From Pengzhenrongella sicca (lineage in GTDB: Bacteria; Actinomycetota; Actinomycetes; Actinomycetales; Cellulomonadaceae), in NCBI RefSeq assembly GCF_017569225.1, contig NZ_CP071868.1, forward strand, positions 248,001 through 312,000: a DNA stretch of 64,000 nucleotides, read 5' to 3'. Position 1 is the first letter of the stretch. The number at the start of each line of letters is the position of its first letter. The notes beneath the pieces are model-generated. The model worked only from the letters and a program-made list of their open reading frames with translations. It was not told the DNA's origin and searched no databases. Made by a program: the position numbers and the translations under genes. Below, piece by piece: positions 1 through 64,000 of the stretch.

Positions 1-37
1 CGATGTACCCCGCCCCGCCAGTTACCAGCCACGTCAT
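1..37 (-). CDS. galE: UDP-glucose 4-epimerase GalE, N-terminal fragment
   Basis: Only the first 12 codons lie in the window, running off its left edge. They read MTWLVTGGAGYI followed by the first base of a Gly codon. This is the first beta strand and the NAD-binding TGGxGYIG loop of short-chain dehydrogenase-type sugar epimerases, and is very typical of GalE. GalE interconverts UDP-glucose and UDP-galactose in the cytoplasm. The gene is divergent from the carotenoid operon. A TANNNT box six bases before the ATG suggests a leaderless transcript. Another NAD-dependent sugar epimerase of the same fold cannot be excluded from so short a piece. Confidence 0.7.
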   Translation of the reverse strand, partial: MTWLVTGGAGYI

Positions 38-43
38 GCCGCG

Positions 44-49
44 AGCCTA
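44..49 (-). promoter_or_regulatory. Candidate -10 box of leaderless galE
   Basis: On the minus strand the hexamer TAGGCT sits six bases before the galE ATG. That places a predicted transcription start at or next to the start codon. No Shine-Dalgarno sequence is visible. The TANNNT-N6-ATG layout recurs at several other genes in this window. Confidence 0.4.
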
Positions 50-82
50 CCGACCGGCGCGAGTCACCTCGCTATCCGTGGA

Positions 83-102
83 ATGCTCAGTATGCTGAGT
101 AT
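83..102. promoter_or_regulatory. Palindromic operator candidate before crtE
   Basis: The 20-base element ATGCTCAG-TATG-CTGAGTAT is an inverted repeat with 7 of 8 arm bases matching. It ends 23 bases before the crtE start codon. It contains TATGCT, a plausible -10 box, and no good -35 lies upstream, so expression may need an activator or an alternative sigma factor. Carotenoid operons in related actinobacteria are controlled by MarR-type (CrtR) or MerR-type (LitR) regulators. No such regulator gene is seen in this window. Confidence 0.45.
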
Positions 103-125
103 CAACGAAGGACCGGGGGGCAGGC

Positions 126-1328
126 ATGGTCAAGATCGCACGTTCGGCGGCGTGGCCCGGGGCCACCACGGGGCTTGCCGAGCCCCGCCCGACCGGCGCC
201 CAGCGCACCGCGCTCCGCACCGGGGGGCCGGAGCTCGCCGACCGCGACGCGACCGACTACCCGGCCCCGAACTCGCTCGCGGCGCAGATCGAGCGCGGGC
301 TCGAGCAGGTCGCGCAGGCCCTGGACGCGCACCTGCGGTCCGGGCGCGAGGGCGCCGAGCTGATCGCCCCCGGCTACGGCGCGCTCTGGAGCGCGCTCGC
401 CGACCAGGTCGGCGGCGGCAAGCTGCTGCGGCCGCGGTTGACGCTCGCGGCCTACCTCGGGCTCGGCGGGTCCGACGTCGCCGGGGTGGCCCCGGTCGCC
501 GCGGCCCAGGAGCTGCTCCACACCGCGATGGTCGTGCACGACGACGTGCTCGACCACGACGAGACGCGGCGGGGACGCCCCAACCTCGCCGGGACCCGCC
601 GCGCGGAGCTGACCGCGGCCGGGGTGACGGGCAAGGCCGCCGAGGACCAGGTGCTCGCCGCCGCGCTCCTGGGCGGCGACCTCGCGCTCACGGGCGCGTT
701 CGACCTCATCGCCCACGCGCCGCTCGCCCCCGAGCTGCGGATCGGCGCGATCGAGCTGCTGGTGCGCAGCGTGACCACCACGATCGGCGGCGAGGTGCTC
801 GACGTCGCGGCGCAGCTCGCGGCGCCCACCAACATCGACGCGCTCCTGATCGCCGAGCTCAAGACTGCGGCCTACAGCTGCACGGGCCCGCTCGCGGTCG
901 GCGCGCTGCTCGCCGGCGCCGACGACCGCACGCGCGCGCAGCTCGAGCGGCTGGGCGTCGCGCTCGGCGTGGCGTTCCAGCTCATCGACGACGAGCTCGG
1001 CGTGTTCGGCGACCCCGCCGCGACCGGCAAGTCCGTCCTGTCCGACCTCCGCGAGGGCAAGCGCACCGAGCTCCTGCGGCTGGCCTACCTCGCCGCCGAC
1101 GCCGACGGCCGGGCGGTGCTCGACCGGTACGTCGGCGACCCCGGGCTCGAGGCCGACGGCGCGGCGCGGGTCCGGGCGGTCATCGTGGGCAGCGGGGCGC
1201 TCGAGCGCACCCGCGCGGTCGCGGCCGGCGCGGCGCGCACGGCCCGGGAGATCGCGTGGCAGCTGCCCGCCCCGCTCGCCGCCTACCTGCGCGACCTGAT
1301 CGACCAGCTCGCGGGCAGGGACTGCTGA
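126..1328 (+). CDS. crtE: Geranylgeranyl diphosphate synthase CrtE
   Basis: A 400-residue trans-prenyl diphosphate synthase that should extend FPP or DMAPP with IPP to C20 geranylgeranyl diphosphate, the precursor of phytoene. The first aspartate-rich motif DDVLDHD begins at residue 139. The second, QLIDDELGVFGD, has its Asp pair at 288-289. Both bind the Mg2+-diphosphate. GKLLRPRL in the N-terminal third fits the IPP-binding region. The ATG at 126 is the first in-frame start and lies just after a G-rich ribosome-binding stretch. It is the first gene of a six-gene operon, and its TGA overlaps the crtB ATG by one base. Chain length (C20 rather than C15 or longer) is inferred from the operon. 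Confidence 0.9.
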   Translation: MVKIARSAAWPGATTGLAEPRPTGAQRTALRTGGPELADRDATDYPAPNSLAAQIERGLEQVAQALDAHLRSGREGAELIAPGYGALWSALADQVGGGKLLRPRLTLAAYLGLGGSDVAGVAPVAAAQELLHTAMVVHDDVLDHDETRRGRPNLAGTRRAELTAAGVTGKAAEDQVLAAALLGGDLALTGAFDLIAHAPLAPELRIGAIELLVRSVTTTIGGEVLDVAAQLAAPTNIDALLIAELKTAAYSCTGPLAVGALLAGADDRTRAQLERLGVALGVAFQLIDDELGVFGDPAATGKSVLSDLREGKRTELLRLAYLAADADGRAVLDRYVGDPGLEADGAARVRAVIVGSGALERTRAVAAGAARTAREIAWQLPAPLAAYLRDLIDQLAGRDC

Positions 1329-2185
1329 TGGCGGGCCTGACCGGGCTGGCGCTCTACGACGAGACCGCCGCGCGCGTGAGCCGCGCGGTGCTGGCCGAGT
1401 ACTCGACGTCGTTCGGGCTCGGCACACGCCTGCTCGGGGCGCGCGGGCGGCGGGGGATCGAGGCCGTCTACGCGTTGGTGCGGATCGCCGACGAGATCGT
1501 GGACACCCGTGGCGGCGCCGACGCCGGCGCGCTGCTCGACGAGCTCGAGGAGCAGACGGCGCGCGCGCTGGAGTCCGGCTACTCGACGAACCTCGTCGTG
1601 CACTCGTTCGCGCGCACCGCGCGGCGGACCGGAATCGGCGCGGCCGAGCTCGACCCGTTCTTCGCCTCGATGCGGACGGATCTCACGGTGCGGGTGCACG
1701 ACCAAGCCAGCTACGAGCGCTACGTCTACGGCTCCGCCGAGGTGATCGGGCTGATGTGCCTGGCCGTCTTCCTCGACTCCGCGGCGCGCCCGGGGGTGCC
1801 CGCCCGCCGGCCGGACGCGCGCCTGCGCGCCGGCGCGCGCGCCCTCGGCGCGGCGTTCCAGAAGATCAACTTCCTGCGTGACCTCGGCGCCGACTACGGC
1901 GACCTCGGGCGCAGCTACTTCCCCGGCGTCACCCCCGAGACCCTCGACCAGCCGGCCGTCGACGCGATCCTCGCGGAGATCGCCGCCGACGTCGCGACCG
2001 CCCGGGCGGCGCTGCCGGGCCTGCCGCGCCGGGCCCGCTGGGCGGTCGCTTCGACGCTCGGGCTGTACGAGCGGCTCACCGCCGAGCTCGCCGCGACGCC
2101 GCCCGCGGAGCTCCTGACTCGCCGCGTGCGCGTTTCGGGGCCGCGGAAGCTCGCCGTCGTCGCCCAGTCCATCGGCCGCTCGTGA
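1328..2185 (+). CDS. crtB: Phytoene synthase CrtB
   Basis: A 285-residue squalene/phytoene synthase family protein that condenses two geranylgeranyl diphosphates head-to-head into phytoene. The two Asp-rich substrate motifs are visible: ADEIVDTR near residue 57, and NFLRDLGADYGDLGR in the C-terminal half. The length fits the bacterial family. The start at 1328 is fixed by overlap with the crtE stop (TGATG). The longer open frame upstream is only the crtE region read out of frame. The end overlaps the GTG of crtI by four bases, so translation is coupled. Confidence 0.92.
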   Translation: MAGLTGLALYDETAARVSRAVLAEYSTSFGLGTRLLGARGRRGIEAVYALVRIADEIVDTRGGADAGALLDELEEQTARALESGYSTNLVVHSFARTARRTGIGAAELDPFFASMRTDLTVRVHDQASYERYVYGSAEVIGLMCLAVFLDSAARPGVPARRPDARLRAGARALGAAFQKINFLRDLGADYGDLGRSYFPGVTPETLDQPAVDAILAEIAADVATARAALPGLPRRARWAVASTLGLYERLTAELAATPPAELLTRRVRVSGPRKLAVVAQSIGRS

Positions 2186-3918
2186 CCGCGGTGGCCGAGC
2201 CGTCGGCCGCGCACGACTCCGCCGCCGGCGCGGGCGCTGCCGGGCGCCGCGTCGTGGTCATCGGGGGCGGCATCGCCGGCCTCGCCGCCGCCGCGCTGCT
2301 GGCCCGCGGCGGGGCGAGCGTGACGCTCGTCGAGCGGCACGAGCACGTCGGCGGCCGGGTCGGGACGCTCGAGCTCGACGGCTTCCGGTTTGACACGGGC
2401 CCGTCGTGGTACTTCATGCCCGAGGTGTTCGAGCACTTCTTCGCGCTGTTCGGCGAGCGCATCGAGGACCACCTCGACCTCGAGCGCCTCGACCCCGCCT
2501 ACCGGGTCTTCTTCGAGTCGGCGCCCGGCGGCCCGGCGCAGACCCTCGAGGTCGGGGCCGACCCCGAGGAGAACTGGGCCCGCTTCGACGCGTGGGAGCC
2601 TGGGGCCGGCGAACGGATGCGCGCCTACGCGGCCGAGTCCAGCGAGGCCTACCGCACCGCCCTCGACCACTTCCTGTACACGACCTTCGCCCGCAGCGAC
2701 CGCGCGCTGAGCGCCGACGTGCTGAGGCGGACCCCCACGCTGGCCCGCCTGCTGTCGGAGCACCTCGCGACGCGCGTCGAGCGCACCGTCCAGGACCCCC
2801 GACTGCGGCAGGTGCTCGGGTACCACGCCGTCTTCCTCGGCTCCTCGCCGTACCGCGTCCCGGCGCTCTACTCGCTGATGAGCCACCTCGACCTCGTCGA
2901 CGGCGTCCGCTTCCCGCGCGGCGGCATGTACACGCTCATCGAGGCGATCGAGCGCCTCGCCCGCGCGCAGGGCGTCGAGATCAGGACCGGCGCCGACGTC
3001 GTCGCGATCGAGGTCGACCCGGCACCCCGCTCGGCGCGCAGCCCGCGGCGCACCGGCCTCGCCCGCGGCGTGCGGCTGGCGACCGGCGAGGTGCTGGCGG
3101 CCGACGTCGTCGTCTCCGGCGCCGACCTGCACCACACCGAGACCGCGCTGCTCGCGCCCGAGCACTCCGCCCGGCCCGAGCGGTCGTGGGACCGCAGCGG
3201 GCCCGGCATCTCCGCCCTGCTCGTCATGGCTGGCGTGCGCGGGGAGCTGCCTGAGCTCGCGCACCACTCCCTGTTCTTCACCCGGGACTGGCCGGGCAAC
3301 TTCGACGACCTGCTCGGTTCCGGGCCCGCGAGCCCGGTCGGGTCGCTGCACGTGCCGGAGGTCGGGTCGATCTACGTGTCCCGGACGACCGCCACCGATC
3401 CGGCCGCCGCGCCTCCCGGCCACGAGAACCTGTTCCTGCTCGTGCCGTTCCCCGCCGACCCCACGCTCGGCTCGGCCGACGGCTCGGGCCCCGACTCGCG
3501 CGCCGCGCTCGAGGCGCACGCCGACCGCTACCTCGACCAGGTCGGGCAGTGGGCCGGGATCCCGGGCCTGCGGGAGCGCGTGGTGACCCGCCGCGTCGTC
3601 GGGCCCGCCGACTTCGCCAACGACTTCTCGGCCTGGCGCGGCGGCGCCCTCGGCATGGAGCACACGCTGCGCCAGAGCGCGATGTTCCGGCCCGGGAACG
3701 TCTCGCCCCGCGTGCCGAACCTGCTGTACGTCGGCGGCGGCACGATCCCCGGCGTCGGCCTGCCGATGTGCCTGATCAGCGCCGAGCTCGTCGCGAAGCG
3801 GCTGCTCGGGGAGACCTCCGCGAGCCCGCTGCCGGCGCCGCTGCGCCCCGGCTTCCTCGCCGCCGCGCGGGCGCGGGGGTTGTGGCCCGGCGCGGCGACC
3901 CGGGCCGCCCGCCGGTGA
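2182..3918 (+). CDS. crtI: Phytoene desaturase CrtI
   Basis: A 578-residue FAD-dependent desaturase that should turn phytoene into lycopene. The Rossmann signature VVVIGGGIAGLAAAALLA lies near residues 24-41, followed by the flavin-contact segment HVGGRVGTLELDGFRFDTGPS. The C-terminal carotenoid-desaturase signature is present as LYVGGGTIPGVGLPMCLISAE. It starts with GTG in a GTGA overlap with crtB and ends in a GTGA overlap with crtYe. The roughly 20-residue Ala/Gly-rich N-terminal extension before the Rossmann fold is slightly longer than usual. Confidence 0.92.
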   Translation: MTAVAEPSAAHDSAAGAGAAGRRVVVIGGGIAGLAAAALLARGGASVTLVERHEHVGGRVGTLELDGFRFDTGPSWYFMPEVFEHFFALFGERIEDHLDLERLDPAYRVFFESAPGGPAQTLEVGADPEENWARFDAWEPGAGERMRAYAAESSEAYRTALDHFLYTTFARSDRALSADVLRRTPTLARLLSEHLATRVERTVQDPRLRQVLGYHAVFLGSSPYRVPALYSLMSHLDLVDGVRFPRGGMYTLIEAIERLARAQGVEIRTGADVVAIEVDPAPRSARSPRRTGLARGVRLATGEVLAADVVVSGADLHHTETALLAPEHSARPERSWDRSGPGISALLVMAGVRGELPELAHHSLFFTRDWPGNFDDLLGSGPASPVGSLHVPEVGSIYVSRTTATDPAAAPPGHENLFLLVPFPADPTLGSADGSGPDSRAALEAHADRYLDQVGQWAGIPGLRERVVTRRVVGPADFANDFSAWRGGALGMEHTLRQSAMFRPGNVSPRVPNLLYVGGGTIPGVGLPMCLISAELVAKRLLGETSASPLPAPLRPGFLAAARARGLWPGAATRAARR

Positions 3919-4265
3919 TCCGCTTCGCGTACCTGGGCGCCCTCGCGGTGTCGCTCGGCGGGCTCGCGCTGCTCGACCACCGGTTCCGGCTCGCGTTCTG
4001 GGCGCACGGGCGCCGGGCGGCCGCGTGCGTGCTGACCGGCGTCGTCGGATTCCTCGCCTGGGACGGCGCGGGGCTCGCCCTCGGCATCTTCGCCCGCGGC
4101 GACAGTCCGCACATGACCGGGCTGCTGCTCGCGCCCGAGCTGCCGGTCGAGGAGCCGTTCTTCCTCGCCCTGCTCTGTTACACGACGCTGCTCGTGTGGC
4201 TCGCCCTGGACCGGCGCGGTCGGTCGGCGCGGTCGGCTCGCGCGCCGCGGAGGGCGGATCGATGA
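3915..4265 (+). CDS. crtYe: Carotenoid (C50) cyclase subunit CrtYe-like
   Basis: A 116-residue hydrophobic protein with about three membrane helices. It is the first half of the heterodimeric lycopene/C50 carotenoid cyclases found in actinobacteria. The motif ELPVEEPFF near residue 75 matches the conserved PxEE(x)FF segment of the CrtYc/CrtYd and CrtYe/CrtYf families. It begins with GTG overlapping the crtI stop and ends overlapping the crtYf ATG. With CrtYf it should form epsilon, beta or gamma rings on flavuxanthin-type intermediates in the membrane. The ring type cannot be read from the sequence. Confidence 0.85.
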   Translation: MIRFAYLGALAVSLGGLALLDHRFRLAFWAHGRRAAACVLTGVVGFLAWDGAGLALGIFARGDSPHMTGLLLAPELPVEEPFFLALLCYTTLLVWLALDRRGRSARSARAPRRADR

Positions 4266-4588
4266 CGAACGCGCTGCTCAACCTGGCCGTGCTCGCGGCG
4301 CTGATCCTCGGGCTGGGGCGGCACCTGCGGGGGCTGCGCGCCGGCCCGATCGTGGGGGCCGCCGTGGTGCTGGTCGCGATGACGGCGGTGTTCGACACGG
4401 TGATGATCGGGGTCGGGCTCTACGTCTACGACCCCGACCGCATCCTCGGGGTGTACGTCGCGGGAGCTCCCCTCGAGGACTTCGCCTACCCGCTCGCCGC
4501 CGCGATCGCGATGCCCGCGCTCTGGACGCTCTTCGGGGCCCGGGAGCGACGGGCCCCGGGTGAGCCCGGCGGGAGCGGGCCGACGTGA
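4262..4588 (+). CDS. crtYf: Carotenoid (C50) cyclase subunit CrtYf-like
   Basis: A 108-residue integral membrane protein, the second subunit of the heterodimeric cyclase. The signature GAPLEDFAYPL near residue 71 corresponds to the conserved PxE(D/E)FxF(Y) motif of this subunit. The preceding segment GLYVYDPDRILGVYV is also typical. The ATG at 4262 overlaps the crtYe stop (ATGA), and the stop overlaps the GTG of crtEb, so the two subunits are likely made in equal amounts by coupled translation. Confidence 0.85.
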   Translation: MTNALLNLAVLAALILGLGRHLRGLRAGPIVGAAVVLVAMTAVFDTVMIGVGLYVYDPDRILGVYVAGAPLEDFAYPLAAAIAMPALWTLFGARERRAPGEPGGSGPT

Positions 4589-5493
4589 GCGGCCGCGCGT
4601 CGACCACCCGCGCCGCGGCCCTGCGCTCGATCGTCGCGGCGTCGCGGCCGTTCTCCTGGGTCAACACCGCCTACCCGTTCGCGGCGGGCTACCTGCTCGC
4701 CACGGGGGGCCGGGTCGACGTCGCGCTCGTGGTCGGGACGGTCTACTTCCTCGGCCCGTACAACCTGCTGATGTACGGGATCAACGACGTCTTCGACTAC
4801 GCCTCCGACCTGCTCAACCCGCGCAAGGGCGGGATCGAGGGCGCGCTCGCCGACCCGGCCACGGCGCGCTCGGAGCACCGGCGCATCCTGTGGGCGTGCG
4901 CTGCGACGAACCTGCCGCTGCTCGGCTGGCTGCTCGCGCTCGGCGACGCGGCCGCGGGCGCGGTCCTCGCGCTCGTCGTCTTCCTCGTCGTCGCGTACTC
5001 GGCGCCGGGGCTGCGCTTCAAGGAGCGCCCGGGGCTGGACTCCGCGACGTCGGCGATGCACTTCGTCGGCCCGCTGCTGTACGCGCTCGTGCTCGTCGGC
5101 GCGGACCTGACCGCGCCGAGCGTGTGGCCGGTGCTCGTCGCGTTCTTCCTGTGGGGGATGGCCTCGCACGCCTTCGGCGCGGTGCAGGACGTGCGGGCCG
5201 ACCGGGCCGGCGGGATCGCGTCGGTCGCGACGGCGGTGGGCGCCCACGCGACCGTCGTCGCGGCGACCGTCGGCTACCTCGCGGCCGCGGCGGTGCTGCT
5301 CGTCGTGCCGTGGCCCGGCTCGCTCACGGCCCTGGCGCCGCTGCCGTACGCGGTCAACGCGGCGAGCTTCTGGTCCGTGCGGGACGCGGACTGCGAACGC
5401 GCCAACCGGGGCTGGCGCCGGTTCCTCTGGCTCAATCTCGTGACCGGTTTCGCCGTCACGATGGTGCTCATCGCCGTCGCCCGGACGGCCTGA
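4585..5493 (+). CDS. crtEb: Lycopene elongase CrtEb (UbiA-type prenyltransferase)
   Basis: A 302-residue membrane prenyltransferase of the UbiA superfamily. It adds two C5 units to lycopene, giving the C50 skeleton (flavuxanthin or nonaflavuxanthin). The first Asp-rich motif is NDVFDYASD near residue 70. The second is QDVRADRAGG near residue 202. About eight membrane helices are visible. It is the last gene of the crt operon. The set crtE-B-I-Ye-Yf-Eb has the same cyclase-before-elongase order as the decaprenoxanthin cluster of Corynebacterium glutamicum and differs from the Micrococcus sarcinaxanthin order. A strong hairpin follows 45 bases downstream. Confidence 0.9.
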   Translation: MSGRASTTRAAALRSIVAASRPFSWVNTAYPFAAGYLLATGGRVDVALVVGTVYFLGPYNLLMYGINDVFDYASDLLNPRKGGIEGALADPATARSEHRRILWACAATNLPLLGWLLALGDAAAGAVLALVVFLVVAYSAPGLRFKERPGLDSATSAMHFVGPLLYALVLVGADLTAPSVWPVLVAFFLWGMASHAFGAVQDVRADRAGGIASVATAVGAHATVVAATVGYLAAAAVLLVVPWPGSLTALAPLPYAVNAASFWSVRDADCERANRGWRRFLWLNLVTGFAVTMVLIAVARTA

Positions 5494-5500
5494 GCCGCGC

Positions 5501-5535
5501 GCGCGATCGTCCTACGCGCTACGCGCGATCGTCCT
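5501..5535. repeat. Two direct copies of a 13-bp word after crtEb
   Basis: GCGCGATCGTCCT occurs at 5501-5513 and again at 5523-5535, a 22-base period. The pair sits in the short gap between the crtEb stop and the terminator hairpin. Its role is unknown. Confidence 0.6.
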
Positions 5536-5538
5536 GTG

Positions 5539-5585
5539 CACGACGCCGCCCGCCGACGCTGATGCGTCGGCGGGCGGCGGTCGTG
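5539..5585. terminator. Strong bidirectional hairpin between crtEb and glsB-type gene
   Basis: Positions 5545-5559 and 5564-5578 form a perfect 15-bp stem around the tetraloop TGAT. The stem continues as CACGAC/GTCGTG outside a single bulged G. It lies between convergent genes and can terminate both. No U-run follows, as is usual for high-GC actinobacteria. Confidence 0.75.
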
Positions 5586-5598
5586 CGTGGGGCTCAGC

Positions 5599-5871
5599 TC
5601 AGGCGCGGCTGCGGCCGCTGGTCAGGCGAGCGGCCAGGGTCACGCCGACGACGGCGAGCACGACCTGGAAGAGCAGTTCGATCCAGTCGATCCCGCCGGT
5701 GTCCGACGACGCGACCGCGTTGGCGAGCGCGGTGCCCAGGAGCGCCGCGACGATGCCGACGACGATCGTCAGCAGGATCGAGATGTTCTGCTTGCCCGGG
5801 GCGAAGAGACGGCCAAGTGCGCCGATGATCGCGCCGATGATGATGGCTGTGATGATTCCGCTGACGCTCAT
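5599..5871 (-). CDS. GlsB/YeaQ/YmgE family membrane protein
   Basis: A 90-residue protein with three hydrophobic segments rich in Gly, Ile and Ala (IITAIIIGAIIGALGRL near the N terminus, two more from residue 30). The length and the GAIIGALGRLF...PG pattern match the transglycosylase-associated/GlsB stress-response family of small membrane proteins. Their biochemical role is not firmly known; expression often rises under general stress. The C terminus is short and basic (RLTSGRSRA). It is divergent from the mechanosensitive channel gene and convergent with the crt operon. Confidence 0.8.
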   Translation of the reverse strand: MSVSGIITAIIIGAIIGALGRLFAPGKQNISILLTIVVGIVAALLGTALANAVASSDTGGIDWIELLFQVVLAVVGVTLAARLTSGRSRA

Positions 5872-6061
5872 GTCTGGTCCTCCCGTGACGTGTGAGGGCC
5901 GAGTTCGACCTCCGAGTCGGAAACGCTATTGCCGGATCCGCGGGTCCGCATCTCGGGCAGGACGGGGCAATCTGCGGTATGAGGACCGGGTGCAGCGTGC
6001 CCTCGCGGCCGCGGTGCTGCGGCCCTGACCTGGGCTGGAACCGCCCCCGACGCGCTGCGTC

Positions 6062-6067
6062 TAGCCT
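6062..6067 (+). promoter_or_regulatory. Candidate -10 box of leaderless mscS-type gene
   Basis: TAGCCT lies six bases before the ATG at 6074, with no Shine-Dalgarno sequence between them. This fits an actinobacterial leaderless promoter. Confidence 0.4.
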
Positions 6068-6073
6068 GGGCAG

Positions 6074-7609
6074 ATGCTCCGAACCGAAGTTGTGGACGAA
6101 GCCGTAGGAGTCGCCGGGCCGATCGTTGCGGTGGTCGGGGCCGCCGTCCTCGCCTTCGTGCTTGCGAGCCTGATCTCCGCCGTCGTGCGGTCGATGGCGC
6201 GCCGGTCGAACCTCGCCCTCGACCTCATCAAGCGGGCCCGGCGGCCGCTGCGCGCGGTGCTCATCATCGCGGCGGTCTGGATCGCCCTGCGGCTGTCGAC
6301 GGACTCGGCGCCGTGGCGGGTCACGGTCGAGCACGCGCTGCTCATCGGCCTCATCGTCGCGGTCGCGTTCCTTATCGGCGCGCTCGCCTTCGTGGTCGAG
6401 GACGCCGCGCTGGCGCGGTACCGGATGGACGTGCCCGACAACCGGCACGCCCGTCGGGTCCGCACCCAGATCACCGTGCTGCGCCGGCTGACCGTCGTGA
6501 TCCTCGCGTTCTGCGCCATCGCGGGGGTGCTGATGACGTTCCCGAGCGCCCAGGCTGCCGGCGCGAGCCTGTTCGCCTCCGCCGGCGTGATCTCGATCGT
6601 CGCCGGCCTCGCCGCGCAGAGCTCCCTCGCGAACGTGTTCGCCGGGCTCCAGCTCGCGTTCACCGACGCGATCCGGGTCGACGACGTCGTCATCGTCGAG
6701 GGCGAGTGGGGCCGGATCGAGGAGATCACGATGACCTACGTCGTCGTGCACGTGTGGGACGACCGGCGGCTCATCGTGCCGTCCACGCACTTCACGACGA
6801 CGCCCTTCCAGAACTGGACCCGCCGGGACGCGAACCTGCTCGGCACCGTCGAGTTCGACCTCGACTGGTCCGTGCCCGTGACCCCGATGCGGGCCGAGCT
6901 GACGCGGCTGCTGGACGAGAGCGGCGACCTGTGGGACCACCGGGTCGGCATCCTGCAGGTCACGGAGGCCACCGGCGGGTTCGTCCAGGTCCGGGCGCTC
7001 GCGAGCGCGATCGACGCGCCGACGCTGTTCGACCTGCGGTGCTACGTGCGCGAGGGCCTGGTGGACTGGCTGCAGCGCGAGCAGCCGGCGGCCCTGCCCC
7101 GGACCCGCATCGAGGGGATGGCCGACGTCGCCCCGCGCGCCACGCCGCCCGCCGTGCGGCCCGCCCTGCCCGCGCCTTCGGCACCTTCTCTGCCCGCGCC
7201 GCCGGTGCCCGTCGAGAACCCGCCAGCCGACGTCGTCGGCGGCGACGTCGCGCCGACGCCCGTCGCGCCGACGCCCGACGTGCCAACGCCCGACGTGCCG
7301 ACGCCCGACGTGCCGACGCCCGACGTGCCGGCCCCGACCGCGACGTTCCCCGTCACCCCGCCCGACCTTGCCGATGCCCCCGTGCGCCGCAGCGCGATGC
7401 GGGCGCCGTCGTCGGCCGACACCGTCCGGATCGCGACCCACAACGACGCCCGCCTGTTCACGGGCAGCATCGACGCCCTTGAGCGGGCGCAAGCCTTCGG
7501 CGGCCCCGGCCGAGAGGTGCTCGACGAGCGCGAGCAGACCGCCGAGCGGGCGCTCGGGCAGACCGGCGAGACGGCTAAAGCCGAGGCAAAGGAACCGCCG
7601 CGCCGTTGA
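6074..7609 (+). CDS. MscS-family mechanosensitive ion channel
   Basis: A 511-residue protein that should open as a pressure-release channel during hypo-osmotic shock. Three to four membrane helices occupy residues 15-165. The pore helix and following beta domain are recognisable in the segment SVAG/IVAGLAAQSSLANVFAG and in DDVVIVEGEWGRIEEITMTYVVV. The latter is the classic MscS_2nd beta-domain signature. After the channel core comes a long, probably cytoplasmic tail of about 170 residues. It is rich in Pro and Ala and contains the tandem PTPDV units encoded by 12-base repeats at about 7260-7330. The tail is dispensable in most MscS proteins and may be a linker or interaction segment. Confidence 0.88.
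   Translation: MLRTEVVDEAVGVAGPIVAVVGAAVLAFVLASLISAVVRSMARRSNLALDLIKRARRPLRAVLIIAAVWIALRLSTDSAPWRVTVEHALLIGLIVAVAFLIGALAFVVEDAALARYRMDVPDNRHARRVRTQITVLRRLTVVILAFCAIAGVLMTFPSAQAAGASLFASAGVISIVAGLAAQSSLANVFAGLQLAFTDAIRVDDVVIVEGEWGRIEEITMTYVVVHVWDDRRLIVPSTHFTTTPFQNWTRRDANLLGTVEFDLDWSVPVTPMRAELTRLLDESGDLWDHRVGILQVTEATGGFVQVRALASAIDAPTLFDLRCYVREGLVDWLQREQPAALPRTRIEGMADVAPRATPPAVRPALPAPSAPSLPAPPVPVENPPADVVGGDVAPTPVAPTPDVPTPDVPTPDVPTPDVPAPTATFPVTPPDLADAPVRRSAMRAPSSADTVRIATHNDARLFTGSIDALERAQAFGGPGREVLDEREQTAERALGQTGETAKAEAKEPPRR
7262..7331 (+). repeat. In-frame 12-bp tandem repeat coding PTPDV units
   Basis: The 12-base unit ACGCCCGACGTG with small variants recurs four to five times in the tail of the MscS-type gene. 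It gives consecutive TPDV-P units. Copy number can change by slippage without shifting the frame. Confidence 0.65.
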
Positions 7610-7762
7610 CGCTGCGGGCGCTCAGCAGGCGGGTTTTGGCCTCATGATTTGCATCTGGGGCCTGAACTTGTGACGGTGGTGGGGACCGAAGGCGCCCGCC
7701 GGTCCCGAATTCGGGGACGTGGCCGGGGCGCCGCAAGCCGGCAATCCCACCAGGAGCAATCC

Positions 7763-8044
7763 ATGCTGACCCTGACCGAGAACGCCCGCACGACCGTTGA
7801 TGGCCTCACCACCGAGGCCGGCCTGCCCGATGGCGGCGGCCTGCGCATCGCCGCCTCCGCCGCCGAGGACGGCGGCTTCGACCTCGCACTCGTCGCTGAG
7901 CCCGCCCCGGGCGACGCCGTCGTCCAGTCCGGCACGACCAAGGTCTTCCTCGAGCCGGCGGCATCCGACGCGCTCGCGGACCACGAGCTCGACGCCGACC
8001 CGGCGCAGCCCGGCACGAGCTTCACGGTCGTCCCGCAGGCCTGA
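7763..8044 (+). CDS. HesB/IscA-like protein lacking the cluster cysteines
   Basis: A 93-residue protein. The opening MLTLTENARTTVDGL, the GLRI strand and the VFLEPAASDALADHELD segment follow the A-type Fe-S carrier (HesB/IscA) fold. In true carriers the last segment reads V-x-V/D-x-x-S/A-x-x-L-x-G-x-x-I/L-D. The three conserved cysteines of Fe-S carriers are absent; the protein has no Cys at all. It therefore probably cannot hold a cluster. Relatives in actinobacteria are often labelled adhesin or HesB-like. The ATG at 7763 follows the ribosome-binding site AGGAG by seven bases; longer in-frame starts upstream lack one. Role unknown. Confidence 0.7.
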   Translation: MLTLTENARTTVDGLTTEAGLPDGGGLRIAASAAEDGGFDLALVAEPAPGDAVVQSGTTKVFLEPAASDALADHELDADPAQPGTSFTVVPQA

Positions 8045-8150
8045 CGCCTACTGGCAAGTCCGGCTCGGCCCGGAGGCCGCCCGCAGCGAAAGCCGCGGGC
8101 GGCCTCCGCTGCGTCTGCGGGCGCTGCCGAACCGGGAGCGGATCGATGGG

Positions 8151-8223
8151 TGGGCCCCGTCGGGCTCGAACCGACGACCAACGGATTAAAAGTCCGATGC
8201 TCTACCAACTGAGCTAGAGGCCC
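8151..8223 (-). tRNA. tRNA-Lys (anticodon UUU)
   Basis: Read on the minus strand, the 73 bases fold as a complete cloverleaf. The acceptor stem is GGGCCTC/GGGGCCC with one G-U pair, and the D arm is GCTC-AGTTGGTA-GAGC. The anticodon stem-loop has the 7-base loop CTTTTAA, giving anticodon TTT. The T arm is GTCGG-TTCGAGC-CCGAC, with discriminator A. The CCA end is not encoded (the next bases are CCC). Confidence 0.95.
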
Positions 8224-8435
8224 GGGGGAACGCGTTCCCGCTCGCGCCAGCCTACGCGGGGACTCGGGCGCGCACCGCCGGACGACGGCCCGCTGCGTCC
8301 CCGAGCGACCCGCCCGAGCCCTCCGGCGCGCCGAACTGAGTCGTGGTCACGCGATCGACCTCGCGGCGACCACAACTTCCAGTTCGTCGGTGCCCAGCTC
8401 GTCAGACCCTCGTCGGCGCGGGCGAATCGGCGCGC

Positions 8436-9285
8436 CTAGGCCCGCCGCCGCCGCGTCACCCCCGACAGGGCGGCGCCGCCCGCGAACAGGGCCAACGCGG
8501 CGAGCCCGCGACGGACCGAGCTCGCGCCGTCGCTATCGACGCCCGCGATCTCGACGGAGTATGCGGTCGCGCCGGCGGCGCCCGCGGGGGCGCCGTCCGC
8601 CATCCCCCCGGTCGCCGCGCGATCGGCGCCCGCCGTGATGACGGCGTACTTCAGGCCGTTGTCGGCGGCGGTGGACATTCCGCTGGTGACCAGCTGCGAG
8701 GTGCCCTCGGTCGACAGGCGCTGCGCGCCGTCGACGAGCGCCGGCGCCGCGTCCGATGCCTGGCGCAGCCCAGCCGGTCCGCGCCGGCCGCGAGCTGGCC
8801 CGTGCCCGCGGCCAGCGACCCGGCGCCGGCCGAGAGGGTGCCCGCCCCGTCGCCGAGCGCGGCCAGCCCGCTCACGAGCGTCTGCCCGCCCGCCGCGATC
8901 TGGTCGACGGCGCCCTGGAGCGAGTGCACCCCGCCGCGCAGCGTCGCGCTCGCCTGGGAGTCGCCGTCGTGCCCGTCGCCGGCCCGGACCTTCGTGACGA
9001 CGCCGCTGGAGGACGGCGAAGACGGCGACGGCGCGGCCGCTCGCGGCGTCGGGCAGCACCGCGGCGCGCAGGAGGGAGGCGAACCAGGCCGCGACGAACC
9101 CGAGGGCGAACCCGCCCGCCCGCTGGGCCGGCGACCGGTCCGGGACGAGGCCGAGCGCGCCCCCGAGCGCGGCGCTCGTTAATGCAAGCCCTGCACCCCG
9201 AACCCGAGGCGTCCGACGTCGGAACAAGACCGGTTGCGAAAATCGCGAGGAAAGCACCCGTGAGCACGTGTCGTCTCATGACCAC
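8436..9285 (-). pseudogene. Frameshifted YhgE/Pip-like membrane protein remnant
   Basis: Coding signal runs from the minus-strand ATG at 9285 to the stop at 8436 but only by changing frame at least three times. The pieces, in order, are: a signal-like start MRRHVLTGAFLAIFATGLVP; a hydrophobic stretch with two helices ending VAVFAVL (about 9180-9010); a Gly/Ala heptad-like repeat containing GDGAGTLSAGAGSLAAGTGQL (about 8930-8770); and a C-terminal piece ending in a membrane helix and RRRRA (about 8760-8436). The L-x-x-GA-x-x-L repeats resemble YhgE/Pip and related exporter-like proteins. It may be a decayed gene or carry several sequencing errors. No intact function is assigned. Confidence 0.6.
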
Positions 9286-9326
9286 CTCATTGTGGTGAAC
9301 GGCGCGAATGGAGCGAAGTAGCGCGT

Positions 9327-9346
9327 TGTCTACCAGTGGTCAGACA
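9327..9346. promoter_or_regulatory. Imperfect palindrome, possible TetR-type operator
   Basis: TGTCTACCAGTGGTCAGACA has perfect 5-base outer arms (TGTCT/AGACA) and an inner ACCA-G-TGGT. It lies 42 bases upstream of the YhgE/Pip-like remnant. Genes of that family are commonly controlled by TetR repressors, but no regulator gene is next to it here. Confidence 0.35.
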
Positions 9347-9395
9347 CCTCGGCGCGGCATTACTAGGTACTTTCGTCCCGGTATCAGGTAAACCG

Positions 9396-10001
9396 CTAGT
9401 CGGCTGTTAGCTCATGACGGCGGATCCAGGTCAGCCCGGAGCCGACGCGCGGCAGCCACCCGGCCGGCGGGTCCTCCCCGACGCGGCCGTCGACGGCCTC
9501 CCGGAGCAGGTCGGCGTGGCCCGTGTGCCGGCCGTACTCCTCCACGAGGTCGCACAGCAGGCGGCGCAACGAGGGATGGACGCCGGCGTCGTCGCTGAGG
9601 TCCGCGAGCTGGTCGAGCCCGCCGCGGGCCAGTGCGGCCTCGAGTCGAGCGCGCGAGCGGGCCACGGCGTCATCCCAGATCGCGTACAGCTCCGCCGGCG
9701 AGTTCTGCGCGGCCGAGAGGAGCTCGGTGTGGTTGTCGGCCCAGTCCTGCGGCCGCCACATCGGCCCGGGGTGCTCGCCCGCCAGCTTGTAGGTGAAGGT
9801 CAGGTCCTCGATCGCGGCGAGGTGCTTGAGCAGCCCGCCGAGGGTGAGGGACGAGGCGCCGACGCGCTGGGCGAGGCCCGCGGCGGAGAGGTCGTCGGCC
9901 TTCCAACGGAAGGTCGTGCGCAGCCGGTCCAGCATGGCCACGAGGTGCTCGACCTCCGTGCCGGCGAGCGGCGGTTCCCAGGGGCTGTCGGCAGTCGTCA
10001 T
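9396..10001 (-). CDS. DinB/DUF664 family protein
   Basis: A 201-residue protein of the DinB-like four-helix-bundle superfamily (DUF664 branch), seen across actinobacteria. Typical segments are TEVEHLVAMLDRLRTTFRWK at the start, the family signature SLTLGGLLKHLAAIEDLTF, and EEYGRHTGHADLLREAVDG near the end. The His residues in LLKHL and YGRHTGHADL are the usual metal ligands. Related enzymes are mycothiol- or bacillithiol-dependent transferases or hydrolases, but the substrate here is unknown. The ATG at 10001 is preferred over a start 90 bases further upstream, because the extra residues are Arg/Pro-rich and unlike the family. Confidence 0.8.
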   Translation of the reverse strand: MTTADSPWEPPLAGTEVEHLVAMLDRLRTTFRWKADDLSAAGLAQRVGASSLTLGGLLKHLAAIEDLTFTYKLAGEHPGPMWRPQDWADNHTELLSAAQNSPAELYAIWDDAVARSRARLEAALARGGLDQLADLSDDAGVHPSLRRLLCDLVEEYGRHTGHADLLREAVDGRVGEDPPAGWLPRVGSGLTWIRRHELTAD

Positions 10002-10102
10002 GCCTCGACCGTACGGTCGCCCGGCGTCGGGCGCCGCCCCAGACCTGAGGGGTTTGTCCGGGCGAAATCTGGACACATGTTCATCAATCACCCGTTCGGC
10101 TC

Positions 10103-10131
10103 TGCACAGGCTGTGAACAGGTCCCTAGATT
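10103..10131 (+). promoter_or_regulatory. Candidate promoter of the tasA-sipW pair
   Basis: TGCACA (4/6 match to -35), a 17-base spacer and TAGATT (4/6 match to -10) lie about 135 bases upstream of the TasA-like start. The palindrome CACAGGCTGTG (10105-10115) overlaps the -35 and could be an operator. The 250-base leader is unusually AT-rich for this genome. Confidence 0.3.
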
Positions 10132-10265
10132 CACGTTCATCGCTCGATCATTCGGGCGATGAGCGAGGCATTGACATCCCTGGCGCACCAACGGTCGCCA
10201 TTTGCCGGGAATCGAGCCAGAGGCGAGACCGACGCTCGGTCGCGGTTCTAGCAAGGGATTTCCTC

Positions 10266-10940
10266 ATGAAGAAGAGCACTGCCTTTCGCATGTCCGGATT
10301 CATTGGTACGGCGGGCGTGACGGTCGCCCTCGTCGCGGCCGCCGTCGGCGGTACCGGCGCGTACTTCACCGACAGCGAGGCCGGCAACCTCAGCGCCAGC
10401 TCCGGTCACCTCATCCTCAACGTCAGCAACACCCACCTCTCGCTCACCGACCTCGTGCCCGGCACGGACAAGACCGCGAACATCGACTTCAACGTCGATG
10501 CGAGCGGCAAGTCGGACGTCTGGCTCGTCTTCGACACGACGACCGCCGCGTACGGCGCGTTCTCCGGTGCCAACGGCGCGGCCGCGTACCCCGCCGGCGG
10601 GCTCGGCCGGTACGGGCACTTCGCGGTGTCCGTCAACAGTGGGCCCGCGCTGTTCCAGTCGTACAACCTCGTCACCGGTCCCAACGGCTGCTACATCGAC
10701 GCCGACGGCCACGGCGGCAGCGCGACCCAGGCGACGAGCCCCACGAACAACCCGCCCTACTGCGGGGTCCCGGCCGCGATCAAGCTCGCCTCGGGCCTGA
10801 CCTCCGGCCAGGGCGCCACGGCCAACGTGACGTTCGGGCTGACCGGCAAGGTGACGACCCAGAACACGCCGTTCGCGGACGTCCCGTTCACGATCGTCGC
10901 GACGCAGGCGGGCGTCCGGCCGGACGCGCTGAACTTCTGA
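10266..10940 (+). CDS. TasA/CalY-like secreted protein with SipW-type signal peptide
   Basis: A 224-residue secreted protein. The N terminus (MKKSTAFRMSGFIG, a hydrophobic core, then GGTGAYFTDSEAG) carries the GTxAYFTDxE signature of SipW-dependent signal peptides, found in TasA and CalY matrix proteins. The mature part is beta-rich and Thr/Ser/Gly-rich, with one pair of Cys (NGCYID and PPYCGV) that may form a disulfide. The start is fixed by the upstream AAGGGA and the signal peptide. Its stop codon overlaps the ATG of the cognate peptidase gene. Likely role: surface fibre or biofilm-matrix protein; this is inference from the family. Confidence 0.82.
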   Translation: MKKSTAFRMSGFIGTAGVTVALVAAAVGGTGAYFTDSEAGNLSASSGHLILNVSNTHLSLTDLVPGTDKTANIDFNVDASGKSDVWLVFDTTTAAYGAFSGANGAAAYPAGGLGRYGHFAVSVNSGPALFQSYNLVTGPNGCYIDADGHGGSATQATSPTNNPPYCGVPAAIKLASGLTSGQGATANVTFGLTGKVTTQNTPFADVPFTIVATQAGVRPDALNF

Positions 10941-11491
10941 TGACCGACCGAGCGGCGGGGCTCGGAGCCGCGCCCCGCCGCTCGGCGCTCGGGCGGGCGG
11001 CGATGGCGCTGCTCGTCCTGCTCACGCTGGTCGCCGTGGCCGGTGGGGTCGTCGCCTGGACCCAGGGCTACCGGCTCTACGCGGTGCGGACCGGCTCGAT
11101 GGCGCCGGCGTACCCGACGGGGACACTCGTCGTCGTCGCCCCCCTCGCGCAGGAGGTCCCGACCACCGGATCCGTGATCACGTTCCGGATCGGGGACGGC
11201 CTCGTCACGCATCGCGTGTTCGCCACCTCGGCCGGCGGGCTGACCACCCGGGGCGACGCCAACCCGAGCCCCGACGCGTGGACCCTCCCACTGGATCGGG
11301 TCGTCGGCAGCGTCGTCGCCGCGGTCCCGAACGGCGGTTACATCCTCGTCTTCTTCAAGCAGCCGACCGGCGCGCTGACCCTGGTGTCCGGGCTCGTGTC
11401 GTTGACCTTGCTCTGGACCCTGTTCTTCCCGGGCGGCGAGCCAGCGCCCGGCGCCGAGCGCGCGCCGCGGCCGGTGCACGCTCGCGCCTGA
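10940..11491 (+). CDS. sipW: SipW-type (ER-type) signal peptidase I
   Basis: A 183-residue membrane serine peptidase. Helix 1 is at residues 20-42. The nucleophile lies in RTGSMAPAYPTG. The general base is a His in LVTHRVF, where typical bacterial enzymes have Lys. The acidic residue is in TRGDANPSPD. This Ser-His-Asp set is the ER/SipW type, which processes TasA-like precursors. A second hydrophobic segment (LTLVSGLVSLTLLWTLFF) forms a C-terminal membrane helix. It overlaps the tasA-like stop by one base, so the two are co-translated. It is likely dedicated to that single substrate. Confidence 0.88.
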   Translation: MTDRAAGLGAAPRRSALGRAAMALLVLLTLVAVAGGVVAWTQGYRLYAVRTGSMAPAYPTGTLVVVAPLAQEVPTTGSVITFRIGDGLVTHRVFATSAGGLTTRGDANPSPDAWTLPLDRVVGSVVAAVPNGGYILVFFKQPTGALTLVSGLVSLTLLWTLFFPGGEPAPGAERAPRPVHARA

Positions 11492-11506
11492 GCGGGCTAC
11501 AGCGGG

Positions 11507-11914
11507 CTACCCCCGGTCGGCCGCCCGCGCCACGGCCAGCGCCCACGCGACCAGGGGCACCTGCAGCGGCAGGCGTCCCCACGCGATCGCGGGGCTCGAC
11601 GCCCACGACCGGCCGCCCGGGTGGGCGGCCAGCGCCATCGTGACGTTGCCCGGGAAGACGGCGACGAACAGCGCGGCGCTCGCGAGGCCGCCGACGCGGC
11701 GCGTGCGGGGCACCGCCACCGCCACCGCGCACGCGAGCTCGGCGGCGCCGCTCGCGAGCACCCAGGCCCGAGGGTTGCCCAGCGCGCGCGGGATCAGCGA
11801 CTCGAACGGTCTGGGCCGCACGAAGTGCGCGGCTCCGGCGGCGGCGAGCAGCGCGGCGAGCCCCGCGGCGGTGACGAGCGTGCGGGCGGGTGCTGCGTCG
11901 TCGTCGGCCATCAC
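11507..11914 (-). CDS. DoxX-family membrane protein
   Basis: A 135-residue protein with four predicted membrane helices. The segment GAAHFVRPRPFESLIPRAL after helix 1 and the ASGAAELACAVAVAVP helix are typical of DoxX/SURF4-like proteins in actinobacteria. Function is not established; relatives are linked to redox homeostasis. Two Met codons at the start (11914 or 11911) are equally possible. It lies downstream of the M50 peptidase gene on the same strand, 19 bases away. Confidence 0.75.
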   Translation of the reverse strand: MMADDDAAPARTLVTAAGLAALLAAAGAAHFVRPRPFESLIPRALGNPRAWVLASGAAELACAVAVAVPRTRRVGGLASAALFVAVFPGNVTMALAAHPGGRSWASSPAIAWGRLPLQVPLVAWALAVARAADRG

Positions 11915-11933
11915 CTCACGCTACCGGCGCGGG

Positions 11934-12638
11934 TCAGGGCAGCGGGGCTGCGATCAGCAGGGAGCCGCCGACGACGGCGGTCGCGACCGTGATCGCGCCG
12001 AGCAGCAGGATCCACACCATCGTCGGCACGTGCGTGAGCCGGGCCAGCAGTGCGGGGTCCGAGCCGGGGCTGCGGCGGCCGAGCAGCTCGAGCACCGGCC
12101 GCGGCGCGCCGAGCAGCAGGAACCACGTGATCGCGTACGCGCTCGCGGCCTGGACCTGCGCCGAGCCCCACCACGTGACCGCGACGAGCGCGGCGCCGGT
12201 GACGAGCACCGACCACAGGCCGAACCAGTTCCGGATCTGCACCAGCATGAGCGCGACCAGCAGCAGCAGGATCCACAGCACCCCGACGGCGTGCCCGCGC
12301 GAGGTGAGCCACGCCGCGGCGAGCCCGAGGACGCCGGGCCCGATGTACCCGGCCGCGGCCGTCGCGACCATGCCCGGCCCGCGGGGACGGCCGACGGACA
12401 CGGTCAGCCCGGAGGTGTCCGAGTGCAGCCGGATCCCGGCGAGGCGCCGGCCCGTGAGCACGGCGACGGTCGCGTGCGACCCCTCGTGCACGAGGGTGAT
12501 CGCGTGCCGCGCGAGCGGCCACAGCTGGGGGAGGGCGACGACGAGCGCCGCGACGACCGCCGTGGCGAGCACCACCGTCGACGACGGCGCGGGCTGGGTC
12601 CCGGTGGCCCGTCGCCAGATCTCGGTCAACAGCTCCAC
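11934..12638 (-). CDS. M50-type membrane metallopeptidase
   Basis: A 234-residue integral membrane protein with about seven helices. The zinc motif HEGSH (in ITLVHEGSHATVAVLTGRR) is the HExxH of actinobacterial M50 family peptidases. The following GIRLHSDTSGLT segment also fits this family. The third zinc ligand is not certain. GTG at 12638 is chosen because it lies two bases before the stop of the preceding gene and keeps the first helix intact. A longer frame upstream lies inside that gene. Co-transcription with the GGDEF sensor gene is likely. Substrate unknown. Confidence 0.75.
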   Translation of the reverse strand: MELLTEIWRRATGTQPAPSSTVVLATAVVAALVVALPQLWPLARHAITLVHEGSHATVAVLTGRRLAGIRLHSDTSGLTVSVGRPRGPGMVATAAAGYIGPGVLGLAAAWLTSRGHAVGVLWILLLLVALMLVQIRNWFGLWSVLVTGAALVAVTWWGSAQVQAASAYAITWFLLLGAPRPVLELLGRRSPGSDPALLARLTHVPTMVWILLLGAITVATAVVGGSLLIAAPLP

Positions 12639-12640
12639 GT

Positions 12641-15600
12641 CTACCTGTGCTCCATGCCCGCCACGGTACGGGGGCTGCGCCCGTAGTAGGACAGCGCCCG
12701 GTCGGGTGGGACCGCCGGCGCGAACCAGAAGCCCTGCCCCGCGGCGCACCCGAGCTCCTGGAGCACCGCGAGCTGCTCAGCCGTCTCGATCCCCGACGCG
12801 ACGACGTTCAGGCCGAGCGCCGTGCCGATCGCGACCGTCGCGCGGACCAGGTTCTCGGTGCGGTCCGTCGCGCTGGCGCCCAGGCCGTGGATCCACGAGC
12901 GATCGATCGTGAACGAGTCGACGGGGAACCGGTGCAGCGTCTCGAGCGAGGAGTGGCCGGTGCCGAAGTTGTCGATCGCGAGGCGCAGCCCGGCATCGTG
13001 CAGGGCGCGCATGTGCCGCAGCGCCGCCTCCGGGCGGTCCATGAGCACGCCTTCGGTCACCTGGAGCGTGAGCCGGCCGGGGTCCAGGCCGTGCCGCGTG
13101 AGGCGTTCGAGCAGCTCGGTCAGCAGCGGCTCGTGCCAGAACTCGCGCGTCGAGAGGTTCACCGCCACGCCGGCCACGCCCGTGCCCCACTCCGCGAGCT
13201 GGTCGCAGACGGCGTCGACGATCTGGTAGCCGAGCTGGACGCTCAGCCCCATGTCTTCCACGAGCGGGAGGAAATCGGCGGGCAGCAGCAACCCGCGCTC
13301 GGGGTGCCGCCACCGGACCAGGGCCTCGAACCACTCGGTGCGGCCGGAGACGAGGTCGACGATCGGCTGGTAGTGCACCTCGAACTGGCCGGCGCCGTAG
13401 GCCCGCCGGATCTCGGCCTGCAGGCTCAGCTGGTGCACCGCCTGCGCGTTCATCTCGGCGTCGAAGAAGGCGATCGACCCGCGCTCGGTCGCCTTGGCGT
13501 GGTACATCGCGGTGTCGGCGTCGCGCAGGATCGCCTCGGCGCTCGCGTAGCCGATCGCGCTCGTGGCGACGCCGAGGCTCGCCTGGACGGCGAGCTCGTG
13601 CCCGTCCAGGTCGATGACGCGCGCGAGGCCCGCCTGCACGCGGCGCGCGACGGTGAGCACATCGGCGCCCTGGACGTCGTGCAGCAGGATCGCGAACTCG
13701 TCCCCGCCGAACCGCGAGCCCGTGTCCACCGTGCGCAGCTGCTCCTTGATCCGGGCGCCGACCTCGTGCAGCAGCCGGTCGCCGATCTGGTGCCCGAGCG
13801 AGTCGTTGACGAGCTTGAACCCGTCGAGATCCAGGAACAGGACCGCGAACGGCGTCTGGGAGCGCCGCCACATGTCGAGCGCGTGCTCGAGCCGTTCCAG
13901 GAACAGCCGCCGGTTGGGCAGCGTGGTCAGGGCATCGTGCAGCGCGCTCTCGCGCAGCTGGTCCTCGAGCGAGCGTCGCTCGTCGATGTCGGCGAGCGAG
14001 CCGACCAGTCGCCGGACCGGACCGTCGGTGGGCGACTCCGGCGCCCGGCCGGTCACGTCGGTGGCGGGCCCGTCGTCAGCGGCGCGTACGCCGAGGGCGC
14101 GGCAGAGCATCCAGTGGTAGGAGCCGTCCGGGAACTCGAACCGGAACTCGGACTCGGTCGTCTCCTGCTCGCCGCGGACCACGGCGCCGATGTGCTCGCC
14201 GAGCTCGGCGCAGTCGTCGGGGTGGACGCGGGCGCGCCACTCGTCCAGGTCGGTGTGCGGCAGGCCGGGCTCGAAGCCCACGAGCAGCACGCAGCGGTCG
14301 GACACGTAGAGGCTGCGGGTGCCCAGCTCCCACTCCCACAGGCCGTCGTTCGTCGCCCGCGCCACGAGGGCGTACCTCTTCTCGCTCACGCGCACGGCGG
14401 CCTGCAGGTGCTCGGCCTCGAGCGCGCCGCACAGCAGGGCCGCCCAGTGGTAGTAGGTCTCGCGCGCCGACGTCGTGTCGATCTCGCCGACGACGCACAG
14501 CATGCCCCACTCGTGCTCGCGCGTGTGCACCGGCAGCACGATGCAGAGGCTGTGCTCGGAGGCGGCCGCCGCGGCGTCGACGAGGGCCGCGGGCGGGAAA
14601 TCCTGGACCGTCATCGTGGTCCCGACCAGGTCGGGCTGGTTCCCTGCGGGGTCGTACCGGCCGACGACGCGCAGCACGCCCGACGCGGGGGAGTCCTCGT
14701 CCCACAGCGCGAGCACGCCGGCGCGCACGTGCGTGCCCTCGAGCCAGCCGAGGTGGCGCGGGTTGGCGCGCGCGGCGTCGAGCAGCCCGGCGTCGACGAC
14801 GTACTGCTCCTCGATCGCGGTCTCGCCGTGCTCCGCCTGGCGCAGGAAGGCGCCGGCCTGCAGCTGCCAGAGCTCGGCCTCGAGGCGCGCGGCGCCGGTG
14901 TCGGTGGTCGCGCCGGCGTCGGTGCCGTCCCGTTCCGACGGGCTGCGCTGCAGGTACGCGATCACGGCGCCGGTCACCTGGCGCAGCACGTCCGGCCGCG
15001 GCGCGAGCCGGCGCAGCGACGCCGTCAGCGACCGGATCTGCTCGCCGGTCGCGGCGTCGCGGGCCGCGACGGCGAGCTCGGTCGAGCGCACGACGGCGCG
15101 GATCGCGCTCTCGGTCGCGTCGGACGTGCCGCCGAGCCGCGCGGGTGCGCTGAGGGCGTTCGCGAGCGCCTCGTGGAGCTGGTCGAGCAGGGGCGGGGCC
15201 TGCGGCCCCTCGGTGGCCCGACCCGCCTCGGTGAACCGGGTCGTGAGCGAGTCGCCCGCGCAGCCGCAGGACTCGCGCAGCGCGAGGGAGACGGCCGTCG
15301 GCGAGTGCGTCGTGTTCGGTACGTCCTCGCCGCGGATCTGGGCGAGCACCAGCCGGCCGGCCAACGCCCCGACCTCGTCGAACCGCTGGTCGACGCTCGA
15401 GAGCGTCGGCGCGGAGAACACGGCGGCCTCGGTGTTGTCGAAGCCCACGACGGCGAGATCCTCGGGCATGCGCAGCCCCGCCTCGGTGAGCGCCCGCATG
15501 AGGCCGACGGCGTTGCGATCGGTCGCGACCATCAGCGCGGTCGGCCGGGGGGAGGCGGCGAGCACGTCGCGGGCGGCGCGCGCGCCGCCGGTCTGGGCGT

Positions 15601-16108
15601 TGTCGGGCGCGCCGAACAGCAGGTCCGGGTCGACGGCGAGGCCGTGCTCGGCGAGCGTGCGCCGGTAGGCCGCGAGGCGGCGTCGGACGTCGTGCTGGGC
15701 GAGGTTGCCGACGAAGCCGATGCGGGTGTGCCCGTGCCCGATGAGGTGCTCGACGGCCGCGTTCGTGCCGAGCTCGTTGTCCGGGATCGCCAGGGGCGCC
15801 TCGAAGTCCGGCAGCCGGGTGCTCACCAGCACCACGGGGGTGCCGCCGTCGCGCAGCGCCCGCAGGTAGGAGCCCCGGACGGCGCTCGTGATGGACACCG
15901 CGCCGTCGACGTGCGCCCACCCGACCGGGATCGCGAAGCTGCCCGGCGTGCCGACCTCGTCGCTGTGGGTGCCCGGCTCGAGCGTCTGGACGACGACGAG
16001 ACGCCCGCCCGCGGCTGTGACCTCCCGGCGGAGCCCGGTGAGGAACTCGCCGAAGTAGTGACCGCCGATGCTCGGGGTCAGCACGAGCACGGACAGGGGC
16101 TTGGTCAC
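12641..16108 (-). CDS. LacI-like sensor with PAS, GGDEF and degenerate EAL domains
   Basis: An 1155-residue cytoplasmic signalling protein. Residues 1-285 resemble the periplasmic-binding-protein sensor of LacI repressors but have no DNA-binding helix-turn-helix, and end in the RESCGC motif. A helical and GAF-like region follows (about 290-580), then a PAS domain (about 590-720). The diguanylate cyclase domain has an intact GGDEF at 801-805. In the EAL domain, EAL (928-930) is present, but Thr1067 replaces the catalytic Lys of the LKID motif, Asn1047 replaces the second Asp of DDFGTG, and Ser1105 replaces the Glu of AEGxET. The protein probably makes c-di-GMP but does not cleave it. GTG at 16108 follows GAAGGTGG and is preferred over a start 60 bases upstream. 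Confidence 0.85.
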   Translation of the reverse strand: MTKPLSVLVLTPSIGGHYFGEFLTGLRREVTAAGGRLVVVQTLEPGTHSDEVGTPGSFAIPVGWAHVDGAVSITSAVRGSYLRALRDGGTPVVLVSTRLPDFEAPLAIPDNELGTNAAVEHLIGHGHTRIGFVGNLAQHDVRRRLAAYRRTLAEHGLAVDPDLLFGAPDNAQTGGARAARDVLAASPRPTALMVATDRNAVGLMRALTEAGLRMPEDLAVVGFDNTEAAVFSAPTLSSVDQRFDEVGALAGRLVLAQIRGEDVPNTTHSPTAVSLALRESCGCAGDSLTTRFTEAGRATEGPQAPPLLDQLHEALANALSAPARLGGTSDATESAIRAVVRSTELAVAARDAATGEQIRSLTASLRRLAPRPDVLRQVTGAVIAYLQRSPSERDGTDAGATTDTGAARLEAELWQLQAGAFLRQAEHGETAIEEQYVVDAGLLDAARANPRHLGWLEGTHVRAGVLALWDEDSPASGVLRVVGRYDPAGNQPDLVGTTMTVQDFPPAALVDAAAAASEHSLCIVLPVHTREHEWGMLCVVGEIDTTSARETYYHWAALLCGALEAEHLQAAVRVSEKRYALVARATNDGLWEWELGTRSLYVSDRCVLLVGFEPGLPHTDLDEWRARVHPDDCAELGEHIGAVVRGEQETTESEFRFEFPDGSYHWMLCRALGVRAADDGPATDVTGRAPESPTDGPVRRLVGSLADIDERRSLEDQLRESALHDALTTLPNRRLFLERLEHALDMWRRSQTPFAVLFLDLDGFKLVNDSLGHQIGDRLLHEVGARIKEQLRTVDTGSRFGGDEFAILLHDVQGADVLTVARRVQAGLARVIDLDGHELAVQASLGVATSAIGYASAEAILRDADTAMYHAKATERGSIAFFDAEMNAQAVHQLSLQAEIRRAYGAGQFEVHYQPIVDLVSGRTEWFEALVRWRHPERGLLLPADFLPLVEDMGLSVQLGYQIVDAVCDQLAEWGTGVAGVAVNLSTREFWHEPLLTELLERLTRHGLDPGRLTLQVTEGVLMDRPEAALRHMRALHDAGLRLAIDNFGTGHSSLETLHRFPVDSFTIDRSWIHGLGASATDRTENLVRATVAIGTALGLNVVASGIETAEQLAVLQELGCAAGQGFWFAPAVPPDRALSYYGRSPRTVAGMEHR

Positions 16109-16387
16109 GACACCACCTTCCGTCCACTGGTCGGGGCGGTCCGAGCGCCTCACCGTTGGATTGCGCAACAGTAATATCGACGCCCCGCGACGAAAGTTGA
16201 GGGCTCGGCCGGACCGTGCTGCGCGCCGCTGTGAGGACCGTCACCGGCCCACAATCAGGGCGAACGGAGCCGGGCAGGTTACCCTGGTGCAACGAGGGCC
16301 GCTTTCTGCGAGCCCCGACGTCGTGGAGCACCTGCGAGTTCACGCGGCGAGCCCAGACTATTCCAGCGCCGGAAAGGCGACTTTCAC

Positions 16388-17881
16388 ATGCCTACGTTTA
16401 CTGATCTCGGTGTGCCCGAGACCATGGTCCGCTCCCTCAGCGAGAGCGGCATCACCTCGCCGTTCCCGATCCAGACGGCCACCCTGCCCGACACGATGAA
16501 GGGCCGCGACGTCCTCGGCCGGGGCCGCACCGGCTCGGGCAAGACGCTCGCGTTCTCGCTGCCGATGGTCGCGCGGCTCGCCGCCTCGACCGGCCAGCGT
16601 CGCCCGGCCCGCCCCCGCGCCCTCGTGCTGGCGCCGACTCGCGAGCTCGCGAACCAGATCGCCGAGGTCATCGAGCCCCTCGCGCGCACGCAGCGCCTGA
16701 GCGTGACCACCGTCTTCGGCGGGGTGTCCCAGGGGCGCCAGGTCAGCGCGCTCAACGGCGGCATCGACATCCTGGTGGCGTGCCCCGGCCGCCTCGAGGA
16801 CCTCATCAAGCAGCGCCTCGTCTCGCTCGCGGGCGTCGAGATCACCGTGCTCGACGAGGCCGACCACATGGCCGACCTCGGCTTCCTGCCCGGCGTCAAG
16901 CGCCTCATGGACCAGACCCCCAAGGTCGGCCAGCGGCTCCTGTTCTCCGCGACGCTGGACAACGGCGTCGACGCGATCGTCAAGCGCTACCTGACGAACC
17001 CGCTGCACCACTCGGTCGACTCGGCGGACTCGCCGGTCGAGAAGATGACGCACCACGTGCTCGCGGTGCACGACACCGAGTCCAAGCGGCTCGTCGTCAA
17101 CGAGCTCGCGTCCGGCACGGGCCGCCGCCTGCTCTTCACCCGCACCAAGCACCAGGCGAAGAAGCTCGCCAAGCAGCTCACCGCCGCCGGGATCCCCGCG
17201 GTCGATCTGCACGGGAACCTGAGCCAGCCCGCGCGTGAGCGCAACCTCGCGGCCTTCGCCGCCGGGGACGTGCGCGTCATGTGCGCGACCGACATCGCCG
17301 CGCGCGGCATCGACGTGCACGACATCGAGCTCGTCGTGCACGTCGACCCGCCGGCCGAGCACAAGGCCTACCTGCACCGCTCCGGGCGCACCGCCCGCGC
17401 CGGGCACGAGGGCGTCGTCGTCACCGTCATGCTCCCGGAGCAGGCCGGCGACGTGAAGACCCTCACGCGCCAGGCGCACATCAACGTCACGCCGCAGCGC
17501 GTCGGCCCCGGCTCGCCGGTCATCGCCGCGATCGTCGGGGACGTCGCCGCGATCGTCATGCCGACGGCGCCGCCCGTGTCCGTCCCGCACCAGGGCGCCC
17601 CGCGCTCCGGCGGCGACGCCGGCGGCCAGGGCCGTTCGCGCCGTGGCGCGGGCGCCGGTCGCGGCCGCCGCGGCGGACCCGCCACGGGCTCGGGTGCGGG
17701 CGCCGGCCAGGGTCGGTCCGCCGGCGCCGGGCGCGGCGCGGGCGCCGGGCGCTCGGCCTCCGGCTCCAGCCGGCCGGCCCAGGGCGGCTCGAACGTCATG
17801 TACTCCTCCACGACCGGCGGCCGCAGCGGCGCCGCCGCGATGTCGCAGAACTCGGACGCCGGCCGGCGCCGCGCGCGCTGA
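16388..17881 (+). CDS. DEAD-box RNA helicase, RhlE/CsdA-like
   Basis: A 497-residue ATP-dependent RNA helicase. Visible motifs in order: Q motif region (SPFPIQTATLP), motif I GRTGSGKT near residue 50, PTREL, motif II DEAD in VLDEADHMADLGF, SAT in LFSATLD, and motif VI YLHRSGRTARAG. The last 110 residues are a Gly/Arg/Ala-rich, low-complexity tail, which binds RNA nonspecifically in this family. Its likely role is rRNA maturation or RNA decay at low temperature. The ATG is preceded by GGAAAGG and a long leader in the 279-base divergent gap from the GGDEF sensor gene. Confidence 0.9.
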   Translation: MPTFTDLGVPETMVRSLSESGITSPFPIQTATLPDTMKGRDVLGRGRTGSGKTLAFSLPMVARLAASTGQRRPARPRALVLAPTRELANQIAEVIEPLARTQRLSVTTVFGGVSQGRQVSALNGGIDILVACPGRLEDLIKQRLVSLAGVEITVLDEADHMADLGFLPGVKRLMDQTPKVGQRLLFSATLDNGVDAIVKRYLTNPLHHSVDSADSPVEKMTHHVLAVHDTESKRLVVNELASGTGRRLLFTRTKHQAKKLAKQLTAAGIPAVDLHGNLSQPARERNLAAFAAGDVRVMCATDIAARGIDVHDIELVVHVDPPAEHKAYLHRSGRTARAGHEGVVVTVMLPEQAGDVKTLTRQAHINVTPQRVGPGSPVIAAIVGDVAAIVMPTAPPVSVPHQGAPRSGGDAGGQGRSRRGAGAGRGRRGGPATGSGAGAGQGRSAGAGRGAGAGRSASGSSRPAQGGSNVMYSSTTGGRSGAAAMSQNSDAGRRRAR

Positions 17882-17999
17882 CGACCGACTGATCTCCCCT
17901 CGGGGGAACCGATCCGGCGGGGCCGGTGTTGTCTCAGGCGAGAGCCGGGAGAGCACCGGCCCTCCGGCTTGTGCCGAGGATCTGCACCGAGGAGGAGTC

Positions 18000-18413
18000 A
18001 TGGCCTACGCCGTCGAGCGCACCGAGGACGAGTGGAGGGTCGAGCTCGACCCGCAGGAGTTCGCCGTGCTGCGACTGGCAGGCACCGAGCGGCCGTGGAC
18101 GGGTGCGCTGCTCGACGAGAAGCGCACCGGCATCTACCGCTGTCGCGCGTGCAGCGCCGAGCTGTTCCGCTCGGACACCAAGTTCGACTCGCACTGCGGG
18201 TGGCCGAGCTTCTACTCGCCGCTCGCGGGTGAGGCCGTCGTCCTCATCGAGGACCGGACGCTCGGCATGAAGCGCACGGAGGTGCGGTGCGCGAGCTGCG
18301 GCTCGCACCTCGGGCACGTCTTCGACGACGCCCCGCAGACCCCGACCGGCGACCGGTTCTGCATGAACTCGGTCTCGCTCACCTTCGAGCCGGACGCGGC
18401 GCCCGCGTCCTGA
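18000..18413 (+). CDS. msrB: Peptide-methionine (R)-S-oxide reductase MsrB
   Basis: A 137-residue enzyme that repairs methionine-R-sulfoxide in proteins. Two zinc CxxC motifs are present (CRAC and CASC). The catalytic Cys sits in GDRFCMNSVSL, the usual R-[YF]-C-[IM]-N-S motif. GWPSFYSPL and GSHLGHVFDD match the family. The ATG at 18000 has a strong GGAGGAG seven bases upstream; longer frames lack one. It stands alone, convergent with the MarR/MFS operon. Confidence 0.93.
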   Translation: MAYAVERTEDEWRVELDPQEFAVLRLAGTERPWTGALLDEKRTGIYRCRACSAELFRSDTKFDSHCGWPSFYSPLAGEAVVLIEDRTLGMKRTEVRCASCGSHLGHVFDDAPQTPTGDRFCMNSVSLTFEPDAAPAS

Positions 18414-18445
18414 GCCGAGGCGTGGCGCCGCGCTGACGGTGGCTG

Positions 18446-18925
18446 TCAGTCGTCGGCGCAGCGTGCCCGGGCCGCCGCCGCGGCCTCCTCGATGGTCTCG
18501 TTCAGGTGCGCCAGCGACGCTGCGAGGGTGGTGACGTCCTCGGTCGACCACGACGTCAGGGCGCTGCGCAGCCACCGCCGCCGGGAGTCCTGGGTGGTCG
18601 TGACCACGTGCGCGCCCTCATCGGTGAGCTCGAGCAGCTGGCCCCGGGCGTCCTGCGGGTCGGGCCGGCGCCGCAGCAGGCCGAGCTCCTCGAGCTTGTG
18701 CACCTGCCGGGAGATCGTCGCGCGGCCGACCCCGATGTGCGCCGCGAGGTCGCTGCTGCGGACCCCGGGCTGCCGCCCCACGTACGTGAGCAGCAGGTAC
18801 GCGCTCGACTCGAGGTCCGGGTGCAGCTGCTGCGACATCGCGGCCGAGGCCGACCGCGCGCGGCGCATGAGCAGGCCCAGCTCGCGCTCGACCTGCGGGA
18901 CGGGATCCGCGCCGGTGTCGGTCAT
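18446..18925 (-). CDS. MarR-family transcriptional regulator
   Basis: A 159-residue winged-helix repressor. The DNA-binding core reads VRSSDLAAHIGVGRATISRQ (recognition helix) followed by the wing LLRRRPDPQDARGQLLELTDEG. The DxRG motif in the wing is the MarR hallmark. The ATG overlaps the stop of the upstream MFS gene by four bases, so efflux pump and regulator share one transcript. Two matching inverted repeats over the operon promoter are the likely target, so the protein should repress its own operon until a small ligand binds. Confidence 0.9.
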   Translation of the reverse strand: MTDTGADPVPQVERELGLLMRRARSASAAMSQQLHPDLESSAYLLLTYVGRQPGVRSSDLAAHIGVGRATISRQVHKLEELGLLRRRPDPQDARGQLLELTDEGAHVVTTTQDSRRRWLRSALTSWSTEDVTTLAASLAHLNETIEEAAAAARARCADD

Positions 18926-20532
18926 GCGCTCACCAGGACGGGTGCGTCCTCGGCGGCGAGCTGCTCGCGGCGCTGGTCGAGGCCGGAGCGCGTGCCGAGC
19001 GGCACCTCCCGCAGGAACACCACGGCGAGCAGCGCGACGAGCCCGAGCGGGACGGCGATGAGGAACAGGTCGGCAATCGCCTCGCCGTACGCCGACTCGA
19101 CCACGACCCGGACGGGCGCCGGCAGCAGGGCGACGTCGGGGATCGTGCTCGTGCCGGCCCCGAGGGCGGCGGGATCGATCCCGATCCGGGCGAGCCCGGC
19201 GAGCATCAGCGAGGTGATCCGCGCCCCGAGCACGGCGCCGAGGGCCGAGACCCCGACGGCGCCGCCGAGGGTCCGGAAGAACGCGACGGTCGCGGTGCCG
19301 CTGCCGAGGTCGGAGACCTCGAGGGTGTTCTGGGTCGCGAGCACCAGGTTCTGCATGAGCATCCCGACGCCCGCGCCGAGCAGGAACATGTACAGGCCGA
19401 CGAGCAGCAGCGAGGTGTCGTACCGGATGGTGCCCATCAGGGCGAGGCCGCCGGTCATCGTGACGGCGCCCGCGATCATGAAGCGCTTGTACCGGCCCGT
19501 GCTGCTGATGATGCGCCCGCTGATCGTGGACGAGATGAGCATCCCGATCATCATCGGGATGGTGAGCAGGCCCGACTGCGTGGGCGACTTGCCGCGCGCC
19601 ACCTGCATGTACTGGCTGAGGAACACCGAGGTGCCGAACAGGGCGACGCCGACGGCGACGCTCGCGACCACGGCGAGCACGAGGGTCCGGTTGCGGAACA
19701 GGCGCAGGGGGATGATCGGCTCGGCGGCGCGGGACTCGACCCACACCGCGATCGCCAGCACGGCGAGCGAGCCGAGCAGCGCGGCCGCGCTCGCGCCCGA
19801 GATCCAGTCGTACCTGTCCCCGGCGAACGTCACCCACAGCAGCAGGCCGGCGATGCCGACGGACAGGAGGGTGGCCCCGGCGTAGTCGAGGCGCACCACG
19901 CGGCGCACCCGCGGCGGCAGGTGCAGCGTGCGCTGCAGCACGATGATCGCGGCGATGGCGACCGGGAGGCCGACGAAGAAGTTCCAGCGCCAGCCGGGGC
20001 CGTCGGTGATGACGCCGCCCAGGAGCGGTCCGCCGATCATGCCGAGGCCCGTCACGGCGCCGAGCAGGCCCATGTACCGGCCGCGCTCGCGCGGGGAGAT
20101 GATGTCGGCGATCAGCACGGTGCCGAGCGCCGTCAGACCGCCCGCGCCGATGCCCTGGAACGCGCGCATGCCGATGAGCATGCCGATCGAGCCGGACAGG
20201 CCGGCCGCGGCCGACGACGCCACCGTGATCACGAGCGCGATCTGGATCAGCAGCTTGCGATCGACGAGGTCGGCGAGCTTGCCCCAGATGGGCGTCGAGA
20301 TCGTGGTCGTGAGCAGCGTCGCGGTCACGACCCAGGTGAAGGAGGACTGCGTCCCTTCCAGGTCGGTGATGATGCGCGGCAGCGAGGACGAGATGACGCT
20401 CGTGGCGAGGATGGCCACGAACATCCCGAGCAGGATGCCGGACAGCGACTCGAGCACCTCGCGGTGGGTCATCACCGCTCGCGCGGGGGCAGGGACGGGG
20501 CTGGACGTGAGGGCGGGGTCCGCGGCGGGCAT
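18922..20532 (-). CDS. MFS drug transporter, DHA2 (14-helix) family
   Basis: A 536-residue inner-membrane proton antiporter with 14 hydrophobic segments. The MFS motif A appears as GKLADLVDRKLL after helix 2. Motif C-like Gly/Pro-rich sequence appears in helix 5 (GLGMIGGPLLGGVI). Both, with the length, fit the EmrB/QacA (DHA2) drug exporters. The ATG at 20532 follows AGGAG by six bases. It is the first gene of a two-gene operon with a downstream MarR regulator. Substrate unknown; probably amphipathic toxic compounds. Confidence 0.9.
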   Translation of the reverse strand: MPAADPALTSSPVPAPARAVMTHREVLESLSGILLGMFVAILATSVISSSLPRIITDLEGTQSSFTWVVTATLLTTTISTPIWGKLADLVDRKLLIQIALVITVASSAAAGLSGSIGMLIGMRAFQGIGAGGLTALGTVLIADIISPRERGRYMGLLGAVTGLGMIGGPLLGGVITDGPGWRWNFFVGLPVAIAAIIVLQRTLHLPPRVRRVVRLDYAGATLLSVGIAGLLLWVTFAGDRYDWISGASAAALLGSLAVLAIAVWVESRAAEPIIPLRLFRNRTLVLAVVASVAVGVALFGTSVFLSQYMQVARGKSPTQSGLLTIPMMIGMLISSTISGRIISSTGRYKRFMIAGAVTMTGGLALMGTIRYDTSLLLVGLYMFLLGAGVGMLMQNLVLATQNTLEVSDLGSGTATVAFFRTLGGAVGVSALGAVLGARITSLMLAGLARIGIDPAALGAGTSTIPDVALLPAPVRVVVESAYGEAIADLFLIAVPLGLVALLAVVFLREVPLGTRSGLDQRREQLAAEDAPVLVSA

Positions 20533-20545
20533 GGTGTCTCCTAGT

Positions 20546-20562
20546 AGTTGCTGCAGGCAACT
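20546..20562. promoter_or_regulatory. MarR operator 1 (downstream of -10)
   Basis: AGTTGC-TGCAG-GCAACT is a perfect 6-bp inverted repeat, 17 bases long, just downstream of the MFS -10 box. It shares GTTGC-N5-GCAAC with operator 2. Confidence 0.7.
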
Positions 20563-20588
20563 ATACGCAGAACTGTTGCCTCGGGCAA
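20560..20588 (-). promoter_or_regulatory. Promoter of the MFS-marR operon
   Basis: On the minus strand TTGCCC (-35, 20583-20588), a spacer of exactly 17 bases and TATAGT (-10, 20560-20565; 5/6 match) form a good housekeeping promoter 28 bases before the ATG. Both elements are overlapped by the inverted repeats. Confidence 0.65.
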
Positions 20589-20590
20589 CA
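20574..20590. promoter_or_regulatory. MarR operator 2 (over -35)
   Basis: TGTTGCC-TCG-GGCAACA is a perfect 7-bp inverted repeat. It shares GTTGC-N5-GCAAC with operator 1; the two centres are 28 bp apart. Confidence 0.7.
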
Positions 20591-20670
20591 GAAGTGACGG
20601 ACGTCGCATGCGGCGCGCGCGCAGGACCGAATAGAGGGCAACGGCGAGCCCGCGGGGCGACACTTTGGGA

Positions 20671-21315
20671 ATGACCAGTGCAGAAGGTGCCCCCCGGCGA
20701 CCGCGGCGCCCGGCGATGCTCGACCCACGCGCGGCCGACGAGCTGCCGGGCGACACCGACCCGGCGCTGCGCGCGGAGATCGCGCACACCACGGCCGGCG
20801 CGATCGTGCACCAGGCGCGCGCGCTGGAGGACCCGGAGGTCGTCGAGCGGCTGGTGCGGCTGGTCGAGCAGGAGGGGCTCGACGTCGTCGCCGCGCTGTG
20901 GGCCGACAGCCCGCCCGGGACGCTGCCCGGCGCGCTGTGGCGGCTGTACGTGCTGCGGGAGTGGGTGCGGCGCGATCCCGTGACGCTCGCCGAGCGGTAC
21001 CGCAGCGGCGCCGGCGTCGCGCAGGTGCCCGGCGTCGTCGCCGGGGTGGCGATGCCGCCGGGGCCCGACGACGTCCGCGAGGTCGCCGACGCCGTCCTGT
21101 CGGGCGTCTTCGCGGGCGATCTTGCCGTCGCGCTGGAGCGCGGCGCGGCGTTCTGCCGGGTGCTCGCCACCGGGGCGGCGTTCGACGCCGACGACGTCGA
21201 CGAGCACGACCCCGGCGGCGCGTTGCGCCTGACCAGGGGCGCGGCGTCGCTCGTGCGGACCGCCGAGGAGCTCGAGTCGGCGGCCGACCTCTGGCGGCGC
21301 AATCGGCTCGACTGA
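20671..21315 (+). CDS. Conserved actinobacterial protein of unknown function
   Basis: A 214-residue soluble, acidic, helical protein with no signal peptide or membrane helix. The N-terminal third has AHTTAGAIVHQARALEDPE, then LWRLYVLREWVRRDP in mid-protein. The C-terminal part ends in TAEELESAADLWRRNRLD. I do not recognise a catalytic motif. It is divergent from the MFS operon and precedes the DUF47-Pit phosphate genes on the same strand, but 256 bases separate them. ATG at 20671 is chosen over a TTG six bases earlier. Confidence 0.6.
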   Translation: MTSAEGAPRRPRRPAMLDPRAADELPGDTDPALRAEIAHTTAGAIVHQARALEDPEVVERLVRLVEQEGLDVVAALWADSPPGTLPGALWRLYVLREWVRRDPVTLAERYRSGAGVAQVPGVVAGVAMPPGPDDVREVADAVLSGVFAGDLAVALERGAAFCRVLATGAAFDADDVDEHDPGGALRLTRGAASLVRTAEELESAADLWRRNRLD

Positions 21316-21571
21316 CGGCCGCGAGAGTCCCCGTTCGGGTCACTGCTGGCGCACGGCGGGCGGCTGTACAGTAAGCGTCGACGTCGGGCCGCGGTAGCCC
21401 CGGGCTCCACATATCGCCGCTTCGAGCGGCCTTCGCGCCGACAGGCGCTTCCCGGTCCGGCGTCACCTCAGGCCGCCTGTGCCGGCATCTCGCCGACGTT
21501 GCGTCCGGTGCGCGTTCACCCGGACGCGTCCTCGACCTGTGCCCGGACCATGTCCTAACGGAGCCCTGACA

Positions 21572-22192
21572 GTGCGCCTGCGCCTGACCCCGCGCGATAC
21601 CCCGTTCTTCGATCTGCTCGCCGACTCCGCGGCCAACCTCGTGATGGGTGCCAACCTGCTCGCCGAGCTGCTCGGCGCCGACAGGCAGACGCGCAAGGCG
21701 ATCAACAAGAAGCTGAGCCTCGCCGAGCAGGTGGGCGACGAGGCCACGCACACGATCATGCGGCGGCTGAACAAGACGTTCGTCACGCCGTTCGACCGCG
21801 ACGACATCTACAACCTCGCGTCCGCGCTGGACGACTGCATGGACAACATGGAGGAGGCTGGCGACCTCATCGTGCTCTACAAGCTCGACGAGCTGCCGGC
21901 CCGGGTGTCCGAGCAGATCCAGGTGCTGCAGCGCTGCGCCGAGCTCACCGCCGACGCGATGCCGCGGCTGCGGTCGATGTCCGACCTGGGCGAGTACTGG
22001 GTCGAGGTCAACCGCCTCGAGAACCAGGCGGACAAGGCGCACCGCAAGCTCCTCGCGCAGATGTTCGACGAGATCACCGACCCCATCCAGCTGATGAAGC
22101 TGAAGGAGGTCGTCGAGAAGCTCGAGGATTCGGTGGACGCCTTCGAGAAGGTCGCCAACACCGTGGAGACCATCGCGGTCAAGGAGTCCTGA
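21572..22192 (+). CDS. DUF47 (PhoU-like) phosphate transport accessory protein
   Basis: A 206-residue all-helical protein of the DUF47/PhoU-like family, the usual partner of low-affinity Pit phosphate transporters. The segments RRLNKTFVTPFDRDDIYNLA and DDCMDNMEEAGDLI are the family's metal-binding E/DxxxD-type helices. The length matches the family norm. GTG at 21572 is chosen because it gives the conserved MRLRLTPRD start; the longer frame upstream is Arg/Pro-rich. The Pit gene follows after six bases. Likely role: regulating Pit-mediated phosphate uptake. Confidence 0.88.
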   Translation: MRLRLTPRDTPFFDLLADSAANLVMGANLLAELLGADRQTRKAINKKLSLAEQVGDEATHTIMRRLNKTFVTPFDRDDIYNLASALDDCMDNMEEAGDLIVLYKLDELPARVSEQIQVLQRCAELTADAMPRLRSMSDLGEYWVEVNRLENQADKAHRKLLAQMFDEITDPIQLMKLKEVVEKLEDSVDAFEKVANTVETIAVKES

Positions 22193-22198
22193 GTCGCG

Positions 22199-23203
22199 GT
22201 GGAGGTTGCACTTGTCGTCATCGTTGTCGTCGTCGCGCTCGGGTTCGACTACACGAACGGGTTCCACGACGCGGCCAACGCGATCGCGACGTCGGTCTCG
22301 ACCCGTGCGCTGACGCCGCGCGCCGCGCTGATCATGGCCGCGGTCTTCAACCTCATCGGCTCGCTGCTCGGGGTCGAGGTCGCGATGACCATCGGCTCCG
22401 GGATCGTCGACCTCGGCCCGGAGACGGGCACGCACGGTCTCGTGATCGTGCTCGCGGGCCTCATCGGCGCGATCACCTGGAACCTCATCACCTGGCGGCT
22501 CGGCCTCCCGTCGTCGTCGACGCACGCGCTGATCGGCGGGCTGATGGGCGCGGGGCTGGCGTCCTCGACCACCGTGCACTGGTCGGTGATCCTCGACAAG
22601 GTCGTCATCCCGATGGTGCTGTCGCCGATCGTCGGGTTCGGGCTGGCGTTCCTGCTCATGGTCGGCGTGCTGTGGATCGTGCGGAACATGGCGCCGGCCA
22701 AGACGAACCGCCGGTTCCGGCTCGCGCAGACGGGGTCGGCCGCGGCCATGGCGCTCGGGCACGGGCTCCAGGACGCGCAGAAGACGATGGGCGTCATCCT
22801 GCTCGCGCTGGTCGCCGGCGACATGCACGACCTCGAGGACGGCATCCCGCTCTGGGTCAAGCTCGCCTCGGCCGGCGCGATCTCCTTGGGCACCTACTCG
22901 GGCGGCTGGCGCATCATGCGCACGCTCGGGCGCAAGATCATCGAGCTGGACCCCGTGCGCGGCTTCGTCGCCGAGACGGTCGCGGCGTCGGTGCTCTACA
23001 CGACCGCGCTGGTGTTCCAGGCCCCGATTTCCACGACGCACACGATCACCTCGGCGATCATGGGCGTCGGCGCGACGAAGCGGCTGTCCGCGGTGCGCTG
23101 GGGCGTGGCGGAGTCCATCGCGGTCGCTTGGATCCTCACGATCCCGATGTCGGCGCTCGTCGCCGCGATCATGTACCTCGTGCTGCACCCGTTCCTCGGC
23201 TGA
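22199..23203 (+). CDS. Low-affinity inorganic phosphate transporter (Pit family)
   Basis: A 334-residue membrane protein with about ten helices. The inverted-repeat signatures are visible: DYTNGFHDAANAIATSVSTRALTP near residue 17, with GFHDAANA as the core, and a second copy around ALGHGLQDAQKTMG near residue 183. SSSTHALIGG and STTHTITSAIMG are the paired Pit/PHO-4 motifs. It works as a phosphate/proton or metal-phosphate symporter. GTG at 22199 follows the DUF47 gene directly, forming a two-gene unit. The polyphosphate kinase gene lies only 1.5 kb further on, in the opposite orientation. Confidence 0.92.
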   Translation: MEVALVVIVVVVALGFDYTNGFHDAANAIATSVSTRALTPRAALIMAAVFNLIGSLLGVEVAMTIGSGIVDLGPETGTHGLVIVLAGLIGAITWNLITWRLGLPSSSTHALIGGLMGAGLASSTTVHWSVILDKVVIPMVLSPIVGFGLAFLLMVGVLWIVRNMAPAKTNRRFRLAQTGSAAAMALGHGLQDAQKTMGVILLALVAGDMHDLEDGIPLWVKLASAGAISLGTYSGGWRIMRTLGRKIIELDPVRGFVAETVAASVLYTTALVFQAPISTTHTITSAIMGVGATKRLSAVRWGVAESIAVAWILTIPMSALVAAIMYLVLHPFLG

Positions 23204-23217
23204 CGCGGCCCCCGCGG

Positions 23218-23583
23218 TCAGTCCAACCCGGCACCGACGAGCACGCGGTCCGTCTCGACGTCCGCCAGCGGCGCGAGCAGCGCGAACCGGCGGCACGCCT
23301 GCTCGCTGCGATCGGGCCGGTCGTACGCGCCGAGGCTCCACACGACCGGCTCGCGCCCGAGCGTCAGCGCCCACCGCCAGCGCAGGTCCTCCGACCGGCA
23401 CACCGAGGCGGACAGCAGGTCGACGGTGGCGATCAGCTCGGCGATCGCCGCGCGGGCGGCCTGCTCGGTGGCCGCCGGCGTCGCGCCCTGGGCGAGCCCT
23501 CGCCCCGCGGGGCTGAGCAGGCGCCACCACAGGGCGCCGTCGGGATCGCTGGCGAGCTTGAATACGGGAACGAACAGTCGCAT
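23218..23583 (-). CDS. Small conserved protein of unknown function
   Basis: A 121-residue protein with no signal peptide or membrane helix. It starts MRLFVPVFKLASDPDGALWW. The middle is an Ala-rich helix (AATEQAARAAIAELIATVDLLSA), and there are conserved aromatic pairs (RWRWAL, VVWSLG). No domain is recognised. It is the last gene of the minus-strand run acs-mshD-ppk1-Nudix, 133 bases after the Nudix gene, so co-transcription is possible but unproven. Confidence 0.55.
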   Translation of the reverse strand: MRLFVPVFKLASDPDGALWWRLLSPAGRGLAQGATPAATEQAARAAIAELIATVDLLSASVCRSEDLRWRWALTLGREPVVWSLGAYDRPDRSEQACRRFALLAPLADVETDRVLVGAGLD

Positions 23584-23716
23584 CAGTGCGTCTCCCTCGC
23601 CAACGACGGGCCTTTCGTCGCAAGTAAACGCGCCGCCCGCGTCGGCAGGTGAACGCCGAAGCGAACCGCTGGACAGCATGTGATGAACGGTGCGCGTCGC
23701 GGCGCTGTGGGCCGGC

Positions 23717-24706
23717 TTAGGAAGCCTCGACCGCTGCGCCCGGGCGGTGCTGCTCGACGCCGAGCACCCGCGCGCCCTTGGGCGTCTGGCCGACGTGCGC
23801 GACCAGGAGTCCCGCCGGGCGTAGGTAGGGGTCGGACGTGGGCAGCGCACTCGCGACGGGCCGGCGGGAGTGCTGGCCGAGGACGTCCAGCACGGTCGGC
23901 AGCACCGGCCGGTGCGTGCACATGACGACGTCGCGGCCGGCCTCGAGGAAGCGGTGCACCTCGGCCGCGACCCGGCCCGGGGAGCGCTCGTGCGCGGCCT
24001 CGGTGAGCTCGGAGTAGCCGGGGGTCAGGCCCGCGGCCCGCGCGTAGGGATCGATCGTGCTGGCGCACCGCTCCCACGCGCTCGTGACGACCTCGTGCAC
24101 GCCGAACGCGGCCAGCACCGGCACGAGCGCGTCGGCCTGGCGCCGGCCCGCGGGCGTCAGCGGCCGGTCGGTCTCGTCGCCCTTCCAGGATGAGCGGGAC
24201 GTGGCGCGCGCGTGGCGCGCGACGATGAGCACGGAGGTGTCTAGCCGGCCCTTCGCGTGCAAGTGCACGAGGGTGGCGAGCGGCTCGGCGTCGGCGCTGC
24301 GCGTCAGGCTCCGCTCCGCCTTCTCGACGCTCATCCAGGCGAGGTCGTCGATCTCCTCCGTCGTCGCGGGGGTCACCGGGAGCCTGGCGGCGAGCGCGGG
24401 CGCGTCGGCGCCGGTCGCGGCGCGGGCCGCCCACAGGTGCACGTGCTTGGCCCGGCCGTCGGCCAGCCGGTAGCGCAGCCGCGTCAGCGGCAGCCCGAGC
24501 ACGATCGGCTGGCCCGTCTCCTCCGCGACCTCGCGCGCCGCGGCCGCCGGCCAGGACTCGCCGGGGTCCAGCTTGCCCTTGGGCCAGGACCAGTCCTGGT
24601 ACCGGGGCCGGTGCACGAGGAGCACCTCGAGGGAGCCGTTCTCGACCCGCCAGACGAGCGCGCCGGCGGCCTGGACGGGCCGCGACCGGGAGGACGAACT
24701 GCTCAT
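23717..24706 (-). CDS. mutT1: Nudix hydrolase fused to histidine phosphatase (MutT1-like)
   Basis: A 329-residue two-domain protein. Residues 10-150 are a Nudix domain with a complete Nudix box ([22 protein letters not shown], given as G-x5-E-x7-REVxEETG). Residues 160-320 are a histidine phosphatase domain with [10 protein letters not shown] (the RHG-type motif) and a second catalytic His in CTHRPVLP. This architecture is that of mycobacterial MutT1, which hydrolyses 8-oxo-dGTP and diadenosine polyphosphates. Its ATG overlaps the ppk1 stop by four bases, so the two are translationally coupled. Confidence 0.88.
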
Positions 24707-26964
24707 CGCGTCCGCGCGGGGCGCCGGCGCTGCGCGATGTGCCACGCCTGCAGGTCGAGCAGCGGGGCGCCGTCGGCGTCGACGTGGTGGCGGAGCCAGG
24801 TGCCGTCGGACTGGAGGTGCCACGAGGAGGTCGCGTCGTCCATCGACCGGTCGCTGAGCTCGACGAGCTCGGTCACCTGGTCCGGGTCGACGATGCGGAT
24901 GAGCGCCTCGACGCGCCGCTCGAGGTTGCGGTGCATCAGGTCGGCGGAGCCGATGAACACCTCGGGCCCGTTGCCGTCGCTGTTGGCGAAGGCGAACACG
25001 CGCGAGTGCTCGAGGAACCGGCCGAGCACGGACCGGACGCGGATCGTCTCGCTCATGCCGGGCACTCCGGGGCGGACGGCGCAGATGCCGCGGACGACGA
25101 GGTCGATCGGCACCCCGACCCGGGACGCGCGGTAGAGGGCGTCGATGACGGCCTCGTCCACGACCGAGTTCACCTTGATCTTGATCCACGCGGGGCGGCC
25201 GGCCACCTGGGCGGCGGCCTCGCGGTCGATCCGCTCGATCAGGCCGGACCGAACCGAGCGGGGCGCGACGAGCAGCCGGTGGAACCGCGACTTCGGGGCG
25301 TACCCGCTGAGCTGGTTGAACAGCCGGGTCAGGTCCTGGCCGACGTCGAGGTCGCACGTGAGCAGCCCGAGGTCGGTGTAGTGCCGGGCCGTCTTGGGGT
25401 TGTAGTTGCCGGTCCCGACGTGGCAGTAGCGGCGCAGGCCGTCGGCCTCCTGGCGGACCACGAGGCTGAGCTTGCAGTGCGTCTTGAGCCCGACGATGCC
25501 GTAGACGACGTGCACGCCCGCCTGCTCCAGCTTGCGCGCCCACGAGATGTTGGCCTGCTCGTCGAACCTCGCCTTGATCTCGACCAGGGCCAGCACCTGC
25601 TTGCCGGCCTCGGCGGCGTCGATCAGGGAGTCGACGATCGGCGAGTCGCCGGACGTCCGGTACAGCGTCTGCTTGATGGCCAGCACGTTCGGGTCGGCCG
25701 CGGCCTGGGCCAGGAACGTCTGCACCGACGTCGAGAACGAGTCGTACGGGTGGTGCAGCAGCACATCACGCGCGCGGATCGCGGCGAAGATGTCCGTCGG
25801 CTTGGAGCTCTCGACCTCGGCCAGCTGGCGCTGGGTCGTGGGGACGAACCTCGGGTAGCTCAGGTCGGCGCGGTCGAGGTCCGCGATGAGGTTCAGCCCG
25901 GTGAGGTCGAGCGGCGCGGGCAGCTCGTACACCTCCTGCTCGGAGACCCCGAGCTCGCGCACGAGCAGGCTGCGGATGCGCGGCTGGATCTTCTCGGCGA
26001 GCTCGAGGCGCACCGGCGGGCCGAACCGGCGGCGCAGCAGCTCCTTCTCCATGGCCTGCAGGAGGTTCTCGGCGTCGTCCTCCTCGACCTCGACGTCCTC
26101 GTTGCGGGTCACGCGGAAGGTGTGGTGCTCGAGCACCTCCATGCCGGGGAACAGGTGGTCGAGGTGCTGGGCGATGACGTCCTCGACGGGCACGAACGAC
26201 ATCGGGCCCTTCTTCGCGGACCCGGCCTGCGGCGTCGGCGCGCTGGGCCGGCCCTTCGCGTCGACTGCGATGAACCGGGGCAGCAGGGGCGGGACCTTGA
26301 CGCGCGCGAAGTGCTCCTTGCCCGTGGCAGGGTTGAGCACCAGCACGGCGAGGTTGAGCGAGAGCCCCGAGATGTACGGGAACGGGTGCGCCGGGTCGAC
26401 CGCGAGCGGCGTGAGCACCGGGAAGATCTGCTTGCGGAAGAACTTCTGCAGCCGCTCGTGCTCGGGCGGCGCCAGCTCGTCCCAGTGCACGAGGGTGATG
26501 CCCTCGGCCGCCAGGGCCGGCTGGACCTGGTCGGCGAAGACCCGCGCGTGCCGGTCCATGAGCTCGTGGGTGCGCTCGCTGATGGCCTCGAGCACCTGGT
26601 TCGGGCTCAGCCCCGACGCGGCGGTCACGGCCAGCCCCGTCGCGATGCGGCGCTTGAGCCCGGCGACCCGGACCATGAAGAACTCGTCGAGGTTGGACGC
26701 GAAGATCGCGAGGAACCGCACGCGCTCGAGCAGCGGCTGGAGCGGGTCCTCGGCGAGCTCGAGCACGCGCTGGTTGAAGGCCAGCCAGCTGAGCTCGCGG
26801 TCGCTGAACCTGCCCTCGGGCAGCGGCGCCGCGGCGTCCAGGACGTCGGCGACGGCGGGCGCGATGGGGGCCGGCTCCTCGACGGGAGGGACGGGACCGA
26901 TGGCGGAGATCGGCGGGGTGCGCAACTTCACGGGCCGCAAGCGTGCGGTCGACGGTTCGCTCAT
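24703..26964 (-). CDS. ppk1: Polyphosphate kinase 1
   Basis: A 753-residue enzyme that reversibly polymerises the gamma phosphate of ATP into inorganic polyphosphate. The family order is visible: an N-terminal domain with [21 protein letters not shown], a middle domain with [10 protein letters not shown]-like [13 protein letters not shown], then the phospholipase-D-like catalytic lobe. [21 protein letters not shown] contains the autophosphorylated His. [15 protein letters not shown] carries conserved basic residues. The start at 26964 (MSEPSTARL) is preferred over one 30 bases upstream. It is co-transcribed with mshD and the Nudix gene. Confidence 0.93.
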
Positions 26965-27012
26965 GGCGACATAGTCCCACCGTTGGGTGAACACTGGGAA
27001 TCGCGGGGCTGG

Positions 27013-27957
27013 CTACGCGAACTGGACGTCGAGCCCCGCCCGCGTGAAGCCGGCGCGGGTATACGCCGCGATCGCGACCGTGTTGTCGCCCTCGGTGTAC
27101 AGGATCGCCCGCCGCAGCCCGCGGCCGATGAGCTGGTCCAGTCCCAGCCGGGTCAGCGCGCCGCCGAGGCCGAGGCCCTGCGCGTCCGGATCGACGCCGA
27201 GCGCGTAGATCTCCCCGGCCGCGGCGTCGGCGCCGTCGCCCGGGTGCACCTTCAGCCAGATCGAGCCGAGCAACGCCCCGTCGCGTTCGGCGAGCAGGAG
27301 TCCCGCCGGGTCGAACCACGGCTCGCACTGGCGCGCGTCGAGGTCGCGCCGGGTCAGCCGGCCCTGCTCGGGGTGGTTCGCGAACGCACGGGCATTGACC
27401 CGCAGCCACGCGTCCTCGTCGCGGCCCGGCACGAACGCGCGGACGACGACGCCCGGCGGCAGCGCCACGGCCCGGGCCGGGTCGGGCGGGCTGGGCGGCC
27501 CGACCGGGTCGGGCGCGGGCGGCGCGGCCGGGAGGTCGGCGGTCATGAACCACAGCTCGCGGACGACGGCGAGCCCGGCGCCCGCCGCGAGCGCGCGGGC
27601 CGCCGGCAGGTCGCCGTGCGCCCAGACGGACAGCGGCCCGGGCGCCGCAGCGAGCGCGCCGTCGAGCAGCTGCCGGCCGACGCCGCGGCGGCGCCACTGC
27701 GGCGCGACCGCCAGCTCGGCGCTCGCGGCCTCGGGCGCCGTGAGCGCCACCTGCGCGTAGCCGGCCAGTTCGCCGCCGGCCGCCCGCGCGAGCAGGTGCG
27801 CCGTCGTCGGCTCGGGCGCGGTCAGCCCCAGCAGCGGCTGCTCGCCGAGCGGCGCGACGCCGTCGGCCGACGCCGCGGCGCCGGCCAACGCGCGCACGTC
27901 GGCCGCGATCGGGGCCTCGAGGGGGCCGCGCAGGACGGTCAGGTGCGCCAGGGTCAT
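27013..27957 (-). CDS. mshD: Mycothiol synthase MshD
   Basis: A 314-residue protein with two tandem GNAT acetyltransferase domains. It acetylates Cys-GlcN-Ins, the last step in mycothiol synthesis. Domain 1 has VAPQWRRRGVGRQLLDGA and domain 2 has GVDPDAQGLGLGGALTRLGL, both acetyl-CoA-binding loops. The segment HPEQGRLTRRDLDARQ and the ending AYTRAGFTRAGLDVQF are characteristic of MshD. Length matches the mycobacterial enzyme. ATG at 27957 is chosen; a start nine bases upstream is possible. It marks the organism as an actinobacterium that uses mycothiol. Confidence 0.92.
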   Translation of the reverse strand: MTLAHLTVLRGPLEAPIAADVRALAGAAASADGVAPLGEQPLLGLTAPEPTTAHLLARAAGGELAGYAQVALTAPEAASAELAVAPQWRRRGVGRQLLDGALAAAPGPLSVWAHGDLPAARALAAGAGLAVVRELWFMTADLPAAPPAPDPVGPPSPPDPARAVALPPGVVVRAFVPGRDEDAWLRVNARAFANHPEQGRLTRRDLDARQCEPWFDPAGLLLAERDGALLGSIWLKVHPGDGADAAAGEIYALGVDPDAQGLGLGGALTRLGLDQLIGRGLRRAILYTEGDNTVAIAAYTRAGFTRAGLDVQFA

Positions 27958-27980
27958 GGCGACCATCCCATCACGCCGGC

Positions 27981-29981
<2,001 letters not shown>

Positions 29982-30058
29982 AGTTCCTCCGGCGCGCAGC
30001 AGCAGTGATGCGTGGTTCGGGCGGATCGGTCCGCTGGGGGGGACTCTAGTGCGCCCCA

Positions 30059-30099
30059 GCGAACTTGGTTGGTCTACTCGCGAACCTGGTCGTCTACTC
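30059..30099. repeat. Imperfect 20-bp tandem duplication
   Basis: GCGAACTTGGTTGGTCTACTC (30059-30079) is followed immediately by GCGAACCTGGTCGTCTACTC (30080-30099). The second copy contains the stop region of the adjacent membrane-protein gene. It looks like a recent small duplication. Confidence 0.6.
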
Positions 30100-30840
30100 G
30101 GCGGGCGACGCGCTCCGGCGCTCGCGGAACGCGCCGAGTGCGACGCCGCGGCGCCGCACGAGCGACAGCGCGGTCGCGGCGGCGAGCAGGAGGATCCCGA
30201 GCACGAACAGGCCGCCCGTGGTGGCGGCTGTGATCGAGTTGAGCACGGCGGTGCTGTTCTGCTCGGTCGAGAGGAGACGGACCGTCTGGCGGTGCGCGTC
30301 GACGGGTGCGAACAGGTAGGCGGCCCCCACGAGCACGGCGGTCAGGCCGCCGGTGAACGGCGCCGCCGGCGTCCAGAGCCCGAGCAGGATGATGCCGCCC
30401 GCGACCAGGGCGCCCAGGGTCACGAGGACGATGCCGAGCGTCTCGGGGGTGATGTCGGAGCGGCCGACGCCGTCGGCCAGGATGCGAGACTGACCGAGCG
30501 TGACGAGGAAGATCGCCAGCAGCGTCAGGGCCAGGCCGACGAGGATGCCGAGCAGGTGCCCGCCGACGCTGGTCGTGGGCGGGCCGGTCGGCACCGGGAA
30601 GGTGCCGGTGGCCGGGGTCCGGTTGCGGTCGCGGCGCGGGACCTCGTCCCCGGCGGGGGGAGTCGGCGCGGCGTCGGCATCGGCCGTGGTGGGGGCGGCG
30701 GAGGGCGCGGGGGCCGGCGCGGGCGTGGGCGACGTCGTCGTCGTCGGGGTCGAGGGCAGCGGCGCGCTCGCGGGGTGGATGCCCGGCGACGTCGCCGGCC
30801 GGTCCTCGGCGTGCGGGTCGCGCTGCTCGGGGGTGCTCAT
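30094..30840 (-). CDS. Four-helix membrane protein with Pro/Thr-rich N-terminus
   Basis: A 248-residue protein of unknown function. Residues 1-85 are cytoplasmic-looking and low-complexity, rich in Pro, Ala and Thr, ending in charged RRDRNRTP. Four hydrophobic segments follow: [37 protein letters not shown], the [11 protein letters not shown] segment, and [20 protein letters not shown]. The C terminus is basic. Many actinobacteria have such proteins, but I recognise no named family. It lies between acs and the FNT channel gene on the same strand, with 106 bases to the latter. Confidence 0.65.
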
Positions 30841-30946
30841 GGGGTGCTCCTTCGCGGTGCTGCGGCGTCGGCCCCTGCACTGGCAGGGACCACGCTCACG
30901 CTAGGGCAATTCGGCCGACGGCGACGGGTGGCGCGGCTCGGCAGGC

Positions 30947-31789
30947 TCAGGACCGGGTCGCCGCGAGGGGCTCGTGCACGGCGGACGCGGGCGCGGCGTC
31001 GGCCGCGACGTCGTGCGCGGCCGGGCTGGCGTCGTCGTGCGGGCGGCCGGCGATCACGGCGTACGCGGCGCCGACGACGATCGCGCCGCCGACCAGGTTG
31101 CCCAGCCCGACGAACAGGAGGTTGTGGCCGAAGTCCGCGAGCGAGGCGCCGGGCAGGCCGCCCAGGACGCCGAGCGAGAAGGTGGTCATGTTCGCGACGA
31201 CGTGCTCGAAGCCGGACGTGATGAAGGCGAGCAGGCACCAGAAGATGACGAACAGCTGCGCGCCCTCGCTCTTGAGTCGCATCGCGGACCACATCGCCAG
31301 GCAGACGAGCATGTTGCAGAGCACGCCGCGCCAGAACAGCTGGCTGCTGGCCTCGTGGGACTTGCCCTCGAGCATGGTGGCGATCATCTTGCCGGCTGCG
31401 GTCTCGGGGGCGAGCACGCCCGACGCGTGCACCATCGAGGCGAAGATCGCCGCCCCGACGAGGTTGCCCACGAAGGAGAACGCGAGCGTGCCGAGCGCGG
31501 GCCGCCAACCGATCGTGCGGCGCAGCACGCCCTGGGTCAGCGTCATCATGTTCGACGTCGCGAGCTCGCCGCCGGCGGCGAACACGAGCGTGAGCGCGAC
31601 GCCGAAGACGAGGCCCTGGACGAGCTTGGTCCACGGCGAGTCGTCGAGCAGCAGCCCGCCCGCGGCGCTGACCATGAGCACGACGGCGACGCCGATGTAG
31701 GAGCCCGCGAGGGCGGCCTGCACGAGGTACGCGACCGGTCGCCGCGTCATCGAGACCTTGTGCGCGGCGTACTTGACCTGTTCGTCCAT
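30947..31789 (-). CDS. Formate/nitrite transporter (FNT) family channel
   Basis: A 280-residue membrane protein with six helices in the FNT (FocA/NirC) pattern. Visible are the first-half signature AGSYIGVAVVLMVSAAGG, the interrupted-helix segment ELATSNMMTLTQGVLRR, and GVLCNMLVCLAMW. The last also matches the N-x-x-V-x-x-A motif of the family. The segment FITSGFEHVVANMTTFSLG contains the conserved E-H-x-V-A-N-M. It should conduct formate, nitrite or a related small anion across the membrane. The C-terminal 45 residues are Ala/Asp-rich and unlike the family. ATG at 31789. Confidence 0.9.
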   Translation of the reverse strand: MDEQVKYAAHKVSMTRRPVAYLVQAALAGSYIGVAVVLMVSAAGGLLLDDSPWTKLVQGLVFGVALTLVFAAGGELATSNMMTLTQGVLRRTIGWRPALGTLAFSFVGNLVGAAIFASMVHASGVLAPETAAGKMIATMLEGKSHEASSQLFWRGVLCNMLVCLAMWSAMRLKSEGAQLFVIFWCLLAFITSGFEHVVANMTTFSLGVLGGLPGASLADFGHNLLFVGLGNLVGGAIVVGAAYAVIAGRPHDDASPAAHDVAADAAPASAVHEPLAATRS

Positions 31790-31894
31790 GGTTTCACTGA
31801 TTGTCAGCACTGTTCCAGGGTCCCGTACCGATCGCGGCGGCTCGCAGGACCAAAGCCCGGGAATGGGCGGGCCGGGTAGGCCCGTTGCCCTGGG

Positions 31895-32968
31895 GTGACC
31901 AGCCGACTGTTCGAACCTCTGACGCTTCGGGGCACCACCTTCACCAACCGCGTCTGGCTCGCGCCGATGTGCCAGTACTCCGCCGTCGACGGCGTGCCGA
32001 ACGACTGGCACCTCGTGCACCTGGGCGCGCGCGCCGTCGGCGGCTTCGGCCTGCTGCTGACCGAGGCCGCCGCCGTCGTGCCCGAGGGCCGGATCAGCCC
32101 GCAGGACGCCGGCCTGTGGAACGACGAGCAGGCGATCGCGTGGGGCCGCATCGTCGACTTCGTGCACGAGCAGGGCACGCCCATCGGCGTGCAGCTCGCC
32201 CACGCCGGCCGCAAGGCGTCGACGTACCGGCCGTGGGGCGCGGGCCGCGGCTCGGTGCCCGCGGCGGACGGCGGCTGGACCGCCGTCGCGCCGTCGGAGT
32301 CCGCCTTCCCGGGGTACGCCGCGCCGGTCGCGCTGACCGCGGCGGAGCTCGCCGAGATCCCGCGCGCATTCGCCGCCGCCGCGGCCCGTGCGGACGCCGC
32401 CGGGTTCGACGTCGTCGAGGTCCACGCCGCGCACGGCTACCTGCTGCACGAGTTCCTCTCGCCGCTGTCGAACGACCGGACCGACGAGTACGGCGGCTCG
32501 CTCGAGAACCGCGCCCGGCTCACGGTCGAGGTCGTCGACGCCGTGCGCGCCGTCTGGCCGGACGACAAGCCCGTGCTCGTGCGGTTCTCCGCGACCGACT
32601 GGACCGATGGCGGGCTGACCGTCGACGAGGTGACGCAGGTCGCGAAGGAGCTCGCCGCGCACGGCGTCGACCTCGTGGACGTCTCCTCCGGCGGCAACGT
32701 GCCCGCGCAGATCCCCGTCGGGCCCGGCTACCAGGTGGCCGCGGCGCGCGCCGTCCGGGACGGTTCGGGGCTGCCGGTCGGCGCCGTCGGCCTGATCACG
32801 ACGGCGCACCAGGCCGAGCAGGTGCTGCTCGACGCGGCGGCCGACGTCGTCCTGCTCGGCCGGGCCGCCCTCCGCGACCCGATGTGGCCCCACCGAGCGG
32901 CGGCCGCCCTAGCGGACGCCGTCCCCCTCCCCGCCCAATACGCCCGAGCCCCCTACCCCACCCCCTAG
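31895..32968 (+). CDS. YqjM-type NADH:flavin oxidoreductase (old yellow enzyme)
   Basis: A 357-residue FMN-dependent ene-reductase with TIM-barrel fold. LAPMCQYSA places Cys at residue 26, the redox-tuning Cys position of Bacillus YqjM (thermophilic-like OYE class). The substrate-anion pair is in VQLAHAGRKAS and in VEVHAAHGYLLHEFLSP. The phosphate-binding end GLITTAHQAEQVL and LLGRAALRDP closes the barrel. QYARAP near the C terminus may give the Arg finger. It likely reduces activated alkenes during oxidative or electrophile stress. The last 20 codons and the region beyond become extremely C-rich. The GTG start is divergent from the FNT gene. Confidence 0.88.
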   Translation: MTSRLFEPLTLRGTTFTNRVWLAPMCQYSAVDGVPNDWHLVHLGARAVGGFGLLLTEAAAVVPEGRISPQDAGLWNDEQAIAWGRIVDFVHEQGTPIGVQLAHAGRKASTYRPWGAGRGSVPAADGGWTAVAPSESAFPGYAAPVALTAAELAEIPRAFAAAAARADAAGFDVVEVHAAHGYLLHEFLSPLSNDRTDEYGGSLENRARLTVEVVDAVRAVWPDDKPVLVRFSATDWTDGGLTVDEVTQVAKELAAHGVDLVDVSSGGNVPAQIPVGPGYQVAAARAVRDGSGLPVGAVGLITTAHQAEQVLLDAAADVVLLGRAALRDPMWPHRAAAALADAVPLPAQYARAPYPTP

Positions 32969-33000
32969 CCCCCCACCCCACCCCCACCCCCACCCCTCCC
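32935..33000. other. Poly-C tract with G-quadruplex potential on the minus strand
   Basis: From the last codons of the OYE gene through position 33000 the plus strand is an almost pure series of C-runs of three to six separated by A or T. The complementary strand therefore carries more than four closely spaced G-runs, the requirement for an intramolecular G-quadruplex. It directly precedes the inverted repeat at 33003. Confidence 0.6.
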
Positions 33001-33002
33001 GA

Positions 33003-33049
33003 GTTTTCAGAGGTATCGGTGCGTGTGGCGGACCGATGCCTCTGAAAAC
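33003..33049. terminator. AT-richer 18-bp inverted repeat between convergent genes
   Basis: GTTTTCAGAGGTATCGGT (33003-33020) pairs with ACCGATGCCTCTGAAAAC (33032-33049) over 18 positions. 17 are Watson-Crick pairs and one is G-U, with an 11-base loop. It sits between the OYE and malic enzyme stops and probably terminates both. The TTTT/AAAA ends could act as a U-run on either strand. Its low GC compared with the surroundings is notable. Confidence 0.6.
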
Positions 33050-33079
33050 GCGGCTGGGGGAGGGCAGGGTGGGCGGGGG

Positions 33080-34465
33080 TTAGGGGGTGGCGGCGCGTTC
33101 TACTGCCGCCGCTACGCGGTTCGTGACGTCCGGGTGGAAGACGCTGGGGACGATGTAGGTCGCGTTCAGCTCGTCGTCCGTCACCACGCTGGCCAGCGCC
33201 GTCGCCGCAGCCAGGAGCATCGACTCCGTGATGCGGTGCGACCGGGCGTCGAGCAGCCCGCGGAACACGCCCGGGAACGCGAGCACGTTGTTGATCTGGT
33301 TCGCGAAGTCCGACCGCCCGGTGCCGACGACCGCGGCGTGCAGCGCGGCGTCGTCGGGGTCGACCTCGGGCCGCGGGTTGGCCAGGGCGAAGACGATCGA
33401 CCCGGGCGCCATCGTCGCGACGTCGTCGCCCGTGATCACGTCGGGCGCCGAGACGCCGATGAACACGTCCACGCCCACGAGCGCGTCGACCAGGGTCCCG
33501 GTGAGGCCGCGCGGGTTGGTGTGCTCGGCCGTCCACACGAGGGTCGGCGCCAGCCCGGGCCGGGCGGCGTGCACCACCCCGTCGATGTCGGCGACGACGA
33601 CGTCGCGCGCCCCCGCCGCGAGCAGCAGCTTGAGCACCGCGGTGCCCGCCGCGCCGGCGCCCGAGAGCAGGATGCGCACGTCCGGCAGCGCCTTGTCCAC
33701 GACCCGCAGCGCGTTCGTCAGCGCAGCGACCACGACGATCGCCGTGCCGTGCTGGTCGTCGTGGAAGACGGGGATGTCGAGCCGCTCGCGCAGTCGGCGC
33801 TCGACCTCGAAGCAGCGGGGGGCGGAGATGTCCTCGAGGTTGATGCCGGCGAACACCGGCGCGATCGCGCACACCGTCTCGACGATCTGGTCGACGTCGG
33901 TCGTGTCGAGCGCGATCGGGAACGCGTCGATGCCCGCGAACCGCTTGAACAGCACCGCCTTGCCCTCCATCACAGGCAGGGCGGCGAGCGGGCCGAGGTT
34001 GCCGAGGCCGAGCACGGCGGTGCCGTCGGTGACGACGGCGATCGTGTTGCGCTTGATCGTGAGCCGGCGCGCGTCCTCGGGGTTGGCGGCGATCGCCTCG
34101 CACACGCGCGCGACGCCCGGCGTGTAGACCATCGACAGGTCGTCGCGGTTGCGCAGCGGCACCTTGGACTCGATCGAGAGCTTGCCGCCCAGGTGCAGCA
34201 GGAACGTCCGGTCGCTGACCCGGCCGACGACGACGCCGGGCAGCGCCCGCAGCGCGGCGGTGATGTCCTCCGCGTGCGCCTCGCCGCGCGTCGCGCACGT
34301 GACGTCGACCGTGATCCGCTCGTGGCCCGACGCGGTCACGTCCAGCGCGGTGACGATGCCACCCGACCGCTCGATCGCCGTCGTGAGCTCGCTGACCGCC
34401 GTCGGCCGGGCCTCGACCTCGAGGCGGGCGGTGATCGAGGACGAAACGCTCGGCGCTGAGGTCAT
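33080..34465 (-). CDS. NAD(P)-dependent malic enzyme with N-terminal ACT domain
   Basis: A 461-residue oxaloacetate-decarboxylating malate dehydrogenase. Residues 10-80 are an ACT-like regulatory domain (ARLEVEARPTAVSELTTAI). The catalytic part shows VYTPGVARVCEAI, then TDGTAVLGLGNLGPLAALPVMEGKA. The metal and cofactor sites FAGINLEDISAPRCFEVE and FHDDQHGTAIVV follow, with the Rossmann loop GAGAAGTAVLKLL after them. Malate is converted to pyruvate and CO2. The ACT domain suggests allosteric control by an amino acid or metabolite. The start codon is preceded by CACAAT six bases upstream, so it is probably leaderless. Confidence 0.92.
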   Translation of the reverse strand: MTSAPSVSSSITARLEVEARPTAVSELTTAIERSGGIVTALDVTASGHERITVDVTCATRGEAHAEDITAALRALPGVVVGRVSDRTFLLHLGGKLSIESKVPLRNRDDLSMVYTPGVARVCEAIAANPEDARRLTIKRNTIAVVTDGTAVLGLGNLGPLAALPVMEGKAVLFKRFAGIDAFPIALDTTDVDQIVETVCAIAPVFAGINLEDISAPRCFEVERRLRERLDIPVFHDDQHGTAIVVVAALTNALRVVDKALPDVRILLSGAGAAGTAVLKLLLAAGARDVVVADIDGVVHAARPGLAPTLVWTAEHTNPRGLTGTLVDALVGVDVFIGVSAPDVITGDDVATMAPGSIVFALANPRPEVDPDDAALHAAVVGTGRSDFANQINNVLAFPGVFRGLLDARSHRITESMLLAAATALASVVTDDELNATYIVPSVFHPDVTNRVAAAVERAATP

Positions 34466-34471
34466 CGGCCG

Positions 34472-34477
34472 ATTGTG
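34472..34477 (-). promoter_or_regulatory. Candidate -10 box of leaderless malic enzyme gene
   Basis: CACAAT on the minus strand (4/6 match to TATAAT) is six bases before the ATG at 34465, with no Shine-Dalgarno sequence. Confidence 0.4.
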
Positions 34478-34528
34478 ACATCCCGGCTCGTGCCGTGGGG
34501 CGCCGGCTCACGCGCGCCGACGTCCGCC

Positions 34529-34534
34529 TACGCT
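34529..34534 (+). promoter_or_regulatory. Candidate -10 box of leaderless Fic-like gene
   Basis: TACGCT lies seven bases before the GTG at 34542. No ribosome-binding site is seen. Confidence 0.4.
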
Positions 34535-34541
34535 GGCCGGC

Positions 34542-35420
34542 GTGACAGACGACGCCCTCGCCCCCCTCGCCGAGCTGCCGGGGGTCGCCGACGCGATCGC
34601 CCGCGCCCGGGTGGCGTGCGAGGAGCTGCGCTGGCACGAGGCGTTCCGGCGGCGGTGGCGCGCCGTGCGGGCCGAGGCGACGGTCCGCTCCGCGCGCGCG
34701 AGCGCGGCGGTCGAGGGGGCCCGGGTGCCGGTCGGCGCGCTGCGGGACGCGCTGCGCGGCGCCGCCCCCGCGCCGCTGGGCGCCGACGGCCGGCTCGCGT
34801 TCGGGGCGTTGCGCGCCGCCGCCGAGGTCGAGCGGTTGCTCCCGGACCTGGGTGCGCGGGACCGCCCCGCCGGCCCGCCGTTCGGTCAGCTGCTCGCGCG
34901 CCTGCACGCCGCGGCGACTGCCGACATCGCGATCGCCGACGGCGGCGGGACCGCTGCCGGGCGCCCGCGGGGTGATGGCGCGCCGCGCGACCTCGGCGGG
35001 CTCGGGCCGGCGCCTGCAGCGGCCGAGACCGCCGCGCGGCTCGACCTGCTCGGCGAGCTCGTGCGCACCTCGCGTGCGCCGGCCCTCGTGCTCGCGGCCG
35101 TGGTGCACGGCGAGCTGCTCGCGCTGCGTCCGTTCGCCGTGGGCAGCGGGCTCGTGGCCCGGGCGGCGTTCCGGCTGCTCGTCGCGCAGCGGGGCCTCGA
35201 CCCGACGGGTGCCGTCGTCGCCGACATCGCGTGGCTCGACCAGTCCGGGTCCGCGAACGTCTACCTCGGCGCGGCGGCCGGCTTCGCGACCGGGACGCCG
35301 GCGGGGGTCGCCGCGTGGCTGATCGCGTGCGCCGACGCCGTCCGGCTCGGCGCCGACGAGGGCCGCGCCATCGCGGACGCGGTGCTCGCCGGCCGGCTCG
35401 AGGCGCCCGCGGCGGGTTGA
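34542..35420 (+). CDS. Fic-fold protein with degenerate active site
   Basis: A 292-residue helical protein. Residues 54-59 read SAAVEG, a match to the inhibitory-helix motif (S/T)xxxE(G/N) of Fic AMPylases. Residues 196-207 read RPFAVGSGLVAR, aligning with the catalytic Fic motif HPFx(D/E)GNGRxxR. His is replaced by Arg196, the acidic residue by Val200, Asn by Ser202 and the first Arg by Leu204; the Gly pair and last Arg207 are kept. AMP transfer is therefore unlikely. From gene order it appears to be the counterpart of mycobacterial Rv3662c, next to the HAD and Tad genes. Probably a binding or scaffold protein; function unknown. Confidence 0.65.
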   Translation: MTDDALAPLAELPGVADAIARARVACEELRWHEAFRRRWRAVRAEATVRSARASAAVEGARVPVGALRDALRGAAPAPLGADGRLAFGALRAAAEVERLLPDLGARDRPAGPPFGQLLARLHAAATADIAIADGGGTAAGRPRGDGAPRDLGGLGPAPAAAETAARLDLLGELVRTSRAPALVLAAVVHGELLALRPFAVGSGLVARAAFRLLVAQRGLDPTGAVVADIAWLDQSGSANVYLGAAAGFATGTPAGVAAWLIACADAVRLGADEGRAIADAVLAGRLEAPAAG

Positions 35421-35445
35421 GGGCCGGGCTGCCGCGCCGGACACG

Positions 35446-35474
35446 ACAACGGCGCCCGGCGGGGGCGCCGTTGT
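35446..35474. terminator. Hairpin between the Fic-like gene and the Ms1-position RNA
   Basis: ACAACGGCGCC (35446-35456) and GGCGCCGTTGT (35464-35474) form a perfect 11-bp stem with a 7-base loop. It starts 25 bases after the Fic-like stop. It can terminate that gene and also the proposed minus-strand RNA running towards it. Confidence 0.7.
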
Positions 35475-35690
35475 TGACAACGCGGCGGGACGGCTATCAG
35501 GCGTGCAACGTCGATGTCGCTACGGGACCAGCCCGGTCGACATGTCCTCCCGAGGACAAATCGCGCGTGGGTGCCTTCTCGTCGGTTCTGTTGTGTCTGC
35601 ATTGGTACTCCGATTCCCGTCTGCTGGGAAGAGTGGAGAGCAAACGCGCAGGTCCGCGGCTCGGGCGTGCCGGATGCCGGACGGTCTGCC
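35446..35690 (-). ncRNA. Candidate Ms1 (MTS2823)-type RNA, boundaries approximate
   Basis: The 285-base gap between the convergent Fic-like and HAD genes holds no supported reading frame, is less GC-rich than its surroundings and is full of small inverted repeats. Examples are ATGTCG...CGACAT enclosing CGGG-ACCAG-CCCG (35516-35545), GTCCTC-CC-GAGGAC just after it, and TTCCC...GGGAA (35612-35630). In mycobacteria the abundant stationary-phase RNA Ms1, which binds core RNA polymerase, is encoded between the counterparts of exactly these two genes, on the HAD-gene strand. The assignment rests on synteny and structure, not on sequence alignment. The 3' end is taken as the shared hairpin; the 5' end is unknown. 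Confidence 0.5.
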
Positions 35691-35705
35691 CGGATGGTGG
35701 ACCGA

Positions 35706-36515
35706 TCAGGCGTGCGTGACCCGCCGCGCGACGACGCGCCAGCCGATCGCCCCGACGGCCACCGCGGCGGCGACGGCACCGACGGCCACGACCACCGGCG
35801 TCGGCGGGGTCAGGCGCGAGCGCAGGGACACCGGCCGCCGGAACGTCAGCACCCCCCAGCCGCTGGCGAGGGCGAGCCGGCGCAGCGCGCGGTCGGGATT
35901 CACCGCGAAGCCGTGCCCGACGGCGGCCAGCATCGGGGCGTCCGTGATCGAGTCGGAGTAGGCGTAGCTCGCCGCGAGGTCGTAGCCCTGCGCCGCCGCG
36001 AGCTCGCGGATGGCGCTGGCCTTGTTCTCCCCGTAGGCGTAGAAGTCGATCCCGCCCGTGTACTTGCCGTCGGCGACCGTCATCCGCGTCGCGATGACGC
36101 GGTCGGCGCCGAGGACGGCGGCGATCGGCTCGACGACCTCGGCGCCCGAGGCGGAGACGACGACGACGTCGCGGCCGGCCGCGTGGTGCTCCTCGATCAG
36201 GGCGACGGCCTCGGCGTAGACCGTGGGGTCGATGAGGTCGTGCAGCGTCTCGGCGACGATCTGCGAGATCTGGGCGACGTCCCAGCCGATGGCGAGCTCG
36301 GAGAGCCGCGCGCGCAGCCGTTCGGTCTGGTCGGCGTCGGCGCGCCCGACGAGGTAGACGAACTGCGCGTAGGCGGTGCGCAGCACGTCCCGGCGCGTGA
36401 TGAGTCCGCCCGCGAGGAACGGACGGGAGAACGCCGTCGCGGACGAGGTGGCGATGATCGTCTTGTCCAGGTCGAAGAACGCGGCGGCGGCGTCCGCGGT
36501 CGGTGTGCCTGCCAT
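35706..36515 (-). CDS. HAD-IB family hydrolase with C-terminal membrane anchor
   Basis: A 269-residue phosphatase of the SerB-like HAD subfamily IB. Motif I is AAFFDLDKTIIATS near residue 13, motif II is VVVVSASGAEVV, motif III uses the Lys of YGENKAS, and motif IV is YSDSITDAPML. After the catalytic domain comes a hydrophobic helix (VVVAVGAVAAAVAVGAIGWRVV) followed by Arg residues. This suggests a tail-anchored or peripheral membrane protein. ATG at 36515 has a GGAGAGG upstream; a TTG just before it is not needed. It corresponds by position to mycobacterial Rv3661, divergent from the Tad operon. Substrate unknown. Confidence 0.88.
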   Translation of the reverse strand: MAGTPTADAAAAFFDLDKTIIATSSATAFSRPFLAGGLITRRDVLRTAYAQFVYLVGRADADQTERLRARLSELAIGWDVAQISQIVAETLHDLIDPTVYAEAVALIEEHHAAGRDVVVVSASGAEVVEPIAAVLGADRVIATRMTVADGKYTGGIDFYAYGENKASAIRELAAAQGYDLAASYAYSDSITDAPMLAAVGHGFAVNPDRALRRLALASGWGVLTFRRPVSLRSRLTPPTPVVVAVGAVAAAVAVGAIGWRVVARRVTHA

Positions 36516-36761
36516 CAATCGGCCCCTCTCCTGCCCGGCGTCGGGCGCACGAGGGCCCGCCCGGCGAGCCTAACCACGCGCGACCGGCCGACCCCAGGCG
36601 TGGGCCGCGTCGCGCCGTGCACATGCGTTCAGCCGTGGGCGCGGTGGGAGCTGCCCCGCGGGCGACGATGAGGCCGGCCAGGGGGTGGGGCTGCCGCCGG
36701 GGGTGGGCGGGCCGGTGTGGGCGGGCCGGGGTGGTGCGGGGCGCGCGGGAGCGGGAGGTGG

Positions 36762-37463
36762 GTGCCGGTGCCGGTGGTCGGTGTCGTGGGTGCGCGGGGC
36801 GGGCTCGGCGCGTCGTCGCTCGCGGCGGCGCTCGCCCGCCGCCTGGCCCGCGGTGGTTCGACGCCGGTCGCGCTCGTCGACCTGGACGGCGCGGGCGGCG
36901 GCCTCGACGTGCTGCTGGGGCTCGAGGAGGCCGGCGGGCTGCGCTGGCCGGACCTGCGCGGCGCCCGCGGCGACGTCGTCGGCGACGAGCTCACCGCCCT
37001 GCTGCCGCGGTGGTCCGGCGTCACTGTGCTGAGCGCGGACCGCTCCCGGCCGGGCGCGCCCGGCGCCGAGGTCCTCGCCGCGGTGCTCGACGCGCTCGGC
37101 GCGTGCCACGCGCACGTCGTGCTCGACCTCGACCGGGCGCAGGCCGTCGCGGGAGACCCGGCGCGGCGCTGCGCCGTGCTGTTCGTGCTCGCCGGGCGTG
37201 ACCTGCGGTCGGTCGCGGGCGTGCTCGCGCTGCGGGCGGCCGCGCTCGGCGCGGTCGCCGATGTGCGGCTGGTGGTGCGCGGCCCCGCCCCCGGCGGCCT
37301 CGGCGTGCTCGAGCTCGCGCACGTCGTCGACCTGCCCGTCGCCGCGTCGATGCGGCCGCAGCGGGGGCACGCGGCCGCCCTCGAGCGGGGCGGAGGGCCG
37401 GTCGCGCCCGCGCGCGGACCCCTCGCCCGCGCGGTCGCCCGGATGTCGGCGGGGCTGGGATGA
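36762..37463 (+). CDS. TadZ/CpaE-like (Ssd-type) protein with atypical Walker A
   Basis: A 233-residue MinD/ParA-fold protein, the actinobacterial CpaE homologue found in helicase/secretion loci (septum site-determining protein Ssd in mycobacteria). The P-loop reads VVGARGGLGASSLAAALA. Neither Lys of the deviant Walker A KGGxGK(S/T) is kept, so nucleotide binding may be weak or absent. VALVDLDGAGGGLDVLLG follows as the A'-like strand. In Tad systems this protein places the pilus machine at the cell pole or septum. The GTG at 36762 follows GGGAGG; one at 36768 is better spaced and equally likely. Its stop overlaps the tadA ATG. Confidence 0.78.
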   Translation: MPVPVVGVVGARGGLGASSLAAALARRLARGGSTPVALVDLDGAGGGLDVLLGLEEAGGLRWPDLRGARGDVVGDELTALLPRWSGVTVLSADRSRPGAPGAEVLAAVLDALGACHAHVVLDLDRAQAVAGDPARRCAVLFVLAGRDLRSVAGVLALRAAALGAVADVRLVVRGPAPGGLGVLELAHVVDLPVAASMRPQRGHAAALERGGGPVAPARGPLARAVARMSAGLG

Positions 37464-38650
37464 CGGCCGTCGCGGACGCCGACCCCCGGGTCGATCTGGA
37501 CCTGCTCGCGGACGTGCGGGCGCGCCTGGCCCGCGCCGGCGCGGCCCCGTCGGCGGAGCACGTCACGCGCGTCGTGCGCGAGTGCGGCGCGCTGCTCGGC
37601 AGCCGTGCGCTCGCGGACCTGGTCGCGGCGGTGCGGGCGGAGATGCTCGGCGCCGGCCCGCTTCAAGCGCTGCTCGACGAGGCGCAGGTCACGGACGTGC
37701 TGGTCAACGGGCCGCGGGACGTATGGGTCGAGCGCGCGGGCCGGCTCGAGCGGACCGCGGTCGACCTCGGGACGCCGGCGCAGGTGCGGGCGCTCGCGGT
37801 CCGGCTGGCGGCCGCCGGCGGCCAGCGGCTGGACGACGCGAGCCCGCTGGTCGACGCGCGCCTGCCCGACGGCACGCGCCTGCACGCCGTGCTGCCGCCG
37901 GTCGCGGGCGGCGGCACCCTGCTGTCGCTGCGGGTCCTGCGCCCGCGGGCGTTCACGCTGGCCGGGCTCGTGGCCGCCGGTGGCGTCGCGGCAGCGTTCG
38001 AGCCGGTGCTGCGGGCGCTGGTGGCCGAGCGGGCGAACGTGCTGGTCTCGGGTGCGACGGGGTCGGGCAAGACGACCCTGCTCGCGACCCTGCTCGCGCT
38101 CGTGCCGCCGACCGAGCGAATCGTCTGCATCGAGGAGGCAGGCGAGCTGGAGCCCGACCACCCGCACGTGGTCCGGCTGCTCGCCCGGCGGGCGAACGTC
38201 GAGGGGGTGGGGGAGGTGGGGCTGCCGGATCTCGTCCGGCAGGCGCTGCGGATGCGGCCCGATCGCATCGTGCTGGGGGAGTGCCGCGGGGCCGAGGTCC
38301 GGGAGGTGCTCACCGCCCTGAACACCGGGCACGAGGGCGGCTGGGCGACCGTGCATGCGAACACCGCGGCGGACGTACCCGCCCGGCTCGAGGCGCTCGC
38401 GGCCCTCGCGGGCCTGGACCGTGCCGCCGTGGCGGCGCAGGCGGCGAGCGCGCTCGACGCCGTCGTGCACCTGCGCCGCGACGGCGGGCGCCGGTACGTG
38501 GCCGAGGTCGCGGTGGTCGCGCGAGCGCCGGACGGCGAGCTCCGGGTCTCGGCGGCGCTCAGGGCGGCCGGGGCGGGGTCCGGGCCGGTTGAGCGCGGGC
38601 CGGGCTGGCCGCGGCTCGCCGAGCGGCTGGGGAGCGGGCCGGCGCCGTGA
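37460..38650 (+). CDS. tadA: Tad pilus assembly ATPase TadA/CpaF
   Basis: A 396-residue secretion ATPase of the type II/IV (VirB11-like) superfamily that powers Flp pilus assembly. N-terminal domain: AEMLGAGPLQALLDEAQVTDVLVNGP, typical of CpaF. Walker A is SGATGSGKTTL near residue 197. The Asp box includes IVCIEEAGELE, Walker B is RPDRIVLGECRG, and the His box is GWATVHANT. It is coupled by ATGA and GTGA overlaps to the neighbouring tadZ-like and tadB genes. Confidence 0.93.
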   Translation: MTAVADADPRVDLDLLADVRARLARAGAAPSAEHVTRVVRECGALLGSRALADLVAAVRAEMLGAGPLQALLDEAQVTDVLVNGPRDVWVERAGRLERTAVDLGTPAQVRALAVRLAAAGGQRLDDASPLVDARLPDGTRLHAVLPPVAGGGTLLSLRVLRPRAFTLAGLVAAGGVAAAFEPVLRALVAERANVLVSGATGSGKTTLLATLLALVPPTERIVCIEEAGELEPDHPHVVRLLARRANVEGVGEVGLPDLVRQALRMRPDRIVLGECRGAEVREVLTALNTGHEGGWATVHANTAADVPARLEALAALAGLDRAAVAAQAASALDAVVHLRRDGGRRYVAEVAVVARAPDGELRVSAALRAAGAGSGPVERGPGWPRLAERLGSGPAP

Positions 38651-39378
38651 GCATCCTGCTCGCGGCGGCGATCGCCGCCGCGGTGCTGGCGTTGCGCGGA
38701 CCGTGCGGACGCGCCCCGCGCGCGCTCGCGGCCCCGCGAGGTCGGATCGAGGGCCGCGGCGGCGGTCGCGCCGGCGTGGGTGTTCGCGTCGGAGCCAGTG
38801 GTCGGGCTGCCGGTGCCGGTGGCCGGGCTCATGTCGGAGTCGGCGCCGGCGCTAGGGGCAGGGCGGGCGCCGCGGCCGACCTGGCCGTCGTCGTCGTCGA
38901 GGTCGCGTCCCAGCTGCGGGCGGGAGCCGATCCGCGGCAGGCGTGGGAACGCACCCTCGGCGTCGCCGTCGGCCCGACCGGGCTGCCGCGTCCCGATCAG
39001 CTCGAGGCGCTCGTCGGCACGGGCGGGCACGCGCATGTCGTGGCCGTCCTCGCGGCCGGGCGGCTGGCGGGGGCGCTCGGCGCGCCGCTCGCGCCGGTGC
39101 TCGAGCGCGTCGCGGCCGCGCTTGGCGAGGCCGGGGAGGCCGAGGGTGAGCGGCGCGCTGCCCTTGCCGGGCCGCGCTCGACGGCATGGGTGCTCACCGC
39201 CCTGCCGGTGCTCGGGGTCGCGCTCGGTGCGGCCGTCGGCGCCGACCCGATCGGGGTGCTGCTGGGCGGGGGCGCGGGAACGGCGGCGTTGCTCGCCGGG
39301 CTCGCGCTGCTGGCCGTCGGCCGGTGGTGGATCGCGCGGCTCGTGCGCGCGGCGGTGCGCCGCGGGACGGGGTCGTGA
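38647..39378 (+). CDS. tadB: Tad pilus inner-membrane platform protein TadB
   Basis: A 243-residue membrane protein of the type II secretion F (GspF) family. After a short first helix comes a Gly/Arg/Ala-rich linker. The soluble T2SF domain follows (VVVVEVASQLRAGADPRQAWERT and VLERVAAALGEAGEAEGERRAALAGPRSTAWVL), then two C-terminal helices. With TadC it forms the platform that the TadA ATPase turns. GTG start overlaps the tadA stop; the end overlaps the tadC GTG. Confidence 0.85.
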   Translation: MSILLAAAIAAAVLALRGPCGRAPRALAAPRGRIEGRGGGRAGVGVRVGASGRAAGAGGRAHVGVGAGARGRAGAAADLAVVVVEVASQLRAGADPRQAWERTLGVAVGPTGLPRPDQLEALVGTGGHAHVVAVLAAGRLAGALGAPLAPVLERVAAALGEAGEAEGERRAALAGPRSTAWVLTALPVLGVALGAAVGADPIGVLLGGGAGTAALLAGLALLAVGRWWIARLVRAAVRRGTGS

Positions 39379-39968
39379 GGCTGTTCGTCGTGGTTACTGC
39401 ATGCCTGCTCGGTGCGGGCGCGCCGTGGGCCGCGGTCCGGTCGCGGGTGCGGCTGCGGGGACTGGGCGGGCCCCTCGCAGCGCGCCGTGACGGTCGCCGT
39501 CCGTCCGCCGCAGCCCGGCGCGGCCGTCCGGGCGCCCGGCCCGCGCCGGCTCGACTCGACCTCGTCGTGCTGCTCGACCTGGTCGACGTCGCGATCGCGA
39601 GCGGGGCGAGCCTGCCGCGCGCCGTGGGCGCCGTCGGGCAGGCGGCCGACGCCGAGGCGCTGGTGCGGGCCGCGTCGGCGCTGACCCTGGGCGCCGACTG
39701 GAGCGCGGCGTGGAGCGGCGCCCCAGCGTGGCTCGCGCCCCTGGTCGACGGGCTCGCGCCGACGTGGGCGACGGGCGCGACCCCCGGCCCGGCGCTGCGC
39801 GCGACGGCCGACCGCGTGCGGCGCGCGCGCCGGGTCCAGGCGCGGGAGGCCGCCGGGCGGCTGGGCGTCCTGCTCGTCCTGCCGCTCGGCCTGTGCTTCC
39901 TGCCGGCGTTCGTGCTCATCGGGCTGGTGCCGGTGATCGCGTCCCTCGCGGCCGGGGTGCTCGGCTGA
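39375..39968 (+). CDS. tadC: Tad pilus inner-membrane platform protein TadC
   Basis: A 197-residue T2SF-domain protein, short for TadC but the normal size in actinobacterial loci. It has an N-terminal helix (LFVVVTACLLGAGAP), then the domain segment LDLVVLLDLVDVAIASGASLPRAVGAVGQA and ADRVRRARRVQAREAAGRLGVLLVLPLGLCFLPAFVLIGL. The last is the diagnostic RxxEAxxRA.K(A/G)xxxLxLPL-type stretch, ending in a membrane helix. The stop codon lies inside the first unit of a 12-bp tandem repeat. Confidence 0.83.
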   Translation: MRLFVVVTACLLGAGAPWAAVRSRVRLRGLGGPLAARRDGRRPSAAARRGRPGARPAPARLDLVVLLDLVDVAIASGASLPRAVGAVGQAADAEALVRAASALTLGADWSAAWSGAPAWLAPLVDGLAPTWATGATPGPALRATADRVRRARRVQAREAAGRLGVLLVLPLGLCFLPAFVLIGLVPVIASLAAGVLG

Positions 39969-40070
39969 CCATCCGGCTGACCATCCGGCTGACCATCCGG
40001 CTGACCATCCGGCTGACCATCCGGCTGACCATCCGGCTGACCATCCGGCTGACCATCCGGCTGACCTCCC
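39963..40070 (+). repeat. 12-bp tandem repeat (8 perfect units plus one variant) before flp
   Basis: GGCTGACCATCC is repeated eight times without error at 39963-40058, followed by GGCTGACCTCCC. Degenerate GCTGACC(C/A) copies continue to about 40131. The first unit contains the tadC stop codon and the array ends 170 bases before the flp start. The array is identical in phase to the codon frame, so every unit carries TGA in one frame. Confidence 0.9.
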
Positions 40071-40240
40071 GCTGACCCACCGTGCTGCCCCCCGCTGACC
40101 CACCTCGCTGACCACCTTGCTGACCCACCCCCAGGCCGCGAGGGTGCGCGCTCGTCCCCCGGGGGACGGCCCGGTCGCGCGCGGCGGGCGGCGACTCGCG
40201 CACGGTGGGGGCTCGTCCACCACCCGAGGAAGGGATCACC

Positions 40241-40447
40241 ATGGTCAACCACGTCCACCCGCACCGCTTCGCCCCGCTCGCCCGCCGGCTCCGGCGGCAG
40301 GGGGCGGACGCCGGCATGGCCACCGCCGAGTACGCGATCGCGACCGTCGCGGCGGCCGGGTTCGCGGGCCTGCTCATCGTCATCCTGCGCGGCGACGCCG
40401 TCCGCGGGCTGCTGCTCGGGATCATCGAGCGGGCGCTGTCGTTGTGA
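40241..40447 (+). CDS. flp: Flp-type pilin (DUF4244)
   Basis: A 68-residue pilin precursor. A basic leader (residues 1-27, many Arg and His) is followed by GMATAEYAIATVAAAGFAGLLIVIL. This fits the prepilin cleavage rule: Gly-1, then Glu at +5 and Tyr at +6, then a hydrophobic stem. The short length and C terminus RALSL match the actinobacterial DUF4244 Flp family. ATG at 40241 has AGGAAGGG upstream. It follows a 272-base gap after tadC containing tandem repeats, so it may have its own promoter or be tuned by the repeats. Its stop overlaps the GTG of the TadE gene. Confidence 0.88.
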   Translation: MVNHVHPHRFAPLARRLRRQGADAGMATAEYAIATVAAAGFAGLLIVILRGDAVRGLLLGIIERALSL

Positions 40448-40815
40448 GCGGGCGCGGGCCGGTTCGCCGCCGCGAGGCCGGCAGCGTCACGGCGGAGCTC
40501 GCCGTCGCGCTGCCGGCCGTGACGCTCCTGCTCCTCGCACTGCTGGTGCTCGGCGCAGCCGCGGCCGGCCAGCTGCGGTGCGCAGACGCGGCCCGTGCCG
40601 GCGCGCGCGCCGCTGCGCTCGGGGAGACCGCCGCCGAGATCGCCGCGATCGCGGAGCGGCTCGCAGGCGACGGCGCGACGGTGGCGGTCACCGGCACCGG
40701 CACCGGCACCGACGGCTGGGTGACGGTCACGGTCAGCCGGCCCATCGCCGCGGGTCCGTTCGGCGCGGGCCCGCTGCACGCCCACGCGTCCGCGAGCGCC
40801 CGGGTCGAGCCGTGA
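40444..40815 (+). CDS. tadE: TadE-like pseudopilin
   Basis: A 123-residue minor pilin-like protein. RREAGSVTAELAVALPAVTLLLLALLVLG carries the TadE signature: a Gly, then Glu five to six residues on, and a single hydrophobic helix. The rest is an extracellular beta-rich domain with TGTGTGTDGWVTVTVS. The GTG start overlaps the flp stop, and the stop overlaps the next GTG. Cleavage by a prepilin peptidase is expected, but no such enzyme is encoded in this locus. Confidence 0.85.
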   Translation: MSGRGPVRRREAGSVTAELAVALPAVTLLLLALLVLGAAAAGQLRCADAARAGARAAALGETAAEIAAIAERLAGDGATVAVTGTGTGTDGWVTVTVSRPIAAGPFGAGPLHAHASASARVEP

Positions 40816-41348
40816 CGACCCGTACTGCTGGCCCGGGTACGCGTGTCGCGCGCACGCGTGCCGCGGGCGAACGTGGCGCGGGCGAACCTGCCGCGGGCGA
40901 ACCTGCCGCGGGTGAGCGGGGCGGGGGCGAGCGGGGCGCAGGCACCGTGCTCGTGCTCGGCCTCGTGGCGGTGACGCTCGTGCTGATCGCCGCGCTGGCG
41001 CTGGTTGCCCGGGCGCAGGCCGCCCGTGGTGCGGCGCAGGCGGCGGCGGACCTCGGGGCGCTCGCGGCCGCCGAGGCCCTCGTTCGTGGCCCGGATGGCC
41101 CGGACGTTCGTGCACCGGACGGCCCGGATGGCCCGGACGTTCGTGCACCGGACGGCCCGGGCGGCCCAAGCGGGCTCGACGGCTCGGCCTGTGACCTCGC
41201 CGGCCAGGTAGTGAGCGCGAACGGGGCAACCCTCACCGCCTGCCGCGTGCTGGGCGGCGGCGTCGTCCGGGTGAGCGCGTCGGTGCCCGGAGGACTCGGC
41301 ACCGCCACTGCGAGCGCGCGAGCGGGACCCGCCTCGGCCGCCGGCTGA
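40812..41348 (+). CDS. TadG/TadE-like protein of the helicase/secretion locus
   Basis: A 178-residue protein of the actinobacterial TadE-like type (mycobacterial Rv3654c position). A long basic, Ala/Gly/Glu repeat-rich leader (residues 1-42) precedes GAGTVLVLGLVAVTLVLIAALALVARAQAARGAAQAAADLGALAAAEAL. This is the conserved helix plus the A-DLGALAAA motif typical of TadG-like proteins. The outer domain contains two copies of an 11-residue GPDGPDVRAPD unit and one Cys pair (SACDLAG...LTACRV) that may form a disulfide. The GTG start overlaps the tadE stop. Confidence 0.8.
   Translation: MTTRTAGPGTRVARTRAAGERGAGEPAAGEPAAGERGGGERGAGTVLVLGLVAVTLVLIAALALVARAQAARGAAQAAADLGALAAAEALVRGPDGPDVRAPDGPDGPDVRAPDGPGGPSGLDGSACDLAGQVVSANGATLTACRVLGGGVVRVSASVPGGLGTATASARAGPASAAG
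41088..41153 (+). repeat. Perfect 33-bp tandem duplication inside the tadG-like gene
   Basis: Positions 41088-41120 and 41121-41153 are identical. They begin GGCCCGGATGGCC and end GCACCGGAC, and encode two GPDGPDVRAPD units in frame. This is a recent in-frame duplication. Confidence 0.85.
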
Positions 41349-41407
41349 CGTGGTCCGGCAGGTCGCCGACGCACGACGTGCCGGAGCGGTACGTGGCTGT
41401 CGATCCG

Positions 41408-41518
41408 GTCGAGTTCGTCCCCGCGCGTCGAGTTCGTCCCTTCTAAGGGACTACCTCGCCGCTAAGGGACTACCTCGCCGCGAACGGACTACCTCGCCGC
41501 AGATGAACTACCTCAGCT
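41408..41518. repeat. 19-bp repeat array with internal hairpin
   Basis: Two units of GTCGAGTTCGTCCC (41408 and 41427, period 19) are followed by three units built on ACTACCTCGCCG (41443, 41462, 41481, also period 19) and a diverged fourth (41500). The two halves are near inverse complements: CGAGTTCGTCCCT and AGGGACTACCTCG pair at 11 of 13 positions around CTA. Together they form a hairpin array between the convergent tadG-like and DEAH helicase genes. It likely terminates both. Confidence 0.75.
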
Positions 41519-44029
41519 CGGCGTTTCGGCCGTGCTTGCGCTCAGGCCGGCCTCTCCGGGCTCCGGCGCGTAGGCGAGCACCGCGTCCAGGAGGCGGATC
41601 GCCGCGGCCTTCTCGAGCGGGTTGTTCGCGTTGCCGCATTTGGGCGACTGGATGCACGCGGGGCAGCCCGTGGCGCAGCGGCAGCCCGCGATCGCCTCGC
41701 GGGTCGCGCGCAGCCAGGTGGCCCCGAGGTGGAAGCCGCGCTCGGCGAAGCCCGCGCCGCCCGGGTACCCGTCGTACACGAAGACCGTCGCCCGCTCGGT
41801 GTCGACGTGCATCTCGGTCGACACCCCGCCGAGGTCCCAGCGGTCGCACGTCGCGAGCAGCGGCAGGAGGCCGATCGACGCGTGCTCCGCCGCATGCAGC
41901 GCCCCGGGGGCGAGCTCGGCCGTGATGCCCGCCTCGGCCAGCACGGCCGCGGGGACCGTCCACCAGACCGCGGCCGTCGTGAGGGTCTGCACCGGCAGGT
42001 CGAGCTCCTGCGAGCCGAGCACGAGCAGGTCGGGGATGCGCTTGCGCTGGAAGCTGAGCACCTGCGTGGCGACGTCGACCTGGCCGAAACCCCAGGTCAC
42101 CGGCCCCCAGTCGCGCTCGTCGCGGGTTGAGCGGATGTCGATCGACGTCTGCCAGCGGGCCCACGTGCCGAAGTCGACGTCGCGGCGCGCGACGAGCGCG
42201 ACGGCGTCGTCCAGGTGCAGCTCGGTGACCACGAACGTGATGCCCTGATGCGTGTAGACGGCCCCGGGGTGGACCGTCGCGTCGGCCGCCGCGAAGTCGA
42301 CCGTCCCCAGCATGCGGCCGGTCTCCTCCTCGACCACCCGCACCGGGTCGCCGCCCGTGCCGCGCAGCGAGGTCAGGCGTGCGGCGCTGTCGTGGCGCGT
42401 CCAGTACCAGCCCGACGCGCGCCGACGCAGGGCGCCCCGCTCGACCAGCACGTCCAACAGCTCGCGCGTGTCCGGGCCGAACAGGCCGAGCTCCTCGGCG
42501 CGCAGCGGCAGCTCGGCCGCGGCCGCGCACAGGTGCGGGGCGAGGACGTACGGGTTCGCGGGGTCGAACACCGTCGCCTCGACGGGCGCGGCGAAGATCG
42601 CCTCAGGGTGGTGCACGAGGAACGTGTCCAGCGGGTCTTCGCGCGCGACGAGAGCCACCAGGCCGTCGGCGCCGGCGCGCCCCGCGCGCCCCGCCTGCTG
42701 CCACAGCGACACCCGGGTGCCGGGCCAGCCCGCGATGAGCACGACGTCGAGGCCCGAGATGTCGACGCCGAGCTCGAGCGCGTTGGTCGTCGCCAGCGCC
42801 CGCAGTCGCCCGGTCCGGATCGATGACTCGAGCGCGCGCCGCTCCTCGGGCAGGTAGCCGCCGCGATACGCCGCGACCTGCCCCGCGAGCGAGGGGTCGA
42901 CCGCGGCGAGGTGGCGCTGGGTCACGATCGCGACCGACTCCGCGGCGCGGCGCGAGCGCGTGAACGCGAGGCTGCGCGCCCCCGCGACCGTCAGGTCGGC
43001 GAGCAGCTCCGCGATCTCGGCCGTCGCCGACCGGCGGGGGCGCTCGCCGTCGACGACGTCGATGTCGACATCGACGACGGCCTCGTCCGAGGCGCCGGTC
43101 GCCCACGGGTCGACGGCGAGCGGCGCGCGCGACCACGGCGCCTGCGTGCCGGGCAGCTCCGGCGGCTGCCACAGGGCGAACGTCTTGCGCCCGGCCGGCG
43201 AGGTGTCGTGCGTGATCGCGACGACGTCGGCGGCATCGACCCCGAGCAGCCGGGAGGCGCTCGCCGCCGGGTCCGACGTCGTCGCGGACGCGAGCACGAA
43301 CGTCGGGCCCGGGCCGGTGCCGTAGTGCGCGGCGAGGCGCCGCAGCCGGCGCAGCACCGCGGCGACGTGCGCCCCGAAGACCCCCCGGAACGCGTGGCAC
43401 TCGTCGACGACGACGTACTGCAGGGACGCGAGCAGGCGCGCCCAGCGCCGGTGGCCGGGCAGGAGCGAGAAGTGCAGGAAGTCGGGGTTCGTCAGCACCA
43501 CGTCGGCGTAGTCCTGGACCCAGCGCCGTTCGGCCATCGCGGTGTCGCCGTCGCACGTCGCCACGCGCACGTCGCGCGAGTGCGCCGCGGTCAGCAGGCG
43601 GTCGAGGGCCGTGAGCTGGTCGGCCGCGAGCGCCTTCGTCGGGCACAGGTACAGGACCGACCCGCGGCGCTGCACCGACTCGATGCGGCCCGGGTCGAGC
43701 AGGCCGGCCCCGATGTCGGCGCGCACCGCCGAGAGCGCGGGGAGCCAGAACGCGAGCGACTTGCCGGACCCCGTGCTCGTGGCCAGCACGGTGTGCCGGC
43801 CCGCCCACGCGGCGTCGGCCGCCTCGACCTGGTGCCGCCACGGCCGTTCCACCCCGAGCGCGCGGTAGCCCGCCACCAGCGACGTGTCCGCCCAGGCCGG
43901 CCAGTCCACCTGCTCCCCGGTGCGCGCCGGGATGCGCTCGACATGGGTGAGCCGATCGGCCCGGCGCCCGCCCGCGAGCAGCACGTCGAGCAGCCGCTCC
44001 GAGTCACCCACCGCAGACCATCCGTGCAT
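41513..44029 (-). CDS. DEAH-type helicase with C-terminal Cys cluster (DUF1998)
   Basis: An 838-residue superfamily 2 helicase, the partner of actinobacterial Tad loci. Motif I is ATSTGSGKSLAFWLPAL near residue 70, motif Ia LCPTKALAADQL, motif II VVVDECHAF (DECH), motif III LASATTSDP, then GRLRALATTNALELGVDI and motif VI QQAGRAGRAGADGLVALV. The C-terminal domain has a metal-binding cluster CRCATGCPACIQSPKCG near residue 790, the MrfA/DUF1998 type. MrfA-like helicases act in DNA repair (mitomycin lesions). Convergent with the Tad operon; functional link to pili is not known. Confidence 0.92.
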   Translation of the reverse strand: MHGWSAVGDSERLLDVLLAGGRRADRLTHVERIPARTGEQVDWPAWADTSLVAGYRALGVERPWRHQVEAADAAWAGRHTVLATSTGSGKSLAFWLPALSAVRADIGAGLLDPGRIESVQRRGSVLYLCPTKALAADQLTALDRLLTAAHSRDVRVATCDGDTAMAERRWVQDYADVVLTNPDFLHFSLLPGHRRWARLLASLQYVVVDECHAFRGVFGAHVAAVLRRLRRLAAHYGTGPGPTFVLASATTSDPAASASRLLGVDAADVVAITHDTSPAGRKTFALWQPPELPGTQAPWSRAPLAVDPWATGASDEAVVDVDIDVVDGERPRRSATAEIAELLADLTVAGARSLAFTRSRRAAESVAIVTQRHLAAVDPSLAGQVAAYRGGYLPEERRALESSIRTGRLRALATTNALELGVDISGLDVVLIAGWPGTRVSLWQQAGRAGRAGADGLVALVAREDPLDTFLVHHPEAIFAAPVEATVFDPANPYVLAPHLCAAAAELPLRAEELGLFGPDTRELLDVLVERGALRRRASGWYWTRHDSAARLTSLRGTGGDPVRVVEEETGRMLGTVDFAAADATVHPGAVYTHQGITFVVTELHLDDAVALVARRDVDFGTWARWQTSIDIRSTRDERDWGPVTWGFGQVDVATQVLSFQRKRIPDLLVLGSQELDLPVQTLTTAAVWWTVPAAVLAEAGITAELAPGALHAAEHASIGLLPLLATCDRWDLGGVSTEMHVDTERATVFVYDGYPGGAGFAERGFHLGATWLRATREAIAGCRCATGCPACIQSPKCGNANNPLEKAAAIRLLDAVLAYAPEPGEAGLSASTAETPS

Positions 44030-44205
44030 TGTCCCATCGACGGCAGCGTCCTTCGATGGCAGCGTCTCGCCGACGGCACCGGCCGTTGGGCCGGACGGGT
44101 GGTGTCTCCCGGCGCATACAGGTCACCGACGGGCGTATCGCGCGGCCTCGCGCACACACCGGCGGCACTTTGGTTAGATGCTCTTCGATTGAAGGAGTAG
44201 TGCCC

Positions 44206-44541
44206 ATGGAGGTTTCGGTCACCAGTCACGAGCGGGGTGACTACACGGTCGTGGAGGTCGTCGGCGAGATCGACGTCTACACGGCCTCCGTGCTGCGCGA
44301 AAAGCTCGCGGAACTGATCGACGCCGAGCACACCGACCTCATCATCGACCTCACCGGAGTCGGCTTCCTCGACTCGACCGGCCTCGGCGTCCTCGTCGGC
44401 GCGCTGAAGAAGATCCGCGGGTTCGGCGGCCGGCTGCTGCTGGTCATCGACCAGGAGAAGGTCATGAAGGTCTTCCGGATCACCGCACTGACCCAGGTCT
44501 TCATGATTCACGCGACGCTCGAGGGCGCGCTCTCCGCCTGA
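44206..44541 (+). CDS. STAS-domain anti-sigma factor antagonist
   Basis: A 111-residue single-domain STAS protein. The phosphorylatable Ser lies in GFLDSTGLGVLVGALK, the conserved DSTGL motif, which allows control by an anti-sigma kinase. GEIDVYTASVLREKLAEL and RLLLVIDQEKVMKVFRIT complete the fold. The ATG follows GAAGGAG. It should release an alternative sigma factor by binding its anti-sigma factor when unphosphorylated. The partner kinase and sigma factor are not in this window. Confidence 0.92.
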   Translation: MEVSVTSHERGDYTVVEVVGEIDVYTASVLREKLAELIDAEHTDLIIDLTGVGFLDSTGLGVLVGALKKIRGFGGRLLLVIDQEKVMKVFRITALTQVFMIHATLEGALSA

Positions 44542-44642
44542 TCCAGCGATTCGTCTGACTAGACTTCGGCGCGTCCGCACGGCAACGAGGCCGGGTGGTT
44601 CAGGGGACCCGCCAACGACCGCACAGTCGCCAAGGAGGACGG

Positions 44643-46946
44643 ATGCTCACGCTCGGTTCAACGAGCCTCACCATCGTTGCAGGTGTAGCCGCCATCGCCG
44701 TCGCGTGCCTCGTCTTCGCGATCGTGCTGCGTCGACAGGTGCTCGCCGCGAGCGAGGGCACGCAGAAGATGCAGGAGATCGCCACGGCGATCCAGGAGGG
44801 TGCCTCCGCGTACCTGCATCGGCAGTTCAAGACGCTCGCGTGGTTCGTCGCGATCGTGTTCCTGCTCCTGTTCCTGCTGCCCGGCGAGACCGGGATCAAG
44901 GTCGGGCGCTCGGCGTTCTTCCTCCTCGGGGCGGGCTTCTCGGCCGCCATCGGGTACCTCGGGATGTGGCTGGCGACGCGCGCGAACGTGCGGGTCGCGG
45001 CAGTCGCCTCGGCGCCCGACGGCCGGGCCGCCGGCGCCCGCATCGCGTTCCGGACCGGCGGCGTCGTCGGCATGTGCGTGGTCGGGCTGGGGCTGGCGGG
45101 TGCCGCGAGCGTCGTGCTGATCTACCGCGGCGACGCGCCCGCCGTGCTCGAGGGCTTCGGCTTCGGTGCCGCGCTGCTCGCGATGTTCATGCGCGTGGGC
45201 GGCGGGATCTTCACCAAGGCCGCCGACGTCGGGGCCGACCTGGTCGGCAAGGTCGAGCAGGGCATCCCGGAGGACGACCCGCGCAACGCGGCGACGATCG
45301 CCGACAACGTCGGCGACAACGTCGGCGACTGCGCGGGCATGGCCGCCGACCTGTTCGAGTCGTACGCCGTGACGCTCGTCGCGGCGCTCATCCTCGGCAA
45401 GGCCGCGTTCGGCGAGCAGGGCCTGGTGTTCCCCCTGATCGTGCCGGCGATCGGGGCGATCACCGCCGTGCTCGGCATCGCGATCACGCGGGTGCGCGGC
45501 AACGAGAGCGGGCTGGCCGCGATCAACCGGGGGTTCTACATCTCCGCTCTCGTGGCCGCGGCGCTGTCGGTGCTCGCGGCCTTCGTCTACTTGCCGGCCA
45601 GCTTCGCCGACCTGCCGGGCATCGGCGGCGAGCTCGCGGGCAACGGGGGCGACCCGCGGGTCGTCGCGGCGGGCGCCGTGCTCATCGGCATCGTCCTCGC
45701 GGGGGTCATCCTGTGGCTCACCGGGTACTTCACCGGCACGACGTCCAAGCCCACCCTGCACGTCGCCCGGACCTCGCTGACGGGCGCCGCGACGGTCGTG
45801 CTCTCCGGCATCGGCATCGGCTTTGAGTCCGCCGTGTACACCGCGGGCATCATCGCCGCGGCGATCTGCGCCGCGTTCCTGCTCTCGGGCGGCTCGGTCC
45901 TGCTCTCGCTGTTCCTCATCGCGCTCGCCGGCTGCGGGCTGCTGACCACGGTCGGCGTCATCGTCGCGATGGACACGTTCGGACCCGTGAGCGACAACGC
46001 GCAGGGCATCGCCGAGATGTCGGGCGACGTCACGCCCGAGGGCGCGCAGGTCCTCACCGACCTCGACGCCGTCGGGAACACCACGAAGGCGATCACCAAG
46101 GGCATCGCGATCTCGACGGCGGTGCTCGCCGCCACGGCGCTGTTCGGCTCGTACTCCGACACCGTGCGCACCTCGATCGCCGACCTCGGCGACGCGGCGG
46201 CCAACCCCGGCCAGATCGCCACGGCCATGATGGCGTACGACATCATCTCGCCCATCACCCTCGTCGGGGTGATCCTCGGCGGCGCGACGGTCTTCCTGTT
46301 CTCGGGCCTGCTGATCGACGCCGTCACGCGCGCCGCCGGGGCGATCGTGTTCGAGGTGCGGCGCCAGTTCCGGGAGAACCCGGGGATCATGACGGGCGAG
46401 GTGCGGCCCGAGTACGCCCGCGTCGTCGACATCTGCACGCGGGACTCGCTGCGTGAGCTCGCGACCCCGGGGCTGCTCGCGGCGTCGGCCCCGATCGCCG
46501 TCGGCTTCGGGCTCGGCGTGGGCCCGCTCGCCGGGTTCCTCGCCGGCGCGATCGCGACCGGCGTCCTGATGGCCGTGTTCCTGGCGAACGCGGGCGGCGC
46601 GTGGGACAACGCGAAGAAGATCGTCGAGGACGGCAACTTCGGCGGCAAGAACTCCCCGGCGCACGAGGCGGTCGTCATCGGCGACACCGTCGGCGACCCG
46701 TTCAAGGACACGGCCGGGCCGGCGATCAACCCGCTCATCAAGGTGATGAACCTGGTCGCGCTGCTGATCGCGCCGGCCGTCGTCGCGGTGAGCGTCGGCG
46801 CCGACGCGAACACGACGCTGCGCCTGGCCATCGCGCTCGTCGCCGCGTCGGTCGCGTTCGGCTCGGTCATCTGGTCGCGGCTGCACGCGGCGAAGGTCGA
46901 CCTGCAGGCGCGGCTCGAGCAGGAGGCGGCCCACCTGCGGACCTGA
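44643..46946 (+). CDS. hppA: K+-independent proton-pumping membrane pyrophosphatase
   Basis: A 767-residue membrane enzyme with about 16 helices that couples pyrophosphate hydrolysis to proton export. Substrate motifs: GGGIFTKAADVGADLVGKVE, ADNVGDNVGDCAGMAADLFES, and the C-terminal HEAVVIGDTVGDPFKDTAGPA. The segment GNTTKAITKG has Lys at the position that makes these enzymes independent of potassium (Ala in K+-dependent forms). ATG at 44643 follows AAGGAGG; a 16-codon longer frame lacks one. It recycles biosynthetic pyrophosphate into proton motive force. Confidence 0.95.
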   Translation: MLTLGSTSLTIVAGVAAIAVACLVFAIVLRRQVLAASEGTQKMQEIATAIQEGASAYLHRQFKTLAWFVAIVFLLLFLLPGETGIKVGRSAFFLLGAGFSAAIGYLGMWLATRANVRVAAVASAPDGRAAGARIAFRTGGVVGMCVVGLGLAGAASVVLIYRGDAPAVLEGFGFGAALLAMFMRVGGGIFTKAADVGADLVGKVEQGIPEDDPRNAATIADNVGDNVGDCAGMAADLFESYAVTLVAALILGKAAFGEQGLVFPLIVPAIGAITAVLGIAITRVRGNESGLAAINRGFYISALVAAALSVLAAFVYLPASFADLPGIGGELAGNGGDPRVVAAGAVLIGIVLAGVILWLTGYFTGTTSKPTLHVARTSLTGAATVVLSGIGIGFESAVYTAGIIAAAICAAFLLSGGSVLLSLFLIALAGCGLLTTVGVIVAMDTFGPVSDNAQGIAEMSGDVTPEGAQVLTDLDAVGNTTKAITKGIAISTAVLAATALFGSYSDTVRTSIADLGDAAANPGQIATAMMAYDIISPITLVGVILGGATVFLFSGLLIDAVTRAAGAIVFEVRRQFRENPGIMTGEVRPEYARVVDICTRDSLRELATPGLLAASAPIAVGFGLGVGPLAGFLAGAIATGVLMAVFLANAGGAWDNAKKIVEDGNFGGKNSPAHEAVVIGDTVGDPFKDTAGPAINPLIKVMNLVALLIAPAVVAVSVGADANTTLRLAIALVAASVAFGSVIWSRLHAAKVDLQARLEQEAAHLRT

Positions 46947-46971
46947 CCGCGGAGGGTCCGCCGGGGGCTGG

Positions 46972-46977
46972 GACAAT
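46972..46977 (+). promoter_or_regulatory. Candidate -10 box of leaderless methyltransferase gene
   Basis: GACAAT (4/6 match to -10) lies six bases before the GTG at 46984, with no Shine-Dalgarno sequence. Confidence 0.35.
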
Positions 46978-46983
46978 GGCCCG

Positions 46984-48555
46984 GTGAGCATCGCCCCGTC
47001 CCAGTCCAGCGCCCCGCACGCCGACGCCACCGAGCTCGAGGCGCTGCGCGCCGATCTCGCGGCGACCCGCTACACGGTGCCCGCCGTCGAGGCGCTGCTC
47101 GGCCCCCTCGCGGCTGCCGCGCTGCACCGCGAGGAGCGGCTGCCGGCGCTGCGCGCCACGCAGGCTGCACGCTCGGGGGCGGACGCGGGCGTCGCCGCGC
47201 TCGTGCGGCTGTTCGTGCTCGGCGCCGACGCACCCCGCCGCGCCGTCGACGCCGCGCTGCCGCGCCTGCGCACCGACGGCGCCGCGCGGCTCGGCCTGGT
47301 CGAGGCCGCCGGCTCCGGACCGGACGACCCGGTGCGCGCCGTCGTCGACCTGCGACCCTACGAGGCGTCCGACGCCGCGGGCACGGTCGACTGGTGGCTC
47401 GCGTCCGACCTCGGCGAGCTGGCGACCGGCCGGGCGCTGCGGACCGACCACGTGCTCGGCGTCGGCGGGGCGTCGACGACGCTCGCTCAGGTCACCGTGC
47501 GCGACCCGCGCGAGCGCGTGCTCGACCTCGGCACGGGCTGCGGCATCCAGGCGCTGCACGCCTCGCGGCACGCCCACGCCGTCGTCGGGACGGACATCTC
47601 GGCCCGCGCGCTCGAGTTCGCGCGGTTCAACACCGCGCTGGCGGGGCTCGGGCCCGACCGGATCGCGCTGCGGTCCGGGTCGATGCTCGAGCCGGTCGCG
47701 GGCGAGCGCTTCGACCTCGTCGTGTCGAACCCGCCGTTCGTGATCACCCCGCGCGCTGCCGGCGTGCCCGCGTACGAGTACCGCGACGGCGGCCGCGCGG
47801 GCGACGCGATCGTGCGCGAGCTCGTGACCGGCGTCGGCGCCGTGCTCGCGCCGGGCGGCGTCGCGCAGCTGCTCGGCAACTGGGAGGTGCGCGCCGGCGA
47901 GGACTGGGACGAGCGGGTCGGCGCGTGGCTCGACGAGTCGGGCCTCGACGGCTGGGTGATCCAGCGCGAGCTGCAGGACCCGGCCGAGTACGCCGAGACC
48001 TGGATCCGCGACGGCGGGGCGACGCCGGACCGCGACCGGCCGGGCTGGGACGCCCTGTACGCCGCCTGGCTGGACGACTTCGCGTCGCGCGACGTCGCGG
48101 CGATCGGCTTCGGCATCCTCACCCTGCGCCGCCCGCTCGCGGGCCCGCCCAGCCTGCGCCGCCTCGAGGAGCACACCGGGACGGTGCACCAGCCCCTCGG
48201 CGGGCACCTCGCCGAGAGCCTCGCCGCGCACGACTGGCTCGAGGCCACCGACGACGCCGCGCTCGCGGCGGCGCACCTGAGGGTGGCCGCCGACGTGACG
48301 GAGGAGCGCTACCTCACCCCCGGCAGCCCGGACCCGACGGTCGTGCTGCTGCGCCAGGGCGGCGGGCTCGGGCGCGCCGTCCAGGCGGGGACCGCGCTCG
48401 CGGGCTTCGTCGGCGCGTGCGACGGCGAGCTCGCGGTCGGGTCGCTCTTGCGCGGCCTGGCGGCGGTGCTCGACGTCGCGGCCGACGACGTCGCCGCGGA
48501 CGTCCTGCCCGCGGTGCGGGGCCTCGTGCGCGACGGCCTGCTGCTGCGGAGCTAG
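46984..48555 (+). CDS. HemK-like SAM-dependent methyltransferase
   Basis: A 523-residue protein. Residues 1-150 form a helical N-terminal region (ALRADLAATRYTVPAVEALLG) typical of actinobacterial proteins of this type. The Rossmann methyltransferase core follows: VLDLGTGCGIQALHASRHA (motif I near residue 180), then LVVSNPPFVITP (motif IV, NPPF). NPPF/NPPY enzymes methylate N atoms of glutamine, adenine or guanine. The last 150 residues are a further domain of unknown role. It is a stable neighbour of hppA and topA in actinobacteria. The target is not known; rRNA or protein glutamine are both possible. Confidence 0.82.
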   Translation: MSIAPSQSSAPHADATELEALRADLAATRYTVPAVEALLGPLAAAALHREERLPALRATQAARSGADAGVAALVRLFVLGADAPRRAVDAALPRLRTDGAARLGLVEAAGSGPDDPVRAVVDLRPYEASDAAGTVDWWLASDLGELATGRALRTDHVLGVGGASTTLAQVTVRDPRERVLDLGTGCGIQALHASRHAHAVVGTDISARALEFARFNTALAGLGPDRIALRSGSMLEPVAGERFDLVVSNPPFVITPRAAGVPAYEYRDGGRAGDAIVRELVTGVGAVLAPGGVAQLLGNWEVRAGEDWDERVGAWLDESGLDGWVIQRELQDPAEYAETWIRDGGATPDRDRPGWDALYAAWLDDFASRDVAAIGFGILTLRRPLAGPPSLRRLEEHTGTVHQPLGGHLAESLAAHDWLEATDDAALAAAHLRVAADVTEERYLTPGSPDPTVVLLRQGGGLGRAVQAGTALAGFVGACDGELAVGSLLRGLAAVLDVAADDVAADVLPAVRGLVRDGLLLRS

Positions 48556-48568
48556 CCCGGCCAGACGA

Positions 48569-48592
48569 TTCACAGGTAGCGCATGGGTTCGC
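48569..48592. promoter_or_regulatory. Bipartite motif TTCACAG-N10-GGTTCGC before the exporter operon
   Basis: TTCACAG (48569-48575), ten bases and GGTTCGC (48586-48592) lie 70 bases before the first HlyD-type start. The same two words with the same spacing occur at 54966-54989. CTGTGA-type words also recur in front of the nearby response regulator gene. Confidence 0.45.
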
Positions 48593-48662
48593 GCTAGGGG
48601 TGCCACAGTGCGGGTGCCTAGTTTCGGCGACGTTGAGGTGCTGCGACGTCGTGAGGAAAATC

Positions 48663-49919
48663 ATGCGCAAGCTGTTGAGGCGGATCCGTCCGCGGACCCG
48701 GGTGGTCGCCGGGATCCTCGTCGTTCTGGTCGCGGGCGGCGGCGTGTACTGGTTCGGGGTCCGGGACACGACCGCCGCCGCCGCGTCGACCGGGCCGACG
48801 ACCCAGTCCGTGGCCGCGAGCCTGACCACGATGGAGCAGAGCGTCGCCGCGAGCGGGACCCTGACGCCGACGGTGCAGGAGGACGTGAGCTTCGCAGCCA
48901 GCGGGACGGTCACCGCCGTCGCCGTCGCGGTCGGCCAGACAGTCACCGCCGGCCAGACCCTCGCGACGATCGACACGCTGACCCTGAACGCGGACCTACT
49001 CAAGGCCAAGGCCACGCTGGCCTCCGCGCAGGCCAAGCTGTCCGATAGCGAGGACGACGCCGACGGCACGGACGAGTCGGACTCGCAGATCGAGTCGAAC
49101 TCCGCCGCCGTCGACGTCGCGCAGGCCGCGGTGGACGAGGCCGAGGCGGCGATGGCGGACGCGACGCTGGTCGCCCCGGTCGCCGGGCTGCTGACCGCGG
49201 TCGGCGTCGAGGTCGGCGACGCCGTCACGGGCTCCAGCTCGTCCAGCTCATCGAGCTCGGACGCGGCGGACTCCTCGACCGGGTCGATGGGGGCCTCCAC
49301 CGGCTCGACGACCACCAGCACCTCCACGGCGCAGTTCACCATCGTCGGCACGGACTCCTGGGAGGTCGACGTCACGGTCGACGACTCCGACGTCGCGCTG
49401 ATCGCGGTCGCCGACCAGGCGGAGATCACCCTGGACGGCGCGGAGGCGCCGATCTTCGGCACCGTGAGCGAGATCGGCCTCATCGCGACGGCCTCGTCGG
49501 GCGTCGCCACCTACCCCGTGGTCGTCGCGGTGACGGGGACCCCCGAGGGGCTCTTCGACGGCGTCGCGGTGGACGTCGTGATCGTCTACGAGCGGCGCAC
49601 CGACGTCCTCACCGTCCCCAGCGCCGCCGTGCGCACCGTGGACGGCGAGTCGACGGTCACGCAGGCCGGCGCCGACGGCGCCGACGTCACGACCGCCGTC
49701 ACCGTCGGGGCCACGGTCGACTCGATGACCGAGATCCTTACAGGCCTGGTCGAAGGCGACGAGGTGCTCGTGACCGTCGTGCAGACCTCGCAGCAGACGA
49801 CCGGGGAGGACCGGATGGGCGAGCTGCCGGAGGGCTTCACCCCGGGCGAGCTGCCCGAGGGCTTCGACCCCGCCGACCTGCCCGCCGGCATGGGCCCGGG
49901 TGGGCAGAACAATGGCTGA
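48663..49919 (+). CDS. HlyD/MacA-type exporter adaptor, short form
   Basis: A 418-residue membrane-anchored adaptor. A basic start and one helix (VVAGILVVLVAGGGVYWFG) are followed by an extracellular part. The lipoyl half-motifs are GTVTAVAVAVGQTVTAGQTLATID and VAPVAGLLTAVGVEVGDAVTG. The usual coiled-coil hairpin is reduced to about 60 residues. A run of ten Ser followed by Ser/Thr/Gly-rich sequence (about residues 194-222) lies next to the second lipoyl half. The beta-barrel domain follows. The C terminus has PEGFTPGELPEGFDPADLP. ATG follows GAGGAA. It overlaps the ATPase gene by eight bases. Partner of the MacB-type permease. Confidence 0.87.
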   Translation: MRKLLRRIRPRTRVVAGILVVLVAGGGVYWFGVRDTTAAAASTGPTTQSVAASLTTMEQSVAASGTLTPTVQEDVSFAASGTVTAVAVAVGQTVTAGQTLATIDTLTLNADLLKAKATLASAQAKLSDSEDDADGTDESDSQIESNSAAVDVAQAAVDEAEAAMADATLVAPVAGLLTAVGVEVGDAVTGSSSSSSSSSDAADSSTGSMGASTGSTTTSTSTAQFTIVGTDSWEVDVTVDDSDVALIAVADQAEITLDGAEAPIFGTVSEIGLIATASSGVATYPVVVAVTGTPEGLFDGVAVDVVIVYERRTDVLTVPSAAVRTVDGESTVTQAGADGADVTTAVTVGATVDSMTEILTGLVEGDEVLVTVVQTSQQTTGEDRMGELPEGFTPGELPEGFDPADLPAGMGPGGQNNG

Positions 49920-50664
49920 CGTCCTGACGGCCGACCCGGCCGGCGCCGCGGCGTCGCTCCTGGCCCGCAGCGGACGCCCGGAGCCCGTCATCGAGCTTGC
50001 GGACGCGGGCAAGACCTACCGCACCGGCTCGATCGAGTTCGAGGCGCTGCGCGGCATCGACCTCGAGATCTCCGCGGGCGAGTACGTGGCGATCATGGGT
50101 CCGTCCGGCTCGGGGAAGTCGACGCTGATGAACATCATCGGCTGCCTCGACGTCCTGACGCGGGGGAGCTACCGCCTCGGCGGCGAGGACGTCAGCGAGC
50201 TCGACGAGGCCGAGCTGGCGGAGATCCGCAACCGCCGGATCGGGTTCGTCTTCCAGCAGTTCAACCTGCTGCCGTCGCTGTCGGCCCTGCGCAACGTCGA
50301 GCTCCCGCTCGTGTACGGGCGCGTACAGCGACACGACCGCAAGACGCGGGCGACCGCGGCGCTCGAGCGCGTCGGGCTCGGGGACCGGCTGCAGAACAGG
50401 CCCGGGGAGCTCTCGGGCGGGCAGCAGCAGCGCGTCGCGGTGGCGCGGGCGCTCGTCGGGGAACCGGCGCTGCTCCTGGCCGACGAGCCGACCGGAAACC
50501 TCGACTCCACCTCGACGCTCGACGTGCTCGCGCTGTTCGACCAGCTCCACGCGCAGGGCCGCACGATCGTCCTGATCACCCACGAGCTGGAGGTCGCCGA
50601 GCGGGCGGCCCGCATCGTGTGGGTGCGCGACGGCGTCGTCCACACCGACGAGGTGACGCGATGA
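49912..50664 (+). CDS. ABC transporter ATPase (MacB/LolD type)
   Basis: A 250-residue ABC ATPase. Walker A is MGPSGSGKSTLMN near residue 65, the Q-loop is FVFQQFNLLPSLSA, the signature is LSGGQQQRVAVARAL, Walker B is LLADEPTGNLD, and the switch His is in LITHELEVA. The pattern with N-L-L-P in the Q-loop is typical of MacB/LolD/FtsE-type, mechanotransmission exporters. It starts inside the adaptor gene (8-base overlap) and its stop overlaps the permease ATG. Confidence 0.95.
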   Translation: MADVLTADPAGAAASLLARSGRPEPVIELADAGKTYRTGSIEFEALRGIDLEISAGEYVAIMGPSGSGKSTLMNIIGCLDVLTRGSYRLGGEDVSELDEAELAEIRNRRIGFVFQQFNLLPSLSALRNVELPLVYGRVQRHDRKTRATAALERVGLGDRLQNRPGELSGGQQQRVAVARALVGEPALLLADEPTGNLDSTSTLDVLALFDQLHAQGRTIVLITHELEVAERAARIVWVRDGVVHTDEVTR

Positions 50665-51893
50665 CCTGGATTGAGACCCTGCGCACCGGGCTCGCCGCAG
50701 TCCGCGCCCACGGCCTGCGCTCGACCCTGACCGTCCTCGGCATCCTCATCGGCATCGCCGCGGTGATCCTCACCGTGGGCCTCGGCCTCGGCACGCAGAA
50801 GGACGTGAGCGAGCAGATCAGCGCGCTCGGCAGCAACCTCTTGATCGTCACGCCGGGCAGCAGCACCGACAGCTCGGGCGTGCGCGGCGGCTTCGGCTCG
50901 AGCGCCACGCTCACGCGGTCCGACGCGCAGGCGCTCGCCTCCGAGGTCAACGCGCCCGACATCGCGGCGGTCGCGGCCGAGAAGACGAGCTCCCTGTCGG
51001 TCGAGACCAGCGAGACCAACTGGACCACGACCGTGATCGGCACCGAGGCCGCGTGGACCGAGGTCCGGGCCCGCGAGCTTGCGTCCGGCTCGTTCTTCAC
51101 GGATGCCGACGACGAGGCCGGTGCGGCCGTGGTCGTGCTCGGTTCGGAGACCGCGACCGAGCTGTTCGGCGCGACCGACGCCGTCGGGCAGACCGTGACC
51201 ATCGAGGCCATCACCTTCTCGGTGGTCGGCGTGCTGACCGAGGAGGGCGCGAGCTCCACCAGCGACCTCGACGACATGGCGGTGATCCCGATGTCCACGA
51301 TGGCCGACCAGGTCGTGGGAGGGACGGCGAAGAACTCGGTGTCCACGATCTACCTCCAGGCGGCGTCGGCCGACCTGCTCTCCGCGGCGAACCAGGAGGC
51401 CGAGTCCCTGCTGCTCAACCTGCACTCGATCACCGACGCGGACAGCGCCGACTTCTCGATCAACAGCCAGGACTCGCTCGTGAGCACCGCGACGGCCGTC
51501 TACCGGACGCTGACGATCCTGCTCACCGGGATCGCGTGCCTGTCGCTGCTCGTCGGCGGCATCGGCGTCATGAACATCATGCTGGTGTCCGTCACCGAGC
51601 GGACCCGCGAGATCGGGCTCCGCAAGGCGCTCGGCGCGCCGCCGTGGGCGATCCGGCGCCAGTTCCTCGTCGAGGCGACCGTGCTCGGCCTCGCCGGCGG
51701 GATCCTCGGCGCCGTGCTCGGGATCGTCGCCGCCAGGCTGCTTCCGGACCTGCTCGACACCTCCATCGTGATCTCCCAGCCGGCGGTCGTCGGCTCGATC
51801 GCGGTCGCGATGGCGATCGGCCTCACCTTCGGTGTCTACCCGGCCACCCGAGCCGCTCGACTCGCCCCGATCGATGCGCTCCGCAGCGAGTAG
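50661..51893 (+). CDS. MacB-type ABC permease
   Basis: A 410-residue permease with the four-helix MacB/FtsX layout. Helix 1 lies at residues 20-42 (LTVLGILIGIAAVILTVG), followed by a large extracellular MacB-PCD domain (about 45-275). Three helices come at the C terminus (ILLTGIACLSLLVGGIGVMNIMLVSVTERTREIGLRKALGA, given here only as the GGIGVMNIMLVSVTERTREIG core). It is made with the upstream ATPase. Unlike classical MacB, the ATPase is a separate protein. Substrate unknown; peptides or antibiotics are usual for this type. Confidence 0.92.
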   Translation: MTWIETLRTGLAAVRAHGLRSTLTVLGILIGIAAVILTVGLGLGTQKDVSEQISALGSNLLIVTPGSSTDSSGVRGGFGSSATLTRSDAQALASEVNAPDIAAVAAEKTSSLSVETSETNWTTTVIGTEAAWTEVRARELASGSFFTDADDEAGAAVVVLGSETATELFGATDAVGQTVTIEAITFSVVGVLTEEGASSTSDLDDMAVIPMSTMADQVVGGTAKNSVSTIYLQAASADLLSAANQEAESLLLNLHSITDADSADFSINSQDSLVSTATAVYRTLTILLTGIACLSLLVGGIGVMNIMLVSVTERTREIGLRKALGAPPWAIRRQFLVEATVLGLAGGILGAVLGIVAARLLPDLLDTSIVISQPAVVGSIAVAMAIGLTFGVYPATRAARLAPIDALRSE

Positions 51894-51935
51894 CACCCCC
51901 CACTACTGCCGTCGTCCAACGTCAAGGAGACCTTC

Positions 51936-52838
51936 ATGTCACGCCTTTCCCCCACCCGCACCCGCTCGCGGCTCGTCCTCTCGGCCTCGGCCGTCGTGCT
52001 CCTGCTCGCGCTGACCGGCTGCTCGGGCGACTCGTCCGCCAGCACGTCCGACGCCACCCCGAGCGAGGCCGCGTCCGCGGACGACGGCGCGCAGGCCGGC
52101 GGTCGTGAAGCCGGCGGCGAGATGCCGGGCGGCGGCGGCGTGACCGGCACGATAGCCGCGATCACCGGCGCCGTGCTGCAGGTCCAGGGCAGCGACTCCC
52201 AGACGGCGGTCACCTACTCGGCCGACACGGCCATCACGCAGACCCTGGCGGCGGCGCTCGCCCAGGTCTCCGTCGGCTCGTGCGTCGTCGCGATCTCGGC
52301 CTCCGCCGACGATGCGGCCGACGACGCCGCGGTCGCGGCCGCGGCGACGAGCATCGCGATCTCGGCGCCCGTCGACGGCGAGTGCGCCGCCGGGGCGGGG
52401 TTCGGCGGGGGGATGGCCAGCGGCGAGATGCCCAGCGGCGAGATGCCGACGGACATGCCGACCGACATGCCCGCGGACATGCCTACTGATATGCCGACGG
52501 ACATGCCGAGCGGGATGGGCGGCTTCGGCCAGTTCACCACCGGGCTGGTCACGGCCGTCGACGCCAGCACGATCACCGTCCAGGTGACTGCGCAGGACGA
52601 CACGACCTCGAGCGCGACGGTGACGGTCGACGCCGCGACCGCGTACACGACCACCGCGGCGGCTGACGCCTCGGCCATCGCCGTCGGCCTGTGCGCCGTC
52701 GCCCAGGGCGAGAGTGACGACAGCGGCCAGCTGACCGCGACGTCGCTGGTGCTCTCCACGGCGGGCGACGACGGGTGCTCGACTGGCTTCGGTGGCATGG
52801 GTGGCGCCCGGTCCGGAAGCGCGCCGAGCAATGACTGA
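51936..52838 (+). CDS. Lipoprotein with two small beta-barrel domains and Met-rich repeat
   Basis: A 300-residue lipoprotein. The signal peptide ends at the lipobox LTGC near residue 28. Two similar domains of about 70-80 residues (VTGTIAAITGAVLQVQGSD... and TTGLVTAVDASTITVQVTA...) resemble the DUF5666-type OB-like barrel, each with two Cys. Between them is a Met/Pro/Asp/Thr-rich stretch (about residues 160-190) in which MPTD/MPAD recurs, with about twelve Met in all. Methionine runs of this kind can bind Cu(I), but this is only a possibility. Co-located with the exporter genes; its stop overlaps the next adaptor start. Confidence 0.75.
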   Translation: MSRLSPTRTRSRLVLSASAVVLLLALTGCSGDSSASTSDATPSEAASADDGAQAGGREAGGEMPGGGGVTGTIAAITGAVLQVQGSDSQTAVTYSADTAITQTLAAALAQVSVGSCVVAISASADDAADDAAVAAAATSIAISAPVDGECAAGAGFGGGMASGEMPSGEMPTDMPTDMPADMPTDMPTDMPSGMGGFGQFTTGLVTAVDASTITVQVTAQDDTTSSATVTVDAATAYTTTAAADASAIAVGLCAVAQGESDDSGQLTATSLVLSTAGDDGCSTGFGGMGGARSGSAPSND

Positions 52839-54876
52839 GCGCATGTCGGGACGCAAGCTCGCGGCCCGCCGCAGGACGCGGCGTCGCCGGATGTACGCGA
52901 GCGGGGCCGCCGTGCTGGCGCTCTGCCTCGCCGGCGGCGGGGTCGCGCTCGCAGCGACCCGCGACACCGGGCCGACCTATCGCACCGCCGCCGCGTCGAT
53001 CGGGTCGGTCGAGCAGACGCTCGACCTCACCGGATCGGTCGCGTCCGCCGGGCTGTACGACGCCTCGTTCGACGTGGCGGGAACCGTGGCGAGCGTCGCG
53101 GTCTCGGTGGGCGACACCGTGGCGGCCGGAGACGTGCTCGCGACGCTCGACACGGCGGATCTCCAGGAGGCGGTCGACGACGCGCAGGAGTCCCTGACGC
53201 AGGCGTCCGATCTGTTGGCGTCCGACCTGGAGTCGCAGACGGCCACCACGAGCACCACGGCCACGACCGCGAGCACCAGCACGGGCGCGACCACGACCAC
53301 GACCACGAGCCCGAGCACGGCCACGGCCACGGCCACGACGAGCGCGCCGTCGTCGGCCAGCACGACGAGCACGGCCCCCGCCGCCACCACCGACCCTGCC
53401 GCCGCGGCGGCCGCCACGGCTGCGCTCGCCGGGGTGACGACGGCGGTCGCCGCGGTCGCGGCTGCCCAGGACGCGCTGCTCGCTCAGTACGACGTCACGG
53501 CCGCGGCGCTCGCGACGAGCTCGGCGAGCGTCACGGACTCGCAGGAGGTCTGCGCTGCGTTCACCGCGGCGAGGACCGACGACGCGACGTCCGACGACGC
53601 GACGACGGACGACCCCGCGACCGACGACCCCGCGACCGACGACCCGGCCGCCGAGGCCGACGCGGACGATCCCGCGCCGACCCCGGCCGGCGATGACGAG
53701 ACGGCGACCGCGCTCGCGGACTGCCAGGCCGCGATCACCGCCGTGCTCGCGAACCAGACGAGCGTCGACGACGCCCAGCAAGCACTCACGACGCTGGCCG
53801 GCACGCTCGACGGCGCAGTGACCGCCGCGCAGGCTGCCGTCACGGCGGCGCAGGTCGCGGTCGCGGCGACCGGTAGCTCGACGACGGGGACTCCCACGAC
53901 CGGGACTCCCACGACCGGAACTCCCACGACCGGGACGCCGACCACCGCGACGCCCACCACCGCGATGCCCACCACCGGCAGCACCGCCACCGGCTCGACG
54001 GCGAGCGCGACCCCGACCGGGACCACGACGGCCACGGCGCCGACGTCGGATGCCTCGTCGACGGCGTCGACGGCGTCGACGGCGTCGACCGGGACCGCCG
54101 GGGCCACAGTCGTCGCGTCCGCGGCGACGATCCTCGCCGACCGGGCCGCGGTCAGCGTGGCCGAGGCCAACGTGGCCGTCGCCCAGAGCAACCTCGACCG
54201 CGTCAGCCTCACCAGCCCGGCCGCCGGCACGATCGGCGCCGTCGCGATCGAGGCCGGTGACACCGTCTCGGCCTCCTCGACGACGGCGGTGATTACGGTG
54301 ATCGGCAACGATGGCTTCGTCGTCACCACCACGGTGCCGCTCGCGTCGATCGACCTCGTCGAGGTCGGCCAGGTCGCCGAGATCACGGTGGCGAGCACGA
54401 CCGACGTCCTGACCGGCTCGGTCAGCAGCATCGGCGTGCTGAACGCGTCGACGGACTCCTCCGACCCGACGTACGCCGTCGTGATCGCGATCGACGCCAC
54501 CACCGCGCTGCTGTTCAACGGGGCGTCGGCCGAGGCCACCGTCATCGTCGGCCAGCAGGACGACACGCTCACCGTGCCGAGCTCGGCCGTGCACGTGGTT
54601 GGGTCGAGCGCGACGGTTCAGGTCCTGGCGGCCGACGGGACGACCGCCGACGTCGAGGTCACGACCGGGGCCGTCGGCCCGGAGCTGACCGAGATCACCT
54701 CCGGCGTCACCGAGGGCGACGACATCGTCCTCGCCGACCTGTCCGAGGTCCTCGTGGGCTCGGACGAGGAGACGGACGCCAGCCTGACCAGCCTGTCCGA
54801 CACGGACGAGAGCACCCAGCTGGGCGGCGGCTTCACCGGCGAGCTTCCCGCCGGAATGGTCCCTCCCGGCAGCTGA
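52831..54876 (+). CDS. Long HlyD-type exporter adaptor with low-complexity hairpin
   Basis: A 681-residue adaptor. A basic start and one helix (ASGAAVLALCLAGGGVALAA) precede the lipoyl halves VAGTVASVAVSVGDTVAAGDVLATLD (about residue 75) and SPAAGTIGAVAIEAGDTVSASS (about residue 465). In between, instead of a normal coiled coil, are about 350 residues of Ala/Thr/Ser/Asp-rich sequence, including TTTTTTS, DDPATDDPATDDPA and PTTGTPTTGTP repeats. The beta-barrel and membrane-proximal domains follow (TVPSSAVHVVGSSATV). ATG at 52831 overlaps the lipoprotein stop; 52843 is an alternative. No second ATPase or permease follows. Confidence 0.82.
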   Translation: MTERMSGRKLAARRRTRRRRMYASGAAVLALCLAGGGVALAATRDTGPTYRTAAASIGSVEQTLDLTGSVASAGLYDASFDVAGTVASVAVSVGDTVAAGDVLATLDTADLQEAVDDAQESLTQASDLLASDLESQTATTSTTATTASTSTGATTTTTTSPSTATATATTSAPSSASTTSTAPAATTDPAAAAAATAALAGVTTAVAAVAAAQDALLAQYDVTAAALATSSASVTDSQEVCAAFTAARTDDATSDDATTDDPATDDPATDDPAAEADADDPAPTPAGDDETATALADCQAAITAVLANQTSVDDAQQALTTLAGTLDGAVTAAQAAVTAAQVAVAATGSSTTGTPTTGTPTTGTPTTGTPTTATPTTAMPTTGSTATGSTASATPTGTTTATAPTSDASSTASTASTASTGTAGATVVASAATILADRAAVSVAEANVAVAQSNLDRVSLTSPAAGTIGAVAIEAGDTVSASSTTAVITVIGNDGFVVTTTVPLASIDLVEVGQVAEITVASTTDVLTGSVSSIGVLNASTDSSDPTYAVVIAIDATTALLFNGASAEATVIVGQQDDTLTVPSSAVHVVGSSATVQVLAADGTTADVEVTTGAVGPELTEITSGVTEGDDIVLADLSEVLVGSDEETDASLTSLSDTDESTQLGGGFTGELPAGMVPPGS

Positions 54877-54891
54877 CCCTCCCCGGCTCGA

Positions 54892-54926
54892 CGGGCCCGC
54901 CTTCCCCGCTCGGGGAGGCGGGCCCG
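54892..54926 (+). terminator. Terminator of the exporter operon
   Basis: CGGGCCCGCCTTCCCCG (54892-54908) and CGGGGAGGCGGGCCCG (54911-54926) form a 16-bp stem with one bulged T and a two-base loop. It begins 16 bases after the adaptor stop. Confidence 0.75.
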
Positions 54927-54965
54927 CGTGCGTCCGAGAGTCGTCGCGAACCGGCGGGGCGCGGT

Positions 54966-54989
54966 TTCACAGCGCGGGTCCAGGTTCGC
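54966..54989. promoter_or_regulatory. Second copy of TTCACAG-N10-GGTTCGC
   Basis: TTCACAG (54966-54972), ten bases and GGTTCGC (54983-54989) lie 106 bases before the small membrane-protein gene. Word and spacing match the copy before the exporter operon. Confidence 0.45.
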
Positions 54990-55095
54990 CTCAGCGCCGG
55001 TGCAGGCGCGCGCGGAAGGCTCGGCGAACGTGCAGCTGGCTGGCCGGGCGCGGTCCCGCGTCGACCCGCGAGCTCGCTCCACGAGAGGACCAGCC

Positions 55096-55551
55096 ATGAC
55101 CGACCCGAGCGGGACTCGTCCCGGCGCCCAGCCCGATCCGACGCAGCCCGATCCGACGCAGCCCGATTCGACGCAGCCCGATTCGACGCCGCCGGCCCCG
55201 CCCGGTGCGCCCGCCGTCCCTTCCAGCGGCTACGCGGGTCATCCGGCGCCGCCGCGCCGGGGCCTCACGCGGCGCCTCTCGCGCCGGCCCCTGCTCGCCG
55301 GCGCGCTGGGTGCGGTGCTGGTTGCCCTGATCGCGTTCACGGGCGGGGTCGCCGTCGGACGAGCCACCGGGGACGACGCCGGCGGCCCGACGAGCGTGCG
55401 AGACGGCGGCGTGCGCGACGGCCTGGGGCCGCGCGGTGACGTCGAGCGCGAGGACGACGGCGACGGGATGCGCGGGCGCCTGCCCGGCCAGCCCGGCAGC
55501 GGCGACGAGCGCCGCCCCGACGTCGACCCGGGACCCGGCGCCGACGCCTGA
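55096..55551 (+). CDS. Single-pass membrane protein with PDPTQ repeats
   Basis: A 151-residue protein of unknown function. Residues 10-35 contain four tandem QPDPT/QPDST units encoded by a 15-base repeat. A Pro-rich stretch and a basic segment (RRGLTRRLSRRP) then lead to one membrane helix (LLAGALGAVLVALIAFTGGVAVG, about residues 72-94). The remainder is a charged, Gly/Asp/Arg-rich tail, probably outside. ATG follows GAGAGGA. It shares an upstream motif with the exporter operon and is convergent with the sensor kinase gene. Confidence 0.65.
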   Translation: MTDPSGTRPGAQPDPTQPDPTQPDSTQPDSTPPAPPGAPAVPSSGYAGHPAPPRRGLTRRLSRRPLLAGALGAVLVALIAFTGGVAVGRATGDDAGGPTSVRDGGVRDGLGPRGDVEREDDGDGMRGRLPGQPGSGDERRPDVDPGPGADA

Positions 55552-55560
55552 TCGGCGCCG
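55536..55560. terminator. Hairpin overlapping the stop between convergent genes
   Basis: CGGCGCCG at 55536-55543 and again at 55553-55560 can pair around a 9-base loop that contains the stop codon of the small membrane-protein gene. The sensor kinase gene ends 16 bases beyond. Confidence 0.45.
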
Positions 55561-55575
55561 TTCAGGCGCGGACGG

Positions 55576-57135
55576 TCAGGGCGCGGCCGGGAGGGTGACG
55601 GTCAGCGCGGTGCCGACGGCGTCGGGGTCGACCTCGATGGTCCCGCCGTGGGCGGTGACCACCGCGTGCACGATCGCCAGTCCCAGGCCCGTGGAGCCCG
55701 CGCCGGGGGACCGTGCGGCGTTGCCGCGCGTGAACCGCTGGAACAGGCGCCCGCGCAGTGCCGCGGGGATCCCGGGGCCGTCGTCGGCGATCCGCACGGT
55801 CACGGTGGCGCCGTCCGCGCGCACCGTGGTGCGCACCGTGGTGCCCGCCGGCGTGTGCACCCGCGCGTTCGAGAGCAGGTTGACCAGCACCTGCTGCAGG
55901 CGATGGTCGTCGCCGACGACGACGGCGCTCGGCCGGCAAGCGGCCTGCTCGTCATCGTCGTCGAGATCGTCCGGGTCGTCGGAGTCGGTCGCGCCGCCGC
56001 TTCCGGGGAGGTCGAGCAGCCAGACGTGGTCGGGGCCGGCCGCGTGCGCGTCCGCGACGGCGTCGACGGCGAGCGCGGCGAGGTCGACCTCGTCCGTGCC
56101 GAGCGGGCGACCCGCGTCGAGGCGCGCGAGCAGCAGCATGTCCTCCACGAGCGCCGTCATGCGCAGCGCCTCGGACTCGACCCGGCCCATGGCGCGCACC
56201 GCGTCCGGGGGCAGGTCGCCGGGCAGGTGCCGGACGAGTTCGGCGTAGCCGCGGATGGAGGCCAGCGGCGTGCGCAGCTCGTGGCTCGCGTCGGCCACGA
56301 ACTGCCGCACCTGGGTCTCGCTCTCCTGGCGGGCCGCGAGGGCGTGCTCGACGCGGCCGAGCAGCCGGTTCAGCGCCGCGCCGACCTGGCCGACCTCGGT
56401 GCCCGCGTCGGTGTCGACGGGATCGACGCGCTCGGGCAGCGCGACCTCGCCCCGGTCCAGCGGCAGCTCGGACACGCGGGTCGCGGTCGCCGCGACGCGG
56501 TCGAGCGGCCGCAGCTCGCGGCGCACGAGCATCCTGCCCACGACGAGCGCGAGCAGGATGCCGGCCGCGGCGACGGCCGCCTCGACGGCCATGTACTCCC
56601 GCACCGTCTTGGTCGCCTGCTCGGTGGACAGTCCGGTCACGACGAGATCGCCGTCGCTGGTCGTGGACGCGACGACCCGGTACGCGCCGAGCGTGCCGAG
56701 TTCGACCGAGTGCGGGCGACCGTCAGCTCGGATCGCCTCGAGCGCCGTGACCTGCGCCGTCGTGAGCGTCTGGAAGTCGCCGGCGGAGTCGATGTAGCCC
56801 GACCGCGCCGTGCCGTCGTGCACGAAGAGGTTGATCGTGCCCGCGCCTTGCCCGGGCACGTTGAGGCCGGGCGGAAGCGCGTCGGCCGGGAGCTGCGACG
56901 CCGCGGGCGGCGTCGACCCCTCGGTGGACCGGTCGGGCGCCCGCAGGGATCGGTCGCTCGCCGCGATGAGCTGGGAGTCGAGCTGCCCGACGAGAGATCC
57001 GCGCAGGGCGAGCGTCGAGACGACCCCGGTCGTGGCGGCCATCGCTGCGAGCAGGGCGACCAGCACGAGCACGAGTCGACGCCGCAGCGTCCAGCGGGCC
57101 CGCGGGACCCCGGGCGGGCGCCGGGCCGCGCTCAC
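55576..57135 (-). CDS. Sensor histidine kinase (MprB/TcrY-like)
   Basis: A 519-residue membrane kinase. Two helices (about residues 18-42 and 183-205) enclose an extracellular sensor domain of about 140 residues. HAMP follows, then the H-box FVADASHELRTPLASIRGYAEL, N-box LVNLLSNARVHTPAG, G1 box IADDGPGIP and G2 box GSTGLGLAIV. A short acidic insert (DSDDPDDLDDDDEQ) interrupts the ATPase domain before the N-box, which is unusual. GTG at 57135 overlaps the stop of the response regulator gene. Signal unknown; the position beside the exporter operon suggests envelope or drug stress. Confidence 0.9.
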   Translation of the reverse strand: MSAARRPPGVPRARWTLRRRLVLVLVALLAAMAATTGVVSTLALRGSLVGQLDSQLIAASDRSLRAPDRSTEGSTPPAASQLPADALPPGLNVPGQGAGTINLFVHDGTARSGYIDSAGDFQTLTTAQVTALEAIRADGRPHSVELGTLGAYRVVASTTSDGDLVVTGLSTEQATKTVREYMAVEAAVAAAGILLALVVGRMLVRRELRPLDRVAATATRVSELPLDRGEVALPERVDPVDTDAGTEVGQVGAALNRLLGRVEHALAARQESETQVRQFVADASHELRTPLASIRGYAELVRHLPGDLPPDAVRAMGRVESEALRMTALVEDMLLLARLDAGRPLGTDEVDLAALAVDAVADAHAAGPDHVWLLDLPGSGGATDSDDPDDLDDDDEQAACRPSAVVVGDDHRLQQVLVNLLSNARVHTPAGTTVRTTVRADGATVTVRIADDGPGIPAALRGRLFQRFTRGNAARSPGAGSTGLGLAIVHAVVTAHGGTIEVDPDAVGTALTVTLPAAP

Positions 57136-57887
57136 CGGGCGGCGGGGCTGTCGGCCGGCTTGAGGACGTAGCCGACGCCGCGCAACGTGTGGATCATGGG
57201 CGCGCCGCCGACGTCGATCTTGCGCCGCAGGTAGGAGACGTACAGCTCGACGATGTTGGCCTGGCCGCCGAAGTCGTACTGCCAGACCCGGTCGAGGATC
57301 TGTGCCTTCGACAGCACGCGCTTGGGGTTGCGCATGAAGAACCGCAGCAGCTCGAACTCCGTCGCGGTCAGCCGGATCTCCTGGCCCGCGCGCGTCACCT
57401 CGTGGCTGTCCTCATCCATCGTCAGGTCGCCGACGACGAGCGTCGCCTCCTCGCGCTCGGCCGTGGCACCCGTGCGCCGGAGCAGGGATCGAAGGCGGGC
57501 GACGACCTCCTCGAGGCTGAACGGCTTCGTGACGTAGTCGTCGCCGCCGGCGGTCAGGCCCGCGATGCGGTCCTCGACCGCGTCCTTCGCGGTCAGGAAC
57601 AGGACGGGCACCTGCGGGTTCGTCTGCCGGATGCGCCGCAGCACCTCGATCCCGCCGAGGTCGGGGAGCATGACGTCGAGCAGGATGACGTCGGGGTCCA
57701 TCGCCTTGGCGGCCTTGATCGCGGCGTGCCCGGTGAGGGCCGACTCGACCTGCCAGCCCTCGTACCGCAAGACGGTGGACAGCAGCTCGCCCAGCGTCGG
57801 CTCGTCGTCGACGACGAGGGCCCGGATCGGCGAACCGTCCGCGCGGGTCAGGTGGTCGCGCCCGCGGGCGGCTGTGGTGGTGGACAT
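57132..57887 (-). CDS. OmpR-family response regulator
   Basis: A 251-residue two-domain regulator. The receiver has the acidic pocket VDDEP, the phosphorylated Asp in DVILLDVMLPD and Lys in DYVTKPF. The winged-helix DNA-binding domain has EIRLTATEFELLRFFMRNP and the recognition region VELYVSYLRRKID, ending HTLRGVGYVL. ATG at 57887 follows GAAGGTGGTGTC. It is translated together with the kinase. Three CCTG words phased at 11 bp lie 33-65 bases upstream and probably reflect autoregulation. Confidence 0.93.
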   Translation of the reverse strand: MSTTTAARGRDHLTRADGSPIRALVVDDEPTLGELLSTVLRYEGWQVESALTGHAAIKAAKAMDPDVILLDVMLPDLGGIEVLRRIRQTNPQVPVLFLTAKDAVEDRIAGLTAGGDDYVTKPFSLEEVVARLRSLLRRTGATAEREEATLVVGDLTMDEDSHEVTRAGQEIRLTATEFELLRFFMRNPKRVLSKAQILDRVWQYDFGGQANIVELYVSYLRRKIDVGGAPMIHTLRGVGYVLKPADSPAAR

Positions 57888-57919
57888 GACACCACCTTCG
57901 TCCCGCCCGCTGTGCTGTA

Positions 57920-57952
57920 CCTGACCCGTACCTGTGAGGATCCTGTGGTGTC
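57920..57952. promoter_or_regulatory. 11-bp phased CCTG repeats upstream of the response regulator
   Basis: CCTGACCCGTA, CCTGTGAGGAT and CCTGTGGTGTC stand head-to-tail at 57920, 57931 and 57942, exactly one helical turn apart. OmpR-type regulators bind such direct repeats. TTCACAG and CTCACAG follow at 57955 and about 57990. Confidence 0.5.
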
Positions 57953-58054
57953 AATTCACAGTCGATGCGGCCGGCGCGTCCAGGCGGCTCACAGTGCCGC
58001 CGATGAGTCTCGGTCCTGTGGCCGCCCGCTCCGGGCGGCCCGGAGGAGGTCACC

Positions 58055-58395
58055 ATGAGTACCGCCCTGCAGGAGACGACCCAGCCCGCCCAGGTGCTCG
58101 ACCCGGCCTGGATCACCGCGACGGTGCGGCCGGCGGGCACCTTCGGGACCAGCGACAGCGGCCGGCTGCGCGCGCTGCTCGGCGCGCTCTCGGCCTGCGC
58201 GTCGATCGTCGTGCTGGATCTCCAGGCGGCCCGCCTGGGCGGCCGCGCCGGCGCCGTCGTCGACGCCGCGGCGGGTGCCTGCTGTGCATCAACGCGGATG
58301 CCCCCACGCGCGCGTGCCTCGCCGCCGCCGGCGGCCACGCCGTGCTGCTCGACCACGCGCCCGGGGTCGCGCCGTCGCCTACCGTAGGTGGGTGA
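58055..58395 (+). pseudogene. STAS-domain gene with one frameshift
   Basis: A strong GGAGGAGG precedes ATG 58055. The frame reads a STAS-like start (ITATVRPAGTFGTSDSGRLRA and ASIVVLDLQAARLGG), then loses sense after about 58270. The frame one base back continues the domain as GGCLLCINADAPTRACLAAA and HAVLLDHAPG. It stops at 58395 in a GTGA overlap with the PAP2 gene. The intact ancestor was therefore about 113 residues, an anti-sigma antagonist-like protein, and a single-base loss (real or sequencing error) splits it. As written, the first frame ends at 58387 with a meaningless Pro/Arg/Ser tail. Confidence 0.7.
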
Positions 58396-59369
58396 GTACC
58401 TCCGGAGCCGTTGCAGCCTCGCGGCCGGCGCCCCGTTCGTTCGCGGCGCCGGGCCGCTCCGCGCGCCGTGGCGTCCTGCTGGGCCTCGCCGTGGCCGTCG
58501 CCTCCGCCGCGGGCGTCTGGCTCGTGTGGCGCATCTTCGTCGCGTCCGCCGCGGGGCAGCGCGTCGACCAGGCAGCGTTCGACGGCGCCCTCTATGGCCG
58601 CACGCGCCTGTGGCAGGTCGCCCAGCCGGTGCTCGACGTGGTCTCGGTGCCCTTCGTCGCGCTCGTGCTCGTGGTCGCGGTGCTCATCGCGGTGGTTCGC
58701 CGCCGGTGGGGCCTCGCTCTGCAGGTCGCGGTGCTCATGGGCGGGGCGAACCTGACCACGCAGCTGCTCAAGAATTTCGTCTTCGACCGGCCCGAGTTCG
58801 CGTCCGGGTACCTCAACACGCTGCCGAGCGGGCACACGACGGTCGCCGCGTCGGTGGCGGCAGCCTTCGTGTTCGTCGTCCCGCCCCGCGCCCGGCCGTC
58901 CGCGGCCGTGCTCGGCGCGGCCTACACGGCCGTGACGGGCGTCTCGACCCTCATCGGGCGCTGGCACCGGCCGAGCGACGTCGTCGCCGCCGTGCTCGTC
59001 GTGCTGGCCTGGAGCGGGCTCGCCTGCGCGCTCGCGGCCGCCTCCGGACCGCGGCAGCCGGACGGCGCGGCGGCCACGGTGACGGCCGAGTTCGCCCGCC
59101 CGCTCGTGCCGAGCGGCGCGGGCGCGGCGCGGCGTCGGCGGCCGAACGCGCTGGGCGTGGGCGGCATCCTGCTCCTGGTCGCGGCGCTCCTGGCGGCGCT
59201 GCCGGCCGCGTATTCGCTGCACCGGTTGTGGACCACGTCCGGGGACCTCGAGACCCGGGCAGAACTCCTCGTGGCGTACGCCGGCGGGGCGTTCGGTGTC
59301 GTCGCGGTCACCGCCGCGGCGTTCGCCGCGCTGCTCGTCGCGCGGCACGGCGCTGGCCGGCCCTCTTGA
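58392..59369 (+). CDS. PAP2-family phosphatase
   Basis: A 325-residue membrane phosphatase with about six helices plus two more at the C terminus. The three acid-phosphatase motifs are visible: KNFVFDRPE (Kx6RP), LPSGHTTVA (PSGH) and STLIGRWHRPSDV (SRx5HxxxD-type). They lie at residues about 127-215. It probably dephosphorylates lipid phosphates such as undecaprenyl pyrophosphate or phosphatidate on the outer face of the membrane. GTG at 58392 overlaps the stop of the upstream STAS frame, so it would be translationally coupled to it. Confidence 0.88.
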   Translation: MSTSGAVAASRPAPRSFAAPGRSARRGVLLGLAVAVASAAGVWLVWRIFVASAAGQRVDQAAFDGALYGRTRLWQVAQPVLDVVSVPFVALVLVVAVLIAVVRRRWGLALQVAVLMGGANLTTQLLKNFVFDRPEFASGYLNTLPSGHTTVAASVAAAFVFVVPPRARPSAAVLGAAYTAVTGVSTLIGRWHRPSDVVAAVLVVLAWSGLACALAAASGPRQPDGAAATVTAEFARPLVPSGAGAARRRRPNALGVGGILLLVAALLAALPAAYSLHRLWTTSGDLETRAELLVAYAGGAFGVVAVTAAAFAALLVARHGAGRPS

Positions 59370-59455
59370 CGAGAGGTCGTAGAGTGCCCGATCGACGGCA
59401 TTGATCGCGGCGCAGTCATCTCGCCGCCTCGTCAGATCCCAGGAAGCAGGTCCGC

Positions 59456-62365
59456 ATGTCCCGCAAGCTCGTCATCGTGGAGTCGCCGGCGAAGGCGCGC
59501 ACGATCGCCGGCTACCTCGGCGCCGGTTACGAGGTCGAGGCCAGCGTCGGGCACATCCGTGACCTGCCGCAGCCCTCCGAGCTGCCCGCGGATATGAAGA
59601 AGGGCCCGTTCGGCAAGTTCGCCGTCGACGTGCACAACGGCTTCGAGCCGTACTACGTCGTGGATGCGGACAAGAAGAAGAAGGTCGCGGAGCTCAAGCG
59701 GCTGCTCAAGGACGCCGACGAGCTCTTCCTGGCCACTGATGAGGACCGCGAGGGCGAGGCCATCGCGTGGCACCTGCTCCAGGAGCTCAAGCCGAAGGTG
59801 CCCGTGCACCGGATGGTTTTCCACGAGATCACGCGCGAGGCGATCCAGCGCGCGCTCGAGAACACCCGCGACCTCGACGCGCACCTCGTGGACGCGCAGG
59901 AGACCCGCCGGATCCTCGACCGCCTGTACGGCTACGAGGTCTCGCCCGTGCTCTGGCGCAAGGTCCGCCAGGGCCTGTCCGCCGGGCGCGTGCAGTCCGT
60001 CGCGACCCGGCTCGTCGTCGAGCGCGAGCGTGAGCGGATGGCGTTCCGGGCCGCGGACTACTGGGACGTCAAGGCCCAGTTCGCGACCGACGACGCCGGC
60101 GAGCCCGCCTTCGGCGCGCGGCTCGCGACCGTCGACGGCGCGCGCGTCGCGACCGGCCGGGACTTCGACGACCAGGGCTCGCTGACCTCGACGACCGTGG
60201 TCCACCTCGACGAGTCGGCGGCGCGCACGCTCGTGACCGCGCTCGAGCACGCGGACTTCGCCGTCCGCAGCCTCGACACCAAGCCGTACACCCGCAAGCC
60301 GGCCGCGCCGTTCACGACGTCGACGCTGCAGCAGGAGGCCTCGCGCAAGCTGCGCCTCGGCTCCCGCCAGACGATGCGCACCGCGCAGTCACTGTACGAG
60401 AACGGGTACATCACCTATATGCGGACCGACTCGCCCGTGCTGAGCGTGCAGGCGATCGACGCCGCGCGCCGCCAGGCGGCCGAGCTGTACGGCCCCGAGT
60501 TCGTGCCGAGCTCGCCCCGCGTCTACTCCACCAAGAGCAAGGGCGCCCAGGAGGCGCACGAGGCGATCCGCCCCGCCGGCGACTCGTTCCGTACCCCCGC
60601 GCAGGTCGCGCGCGAGCTCTCCGGCGACCAGTTCAAGCTCTACGAGCTGATCTGGAAGCGCACCGTCGCCTCGCAGATGGCGGACGCGCGGGGGTCGACG
60701 GCCTCCGTCAAGATCGGTGCGCGCGCCAGCGATGGCCGCGACGCTGTCTTCGCCGCCTCGGGCACGGTCATCACCTTCCGCGGTTTCATGGCCGCCTACG
60801 AGGAGGGCCGCGACTCGGACCGCTACGCGGACGACGCCGCCGCGCCGTCGGCGGGCAAGGGCGACGAGGCCCGGCTGCCGCAGATGGCCCAGGGCGACGC
60901 GCTGACCGCGAGCGACCTCGACGCCGACGGGCACCAGACGTCCCCGCCGCCGCGCTTCACGGAGGCGAGCCTGATCAAGGCGCTCGAGGAGCGCGGCATC
61001 GGCCGGCCTTCGACGTACGCGGCCACGATCTCCGTCATCCAGGACCGCGGGTACGTCTCCAACCGCGGGCAGGCGCTCGTGCCGAGCTGGCTCGCGTTCG
61101 CGGTGACCCGCCTGCTCGAGGAGAACTTCCACTGGCTGGTCGACTACCGGTTCACCGCGAGCATGGAGGAGGACCTCGACGCGATCGCCGCCGGGGACAA
61201 GAACCGCGTCGAGTGGCTGAGCCGGTTCTACTTCGGCGACGTCGACGGCGCCGGGGCGGGCGAGGTCGAGGGCCTGAGCCACGCCGTCGAGAACCTCGGC
61301 GAGATCGATGCCCGCGAGGTCAACTCCATCCCGATCGGCGAGGGCATCACGCTGCGCGTCGGCCGGTACGGCCCGTATCTCGAGGACTCGGCGGCCCCGC
61401 TGACCGACGGCGGGGACCCGCGTCGCGCGGCCGTCCCGGAGGAGCTCGCGCCCGACGAGCTCACCGTCGCGAAGGCCCGCGAGCTGCTCGAGACCCAGGC
61501 CGAGGGCGACCAGGTGCTCGGCACCGACCCGGTGACGGGCACGTCGATCGTGGCGCGCAACGGCCGCTACGGCCCGTACGTCACCGAGCTGCTGCCCGAG
61601 CCCGAGCTGGACCCGGCCCTGTCGGCCGCCGCGAAGAAGAAGGCGCTCGCGGCGCTCCCCAAGCCCCGCACGGGATCGCTGCTGAAGTCCATGCAGCTGC
61701 AGACCGTCACGATCGACGACGCGCTCAAGCTGCTCTCGCTGCCGCGAACCGTCGGGATCGACCCCGAGTCGGGCGACCCGATCACCGCGCAGAACGGGCG
61801 CTACGGGCCGTACCTGAAGAAGGGCACCGACTCGCGCACGCTCGCGACCGAGGACTTGATCTTCGAGGTCACGCTCGAGGAGGCGCTGGCGATCTACGCC
61901 CAGCCCAAGCGCGGGCGCGGCGGCTCAGCCGCCGCCCCGCTCCGCGAGCTCGGGGTGGACCCCGTCTCCCAGAAGCCCGTCGTGGTCAAGGAGGGCCGCT
62001 TCGGCGCCTACGTGACCGACGGCGAGACGAACGGGACCCTGCGCACCGAGGACTCGGTCGAGGCGATCACCCTCGAGCGCGCCTCCGAGCTGCTCGCCGA
62101 CAAGCGGGCGCGCGGGCCGGTCAAGGGTCGCAAGACCGCGGCCCGCAAGGCCGCGCCGAAGAAGGCCGCGCCCAAGAAGGCTGCCGTGAAGAAGACCGCG
62201 GTGAAGAAGGCTGCCGTGAAGAAGACTGCGGTCAAGAAGACTGCGGTCAAGAAGGCTGCGGTGAAGAAGGCCCCGGCGAAGAAGGCCGCCGGCACGACGG
62301 CGCCCGCGAAGGCCGCCGCGACGGCGTCGGCGGCCGTGCCCGCGAGGGCGACCGCCGCACGCTGA
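59456..62365 (+). CDS. topA: DNA topoisomerase I
   Basis: A 969-residue type IA topoisomerase that relaxes negative supercoils. Toprim domain: LVIVESPAKARTIAGYLG at the start, and the acidic site LATDEDREGEAIAWHL. The active Tyr is in GYITYMRTDSP, near residue 321. GLSAGRVQSVATRLVVERE is also typical. After the core come the actinobacterial C-terminal repeats (three RYGPY/RFGAY-type domains) in place of zinc fingers. The tail has about 50 residues of alternating Lys-Lys and Ala/Thr/Val, which in mycobacteria aids DNA binding and processivity. ATG at 59456. A hairpin follows. Confidence 0.96.
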   Translation: MSRKLVIVESPAKARTIAGYLGAGYEVEASVGHIRDLPQPSELPADMKKGPFGKFAVDVHNGFEPYYVVDADKKKKVAELKRLLKDADELFLATDEDREGEAIAWHLLQELKPKVPVHRMVFHEITREAIQRALENTRDLDAHLVDAQETRRILDRLYGYEVSPVLWRKVRQGLSAGRVQSVATRLVVERERERMAFRAADYWDVKAQFATDDAGEPAFGARLATVDGARVATGRDFDDQGSLTSTTVVHLDESAARTLVTALEHADFAVRSLDTKPYTRKPAAPFTTSTLQQEASRKLRLGSRQTMRTAQSLYENGYITYMRTDSPVLSVQAIDAARRQAAELYGPEFVPSSPRVYSTKSKGAQEAHEAIRPAGDSFRTPAQVARELSGDQFKLYELIWKRTVASQMADARGSTASVKIGARASDGRDAVFAASGTVITFRGFMAAYEEGRDSDRYADDAAAPSAGKGDEARLPQMAQGDALTASDLDADGHQTSPPPRFTEASLIKALEERGIGRPSTYAATISVIQDRGYVSNRGQALVPSWLAFAVTRLLEENFHWLVDYRFTASMEEDLDAIAAGDKNRVEWLSRFYFGDVDGAGAGEVEGLSHAVENLGEIDAREVNSIPIGEGITLRVGRYGPYLEDSAAPLTDGGDPRRAAVPEELAPDELTVAKARELLETQAEGDQVLGTDPVTGTSIVARNGRYGPYVTELLPEPELDPALSAAAKKKALAALPKPRTGSLLKSMQLQTVTIDDALKLLSLPRTVGIDPESGDPITAQNGRYGPYLKKGTDSRTLATEDLIFEVTLEEALAIYAQPKRGRGGSAAAPLRELGVDPVSQKPVVVKEGRFGAYVTDGETNGTLRTEDSVEAITLERASELLADKRARGPVKGRKTAARKAAPKKAAPKKAAVKKTAVKKAAVKKTAVKKTAVKKAAVKKAPAKKAAGTTAPAKAAATASAAVPARATAAR

Positions 62366-62411
62366 CGCGTCCGGCGCGCGCTGACCGCTTGCGCGGGCGG
62401 CCGCGGCGGGC

Positions 62412-62436
62412 TCCCGTCTCCCCCTGCGAGACGGGA
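62412..62436 (+). terminator. Terminator hairpin after topA
   Basis: TCCCGTCT (62412-62419) and AGACGGGA (62429-62436) form a perfect 8-bp stem around the loop CCCCCTGCG, 46 bases after the topA stop. Confidence 0.65.
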
Positions 62437-62568
62437 ACGGCGACCGGTCCCGGTAGAGACGATCGCTGCGCCCAACGTACGCCGCCGCGCGGGCGCGGTC
62501 CCGCGGGGAGTCATCCGCGCAGGTGGCGGCCGGGGACACGCCGGCCGGTGCCGTCAGTGCGCCGGCGC

Positions 62569-62574
62569 TAATGT
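62569..62574 (+). promoter_or_regulatory. Candidate -10 box of leaderless oxidoreductase gene
   Basis: TAATGT lies six bases before the ATG at 62581; no Shine-Dalgarno sequence is present. Confidence 0.4.
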
Positions 62575-62580
62575 GAGCGC

Positions 62581-63585
62581 ATGGCACATGTCGAGGATCC
62601 GCGTACCGCTCCGTCCATCCGCTGGGGAATCCTCGGCGCCGGCAACATCGCCGGCTCGTTCGCCGACGCCGTGAACTCCCACACCCGGTCTCCGCTCGTG
62701 GCCGTCGGCTCCCGCAACCGCGATCGCGTCGAGCGGTTCGCCACCGCGCACGGCATCCCCACGACGCACCAGGGCTACCGCGGCCTGGTCGAGGACCCGC
62801 AGGTCGACGCCGTGTACGTCGCGACCCCGCACTCCGAGCACCGGGCGCACGCCCTGCTGGCGATCGCCGCGGGCAAGCACGTGCTCGTCGAGAAGTCGTT
62901 CATGCGCAACGCGGGCGAGGCGGAGGAGGTCTTCGCCGCGGCCAAGGCCGCGGGGGTCTTCGTGATGGAGGCCATGTGGACGCGGTTCCTGCCGCACGTC
63001 GCCGCCCTGCGCCAGGTCATCGCCGCCGGCGAGATCGGCGAGATCGTCAACCTCTCGGCCGACCACGGCCAGTGGTTCGCGCCCGACCCCGCGAGCCGGC
63101 TGTTCGACCCGAAGCTCGCCGGCGGCGCGCTCCTGGACCTCGGCGTGTACCCCGTCTCCTTCGCGCACGACTTCCTCGGGGTGCCCGAGGCGGTCAGCGC
63201 CGTCGGGGCGCTCACCGACACGGGCGTCGACGGCCAGGTCAGCATGGTGCTGTCGTACGCGGCGGGGGTGCAGGCCACGTTGTCGACCACCCTGTGGTCG
63301 AAGACGCCGACGACGGCGAGCATCTCCGGCACCGAGGGTCACATCGCGATCGAGGGCAGCTTCTACGCGCCGACCTCGTTCCGGGTGACCCGCCGCGACG
63401 GCGCCGAGTGGACCTTCGGCCGCGGCGAGAGCGCCGGGCTGCAGTACGAGGCCGCCGAGGTGGCGCGGCGCATCGTCGCGGGCGAGACCGAGAGCCCGAC
63501 CATGAGCTGGGACAACACGCTCGCCGTGATGCGCACCCTGGACGAGATCCGCGCGCAGATCGGGCTCGTGTACCCGGGGGAGTAG
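62581..63585 (+). CDS. Gfo/Idh/MocA-family NAD(P)-dependent oxidoreductase
   Basis: A 334-residue dehydrogenase. The Rossmann motif [18 protein letters not shown] lies at residues 14-31. [10 protein letters not shown] and [17 protein letters not shown] follow. The Lys of EK(S/P) is the conserved catalytic residue of the family. The C-terminal substrate domain contains [15 protein letters not shown], the usual GVH/Y-D-x-x site. Members act on sugars, inositols or trans-dihydrodiols; the last are closest in the opening residues, but the substrate cannot be fixed. It stands alone between topA and tmk. Confidence 0.88.
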
Positions 63586-63633
63586 GCCCCCGGCCGACGG
63601 GGCGACGATGCCGGGCAGGTGGGCGGGGCCGGA

Positions 63634-63639
63634 TACTCT
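63634..63639 (+). promoter_or_regulatory. Candidate -10 box of leaderless tmk
   Basis: TACTCT lies seven bases before the GTG at 63647, with no ribosome-binding site. Confidence 0.4.
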
Positions 63640-63646
63640 GGCGCAC

Positions 63647-64000
63647 GTGATCCACCCGCCCAGCCCCGGCCTCTTTCTCTCGTTCGAGGGCGGGGAGGGC
63701 GTCGGCAAGTCCACCCAGGCCCGGCTGCTCGCCGATTGGCTGCGCACGACCCTCGGGCGCGAGGTTGTGCTCACCCGCGAGCCCGGCGGCACGACGCTGG
63801 GGATCGAGCTGCGCAACGCCGTGCTGCACGGCGCGGAGATCGACGCGCGCACGGAGGCGCTGCTGTACGCGACGGACCGCGCGCACCACGTCCACTCGCT
63901 CGTCCGCCCCGCGCTGGCGCGCGGCGCCGTGGTGATCACCGACCGCTACCTGGACTCGTCGGTCGCGTATCAGGGCAACGGCCGCGACCTGGGCGCGGCC
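63647..64000 (+). CDS. tmk: Thymidylate kinase, N-terminal part
   Basis: The first 118 codons are present and run off the right edge in frame. The protein phosphorylates dTMP to dTDP. The P-loop is [18 protein letters not shown] near residue 13, the dTMP-binding segment is [11 protein letters not shown], and the DRY motif is [17 protein letters not shown]. The lid is beyond the window. GTG at 63647 gives a short leader before the P-loop, as in other actinobacteria. The topA-tmk neighbourhood is conserved in the phylum. Confidence 0.93.

Follow-up and report, generated by a model that had tools for sequence, protein, structure and literature searches.

A probable small-RNA gene of the Ms1 family beside the HAD-IB hydrolase gene of Pengzhenrongella

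Introduction

Does the noncoding gap between a HAD-IB hydrolase gene and a convergent Fic-like gene of Pengzhenrongella sicca hold a counterpart of the mycobacterial RNA Ms1? Ms1 associates with RNA polymerase core enzyme that lacks the primary sigma factor (PMC9130861, PMC4191392), its bubble being required for core binding (PMC4191392), and it is reported to account for more than 60% of the stationary-phase RNAP RIP-seq reads in M. smegmatis (PMC11077062). 6S RNA, Ms1 and CoRP are all described as resembling an open promoter (PMC11077062, PMC4191392). The homologue of Ms1 in S. coelicolor is scr3559 (PMC11077062), and association with the RNAP core has been shown in this species (PMC9130861).

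An earlier note on this DNA presented the locus as a first extension of Ms1 beyond mycobacteria. That extension had already been made: Ms1 was reported in 2022 in 824 actinobacterial species of 146 genera, and Table 4 of that study lists Cellulomonas, Actinotalea and Oerskovia, so that Cellulomonadaceae are included (PMC9130861). Those candidates were called by annotation synteny, with words that include Fic, HAD and CpaE, and by BLAST; a structure-based homology search was unsuccessful according to the authors (PMC9130861). Pengzhenrongella is not named in the main text or in Table 4 of PMC9130861.

Results

Gene calls in the window (the whole stretch of 64,000 nucleotides that was analysed) leave a noncoding gap of 285 bases at 35421–35705. 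The gap had been placed between convergent Fic-like and HAD-IB genes, and the gene ends at 35420 (+) and 35706 (−) confirm this. It is also less GC-rich than its surroundings, as had been claimed, with a G+C content of 0.64–0.67 (two 150-base windows wholly inside the gap) versus 0.78–0.87 for Fic and 0.71–0.81 for HAD. The description of the gap as frame-free did not hold: open frames span it on both strands, for example 35231–35719 (+), 35261–35779 (−) and 35497–36624 (−). They overlap Fic or HAD, and in our judgement they look like frames that arise by chance where G+C is high. Past HAD come two plus-strand genes, the first matching a ParA-type family weakly, under its cut-off, and the second encoding a T2SSE-type ATPase; we label these two CpaE-like and TadA-like. 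In the named genome set, the closest relative of the window HAD is that of Pengzhenrongella frigida (86% identity). The features of the locus are collected in Table 1.

Table 1. Predicted RNA gene of the gap, its parts and its flanking genes (window positions).
Feature	Position	Strand	Remarks
Fic-like gene	34542..35420	+	Pfam Fic PF02661, 25.5 bits, cut-off 24; convergent; flank, outside the RNA
Terminator-like hairpin	35446..35475	−	Conserved in relatives; tail is not a plain U run
Predicted Ms1-type small RNA, ~150 nt	35446..35595	−	+1 near 35595; 3' end at 35446 or within a few bases past it
Internal loop, 3' strand GCACGCCTGATA	35495..35506	−	From the 25-sequence alignment; coordinates counted off the sequence
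Distal hairpins TGTCC/GGACA and TGTCG/CGACA with inner CGGG/CCCG	35515..35558	−	Compensatory changes
Internal loop, 5' strand ACCCACGCG	35564..35572	−	(Near-)invariant in the 25-sequence alignment; coordinates counted off the sequence
-10 element GTACCAATG, counterpart of GTACAAAGG	35600..35608	−	Aligned with relatives
-35-like TTCCCA	35625..35630	−	17 bases ahead of TACCAA; similar TTCCC/TTGNN in relatives
HAD-IB hydrolase gene	35706..36518	−	Pfam HAD PF12710, 133.5 bits; same strand as the RNA and upstream of it; flank

Two other RNA elements were observed in this survey. A c-di-GMP-II-GAG riboswitch (RF03169) lies elsewhere in the window, at 10155–10243 (+; 56.3 bits, cut-off 40). In mycobacterial loci and several others (L141–L152, L115 and others), 6C RNA (RF01066) lies ahead of HAD, encoded on the other strand; it gave no match at gathering in the window, where the corresponding interval is 36519–36716.

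The search with an Ms1 covariance model that the earlier note had proposed found nothing in the window. At gathering, Rfam has no match in the gap and the gathering score of RF02566 (Ms1) is not reached; at a permissive threshold, five weak matches were returned for 35300–35800, RF02566 not among them. RF02566 also failed to match 6 of 6 Streptomyces loci, from species other than S. coelicolor. Because it fails throughout these loci, in a genus for which core binding has been shown, and because Rfam is stated to find only close relatives of mycobacteria (PMC9130861), its gathering score was not taken as defining the family. Folding of the single sequence was not significant (z −1.34 on the minus strand, with an equal or better fold in 19/200 shuffles; z −1.99 on the plus strand, 7/200). 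Since there was neither significant single-sequence structure nor an Rfam match to Ms1, the original claim rested on synteny.

Relatives were then compared. A profile of the gap, searched against 80 named HAD loci at E<=0.01, picked up similar sequence next to HAD in 27 of them. RNAalifold gave a fragmentary structure on the first alignment, which included L047, and the helices were therefore written by hand from visible compensatory changes and tested by shuffles and slides, a test that is favoured by the structure coming from the same alignment. In alignment A1 (25 sequences, without L047; 36 pairs), 90.1% of cells are paired, versus 39–53% in slid controls, and 76 cells are changed on both sides versus a shuffle mean of 27.2, a value reached by 0/500 shuffles. 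Two of the five measures failed to beat the shuffles on A1, namely pairs with a double change (71/500) and pair types (300/500). Alignment A3, drawn from 100 sources, comprises the 92 matches that reach E<=0.0005, aligned by the covariance model R1, which derives from the window's clade. It has 581 double-changed cells versus a shuffle mean of 177.4, and none of 500 shuffles reaches any of the five measures; being fitted to R1, it leans to the structure by construction. Double changes occur in 33 of 35 pairs. The gap had been called structure-rich: this stands for conserved structure, with strong compensatory changes in both the 25- and the 92-sequence alignments, and falls for single-sequence folding.

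In the conserved unit, a closing stem bears a central internal loop, whose strands are conserved, and distal hairpins, and a terminator-like hairpin follows; the hairpin at 35446–35474 pointed out earlier is thus present in the window and kept in the aligned relatives. As in Ms1, a long hairpin carries a central internal loop, and the loop and adjacent stems are the most conserved parts. In the window RNA 32/35 consensus pairs form and 3/35 fail, with two mismatched pairs in the closing stem, and all pairs of the distal-hairpin helices form. This sequence has its free-energy optimum in a different fold (−69.4 kcal/mol, versus −56.3 when the consensus is enforced).

R1 matches the window at 35440–35600 (−; 161 nt, E 2.4e-22). 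Its 141.2 bits are among the best scores, and the match is the sole one at E<=0.001 in the whole 4.4-Mb genome (4.395 Mb, single contig). Scans of 35300–35900 with a standard sigma-70 pattern and for consensus terminators found no site and no terminator, respectively. Alignment with relatives places a -10 element ahead of the RNA which, in the window, agrees with the consensus at 7/9 positions. The raw counts, not set against a chance expectation, are 33/92 relatives whose best 9-base upstream element agrees with GTACAAAGG at 8 positions or more, and 5/92 in which no such element was found. The window RNA would have its own predicted promoter just upstream, as Ms1 does. As regards the strand, G-U counts were mixed: GU 10 and AC 16 for the A1 body, and 59 to 83, against the strand, for all A3 body pairs. 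When A3 is restricted to pairs in which standard pairing reaches 85%, GU 42 and AC 24 in the body and GU 67 and AC 12 in the terminator favour the minus strand and are moderately supportive. The assignment of the strand rests on the promoter element and on synteny.

Transcript lengths were predicted by placing +1 at 13 bases from the start of the -10 element, as in Ms1. This gives 147–151 nt in four loci of the window's clade, the window included, 171–179 nt in one Pimelobacter and two Nocardioides loci, 222–223 nt in L134 and L135, and 223–226 nt in five Streptomyces loci. Kitasatospora-type loci, which have a variant element, come to 225–227 (L067 is not in the alignment), and RF02566 matches to mycobacterial Ms1 are 301–307 long. 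The Streptomyces prediction agrees with the mapped ends of scr3559 in S. coelicolor, 3,934,693 to 3,934,920 (PMC9130861). The lengths thus appear to form a predicted series of about 150, 175, 225 and 305 nt, in which the window's clade is the shortest. The 200–300 nt expected in the earlier note, also the length range looked for in an Ms1 RNA, looks too long for the window RNA, at about 150 nt predicted; since length varies within the family, we did not take it as defining.

In order to relate these RNAs to mycobacterial Ms1, mycobacterial loci were recognised by strong PPE matches and RF02566 in a source set of 22 genomes, G205 and G240 (mycobacterial genus) being left out. The RF02566 scan took 18 of the 21 loci L132–L152 and matched 11, all from one PPE-rich genus. 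The best R1 match falls inside Ms1, on the right strand, in 10/11 loci (E 0.007–1.7), and none falls inside in L145. Model R2 was built from 92 sequences, none of them mycobacterial. Its best match falls inside the RF02566 Ms1 interval, on the right strand, in 11/11 loci, with E from 1.9e-7 to 0.01 in a 78-kb search. Genome-wide, the R2 matches to Ms1 are individually weak (E 0.003 to 0.92); they rank first in 10/11 mycobacterial genomes and third in G049, the places having been mapped by hand to RF02566 intervals.

The same loci carry recognisable counterparts of the conserved sequences of the window's clade. In 11/11 Ms1 loci, the RF02566 start is closely preceded by GTACAAAGG. The counterpart of the ACCCACGCG loop strand, ACCCACG, is found at +81 to +83 of Ms1 in 11/11, and that of the GCACGCCTGATA loop strand, GCACGC[CT]TG[AG]TAAC, in 9/11. 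The window Fic protein matches the gene facing Ms1 in 10/11 loci with 38–44% identity; in the eleventh (L144) the contig ends too soon. Like Ms1, the window RNA is encoded on the strand of the HAD-IB hydrolase gene, between that gene and the neighbour it usually has. A position close to the origin and an orientation toward it are published for Ms1 in 84% of cases (PMC4191392). In the window's contig a DnaA domain lies at 1.5 kb and the RNA at 283.4–283.6 kb on the minus strand, 283 kb away and pointing toward dnaA; the RNA gene is therefore near the replication origin and would be transcribed toward it.

Among the 80 named loci, R1 matches 67 at E<=0.001, with one match each; 24 of these 67 were in its seed. 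An R2 rescan of the 13 loci missed by R1 and of two same-genus loci recovered 2 of the 13, and 11/80 remain without a match. Among these 11, the contig of L079 ends two bases past HAD. The four Promicromonospora loci (L032, L033, L060 and L070), also among the 11, have HAD and no R2 match at E<=0.5; Table 4 of PMC9130861 does not list this genus. At the level of whole genomes, R1 matches 71/246 of the class, and R2, which was built partly from genomes of the class and family on which it was then scanned, matches 117/246 of the class and 116/150 of the family, with a single match at E<=0.001 per positive genome. Within the genus, the RNA is found in 3/5 genomes (the window's, G250 and G292); over 3650 bases, G292 does not differ from the P. 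frigida record. In the other two, G275 and G308, a whole-genome search with R2 gave nothing even at E<=1, and HAD too lacks a close orthologue there, the best matches being 36–38% identical; this suggests that RNA and HAD were lost jointly.

Discussion

The covariation, the R2 matches in 11/11 mycobacterial loci and the common promoter and internal-loop sequences led us to file the RNA under the Ms1 family. The proposal that a counterpart of Ms1 lies on the HAD strand and ends at the hairpin is supported by this evidence and by the flanking genes, orthologous in 10/11 loci. From sequence comparison we give a probability of about 85% to an Ms1-family small RNA being encoded by a gene of its own on the minus strand of the gap in Pengzhenrongella (Micrococcales).

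How such an RNA would act is suggested by its studied relatives. It would accumulate in stationary phase, its promoter-like internal loop may allow it to bind core RNA polymerase without sigma, and polymerase might thereby be held in reserve until growth resumes. An Ms1-type RNA of the window's clade could instead, in the manner of 6S, bind holoenzyme that contains sigma, or, as corynebacterial CoRP does, both forms, and not core alone. The resemblance of all three RNAs to an open promoter would suit this, the predicted 150 nt is closer to the length of 6S, and core binding by Ms1-type RNAs is shown, in the cited sources, only in mycobacteria and S. coelicolor. Against it, the conserved sequences are those common with Ms1, whose bubble is needed for core binding (PMC4191392), and the 6S model RF00013 has 0 matches in the whole genome at E<=0.001, with 5/14 control genomes matched. 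We consider such binding improbable. An identity with 6S RNA itself was rejected, as RF00013 has no match in the genome at E<=0.001.

We also consider it very unlikely, slightly more so than binding to the holoenzyme, that there is no separate RNA gene and that the conserved element serves HAD and/or Fic only as 3' untranslated region or as a terminator they share. Its place between two convergent genes is what this would predict, and in 58 of the 85 genomes having both an R2 match and HAD the element follows HAD on its strand at a distance of at most 500 bases (of the other 27, it is within 5 kb in 16, nearby but otherwise arranged in 7 and on another contig in 4). However, a conserved promoter-like element belongs to the RNA itself; in L030 and L066 both are inverted with respect to HAD; 32 of the 117 RNA-positive genomes have no HAD match at 1e-60; and Pengzhenrongella frigida (L004) has the RNA with no Fic match in the 1.4 kb downstream. 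A plain 3' untranslated region was rejected on the promoter-like element, the inverted loci and the positives without HAD. The inverted genes lie at 3311–3473 (−) in L030 and 3289–3467 (−) in L066, with the promoter element inside, as small local inversions of one RNA gene. Elsewhere, in L085, L086 and L095 (family f23), the RNA is found beside Fic and 6C RNA, and HAD was not found in the 1.5-kb flank.

A decayed, unexpressed Ms1 locus in the window's species is hardly credible: the two departures from the -10 consensus and the two mismatched pairs of the closing stem would fit decay, but 32/35 consensus pairs form, the 141.2 bits are among the best scores and two same-genus genomes keep the RNA.

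Taking the locus as an Ms1-family gene, its predicted ~150 nt is less than scr3559 (~227 nt) and Ms1 (~300 nt), and the window's clade would therefore have a near-minimal form. We lean, at slightly better than even odds, towards a broader view: Cellulomonadaceae have a near-minimal Ms1 of about 150 nt; under one covariance model, these short RNAs, the Streptomyces type and mycobacterial Ms1 make up a single ancient family; the true module for polymerase binding consists of the closing stem and the conserved loop strands; and the arms of varying length are lineage-specific additions or losses. In the literature covered, the search found no covariance model joining mycobacterial, Streptomyces and short Ms1-type RNAs. 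What appears to be added here, by comparison of sequences, is the short form, a model-level and covariation-supported link to mycobacterial Ms1, and evidence for an autonomous gene. Ms1-type RNAs influence the amount of RNA polymerase kept in the resting cells of a major bacterial group, and a covariation-supported model turns the earlier extension by gene order and local BLAST into ordinary homology. The model also indicates loop nucleotides for a binding test, and the predicted short form would be convenient for structural work.

Compared with known systems, the window RNA has in common with 6S RNA a hairpin with a central open loop, a resemblance in apparent mode of action only; RF00013 has no match in the genome at E<=0.001, and the core enzyme to which Ms1 binds lacks the primary sigma factor. 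The Cellulomonas, Actinotalea and Oerskovia candidates of PMC9130861 belong to the same bacterial family, have the same synteny words and are represented by loci of these genera in A1, whereas they were called by synteny and BLAST, and Pengzhenrongella stands outside Table 4. Compared through loci of other Streptomyces species, scr3559/Str13 of Streptomyces coelicolor is longer (~223–228 nt), with a longer 5' arm, and the Streptomyces loci found by R1 are at the same HAD/Fic place with the same promoter element. Mycobacterial Ms1/MTS2823 (RF02566) differs by its 301–307 nt, the window RNA (~150 nt predicted) having a shorter 5' arm and a shorter part beyond the loop and no RF02566 match. The two are alike in the order HAD, RNA, convergent Fic-like gene (10/11 loci), in the -10 element and both internal-loop strands, in a closing stem followed directly by the terminator hairpin, and in their location near the origin, pointing to it.
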